13,625 nucleotides of DNA from an uncultured Anaerosacchariphilus sp. (GTDB lineage Bacteria; Bacillota; Clostridia; Lachnospirales; Lachnospiraceae). A program made the translations under genes and the position numbers. This document shows positions 1 through 13,625 of the stretch, in pieces. The DNA lies in NCBI GenBank assembly GCA_934373375.1, contig CAKROP010000029.1, positions 1 to 13,625 on the forward strand. Direction: 5' to 3'. Within the stretch, counting starts at the first letter, position 1. Each line of letters starts with the position of its first letter. Under the pieces are notes generated by a model. That model worked only from the letters and a program-made list of their open reading frames with translations. It was not told the origin of the DNA and did no database searches.

Positions 1-1
1 G

Positions 2-382
2 GTACTGCTGGATCTTCAGGACGTGACCACGCTTCTTTTACTGGGGCGGCAGATCATTGCTTCCTTTCTGGGCTGCGTAGCGGTCTGCTGGCTTCTGTGG
101 AAATGCGGTCCGAACCGGTTCAAAAAGTTTCTGGCCTGGCTGGGCGGCTATACCCTGGAGATTTATGTGGTGCATTTCCATTTCGCCACGGTGTTGAACC
201 GGGGACAGGTGTATGCGCAGTATTCGGCAGGATGGTTCCTGTTCGTGCTGGCGTCCTTTATCGCCATGAGTGCCATTACTGCGGCGATTATCGCGGTTAC
301 GAAGCGGGTACGGCTGCTTGATTTTCTTCTTTATGGGAAATGGCCTGCGGATGGCCGGTTTTTCGGAAAAGTGCAGGAATAA
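2..382 (+). CDS. Integral-membrane acyltransferase (AT3 type), C-terminal fragment
   Basis: This reading frame is open at the left edge, so only about the last 126 residues are present; the true start lies outside the window. What is visible is very hydrophobic, with about three membrane segments. It carries a short motif, LGGYTLEIYVVHFHF (about residues 47-61 of the fragment), which resembles the late-helix LG-x-SLEIYLIH signature of acyltransferase-3 (OatA/NodX-like) proteins. It ends in a short basic, cytoplasm-like tail. Family members transfer acetyl or other acyl groups across the membrane to sugars of peptidoglycan, polysaccharide or teichoic acid. An MBOAT gene follows after 12 bases with its own strong ribosome binding site, so the two are probably co-transcribed. 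The catalytic N-terminal histidine of the family cannot be checked because that part is missing. Family assignment is fairly likely; substrate is unknown. Confidence 0.68.
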   Translation, partial: VLLDLQDVTTLLLLGRQIIASFLGCVAVCWLLWKCGPNRFKKFLAWLGGYTLEIYVVHFHFATVLNRGQVYAQYSAGWFLFVLASFIAMSAITAAIIAVTKRVRLLDFLLYGKWPADGRFFGKVQE

Positions 383-394
383 AGGGAGGAAAGT

Positions 395-1831
395 ATGGGA
401 TTTACTTCGCTGGCCTTTCTGGTCTTTTTTCCAATCGTATGGCTTGTATATCTAATGCTGCCCGGACGGTTCCGGACAGTGTGGCTTCTTGCGGCCAGTT
501 ATGTTTTTTTAGGGACCTTTGGGACAAAGTATCTGGCGGTGCTGATCGGGTCCACACTGGTGACCTGGGTGGCTGGATTGACACTGGAAAAATATGGAAT
601 TTCAAGCGGCGGAAAAAAAGCTGAGGCAGAATCAAATGCAATGCCGGAAGCCGGAAAAAGTTCTGCTTCAGAGCAGAAAAAAAGCAGCCTGGCAACGGGC
701 GTTTTTGTGGCAGTCGTAGGATTTCACGTGGCGGTCCTCTGCTTTTTCAAATACAACCGCAGCAATATCGCCCTGCCCATCGGCATTTCCTTCTATACCT
801 TTCAGGCCATCGGCTATTTAACCGATGTCTACCGCGGAACCGTGCGGGCTGAGCATAATCTCCTGAATTTCGCCCTGTTCCAGGCTTTTTTCCCGAAGCT
901 GGTACAGGGACCCATCGAGCGCAGCGGCAATCTGCTCCGACAGATCCAGAATATAGGTACGCTCCCGGTACGTGATCTGGAGCGTATCCGGCGAAGCGCC
1001 CTGTTATTGCTCTGGGGTCTGTGCGAAAAGCTCCTGATTGCGGATCGCATTGCCATTCCGGTCAATGCGGTGTACAGCCAGTTTGGGGCCTTCGGCGGCG
1101 TGGAAATCATTCTGGTGACGGTACTTTACGCTTTCCAGATTTACTGCGATTTCGCAGGCTATACGGATATGGCAAGAGGAATTGCCGGACTGTTGGGCTT
1201 TGATTTGCTTGCGAACTTCAGGAGACCCTATCAGGCGGATTCGGTGCAGGATTTCTGGCGCAGGTGGCATCTTTCCTTAAGCAGCTTTCTTCGGGATTAT
1301 GTGTATATTCCGCTGGGGGGCAGCCGCAGGGGGCGCTTTCGCAGAGCCGTCAATATCCTGATTACCTTCGGGGTCAGCGGTATCTGGCACGGAACCGGCT
1401 TTCATTTTCTGCTGTGGGGACTGCTGCATGGCATCGGCCAGATTTTCGATATTAAGAATTGGAAAGTGCCGCGCGCAGTGAAACGTGTACTGATATTCCT
1501 GTTCATTGACGCCACCTGGATGGTGTTCCGGGTGAACTCCCTGGGAGATTTAAAGGGAATGCTGAGGGTGATTCTCACGAATTTCCGTTTGCAGGATTTT
1601 GCGGGTATGCAGCTTGGCGGTTTCGAGTGGGTGCTGTTGGTGTTTGGCATTCTGGCTGTGATAGCGAAGGACGTGCTGAATGAAAAAGGCTTCGCGTTAC
1701 AAAGCTGGATTCGGGAGCGGAATGCAGTGATGCGGTGCCTGATATATACAGTGCTGCTTGGGGCTGTACTCATTTTTGGCGTATACGGCGCGGCTTATGA
1801 TACCAGCGGATTTCTGTATACACAGTTTTAA
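395..1831 (+). CDS. MBOAT family O-acyltransferase (AlgI/DltB-like)
   Basis: This 478-residue polytopic membrane protein is the usual length for AlgI-like MBOAT enzymes, which pass acyl (often acetyl) groups across the membrane to an extracellular glycan. The start is supported by GGGAGGA at 384-390. Family marks include the N-terminal FxSLxFLxFFPI-type opening, KLVQGPIER (168-176), FQIYCDFAGYTDMARG (247-262), FWRRWHLSLSSFLRDYVYIPLGG (287-309) and SGIWHG (328-333). His332 of WHG matches the conserved catalytic histidine and His292 the second conserved one. A polar Lys/Glu/Ser-rich loop at residues 72-98 interrupts the hydrophobic N-terminal part. In known systems such a protein works with a membrane-anchored SGNH partner (AlgJ/AlgX, DltD, PatB); one follows, separated by a structured non-coding element. 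The catalytic motifs look intact. The acceptor glycan cannot be read from the sequence. Confidence 0.93.
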   Translation: MGFTSLAFLVFFPIVWLVYLMLPGRFRTVWLLAASYVFLGTFGTKYLAVLIGSTLVTWVAGLTLEKYGISSGGKKAEAESNAMPEAGKSSASEQKKSSLATGVFVAVVGFHVAVLCFFKYNRSNIALPIGISFYTFQAIGYLTDVYRGTVRAEHNLLNFALFQAFFPKLVQGPIERSGNLLRQIQNIGTLPVRDLERIRRSALLLLWGLCEKLLIADRIAIPVNAVYSQFGAFGGVEIILVTVLYAFQIYCDFAGYTDMARGIAGLLGFDLLANFRRPYQADSVQDFWRRWHLSLSSFLRDYVYIPLGGSRRGRFRRAVNILITFGVSGIWHGTGFHFLLWGLLHGIGQIFDIKNWKVPRAVKRVLIFLFIDATWMVFRVNSLGDLKGMLRVILTNFRLQDFAGMQLGGFEWVLLVFGILAVIAKDVLNEKGFALQSWIRERNAVMRCLIYTVLLGAVLIFGVYGAAYDTSGFLYTQF

Positions 1832-1844
1832 GTAACAGTTCGGC

Positions 1845-1903
1845 CATGCTTCTGTGTGGCAGGATTTTATGCTTGCATAAGAATCCTGCTATACAGAAGC
1901 ATG
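1845..1903 (+). repeat. Long imperfect inverted repeat / hairpin with CTTG loop
   Basis: The arms at 1845-1872 and 1875-1903 match along about 28 pairs, with two positions that would be G-U wobbles in RNA and one single-base bulge. The tip reads ATGC-TT-GCAT, so in RNA it would close as a stable CUUG tetraloop. No T-run follows the 3' arm, so it is not a standard intrinsic terminator. It may stabilise, process or attenuate the transcript between the MBOAT and SGNH genes. Confidence 0.8.
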
Positions 1904-1933
1904 AGATGAGCGCCAGGTAATGAGCAAAAATGA

Positions 1934-1964
1934 GCTGCGAAGCAGCGGAGAGCTCCGCAGGAGC
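1934..1964 (+). repeat. Twin triloop hairpins
   Basis: Two neighbouring 5-bp hairpins are seen: GCTGC-GAA-GCAGC (1934-1946) and GCTCC-GCA-GGAGC (1952-1964), joined by GGAGA. An alternative pairing of GCGGAG (1945-1950) with CTCCGC (1953-1958) competes with both. The tight, near-symmetric design looks like a unit that recurs in clostridial intergenic regions, but that impression comes from memory and was not searched. Confidence 0.55.
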
Positions 1965-2012
1965 GGTTTTGCGAATTGGCGCGGCCGAACGTCCGTCCAT
2001 CTATCTGATCAG

Positions 2013-2034
2013 AAAGGAGGCTTCAGTTTCCGTG
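2013..2034 (+). promoter_or_regulatory. Ribosome binding site that decides a GTG start
   Basis: AAAGGAGG at 2013-2020 lies 11 bases before the in-frame GTG at 2032. The upstream in-frame ATG at 1930 has no comparable site and lies inside the structured element, so GTG 2032 is the preferred start. Confidence 0.8.
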
Positions 2035-3096
2035 AAAACAAAAAAACAAACCCTGTTCGGATGGCTTTTGATGATAGTGGCAGTTATAGCCCTGCTCTGC
2101 GGTCTCATCAGACTCTGTAATTACCTCCTGATGGACGACAGTCAAAGCTATACAAGACTAACTATGCATGAGCTTTATGAGCGCGCCGACGCAGGCGAGG
2201 AGATTGATACCCTGTTCCTGGGAAGCTCCCATTGCTACCGGGCCTACGACCCGGAACTCTACGAAGAACTGACCGGAAGGACAGCATACAATCTGGGATC
2301 TTCTTCCCAGAATTACGATACATCCTACTATCTTCTGCGGGAGGCAGCCAGACTTTACGAGCTGAAAACCGTCTATCTGGATATGCACTACAAGTTCCTG
2401 TTTATGGACAGCGAAGACCGTGACCTGGTGCAGGCCAATATCATTTCCGACTATATGCGGCCTTCTTTGAATAAGCTTTCTTTCCTGCTGACCACCACAG
2501 AGGCGAAGAATTACACGAACCGCTTCTTTCCCTTCCGGCGCAGCTGGCAGGAGCTGGGAGACTTCGCATACGTGCGGGAAAATCTGGCGAAGAAGCAGAC
2601 CGAAGGCTACCGGAATTATGAGCCGGTGACCGTGGAAAATGACCGGTACGCAGGCCGGGGCTTCGTCTGGTCTGACGCGCGATTGGACGTGGACGCCATT
2701 ACCTGGTGGGACAATTTCGGCAAAGTGGCCGATGACATGAAGCTGGATACGGCGTATCCTGTCTCTTATATAGAAAGAATCGTAAGCTTTTGCCAGAAAA
2801 ACGGAATCCGTCTGGTGTTCGTAACCGCGCCCAGTCTGGATCAGTATCTGAAGGCCATCGGCCCCTACGATCCGGCTCATGCTTACGTGCAGGAGCTGGC
2901 GGAGCGTTTCGGCGTGGAGTATCTGGATTTCAATCTGGCGAAGACGGAGTACCTGGAGCTGACAGCGGACGATTATATCGACGTGGATCATCTGAATGGA
3001 ACCGGCGCGGAGAAGCTGACCCTTTTGCTGACTGAAGCGGATGGAAAGCCGATTGACGAATATTTCAACGCGTGTTATGATGATACATGCGAGTAA
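2032..3096 (+). CDS. Membrane-anchored SGNH-like acyl-transfer partner of MBOAT (AlgJ/DltD-like)
   Basis: The product is 354 residues from the GTG start. It has a basic N-terminus, one membrane segment (about residues 9-34) and an extracytoplasmic domain. That domain opens with IDTLFLGSSHCYRAYDP (58-73): the LGSSH replaces the GDS of classical SGNH hydrolases, as in DltD and AlgJ/X-type proteins, with Ser66 the likely nucleophile. YNLGSSSQ (86-93) fits the next conserved block. YIDVDHLNGTGAEKLT (315-330) supplies the C-terminal Asp/His pair, probably Asp317 and His320. It follows the MBOAT gene, so the likely role is to receive acyl groups from the MBOAT channel and place them on a surface glycan, or to assist that step. 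The anchored topology and the GSSH motif support this over a free esterase. The target polymer is unknown. The last codons contain a promoter for the next genes. Confidence 0.82.
   Translation: MKTKKQTLFGWLLMIVAVIALLCGLIRLCNYLLMDDSQSYTRLTMHELYERADAGEEIDTLFLGSSHCYRAYDPELYEELTGRTAYNLGSSSQNYDTSYYLLREAARLYELKTVYLDMHYKFLFMDSEDRDLVQANIISDYMRPSLNKLSFLLTTTEAKNYTNRFFPFRRSWQELGDFAYVRENLAKKQTEGYRNYEPVTVENDRYAGRGFVWSDARLDVDAITWWDNFGKVADDMKLDTAYPVSYIERIVSFCQKNGIRLVFVTAPSLDQYLKAIGPYDPAHAYVQELAERFGVEYLDFNLAKTEYLELTADDYIDVDHLNGTGAEKLTLLLTEADGKPIDEYFNACYDDTCE
3053..3081 (+). promoter_or_regulatory. Predicted sigma-A promoter for the sugar-biosynthesis operon
   Basis: TTGACG (3053-3058) is separated by exactly 17 bases from TATGAT (3076-3081), and TG at 3073-3074 makes an extended -10. 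This is close to consensus in both boxes, yet it lies within the last codons of the SGNH gene. Transcription would start near 3088 and leave a leader of about 95 bases before the aminotransferase. The leader can form an 8-bp stem (3114-3121 with 3143-3150, one wobble). Confidence 0.65.
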
Positions 3097-3183
3097 TGTA
3101 TTTTATAAGGCATAGATCTGCCCATTTCCGGGAAAGAGAAAAGCAGGTCTGCTGCAAAGGATAGAAAGTGAGGCGGCTGTAAA

Positions 3184-4275
3184 ATGAAGATTATGGCAAA
3201 CCGTATGGATAGAGGCTTCTTCCGGTATCAGGAGGAATTTGAGTCAAAGGCCCTTGAGGTGCTTCGCTCCGGCTGGTATGTGCTGGGCAATGAGGTAAAA
3301 AGCTTCGAGGAGGAATTTGCGGCTTATACAGGCGGCAATCATTGCGTGGGTCTGGCCAGCGGTCTGGATGCACTGTGGATCGCGTTTCGTCTGCTGGGTA
3401 TCGGTAAGGGCGATGAGGTCATCGTCCAGGGCAATACTTACATTGCCAGCGTTATGGGGATCACCATGAACGGCGCGACCCCGATTTTCGTGGAGCCGAA
3501 TCCGTATTACAATATCGATGTATCCAAGATCGAGGAGAAAATCACCGAGCGCACCAAGGCGATTCTGGTGGTACACCTCTATGGTCAGGCCTCCAACATG
3601 GCCGAAGTCAAGAAGCTGACGGAAAAATACAATCTGAAGCTGGTGGAGGACTGTGCCCAGTCCCATGGAGCCTGTTTTGATGGTCAGATGACCGGAACCT
3701 TCGGAGATGTGGGCTGCTTTTCCTTCTATCCTTCCAAGAACATCGGTGCTTTTGGCGACGGCGGCGGAGTGGTTGTGAAGGACGCGGGACTGGCTGAGGA
3801 TTTCCGTGTGTATCGCAATTATGGGAGTGAAAAACGCTATTACAACAAGGTAGTCGGAGCTAACTCACGTCTGGATGAATTGCAGGCGGGACTTCTTCGT
3901 GTGCGTCTGCGCCATGTGGAGGAATGCGAGGAGGAGCGCCGCCAGATTGCAGCCAGATATCTTGCGGAGATTCAGAACGACAAACTGATTCTTCCGGGAG
4001 TACAGGAGGGAGCCACCGCCGTATGGCATCAGTTTGTAGTCAGAAGCGAGCAGCGCGACGAGCTGAAAAAATATCTGGAGGAAAAGGAGATCGGAACGAT
4101 TATTCACTATCCGATTCCGCCCCATCTGTCAGAGGCTTATCAGTATCTGGGTTATAAGAAGGGCGATTTCCCCATTACCGAGCAGTACGCGTCACAGGTA
4201 CTTTCTCTGCCCATGTACAACGGCATGACAGAGGAAGAACAGTCTTACGTCATTGACGCAATCAATGCGTTTTAA
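3184..4275 (+). CDS. DegT/DnrJ/EryC1/StrS sugar aminotransferase (FdtB/QdtB-like)
   Basis: This 363-residue cytoplasmic PLP enzyme has the usual length of the family. SGLDAL (59-64) would contact the cofactor phosphate; VEDCAQSHGA (154-163) holds the Asp156 expected to bind the pyridine nitrogen. SFYPSKNIGAFGDGG (180-194) carries the Schiff-base lysine, Lys185. HYPIPPHL (308-315) is the conserved late block. The start is preceded by GAGG at 3170-3173; ATG 3193 is a possible alternative. The next gene encodes an FdtA/QdtA-type 3,4-ketoisomerase. Together they point to conversion of dTDP-4-keto-6-deoxyglucose, through a 3-keto sugar, to a dTDP-3-amino-3,6-dideoxyhexose (Fuc3N or Qui3N type) with glutamate as usual donor. 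The exact stereochemistry is inferred. Neither RmlA/RmlB nor an N-acyltransferase is visible in the window. Confidence 0.92.
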   Translation: MKIMANRMDRGFFRYQEEFESKALEVLRSGWYVLGNEVKSFEEEFAAYTGGNHCVGLASGLDALWIAFRLLGIGKGDEVIVQGNTYIASVMGITMNGATPIFVEPNPYYNIDVSKIEEKITERTKAILVVHLYGQASNMAEVKKLTEKYNLKLVEDCAQSHGACFDGQMTGTFGDVGCFSFYPSKNIGAFGDGGGVVVKDAGLAEDFRVYRNYGSEKRYYNKVVGANSRLDELQAGLLRVRLRHVEECEEERRQIAARYLAEIQNDKLILPGVQEGATAVWHQFVVRSEQRDELKKYLEEKEIGTIIHYPIPPHLSEAYQYLGYKKGDFPITEQYASQVLSLPMYNGMTEEEQSYVIDAINAF

Positions 4276-4310
4276 GAATGACGCATTTTAATAAATCTGG
4301 GAGAGAAAAT

Positions 4311-4733
4311 ATGAGTATTAAAGATCAGTACAAGATTCTGGAATTCGGTGATCTGGGCGATGAGCGTGGAAAGCTGGTGGTTGTAGAGGGAGCGCAGGAT
4401 ATTCCTTTTGACATTCAGCGTGTTTTCTACATCTATGGTTCTGATAGTGAAGTAGTCCGGGGCCAGCACGCCAACCGCAATTCTGAATTCGTCCTTATCA
4501 ACGTGAGCGGATCCAGCAAGGTGCGCGTGGACAATGGTTTCGAGGAGGATATCATCGAGCTGAACCGTCCCCGTATGGGACTCTATCTGCCCACCATGCT
4601 CTGGAAGGATATGTACGATTTCAGCGCGGATTCCGTATTATTAGTATTGGCTAACACCCATTACGACGGTCACGAATACATCCGCGATTACGATGAATTT
4701 ATCAAAGAAGTGGGAGGAACCCGCAGACGATGA
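4311..4733 (+). CDS. Cupin sugar 3,4-ketoisomerase, FdtA/QdtA (WxcM-like) family
   Basis: This 140-residue protein matches the size of FdtA/QdtA isomerases, small dimeric cupins that move the keto group of dTDP-4-keto-6-deoxyglucose from C4 to C3. ATG 4311 is chosen over ATG 4278 because GGGAGAG (4299-4305) lies five bases upstream and the family begins about there. IQRVFYIYG (35-43), VVRGQHANRNSEFVLINVSGSSKVRVDNG (48-76), PTMLW (94-98) and the C-terminal YIRDYDEF (123-130) follow the family pattern. One point is unusual: the common RGxHAHK motif reads RGQHANR, so the second histidine is Asn55. In studied FdtA enzymes both histidines are thought to take part in proton transfer, so this copy may have shifted chemistry or belong to a subfamily. 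It follows the aminotransferase by 35 bases and overlaps the next gene by four (ATGA). Confidence 0.85.
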   Translation: MSIKDQYKILEFGDLGDERGKLVVVEGAQDIPFDIQRVFYIYGSDSEVVRGQHANRNSEFVLINVSGSSKVRVDNGFEEDIIELNRPRMGLYLPTMLWKDMYDFSADSVLLVLANTHYDGHEYIRDYDEFIKEVGGTRRR

Positions 4734-5680
4734 GCAAGCTTTCAATTATCGTTCCGGTATACTGGAACTCCGATACCCTGATGCTCCTCTATGAGGACAT
4801 GAAAGAGAAGATTCTGCATAAGCTGGAGGATTACGAGATTGTCTTCGTGGACGACGGATCCGGCGATAATTCCTGGGAAATCATGAATCAGATCCGCGAT
4901 ATGGATGACAAGGTCAGACTGGTGAAGCTTTCCAGAAACTTTGGCGAGCACTCTGCCATTCTGGCGGGTCTTTCTGTCTGCACCGGCGATTGTGCAGTGA
5001 CCAAGCAGGCAGATCTGCAGGAGGATTCCGAGCTGATCCTGCAGCTTTACGAGAAATGGAAAGAGGGCAATAAGGTGGTTCTGGCGGTACGAGCCGACCG
5101 CGACGAGGGTGCCATTCAGAAGTTTTTCGCCAACCTCTACTATACCATTACCCGGAAGCTGATTATGAAAAATATGCCCAAAGGCGGCTTTGACTGTTAT
5201 CTTCTGGACCGCCAGGTCATTGAAGTGCTGCTGATGCTGGACGAGAAGAACTCCGCATTAACTCTGCAGGTGCTTTGGGTAGGCTTCAAGACCGAGAAGG
5301 TTTATTTCCACCGGAAAGCCAGAGAGATCGGTGAGTCCCGGTGGACTCTGTCGAAGAAAATCAAGCTGGTTGTAGATTCCATGATGAGCTTTTCCTATTT
5401 CCCGGTGCGCTTTATGACCGGACTGGGTGGTGTATACGCGGCAGGAGCTGTTATCTGGGCGATTGTACTGATGGTACAGCGGCTGACCGGCGTGGAGGAC
5501 GTGCCCGGGTGGACTTCTATGATGGTACTGATGCTGTTTTCCTTTGGTGTGACCATGGTAATGCTGGGAATTCTGGGCGAGTATATCTGGAGAGCCTTCG
5601 ACGCGGCGAGAAACCGTCCGCCCTTCCTGATTGACCAGATTCGCGGTTTTGACGACGAGGAGAAAGAAAAAGAAAAATAG
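4730..5680 (+). CDS. Polyprenyl-phosphate glycosyltransferase, GT2 (GtrB/DPM1-like), copy A
   Basis: The 316-residue product has an N-terminal cytoplasmic GT-A domain (SIIVPVYWN, 5-13; FVDDGSGDNSW, 39-49; LSRNFGEHSAILAGL, 67-81) and two C-terminal membrane helices (about 227-250 and 262-286) ending in ILGEYIWR. This is the GtrB/ArnC layout, in which a nucleotide-sugar is transferred to undecaprenyl phosphate. REIGESRW (198-205) matches the conserved R-x-x-GxSxW block. The metal-binding segment reads KQADLQED (92-99), where most relatives, including the next gene, have D-x-D-L-Q-D-P-P. The first Asp is thus replaced by Gln93, while Asp95 remains. The start overlaps the isomerase stop by four bases, with GGGAGGA at 4712-4718, so translation is probably coupled. 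The natural inference is that it loads the 3-amino-3,6-dideoxy sugar onto the lipid carrier. Confidence 0.9.
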   Translation: MSKLSIIVPVYWNSDTLMLLYEDMKEKILHKLEDYEIVFVDDGSGDNSWEIMNQIRDMDDKVRLVKLSRNFGEHSAILAGLSVCTGDCAVTKQADLQEDSELILQLYEKWKEGNKVVLAVRADRDEGAIQKFFANLYYTITRKLIMKNMPKGGFDCYLLDRQVIEVLLMLDEKNSALTLQVLWVGFKTEKVYFHRKAREIGESRWTLSKKIKLVVDSMMSFSYFPVRFMTGLGGVYAAGAVIWAIVLMVQRLTGVEDVPGWTSMMVLMLFSFGVTMVMLGILGEYIWRAFDAARNRPPFLIDQIRGFDDEEKEKEK

Positions 5681-5682
5681 CT

Positions 5683-6627
5683 ATGGACAAGATTTCAATT
5701 ATTGTTCCCTGTTACAATGAGCAGGAAGCGATTCCTATCTTTTATGACGCGATTGCGAAGACCGCAGGGGAGATGCCTCAGGTGCGGCTGGAAGTATTAT
5801 TTGTAAATGATGGTTCCCGGGATGCAAGCCTCATGGAAATGAAGAAGCTGGCAGAGCAGGATGACCGTGTGAAATATGTGAGCTTTTCCCGGAATTTCGG
5901 AAAAGAAGCAGCCATGTATGCCGGCCTGTCCTATGCGGACGGCGATTATGTGGCGATTATGGACGTGGATCTGCAGGATCCGCCGAGCCTTCTTCCGGAA
6001 ATGTACCGGATTATTACGACGGAGGACTACGACAGCGTGGCGACCCGCCGTGTGACTAGAAAGGGGGAACCGCCGATCCGTTCCTTCTTTGCAAGACGCT
6101 TTTACGCGCTGATGCACCGGCTGTCCAAGACGGATATCGTGGACGGAGCCCGGGATTACCGGCTGATGACCCGGCAGTTTGTGGATGAGTTACTTCGGTT
6201 AGGGGAGTATAACCGATTTTCCAAGGGGCTGTTTGGCTGGGTCGGTTTCAACACCAAGTGGCTGGAGTATGAAAATGTGGAGCGGAGCGCCGGGGAGACC
6301 AAATGGTCGTTCTGGAAGCTGCTGATATACAGTATTGAGGGCATCGTGGGCTTTACGACAGCGCCCCTGGTAATGGCTGCGTTTCTGGGAGTCTTTTTCT
6401 GCATTGTGGCGTTTCTGGCGCTGTGTTTTATTATCGTTCGGACAGTGCTCTACGGAGATCCGGTGTCCGGCTGGCCGTCTATGACCTGTATCATTATTTT
6501 TCTGGGCGGTATCCAGCTGTTCTGTATCGGAATCCTGGGCGAGTACCTGGCGAAGACCTATATGGAGACCAAGCACCGGCCCATATTTATCTGTAAGGAG
6601 ACAAACATTGAGCGGAATCAGAAGTAA
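5683..6627 (+). CDS. Polyprenyl-phosphate glycosyltransferase, GT2 (GtrB/DPM1-like), copy B
   Basis: This 314-residue protein has the same layout as its upstream neighbour: SIIVPCYNE (5-13), VNDGSRDAS (41-49), SRNFGKEAAMYAGLSYADGDY (69-89), a canonical metal site DVDLQDPP (94-101), GARDYRLM (155-162) and RSAGETKWSFWKL (201-213). Two membrane helices follow (about 223-253 and 264-287), ending in GILGEYLAK. It should make an undecaprenyl-phosphate-linked sugar for use outside the cell. It starts only two bases after the previous stop, and the nearest GAGGAG (5657-5662) is about 20 bases upstream, so it probably depends on translational coupling. The sequences of A and B differ enough to suggest different sugar donors rather than a recent duplication. 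Donor identity cannot be read from sequence. Confidence 0.93.
   Translation: MDKISIIVPCYNEQEAIPIFYDAIAKTAGEMPQVRLEVLFVNDGSRDASLMEMKKLAEQDDRVKYVSFSRNFGKEAAMYAGLSYADGDYVAIMDVDLQDPPSLLPEMYRIITTEDYDSVATRRVTRKGEPPIRSFFARRFYALMHRLSKTDIVDGARDYRLMTRQFVDELLRLGEYNRFSKGLFGWVGFNTKWLEYENVERSAGETKWSFWKLLIYSIEGIVGFTTAPLVMAAFLGVFFCIVAFLALCFIIVRTVLYGDPVSGWPSMTCIIIFLGGIQLFCIGILGEYLAKTYMETKHRPIFICKETNIERNQK
6595..6610 (+). promoter_or_regulatory. Ribosome binding site for a TTG start
   Basis: AAGGAG at 6595-6600 lies seven bases before TTG 6608. This near-ideal site sits inside the last codons of the GT2 copy B gene and supports TTG as the real start of the next gene, with a 20-base overlap. Confidence 0.75.
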
Positions 6628-7699
6628 AAAGAAGCTTCTTCTCATAATTCCGGCAGCAGTTATCGTCGGTCTGCTGGTCTGGAATGTCATGTTACAGATG
6701 GAGCTTAAGAAATACAAGCCTCAGGTGGAGGCCTATCTGCCGGAGGACGTCTATGTGGCAGTGGGAAGCACTGTGGAACTCTATGACGATGAGGTCGTCT
6801 GGTCCGGTCTGCGGGATGGTTATGCCTGCAACTGGGACTGCGAGATCGGCGAGAACCTGGAAGATCGGTTCTCCGTGACCGGCAAAGAGGAGCAGGTGGG
6901 TGAATACGACCTGACTCTGACTGTATTTGATTATAATGTAAATGAAGTGATAACCCTGAAAAGCACTCTTCATGTGGTAGAGAAGCTTGAGGGGGAATAT
7001 TCGCTCGTAAATATCGGAGACAGTCTTTCGGACGGACGGGAATGGTATCGGACCATCTACCATCTGTCAGGGGACCAGATCACTTTTGCGGGCACAAGAG
7101 GCTGGACGCGGTACAGCCATGAGGGACGGAGCGGCTTTTCGGCCCAGGATTACCTGGAGCCCACCAAGTTCTATTCCGATGGCAATGACGAAGGAGTCCA
7201 GCCCTTTTACGATCCGGTTCAGAAGATGTTCGACTGGAAATATTACAAGCTGTCCACGGGCATTGATCCGGACGCTATTCAGATTTTCCTGGGAACCAAC
7301 GGCCTGAAGGATGACCCTGCTGATACCGTGAACGCCATTGCCCGGATGGTGGACAATATCCGTCGTCACGACCCGGATATCCCCATTTATCTGGTGAATA
7401 CCCTGTACTGGGGCGACCAGGAGAAAATAGGAACCATGGTGAAGCAGGATGGTAGCGCTTTCCTGCCGGGTGAGTTTAAAAACCGATCCGACAAGCGTGT
7501 CATGGATCTGGCGAAGGCCATGGCAAAGAAATTCAAAGGCAAGAAAAATATTGTGCTGATTCCCCTTGGATTCATGCACAACAGCGACGCAAATTTCGAA
7601 GAGGGTGACGCCCTGCATCCGGGCGCAGCGGGTTATGACCAGTTTGCGACGGTGATGTACAGCGTATATTGCGGAACATTGAAAGAAATGCTGGAATAA
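6608..7699 (+). CDS. Membrane-anchored SGNH/GDSL hydrolase with N-terminal beta-sandwich domain
   Basis: The 363-residue product starts at TTG. A basic N-terminus and one membrane helix (about 9-28) anchor it outside the cell. Residues 40-126 look like an Ig-like or PKD-like beta domain (alternating hydrophobic strands, ending VGEYDLTLTVFDYNVNE...LHVVEK). The catalytic domain follows: NIGDSLSDG (135-143, nucleophile Ser139), a glycine block near 162-176, FLGTNG (227-232, oxyanion Asn231) and GDALHPGAAGY (333-343, Asp334 and His337). All SGNH catalytic positions are therefore present, unlike the GSSH variant upstream. Likely roles are removal or transfer of O-acetyl groups on the surface glycan made by this locus. 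It overlaps the preceding glycosyltransferase, so it belongs to the same transcript. An esterase of the carbohydrate-esterase type is the best guess; substrate unknown. Confidence 0.87.
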   Translation: MSGIRSKKKLLLIIPAAVIVGLLVWNVMLQMELKKYKPQVEAYLPEDVYVAVGSTVELYDDEVVWSGLRDGYACNWDCEIGENLEDRFSVTGKEEQVGEYDLTLTVFDYNVNEVITLKSTLHVVEKLEGEYSLVNIGDSLSDGREWYRTIYHLSGDQITFAGTRGWTRYSHEGRSGFSAQDYLEPTKFYSDGNDEGVQPFYDPVQKMFDWKYYKLSTGIDPDAIQIFLGTNGLKDDPADTVNAIARMVDNIRRHDPDIPIYLVNTLYWGDQEKIGTMVKQDGSAFLPGEFKNRSDKRVMDLAKAMAKKFKGKKNIVLIPLGFMHNSDANFEEGDALHPGAAGYDQFATVMYSVYCGTLKEMLE

Positions 7700-7707
7700 A
7701 TCATATT
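7679..7707 (+). promoter_or_regulatory. Weak possible promoter
   Basis: TTGAAA (7679-7684) is followed after 17 bases by CATATT (7702-7707), a four-of-six match to the -10 consensus. The 54-base gap to the next start would allow an internal promoter, but such matches arise easily by chance. Confidence 0.25.
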
Positions 7708-7753
7708 TAAAAATCATAAGTGAGAGCCTGGCTTTATGATTTGGGGGAAGTAT

Positions 7754-9376
7754 ATGGTTACTGGGAAAAAATTTACAGAAAGATTTACGAAATTTTACAG
7801 ACGCTTGCTCGGACTGTTTGAAAAATATTACTGGATCTTTTTTGCGGCAGGCGCTTTGGTGCTTGCCTTTTACTGCTTTCGCTGTCTGGACGTGAAATAC
7901 GTGGATTCCTGGGATGAGGCCCGCCACGGTGTCAACGCCTACGAAATGATTCAGAACGGCGACTATATTCAGCATACCTATAATTATCGGGTGGATGACT
8001 GGAATCTGAAGCCCTCTATCAGTTACTGGGGCATCGTGCTGGGCTTTCGGCTGTTTGGTTACAGCGTCTTTGGCCTGCGTTTTACATCGGCGCTTGCCTA
8101 TCTGCTGGCCGGAATCTCCTGCGCCCTCTTTGCGAAGCATTACAGTAAAGAGGCATCGCTTCTGGTACTGGGCTTTTTCTGCGCCAATGAACGACCACTG
8201 TCGGCCCATCTGGCCCGGGCAGGCGACGCGGATTCCCTCTATCTATTGTTCTTCACGCTGGCTATGCTGGCCATGCTGTCCGTAAAGAAAAATCATAAAA
8301 ACGTATACCTCTGCGGCCTGATGTTTTCCCTGGCATTCCTGACCAAAAGCTGGCATGCGGGGATGATCATGGCCATTGGCGGCATCTACCTGCTGGCAAA
8401 TGGGGAAATGCTGCGGTTCAAAAAGAAAGAATGGGGCGGCTTCCTGCTGTCCGTTTTTGCGCCCTTGCTTTTATGGTTTGGCTGGCGCTTCACGAAAGAC
8501 GGCCTGTTCTTCCTGAAAAACATGATCGAAGTGGATCTGCTGGCCCGCACCGGAAGCACCAACTTCGAGGGACATCAGCTTCCGTTCAGCTTCTACTACG
8601 ATATGGTATTCGGAGCCGAGGGCTTCATCTACCGCTGGCAGCTGCTGATCTGTGTAGTCGGAATCCTGTGCGGCCTGTTATATATGTGGCGAAAAAAGGC
8701 CTGGAACCGGACAGTGCTTGAGCAGGGCGGCGGCATCCTTCTGTGGTTTCTGTTGCCATTTCTGGGCTTTTCCGTCATCGGAACGAAGCTCATCTGGTAC
8801 TGCTACCCCTGTACTGTGCCACTGGCACTGGGAGCGGCGGCGATACTGGGGTGGCTGATTCGGCTGCCGCTGGCTGGAGAAGAGAAACGCGTCACAGAAT
8901 CTGAAAGTGAAAAATCATCTGAAAATGACAGTGGAAAAACGGAACAAAAATGTGGACAATTCTCCGGGATTCGTACCCTGGTGGGGATAACAGCCACAGT
9001 CGCCAGCCTCGTGCTTGTCACAATATACATGAAAAACGCGTACTTCCACGTCATCCGTGAGGCTCACGGCGATCCCTTCCAGCTCTTTATCCGGGAGAGC
9101 GTCAGCCGGGACGCGCCATACGCCGGAGAGAAAGCCTACGTCTACGTCCCCGGCGAGGATCCGGCTGCCATCGGCGACTGGGAACAGAATATGCTGTTCG
9201 TAGCCGAGATCAGCGGCGATTTCCACTGTCAGGACGGCGGAATCGAGGCCTTTCTCGGTGAAAAAGGCGATGCGGTTCTCTATGTGGACCGGCTGGATTA
9301 TGAGCAGAATATAGAGAAACTCCAGGGGGTGGAGGTACTCTGTGAAAACGCAGGGTATATACTGTTAGGTCGCTGA
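7754..9376 (+). CDS. ArnT/PMT-like membrane glycosyltransferase (GT-C, GT39-type)
   Basis: The product is about 540 residues with roughly ten or more membrane helices. The first external loop carries VDSWDEARHGVNAYEM (50-65), the acidic D-x-x-D-E motif that places the catalytic Asp in ArnT and PMT family enzymes; DDWNLKPSISYW (81-92) and HLARAGDADSLY (about 150-161) are further typical blocks. Such enzymes take a sugar from a polyprenyl-phosphate donor and attach it to an extracytoplasmic acceptor. A very polar Glu/Ser/Lys linker (about 375-400) precedes a final membrane helix and a C-terminal soluble segment of about 120 residues. ATG 7754, with GGGGGAAG at 7743-7750, is preferred to ATG 7736, which has a poor ribosome binding site. 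Two donor-making GT2 genes lie just upstream. It probably transfers one of their sugars. The acceptor is not known. Confidence 0.87.
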   Translation: MVTGKKFTERFTKFYRRLLGLFEKYYWIFFAAGALVLAFYCFRCLDVKYVDSWDEARHGVNAYEMIQNGDYIQHTYNYRVDDWNLKPSISYWGIVLGFRLFGYSVFGLRFTSALAYLLAGISCALFAKHYSKEASLLVLGFFCANERPLSAHLARAGDADSLYLLFFTLAMLAMLSVKKNHKNVYLCGLMFSLAFLTKSWHAGMIMAIGGIYLLANGEMLRFKKKEWGGFLLSVFAPLLLWFGWRFTKDGLFFLKNMIEVDLLARTGSTNFEGHQLPFSFYYDMVFGAEGFIYRWQLLICVVGILCGLLYMWRKKAWNRTVLEQGGGILLWFLLPFLGFSVIGTKLIWYCYPCTVPLALGAAAILGWLIRLPLAGEEKRVTESESEKSSENDSGKTEQKCGQFSGIRTLVGITATVASLVLVTIYMKNAYFHVIREAHGDPFQLFIRESVSRDAPYAGEKAYVYVPGEDPAAIGDWEQNMLFVAEISGDFHCQDGGIEAFLGEKGDAVLYVDRLDYEQNIEKLQGVEVLCENAGYILLGR

Positions 9377-9411
9377 CAGAAAAGACAGGAGATAAATGAG
9401 GGGGGAACAGC

Positions 9412-10944
9412 ATGTTCCTGAAGAAGGTATTTTTGGGGGTAAGTCTGGCGCTGACATGTGTCTTGGGCGGATTTATGCTGTATCAGGAGCAACGCTGTGT
9501 CATGGCTGTGCCGATGCTGAATGAACAGGAGACGGCAAAAATCTGCGAACAGCGCCGGGAAGAAAACATTGAGTATGAACTGTATTTTGAGGGAACGACC
9601 TTACCGGTCTACGCAGAAGGGGAAGAAAGAGCCTATCTGATTTCCCAGACAGCAGATGACTGGCGGGGAGATATCGAAGTGTCCGGAGAATACCAAATAG
9701 CGTTTTCGGATAAGGAGAAATTCCCGGAACTGGATGAATGTATTCAAAATGCACAGGCGCTGGAGTACATCGTGTACAATGATGAGAGCTATCAGAAAGG
9801 CCGGATTTACGTTACCGGTCTTCCGGTGATGCTTTTAGAGGACGAAGCAGAGCAGACGGAAGCAGAGCGAACATATGGTAACATGGTTCTTTTCAACACA
9901 GCAAAGGAGCGTGGCGATTACAAAACGGTCAGCCGCTGCGAGTATCATGTGCGAGGCTCTGCCAGCAGAGTATATTATAAACAGGGATATAAGCTGAATC
10001 TTCTGGATACCGGTGGAAACAGTAATAAGCAGCAATTATTGGATCTGCGGAAGGATGACGACTGGATCTTGCGGGCCATGGGGCTGGATGAGAGTAAAAT
10101 CCGCGAACAGCTGGCGACGGAAATCTGGAACGCAATCAACAGCTTCGGGACATATCAGGGCCGATATATAGAGCTGTTTCAGGATGGAGCGTACAGAGGA
10201 CTCTATCTGCTTCACGAACCCATGGATTTTAAAACCGTAGGACTGGATACAGAAAAGCATTTCCTGGTACAGGTAAAAACCTGGCCGGACGATTCTGATT
10301 TCTGGAGCGATGTGGAGCGCTGGGGAGGTATGAAATCACTTCAGTGCGGGGAATTCATCGTGGATCGGAAAAATGAAAACGATCTGGATGAGGTCTATGA
10401 GGTTCTGAAAGCATACCGGGAATTTATGGATGGAAGAGAGCCGGAGAGTGTATTGAACCTGAACTTCGATTTGGAAGGCCTGTATAAAATGGATATCTTC
10501 CTGATGCTGATTACAGGAGTTGATAATTCAGCCAAAAATCAATACATGATATTTACCAGGGAAACCGATGGCAGTTATACCGTGCAGAAGCTTCCATGGG
10601 ATATGGATGCCAGCTTTGGACAAAATCTGGACTATTGTGTATATGAGGGCTTCGATTCGTTGTATACCGGAGATCAGACCGTAGAACGTCTGATGGAGGT
10701 CTGGCCGGAAGAGACGGTAAAAGGTCTGAAAGAAACGTATATGCAGCTGCGCAGTACGGTGCTGACAGAGGAATATCTGCAGGAGCTGATAGAGCAATTA
10801 TACGGAACGCTGGAATATAACAGGGTACTGGAACGGGAGAATGCCACATGGGATAAAGCCATCGGGCGGGAGCAGACGGAATTTGTGAAGGCGTTTGTGG
10901 AGCGAAGGCTGCAGTGGATGGATTCTTATTATTGCGGGTTATGA
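9412..10944 (+). CDS. CotH-family kinase, secreted or membrane-anchored
   Basis: A 510-residue protein with an N-terminal hydrophobic segment (about 5-24) that acts as signal or anchor. A beta-rich N-terminal region (about 55-140) precedes the CotH domain. Seen motifs are YHVRGSASRVYYKQGYKLNL (178-197), DDDWILRAMGLDESKIREQLA (215-235) and RYIELFQDGAYRGLYLLHEP (251-270). The likely catalytic centre is VDNSAKNQYM (370-379) with LPWDMDASFG (394-403), where Asp371 and Asp397/Asp399 correspond to the acidic residues essential in spore-coat CotH. CotH proteins are atypical protein kinases; secreted versions occur with surface and cellulosome proteins. The start has AGGGGGG at 9399-9405. It is the last gene of the plus-strand block, 35 bases after the GT-C gene, so a role on a surface protein or polymer decorated by this locus is a fair inference. 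Its target is unknown. Confidence 0.9.
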   Translation: MFLKKVFLGVSLALTCVLGGFMLYQEQRCVMAVPMLNEQETAKICEQRREENIEYELYFEGTTLPVYAEGEERAYLISQTADDWRGDIEVSGEYQIAFSDKEKFPELDECIQNAQALEYIVYNDESYQKGRIYVTGLPVMLLEDEAEQTEAERTYGNMVLFNTAKERGDYKTVSRCEYHVRGSASRVYYKQGYKLNLLDTGGNSNKQQLLDLRKDDDWILRAMGLDESKIREQLATEIWNAINSFGTYQGRYIELFQDGAYRGLYLLHEPMDFKTVGLDTEKHFLVQVKTWPDDSDFWSDVERWGGMKSLQCGEFIVDRKNENDLDEVYEVLKAYREFMDGREPESVLNLNFDLEGLYKMDIFLMLITGVDNSAKNQYMIFTRETDGSYTVQKLPWDMDASFGQNLDYCVYEGFDSLYTGDQTVERLMEVWPEETVKGLKETYMQLRSTVLTEEYLQELIEQLYGTLEYNRVLERENATWDKAIGREQTEFVKAFVERRLQWMDSYYCGL

Positions 10945-10953
10945 TAGACGGAC

Positions 10954-11031
10954 GGCAGGGGGCAGAAAAATTTTCCACGTTCGAGGCGATCAATCTAGCC
11001 TCTCCTTAGGAAAGTTTTTCTGCCCCCTGCC
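10954..11031. terminator. Large inverted repeat between convergent genes (probable bidirectional 3'-end structure)
   Basis: Arms of 23 bases (10954-10976 and 11009-11031) are complementary except at one position that could wobble. The outer 17 bases pair perfectly, beginning GGCAGGGGGCAG. Between them a 5-bp stem GAGGC/GCCTC (10983-10987 with 10998-11002) adds a tip. It lies 10 bases after the CotH stop and 8 bases past the end of the minus-strand gene, which suits a shared terminator. However, the A and T runs are inside the stem rather than after it, so it is not a textbook intrinsic terminator; RNA protection or processing is also possible. Confidence 0.65.
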
Positions 11032-11038
11032 TGTTGGT

Positions 11039-13267
11039 TTATACGAACATCTTCCGACTGAGTACCGTAACCCCGACAGCCAGCAGGATCATCCCCGCGC
11101 ACAGCACCAGATATTGCTTCAGACTGAAGTACGTCGTCACTTCATACTGATACACCGCGAACGCCAGATCCCCATTTTCCACAGTCTCGCCACTCACGCT
11201 CAGCTGTCCGTCCCGATACAGATCCCAGTTCCCCGTGGTATAGGACAGAAACTCCAGACTGTTCTCACCCTCGATATACCCCGGCCAAATCTCCAGTGTA
11301 TAGGCCGTCTTGCCGTTCGGCACAATATCATCCAACTGAAATTCATACAGCGCTGTCTTCGTCACCAGTCCAGACAGAAACCGGTCATTTTCATAGACGA
11401 CAGTACCGTTCTCATCCGTCAGCCGCACACAGAAGGCCGACTGATTATAATCATCCAGCGGATTGATAACCCGGATGGATATGCGGTTAAAGGGCTTGTC
11501 GGTAGTAAAGGTCTGCACATAATTCTGGTCGTAAGAGGTCACATAGCCGTCGTATCCGCCTGCGTATTGATACTGGTCAAGGGCGTAATCATAAGCCTCG
11601 ATGGGTGTATCCACCAGCTCCTTTTTCGCCAGAACCAGAAGCAGCGCCAGCAGCACCGTACCGGCAGCCGGAGCGATAAAGAGGCGATCCGACACCGTGT
11701 AGTCGGGGAGCGCTTCTGTGAATTCTGCCACGCCGTCCGCCAGCAGCATCAGACACAGGTATGTAAACCCGATACTGTACAGCGGATTGGTCTCCCACAG
11801 CAGATGAAAAGCCATGCCGCCAAGCAATGTCAGCTGCACCAGAAAGAGCTGCGGTCTTTTCTTTTTACGCCGGAGCCTTGCCAGCGCGTTCCCTGCCCCC
11901 AATCCGATGACCAGCATCTCCAGCGCCCGGAAGGCCTGGGTATAGATGAGCAGCAATCCGCTCTTGTCTCCAATGAGATAGTCATAGGCTTTTCCGTAGG
12001 AAGCGTAGCTGTCCTCGGCCTGATAACTGTCGGTGCCGTCCACCCAGGTGTTCAGAAGCTTGCGGCCTGAGAGGGTTACGAGCCCCAACGGTCCGGCTTC
12101 CCGGATACGCTCTTTCAGAACAGCCAGATCCGCAGCCGTTTTCTCTTCCTTTGTCTCAAAGCTTACCGTATAATTCTCATCATTCTGGTCGAAGGAGCCG
12201 TCCCAGCGGGCGCTCATCATCACCCAGTGAATCGCCGGAAATCCGGTATTTTTGTAATCGAAGTTTACATAAGTATTCACGGCCGAGGAGAAAAGTCCCA
12301 GGGACAGACCAGCGGTTACAAGGAAGGCGATACATGGAACGGCCAGCGTCCGAAGTGTTTCACTGAACAGCCCGGCCAGCCCTTCCGCCCGTCTGCGCCA
12401 GAGCTTAAGCGCCCCGTCGATGCAAAGGGCAATCAGCGCAATGGCTGCCGTAGCCCGCAGCTTGAACCCGAAGACGGTCACGACGCCAAGTAAAGCAAAG
12501 AGAAAAGTGAGGCGGCCTTTCCGGTAATCCTGATCCGCAGAAAGGGCCGGATGCGCCACCGTCCTGCGGTGAAAAGCATCCAGGGCCTTCTGAATCCGGA
12601 TGCCCAGATACACAATTCCCATTAAAAACGGCATGGAACAGTTGGCCGTATAGAAATACCCTGCCCACACATAGGACAGCGGACACAGGACGCAGACGCC
12701 GAGAAAGAAGACGGCTTCCGTCCGGCCTTTCAGTTCTTTTAAAATCAGATACCCCAGTACCACGGAAACCAGAATGCACACGACATTTACCAGCTGTACC
12801 GCCAGCATAAAGCCGCTTTCCGGCACGCCGACGCCCTGTAAAAGCTTCAGAAGCCAGTAAGTCAGAATGGTCAGCGGATAGTTATTGGTATACCGGGCAA
12901 AGTATCCGGTTTCATAAGTGCCGGAGATGGTGTGCGTCCGCAGCATTTCGATGGCCATATCGAAGATTTTTAAGGGATCATAGCGAAGCTGGGGACGAAT
13001 CACAGCCAGAAAACCGAGCTGCCCGACAGCCAGTATCAGAAAAAAGACCAGCCCCAGACGCTTCTGATTTTTCTCAGACATGCCACTTACCAGGCGATAT
13101 AAAAGCACCAGCGCCGCCAGAAGCAGCACGCCAAAGGCCAGGATAAACAGAGCCTGGACGGGCGCGTGACTGAGATTCCGCAGAAAAGAAGCGTCCCAGC
13201 GGAAAAAGGCGAAGACGCCGATATAGAGACTGAACAGGGCCAGCAGAAACAGAGAAAGTGTATACAT
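11039..13267 (-). CDS. Large GT-C-like membrane glycosyltransferase with beta-rich external domain
   Basis: The product is 742 residues with about a dozen membrane helices. The start is set by GGAGG (13277-13273) five bases before ATG. A luminal loop after the third helix holds RPQLRYDPLKIFDMAIEML (91-109) and, further on, GYFARYTNNYPLTIL (121-135). The Asp97 region and the NNYP block resemble the catalytic loop of GT39/PMT-like enzymes in Firmicutes, though the family match is weaker than for the plus-strand GT-C gene. Residues about 552-715 form a soluble, strand-rich segment (patterns such as FNRISIRVINP and YTLEIWPGYI) that looks like a jelly-roll or carbohydrate-binding fold, followed by a last helix (about 718-737). 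It is transcribed towards the glycan block. It probably transfers lipid-linked sugars to an external polymer; a flippase or a non-catalytic membrane protein cannot be excluded. Confidence 0.72.
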   Translation of the reverse strand: MYTLSLFLLALFSLYIGVFAFFRWDASFLRNLSHAPVQALFILAFGVLLLAALVLLYRLVSGMSEKNQKRLGLVFFLILAVGQLGFLAVIRPQLRYDPLKIFDMAIEMLRTHTISGTYETGYFARYTNNYPLTILTYWLLKLLQGVGVPESGFMLAVQLVNVVCILVSVVLGYLILKELKGRTEAVFFLGVCVLCPLSYVWAGYFYTANCSMPFLMGIVYLGIRIQKALDAFHRRTVAHPALSADQDYRKGRLTFLFALLGVVTVFGFKLRATAAIALIALCIDGALKLWRRRAEGLAGLFSETLRTLAVPCIAFLVTAGLSLGLFSSAVNTYVNFDYKNTGFPAIHWVMMSARWDGSFDQNDENYTVSFETKEEKTAADLAVLKERIREAGPLGLVTLSGRKLLNTWVDGTDSYQAEDSYASYGKAYDYLIGDKSGLLLIYTQAFRALEMLVIGLGAGNALARLRRKKKRPQLFLVQLTLLGGMAFHLLWETNPLYSIGFTYLCLMLLADGVAEFTEALPDYTVSDRLFIAPAAGTVLLALLLVLAKKELVDTPIEAYDYALDQYQYAGGYDGYVTSYDQNYVQTFTTDKPFNRISIRVINPLDDYNQSAFCVRLTDENGTVVYENDRFLSGLVTKTALYEFQLDDIVPNGKTAYTLEIWPGYIEGENSLEFLSYTTGNWDLYRDGQLSVSGETVENGDLAFAVYQYEVTTYFSLKQYLVLCAGMILLAVGVTVLSRKMFV

Positions 13268-13313
13268 AAAAACCTCCGGTCTGAAATCATTTTATGCAAT
13301 AGAAAAGAAAACA

Positions 13314-13341
13314 TTTATCTTATTTAAATAGAATAGCGCAA
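13314..13341 (-). promoter_or_regulatory. Possible promoter of the minus-strand membrane glycosyltransferase
   Basis: Read on the minus strand, TTGCGC (13341-13336) is followed after 16 bases by GATAAA (13319-13314). Both are partial matches. A start near 13307 would give a leader of about 40 bases. The -35 box overlaps one arm of an inverted repeat. Confidence 0.35.
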
Positions 13342-13369
13342 AAGCGGGGAGGGGTCAACCAGTTTGCGC
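13336..13369. repeat. Short inverted repeat, possible operator
   Basis: GCGCAAA (13336-13342) and TTTGCGC (13363-13369) are perfect 7-base inverted arms 20 bases apart. One arm covers the candidate -35 box of the minus-strand gene, so it could be a regulator site; chance is also possible. Confidence 0.35.
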
Positions 13370-13513
13370 GTGCGGATAAGGGCATCCCAAGCCAGAGCGA
13401 AAAAAGAATGCATCTGTGCGATACATGTGATAAGATAGAGGGCGAAACTGGACAGAAGCTGACAACATACTTCTGTTTTCAGAAAGAATAAAAGGGAACA
13501 GGAGCACACAGTC

Positions 13514-13625
13514 ATGCCGATATCACGCATCTATCTGGCCCCCATGGAGGGCGTCACCACCTTCATCTACCGCCGCGCCCACGCCGCCGTCGACGGCCCG
13601 CTGGACAAATATTTTACCCCATTTC
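13514..13625 (+). CDS. tRNA-dihydrouridine synthase, N-terminal fragment
   Basis: Only the first 37 codons are in the window; the gene runs off the right edge. The start ATG has AGGAG at 13500-13504, nine bases upstream. The visible protein, beginning MPISRIYLAPMEGVT and ending DKYFTPF, matches the FMN-binding opening of Dus enzymes (LAPMEGVT is the first strand and loop of the TIM barrel), which reduce uridines in tRNA to dihydrouridine. It is a housekeeping gene and probably marks the border of the surface-glycan locus. The codons here are richer in C at third positions than most of the glycan genes. Which Dus subgroup it belongs to cannot be told from this much. Confidence 0.85.
   Translation, partial: MPISRIYLAPMEGVTTFIYRRAHAAVDGPLDKYFTPF

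Follow-up and report, generated by a model that had tools for sequence, protein, structure and literature searches.

Elements of the IS66 family are marked by an 8-bp duplication and by ends beginning GTAA. An account of REP elements (PMC2817692) gives the proposal that they are mobilized by tyrosine transposases, encoded by genes with REPs on either side. The Clostridiales-1 motif (Rfam RF01699) is tabulated by Weinberg 2010 (PMC2864571) as probably an RNA and not cis-regulatory. In the 13,625-nucleotide stretch of DNA analyzed here (the window), an Rfam search with relaxed filters aligns the RF01699 model over its full length (1–166 of 166) with positions 1838–1990 at an E-value of 2.1e-6. 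The score of this match, 36.3 bits, lies below the curated cut-off of 48 and so falls short of membership by score, and at the gathering threshold the whole window gives no match. Four of 20 related loci match RF01699 at E ≤ 1e-3, none of them over the cut-off. The analysis below indicates that 1832–1995 is very likely an old, probably immobile copy of a non-autonomous, MITE-type element of gut Lachnospiraceae.

Results

The locus and its fold

The features of the locus are as follows.

395–1831, + strand: MBOAT gene (PF03062, 1.9e-29), whose stop codon TAA (1829–1831) abuts the element
1832–1836, + strand: left terminal tip GTAAC, directly after the MBOAT stop codon; GTWAC is the best-scoring end offset in the family
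1838–1845, + strand: P1 5′ strand, forming the inner portion of the left terminal inverted repeat (GTTCGGCC), 100% complementary to 1983–1990
1845–1903, + strand: P2, long hairpin with a GCTTGC tip (folding, complementarity and the 43-copy alignment)
1910–1915, + strand: P3 5′ strand GCGCCA, pairing with 1977–1982 (folding)
1922–1923 and 1973–1974, + strand: GA facing GA, the tandem G.A positions inside the P3-P4 helix (sequence reading)
1924–1929, + strand: P4 5′ strand GCAAAA, pairing with TTTTGC at 1967–1972 (folding)
1934–1946, + strand: P5, triloop hairpin GCTGC-GAA-GCAGC (sequence reading)
1952–1964, + strand: P6, triloop hairpin GCTCC-GCA-GGAGC (sequence reading)
1977–1982, + strand: P3 3′ strand TGGCGC, contiguous with the P1 3′ strand
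1983–1990, + strand: P1 3′ strand, forming the inner portion of the right terminal inverted repeat (GGCCGAAC)
1991–1995, + strand: GTCCG in place of the right tip, which is TGTWAC in mobile copies (sequence comparison)
2032–3096, + strand: downstream gene, the SGNH partner of an earlier note, with a GTG start chosen by us and preceded by AAAGGAGG

The earlier note had described 1838–1990 as a nested multi-stem element, and sequence reading together with folding confirms all five of its pairings where it had placed them, as sequence reading does the contiguity of the 3′ strands of the outer and second stems over 1977–1990. The further claim that this is more order than a random spacer should have is borne out by RNA folding, which gives −79.8 kcal/mol for 1838–1990 against a shuffled mean of −47.7 (s.d. 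3.8), a z of −8.4, with 0 of 200 shuffles as good. The complementary strand also folds far better than its shuffles (z −9.3), and folding of 1833–1995 with DNA parameters, at a z of −8.1 against shuffles, draws P1 to P6. As the opposite strand and the DNA parameters are similarly exceptional, the single-sequence fold alone cannot indicate RNA. The twin hairpins P5 and P6 are absent from the single-sequence RNA minimum-energy structure and present in both the DNA-parameter fold and the alignment of 43 copies. P2 has 22-nt arms, 91% Watson-Crick paired (fully paired if G-U is allowed), and a 6-bp tip with a one-base bulge. At the tandem G.A positions the facing G141 of that alignment is invariant, A91 and A142 are almost so, and G90 is sometimes A; these positions would form sheared pairs. 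A kink-turn reading of the motif was dropped on inspection.

Dispersed copies and compensatory change

A blastn search with 1832–2000 returned eight human-gut contigs at 76–86% identity, and a pattern for the triloop domain found at least 120 stretches, many per genome. By hand count, 109 of the 120 listed stretches are titled Lachnospiraceae or a genus that we placed there; a few matches (e.g. L125 and L061) look like chance on reading. R1, a covariance model built from 43 copies, has matches in at least 65 of 200 genomes of one family (that of G001), many of them multi-copy, with at most 14 candidates scored per genome, and 23 matches in one Eisenbergiella genome. Copies elsewhere, which the earlier note had made a test of its proposal, are thus found dispersed in Lachnospiraceae genomes, and they are dispersed within one genome, as those of a MITE are.

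Set 1 goes back to 141 pattern occurrences among the matches listed, of which 40 failed end detection (edge, no candidate ends or weak pairing) and 101 were kept; the 94 copies with distinct left flanks are counted, and because of the end-detection filter the set favors copies with recognizable ends. Set 2 was taken mostly from high-copy genomes of the R1 survey: of 66 matches, 61 were entered (five secondary ones being omitted), 2 were already in set 1 and 59 are counted, including L195, whose contig has the same length as that of L146 and which is probably a further duplicate. Set 3 consists of 20 loci from genomes with 1–11 listed matches. Alignment A1 (MAFFT) holds 43 of 48 selected sequences, with L048, L050, L077, L078 and L086 left out.

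A plasmid search gave no match. The 16-mer of the P5 hairpin occurs in 34 stretches of viral contigs, with no element copy in the ∼100 bases around each (by eye), and the end 14-mers gave mostly apparent chance matches there and one relative with paired ends and a duplication, L293. Records labeled ‘Bacteriophage sp.’ from human faeces (L035–L042) carry elements, and these records may be bacterial chromosomal contigs. Whole or partial elements also stand in head-to-tail arrays (G021:C3:77377–78019, G186:C56:8992–9472, L050, L120 and L151). In Eisenbergiella copies such as L054, L062 and L076 the P5 hairpin is separated from ATGAGCA by an additional hairpin, so that the fold is a modular one.

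On A1, 38 of 58 pairs are changed on both sides in some copy, 86.2% of cells are paired (72.3% shuffled, at most 40.3% in slid structures) and 406 cells are changed on both sides (166.5 shuffled, at most 151 slid), where the structure string, having been drawn from the window copy, is favored over its slid versions and related sequences may exceed shuffles without any structure. In this test for compensatory change in aligned copies, which the earlier note had called for, the excess of two-sided changes over shuffles speaks for a maintained fold. Over the 43 copies P1 (helix 1) is 98.8% paired with two-sided change in 4 of 6 pairs, P4 (helix 5) is 98.0% paired with such change in 3 of 8, and P6 is 95.5% paired with such change in 3 of 5; P2 has two-sided change in 26 of 28 pairs, with 76.4% of its cells paired in an alignment that was not fitted to the structure. 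For P3, five pairs were counted, with 87.0% of cells paired, and of 58 copies parsed by script, 45 have G-C and 13 have A-T as the outer pair. The P5 stem is invariant in A1, partly at least because the genome scan pattern required it. A fold that varies in compensatory ways is probably of some use to the element or to its host; self-templated correction of palindromes, an unselected cause, would equally mimic compensation.

Ends and target-site duplications

The ends of the family read GTWACAGTTC...GAACTGTWAC. In set 1, exact direct repeats are present at length 8 in 13 of 94 copies and at lengths 3–7 and 9–12 in 0–2; with up to one mismatch allowed, 18 of 94 have a repeat at length 8 (5, 3, 5 and 1 at lengths 5, 6, 7 and 9), compared with 10 of 8742 pairs of flanks exchanged between copies. 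GTWAC scored best (18) among the 256 end offsets scanned, and its register-shifted neighbors scored 14, 14 and 9. Set 2 has exact 8-bp repeats in 5 of 59 copies and 0–3 at other lengths, and repeats with at most one mismatch in 9 of 59 against 16 of 3422 swapped pairs. Genome G014 has 7 loci whose two ends are exact, 4 of them with an exact repeat (L234, L238, L239 and L240), and 13 with one exact end, 2 of them with such a repeat (L222 and L229); by eye, 3 of the 20 loci of set 3 have one (L708–L710).

Two tips that each differ from GTWAC by at most one base are present in 38 of 94 copies (set 1) and 28 of 59 (set 2), so the family carries the terminal inverted repeats of a MITE; the fixed-length, 8-bp target-site duplication of such elements is likewise a property of the family and not of the window copy. 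Copies without a recognizable duplication are older or of other origin, a repeat with at most one mismatch being kept in only 18 of 94 and 9 of 59. Among 34 copies ending GAACG there is no second kind of duplication. Matched ends, 8-bp duplications and dispersed copies together identify a non-autonomous element of MITE type.

The window copy

The window copy has neither an 8-bp duplication (5 of 8 positions are mismatched) nor a right tip, and its own insertion is accordingly deduced from the family and from empty sites. Three syntenic MBOAT-SGNH-DegT operons (L639, L640 and L641) share with the window an MBOAT protein of 46–70%, a next gene of 59–67% and a DegT protein of 76–91% identity, and the element is absent from the matching site in all three; model R1 finds in them one chance-level match (8.1 bits, E 1), located elsewhere. 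With 3 of 3 syntenic operons lacking the element, the window copy is most simply a gain in its own lineage and is not a fixed regulator of the MBOAT/SGNH pair. For this gene pair, the earlier proposal of a cis-acting RNA controlling the MBOAT:SGNH ratio is thus left unsupported, and the 19 upstream proteins scanned share no function. In a weaker form the idea may survive, since a copy landing behind a stop codon may alter the mRNA there. Another proposal of the earlier note, a small non-autonomous mobile element with terminal inverted repeats, stands for the family, which is dispersed with matched ends and 8-bp duplications, and fails for the window copy in its right tip and duplication; this copy is probably now immobile.

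The protein encoded at 2032–3096 matches no Pfam family at 1e-5 and found no confirmed relative in a search of genome contigs; its gene is kept in synteny at the 59–67% identity given above. No confirmed relative of the window aminotransferase was found among viral contigs. Another copy lies behind an MBOAT gene at L064 (40% identity over 275 residues), where the downstream protein does not align with that of the window, so that L064 is not the same locus. Lying in sense between two co-directional genes, the window element would at present most likely have a passive effect, in which a stable barrier in the MBOAT-SGNH mRNA would change its processing or decay.

Other cores between the same ends

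The same ends with exact 8-bp repeats enclose other cores of 192 bp in L155, 203 bp in L085 and 138 bp in L293, as well as a deletion form of 66 bp in L074; in L083 the 8-bp repeat beside a palindrome of 87 bp has one mismatch. Six elements of G034 (L728–L733, 162–174 bp) combine the same ends with a different, hairpin-rich core, and five of them have exact 8-bp repeats. In G065 the palindromes of 36–43 bp (L718–L727) are little more than two ends, and five of these ten have exact repeats, one more having a repeat with one mismatch; a 28-bp palindrome of the same genome (L734, 95–122) also has an exact 8-bp repeat. These palindromes would be transposable units of very small size. As unlike cores have the same ends and 8-bp repeat in common, the ends appear to be the transposition signal and the P2–P6 fold to be carried. 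A 13-base end pattern occurs 172 times in G034.

A DDE-type transposase supplied in trans would, on this evidence, recognize little more than the ∼11–14-bp ends and would move whatever lies between them, the elaborate fold being cargo and no part of end recognition. Among the terminal-inverted-repeat pairs listed, no autonomous element or transposase was found. Three pairs 0.8–3.3 kb apart (in G065 and G034) were considered as autonomous copies and rejected, having no duplications and, by eye, no transposase-like ORF; in G003, G014 and G057 there is no long pair among those listed. IS66 was also considered as the partner and set aside: PF03050 has a match in 7 of 12 genomes and none in G001, G007, G034, G057 and G186, and all five of these have element, RF01699 or end matches. 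Genomes without a PF03050 match may have lost IS66 in the past.

Placement behind stop codons

One alternative is a cis-acting RNA at mRNA 3′ ends, in which tip-less copies are kept in sense behind stop codons, mobile copies are their source, and the folded RNA would insulate, stabilize or process the transcript; we consider it possible, if doubtful. Part of set 1, the stop-codon class, is unlike random insertion. In 40 of 94 copies the element start lies no more than 12 nt from the end of a sense ORF of at least 60 codons; the mirrored test gives 11 of 94. With ORFs of at least 100 codons, copies with one or no tip (n = 56) divide into 26 sense, 2 antisense, 1 both and 27 neither, and those with both tips (n = 38) into 7 sense, 6 antisense and 25 neither. 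Gene ends that read similarly carry copies in different genomes (L084/L127, L088/L120 and L053/L067), L107 and L586 appear to lie behind C-termini that read alike, and G.T exceeds A.C by 88 to 46 in the long hairpin. For 75 RF01699 matches listed in the genome of Lachnospiraceae bacterium GAM79, orientation was compared between the two chromosome halves: 57 point away from base 1 and 18 the opposite way, the origin being assumed to lie at base 1.

These counts have to be weighed against set 2, where the bias did not recur (11 sense, 10 antisense, 1 both and 37 neither, n = 59), not even among copies with one or no tip (5 sense, 5 antisense and 1 both, n = 31); set 3, a small one with its 20 copies, leaned as set 1 did (6 sense, 2 antisense, 1 both and 11 neither within a 15-nt window). 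Set 1 appears to hold several copies of one ancestral insertion, and repeated counting of these together with the choice of genomes could produce part of the bias. Against a regulatory role there are also the three element-free relatives of the window operon, the lack of a common theme among the 19 upstream proteins scanned, and the absence of a G.T excess over A.C both among the variable pairs read in P3, P4 and P6 (2 to 8) and on A1 (84 to 89). Genes upstream of copies include the housekeeping genes for ArgS, RuvA, PolC and trigger factor. The sense bias behind stop codons is a lead, not a result. An integron attC site was considered because of the position at stop codons. At L703 and L704 the outer palindrome runs into the upstream flank, with the stop codon of the upstream ORF apparently inside a stem of more than 20 bp (by eye).

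RNA or single-stranded DNA

Selection on one strand as RNA should favor G.U over A.C. In the P2 arms, scored symmetrically, G.T numbers 88 and A.C 46 (85 distinct arms; ratio 1.91, bootstrap 1.29–2.91), and an earlier scoring of 80 arms gave 71 and 48; the even counts on A1 quoted above are noisy in P2. This excess in P2, which would arise with either nucleic acid, is set against a second alternative, rather unlikely in our estimate: that single-stranded DNA is the form in which the conserved fold acts, whether during replication or during transposition, and that its compensatory changes are misread as evidence of RNA. Purine-rich triloops occur in RNA too, and the 8-bp length of the duplication suggests a DDE enzyme and not a single-strand transposase; no enzyme acting on single-stranded DNA has been linked to the family. 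On the other side, DNA-parameter folding draws P1 to P6, and G.T wobbles are scarce in the P3, P4 and P6 pairs read. Of the 94 P6 hairpins that could be parsed (from 101 copies, 7 remaining unparsed), 76 have a GNA loop, 9 a GNNA loop and 9 some other loop, and P5 contains GCGAAGC; GNA/GNNA is described as the loop rule for extraordinarily stable DNA mini-hairpins such as GCGAAGC in one report on these (PMC4686876).

A broader proposal is that Clostridiales-1 and its relatives are transposable elements of one superfamily rather than a family of small-RNA genes. Their conserved, covarying fold, with its GNA mini-hairpins, would function in the form of single-stranded DNA, a single enzyme would move elements as small as 28 bp by their ends of 11–14 bp, and some copies would later have become fixed in sense after stop codons, where they serve as the 3′ ends of mRNAs. 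We regard this combination as unlikely and offer it as speculation.

Relation to RF01699

RF01699 has 78 matches in the complete genome of GAM79 (G005) and matches in 10 of 12 genomes tried, 5 of these over the cut-off, and in 0 of 14 controls. Among 40 high-scoring loci, taken from the top of the list of RF01699 matches, 6 have an exact 7-bp repeat at one common offset, the next unrelated offsets having 2. In GAM79, some RF01699-like copies among L576–L601 seem to begin at a gene stop codon, each with an outer stem of its own that still pairs (by eye).

A processed small RNA, also among the proposals of the earlier note, corresponds to the class that RF01699, the nearest family, has in Rfam. 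A trans-acting small RNA of the Clostridiales-1 family, either with a promoter of its own or released from MBOAT mRNA, would account for the full-length alignment of the model on 1838–1990 and would agree with the listing of the motif as probably an RNA and not cis-regulatory (PMC2864571). It is hard to reconcile with a score of 36.3 against the curated 48 bits and with the 1500–2500 interval, in which no σ70-like promoter was found (shuffles average 1.0), and 78 dispersed matches in one genome with 7-bp repeats fit a mobile element better than the gene of a small RNA; we judge it improbable. Chance, or ordinary intergenic hairpins with no family behind them, can be dismissed as the origin of the 1838–1990 structure on its z of −8.4, its relatives in 65 of 200 genomes and its covariation.

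Discussion

Under the MITE-type reading of 1832–1995, what was a candidate ‘sRNA of unknown function’ becomes a mobile element that can be tested, with matches in about one-third of the genomes sampled from its family (at least 65 of 200). This reading illustrates that strong covariation can accompany a transposable repeat, and, with ends so short that a 28-bp palindrome sits between exact 8-bp duplications, it makes the missing transposase a defined search target. In a literature search over titles and abstract openings we recognized no description of this repeat as mobile.

With REP elements and their RAYT enzymes the family shares its palindromic, extragenic and high-copy character and the formation of some arrays, and the 28–43-bp palindromes of G065 are REP-like; the exact 8-bp duplications differ from that system and argue against REP/RAYT identity. 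The 8-bp duplication and GTAA-type ends are shared with IS66 as that family is generally known, whereas PF03050 has no match in 5 of 12 genomes and some element ends read GTTAC.

RF01699 has in identical order the outer stem, the long hairpin with its GCTTGC tip, the ATGAG/CGAAT helix and the GGAG..CG hairpin domain, and is dispersed and multi-copy like the family of the window element. It differs in that some GAM79 copies have other ends (TGATGCC...GACATCA), with a repeat of ∼7 bp instead of 8, and the same subset carries a further right-hand hairpin outside the Rfam model. Like bacterial MITEs, the present elements are short, with no long ORF, inverted termini, a target-site duplication and many copies; unlike them, they enclose a covarying, multi-branched fold in place of a recognizable transposase-gene remnant, and several dissimilar cores occur between the same ends. 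The window element is best described as MITE-type, with a core resembling Clostridiales-1.
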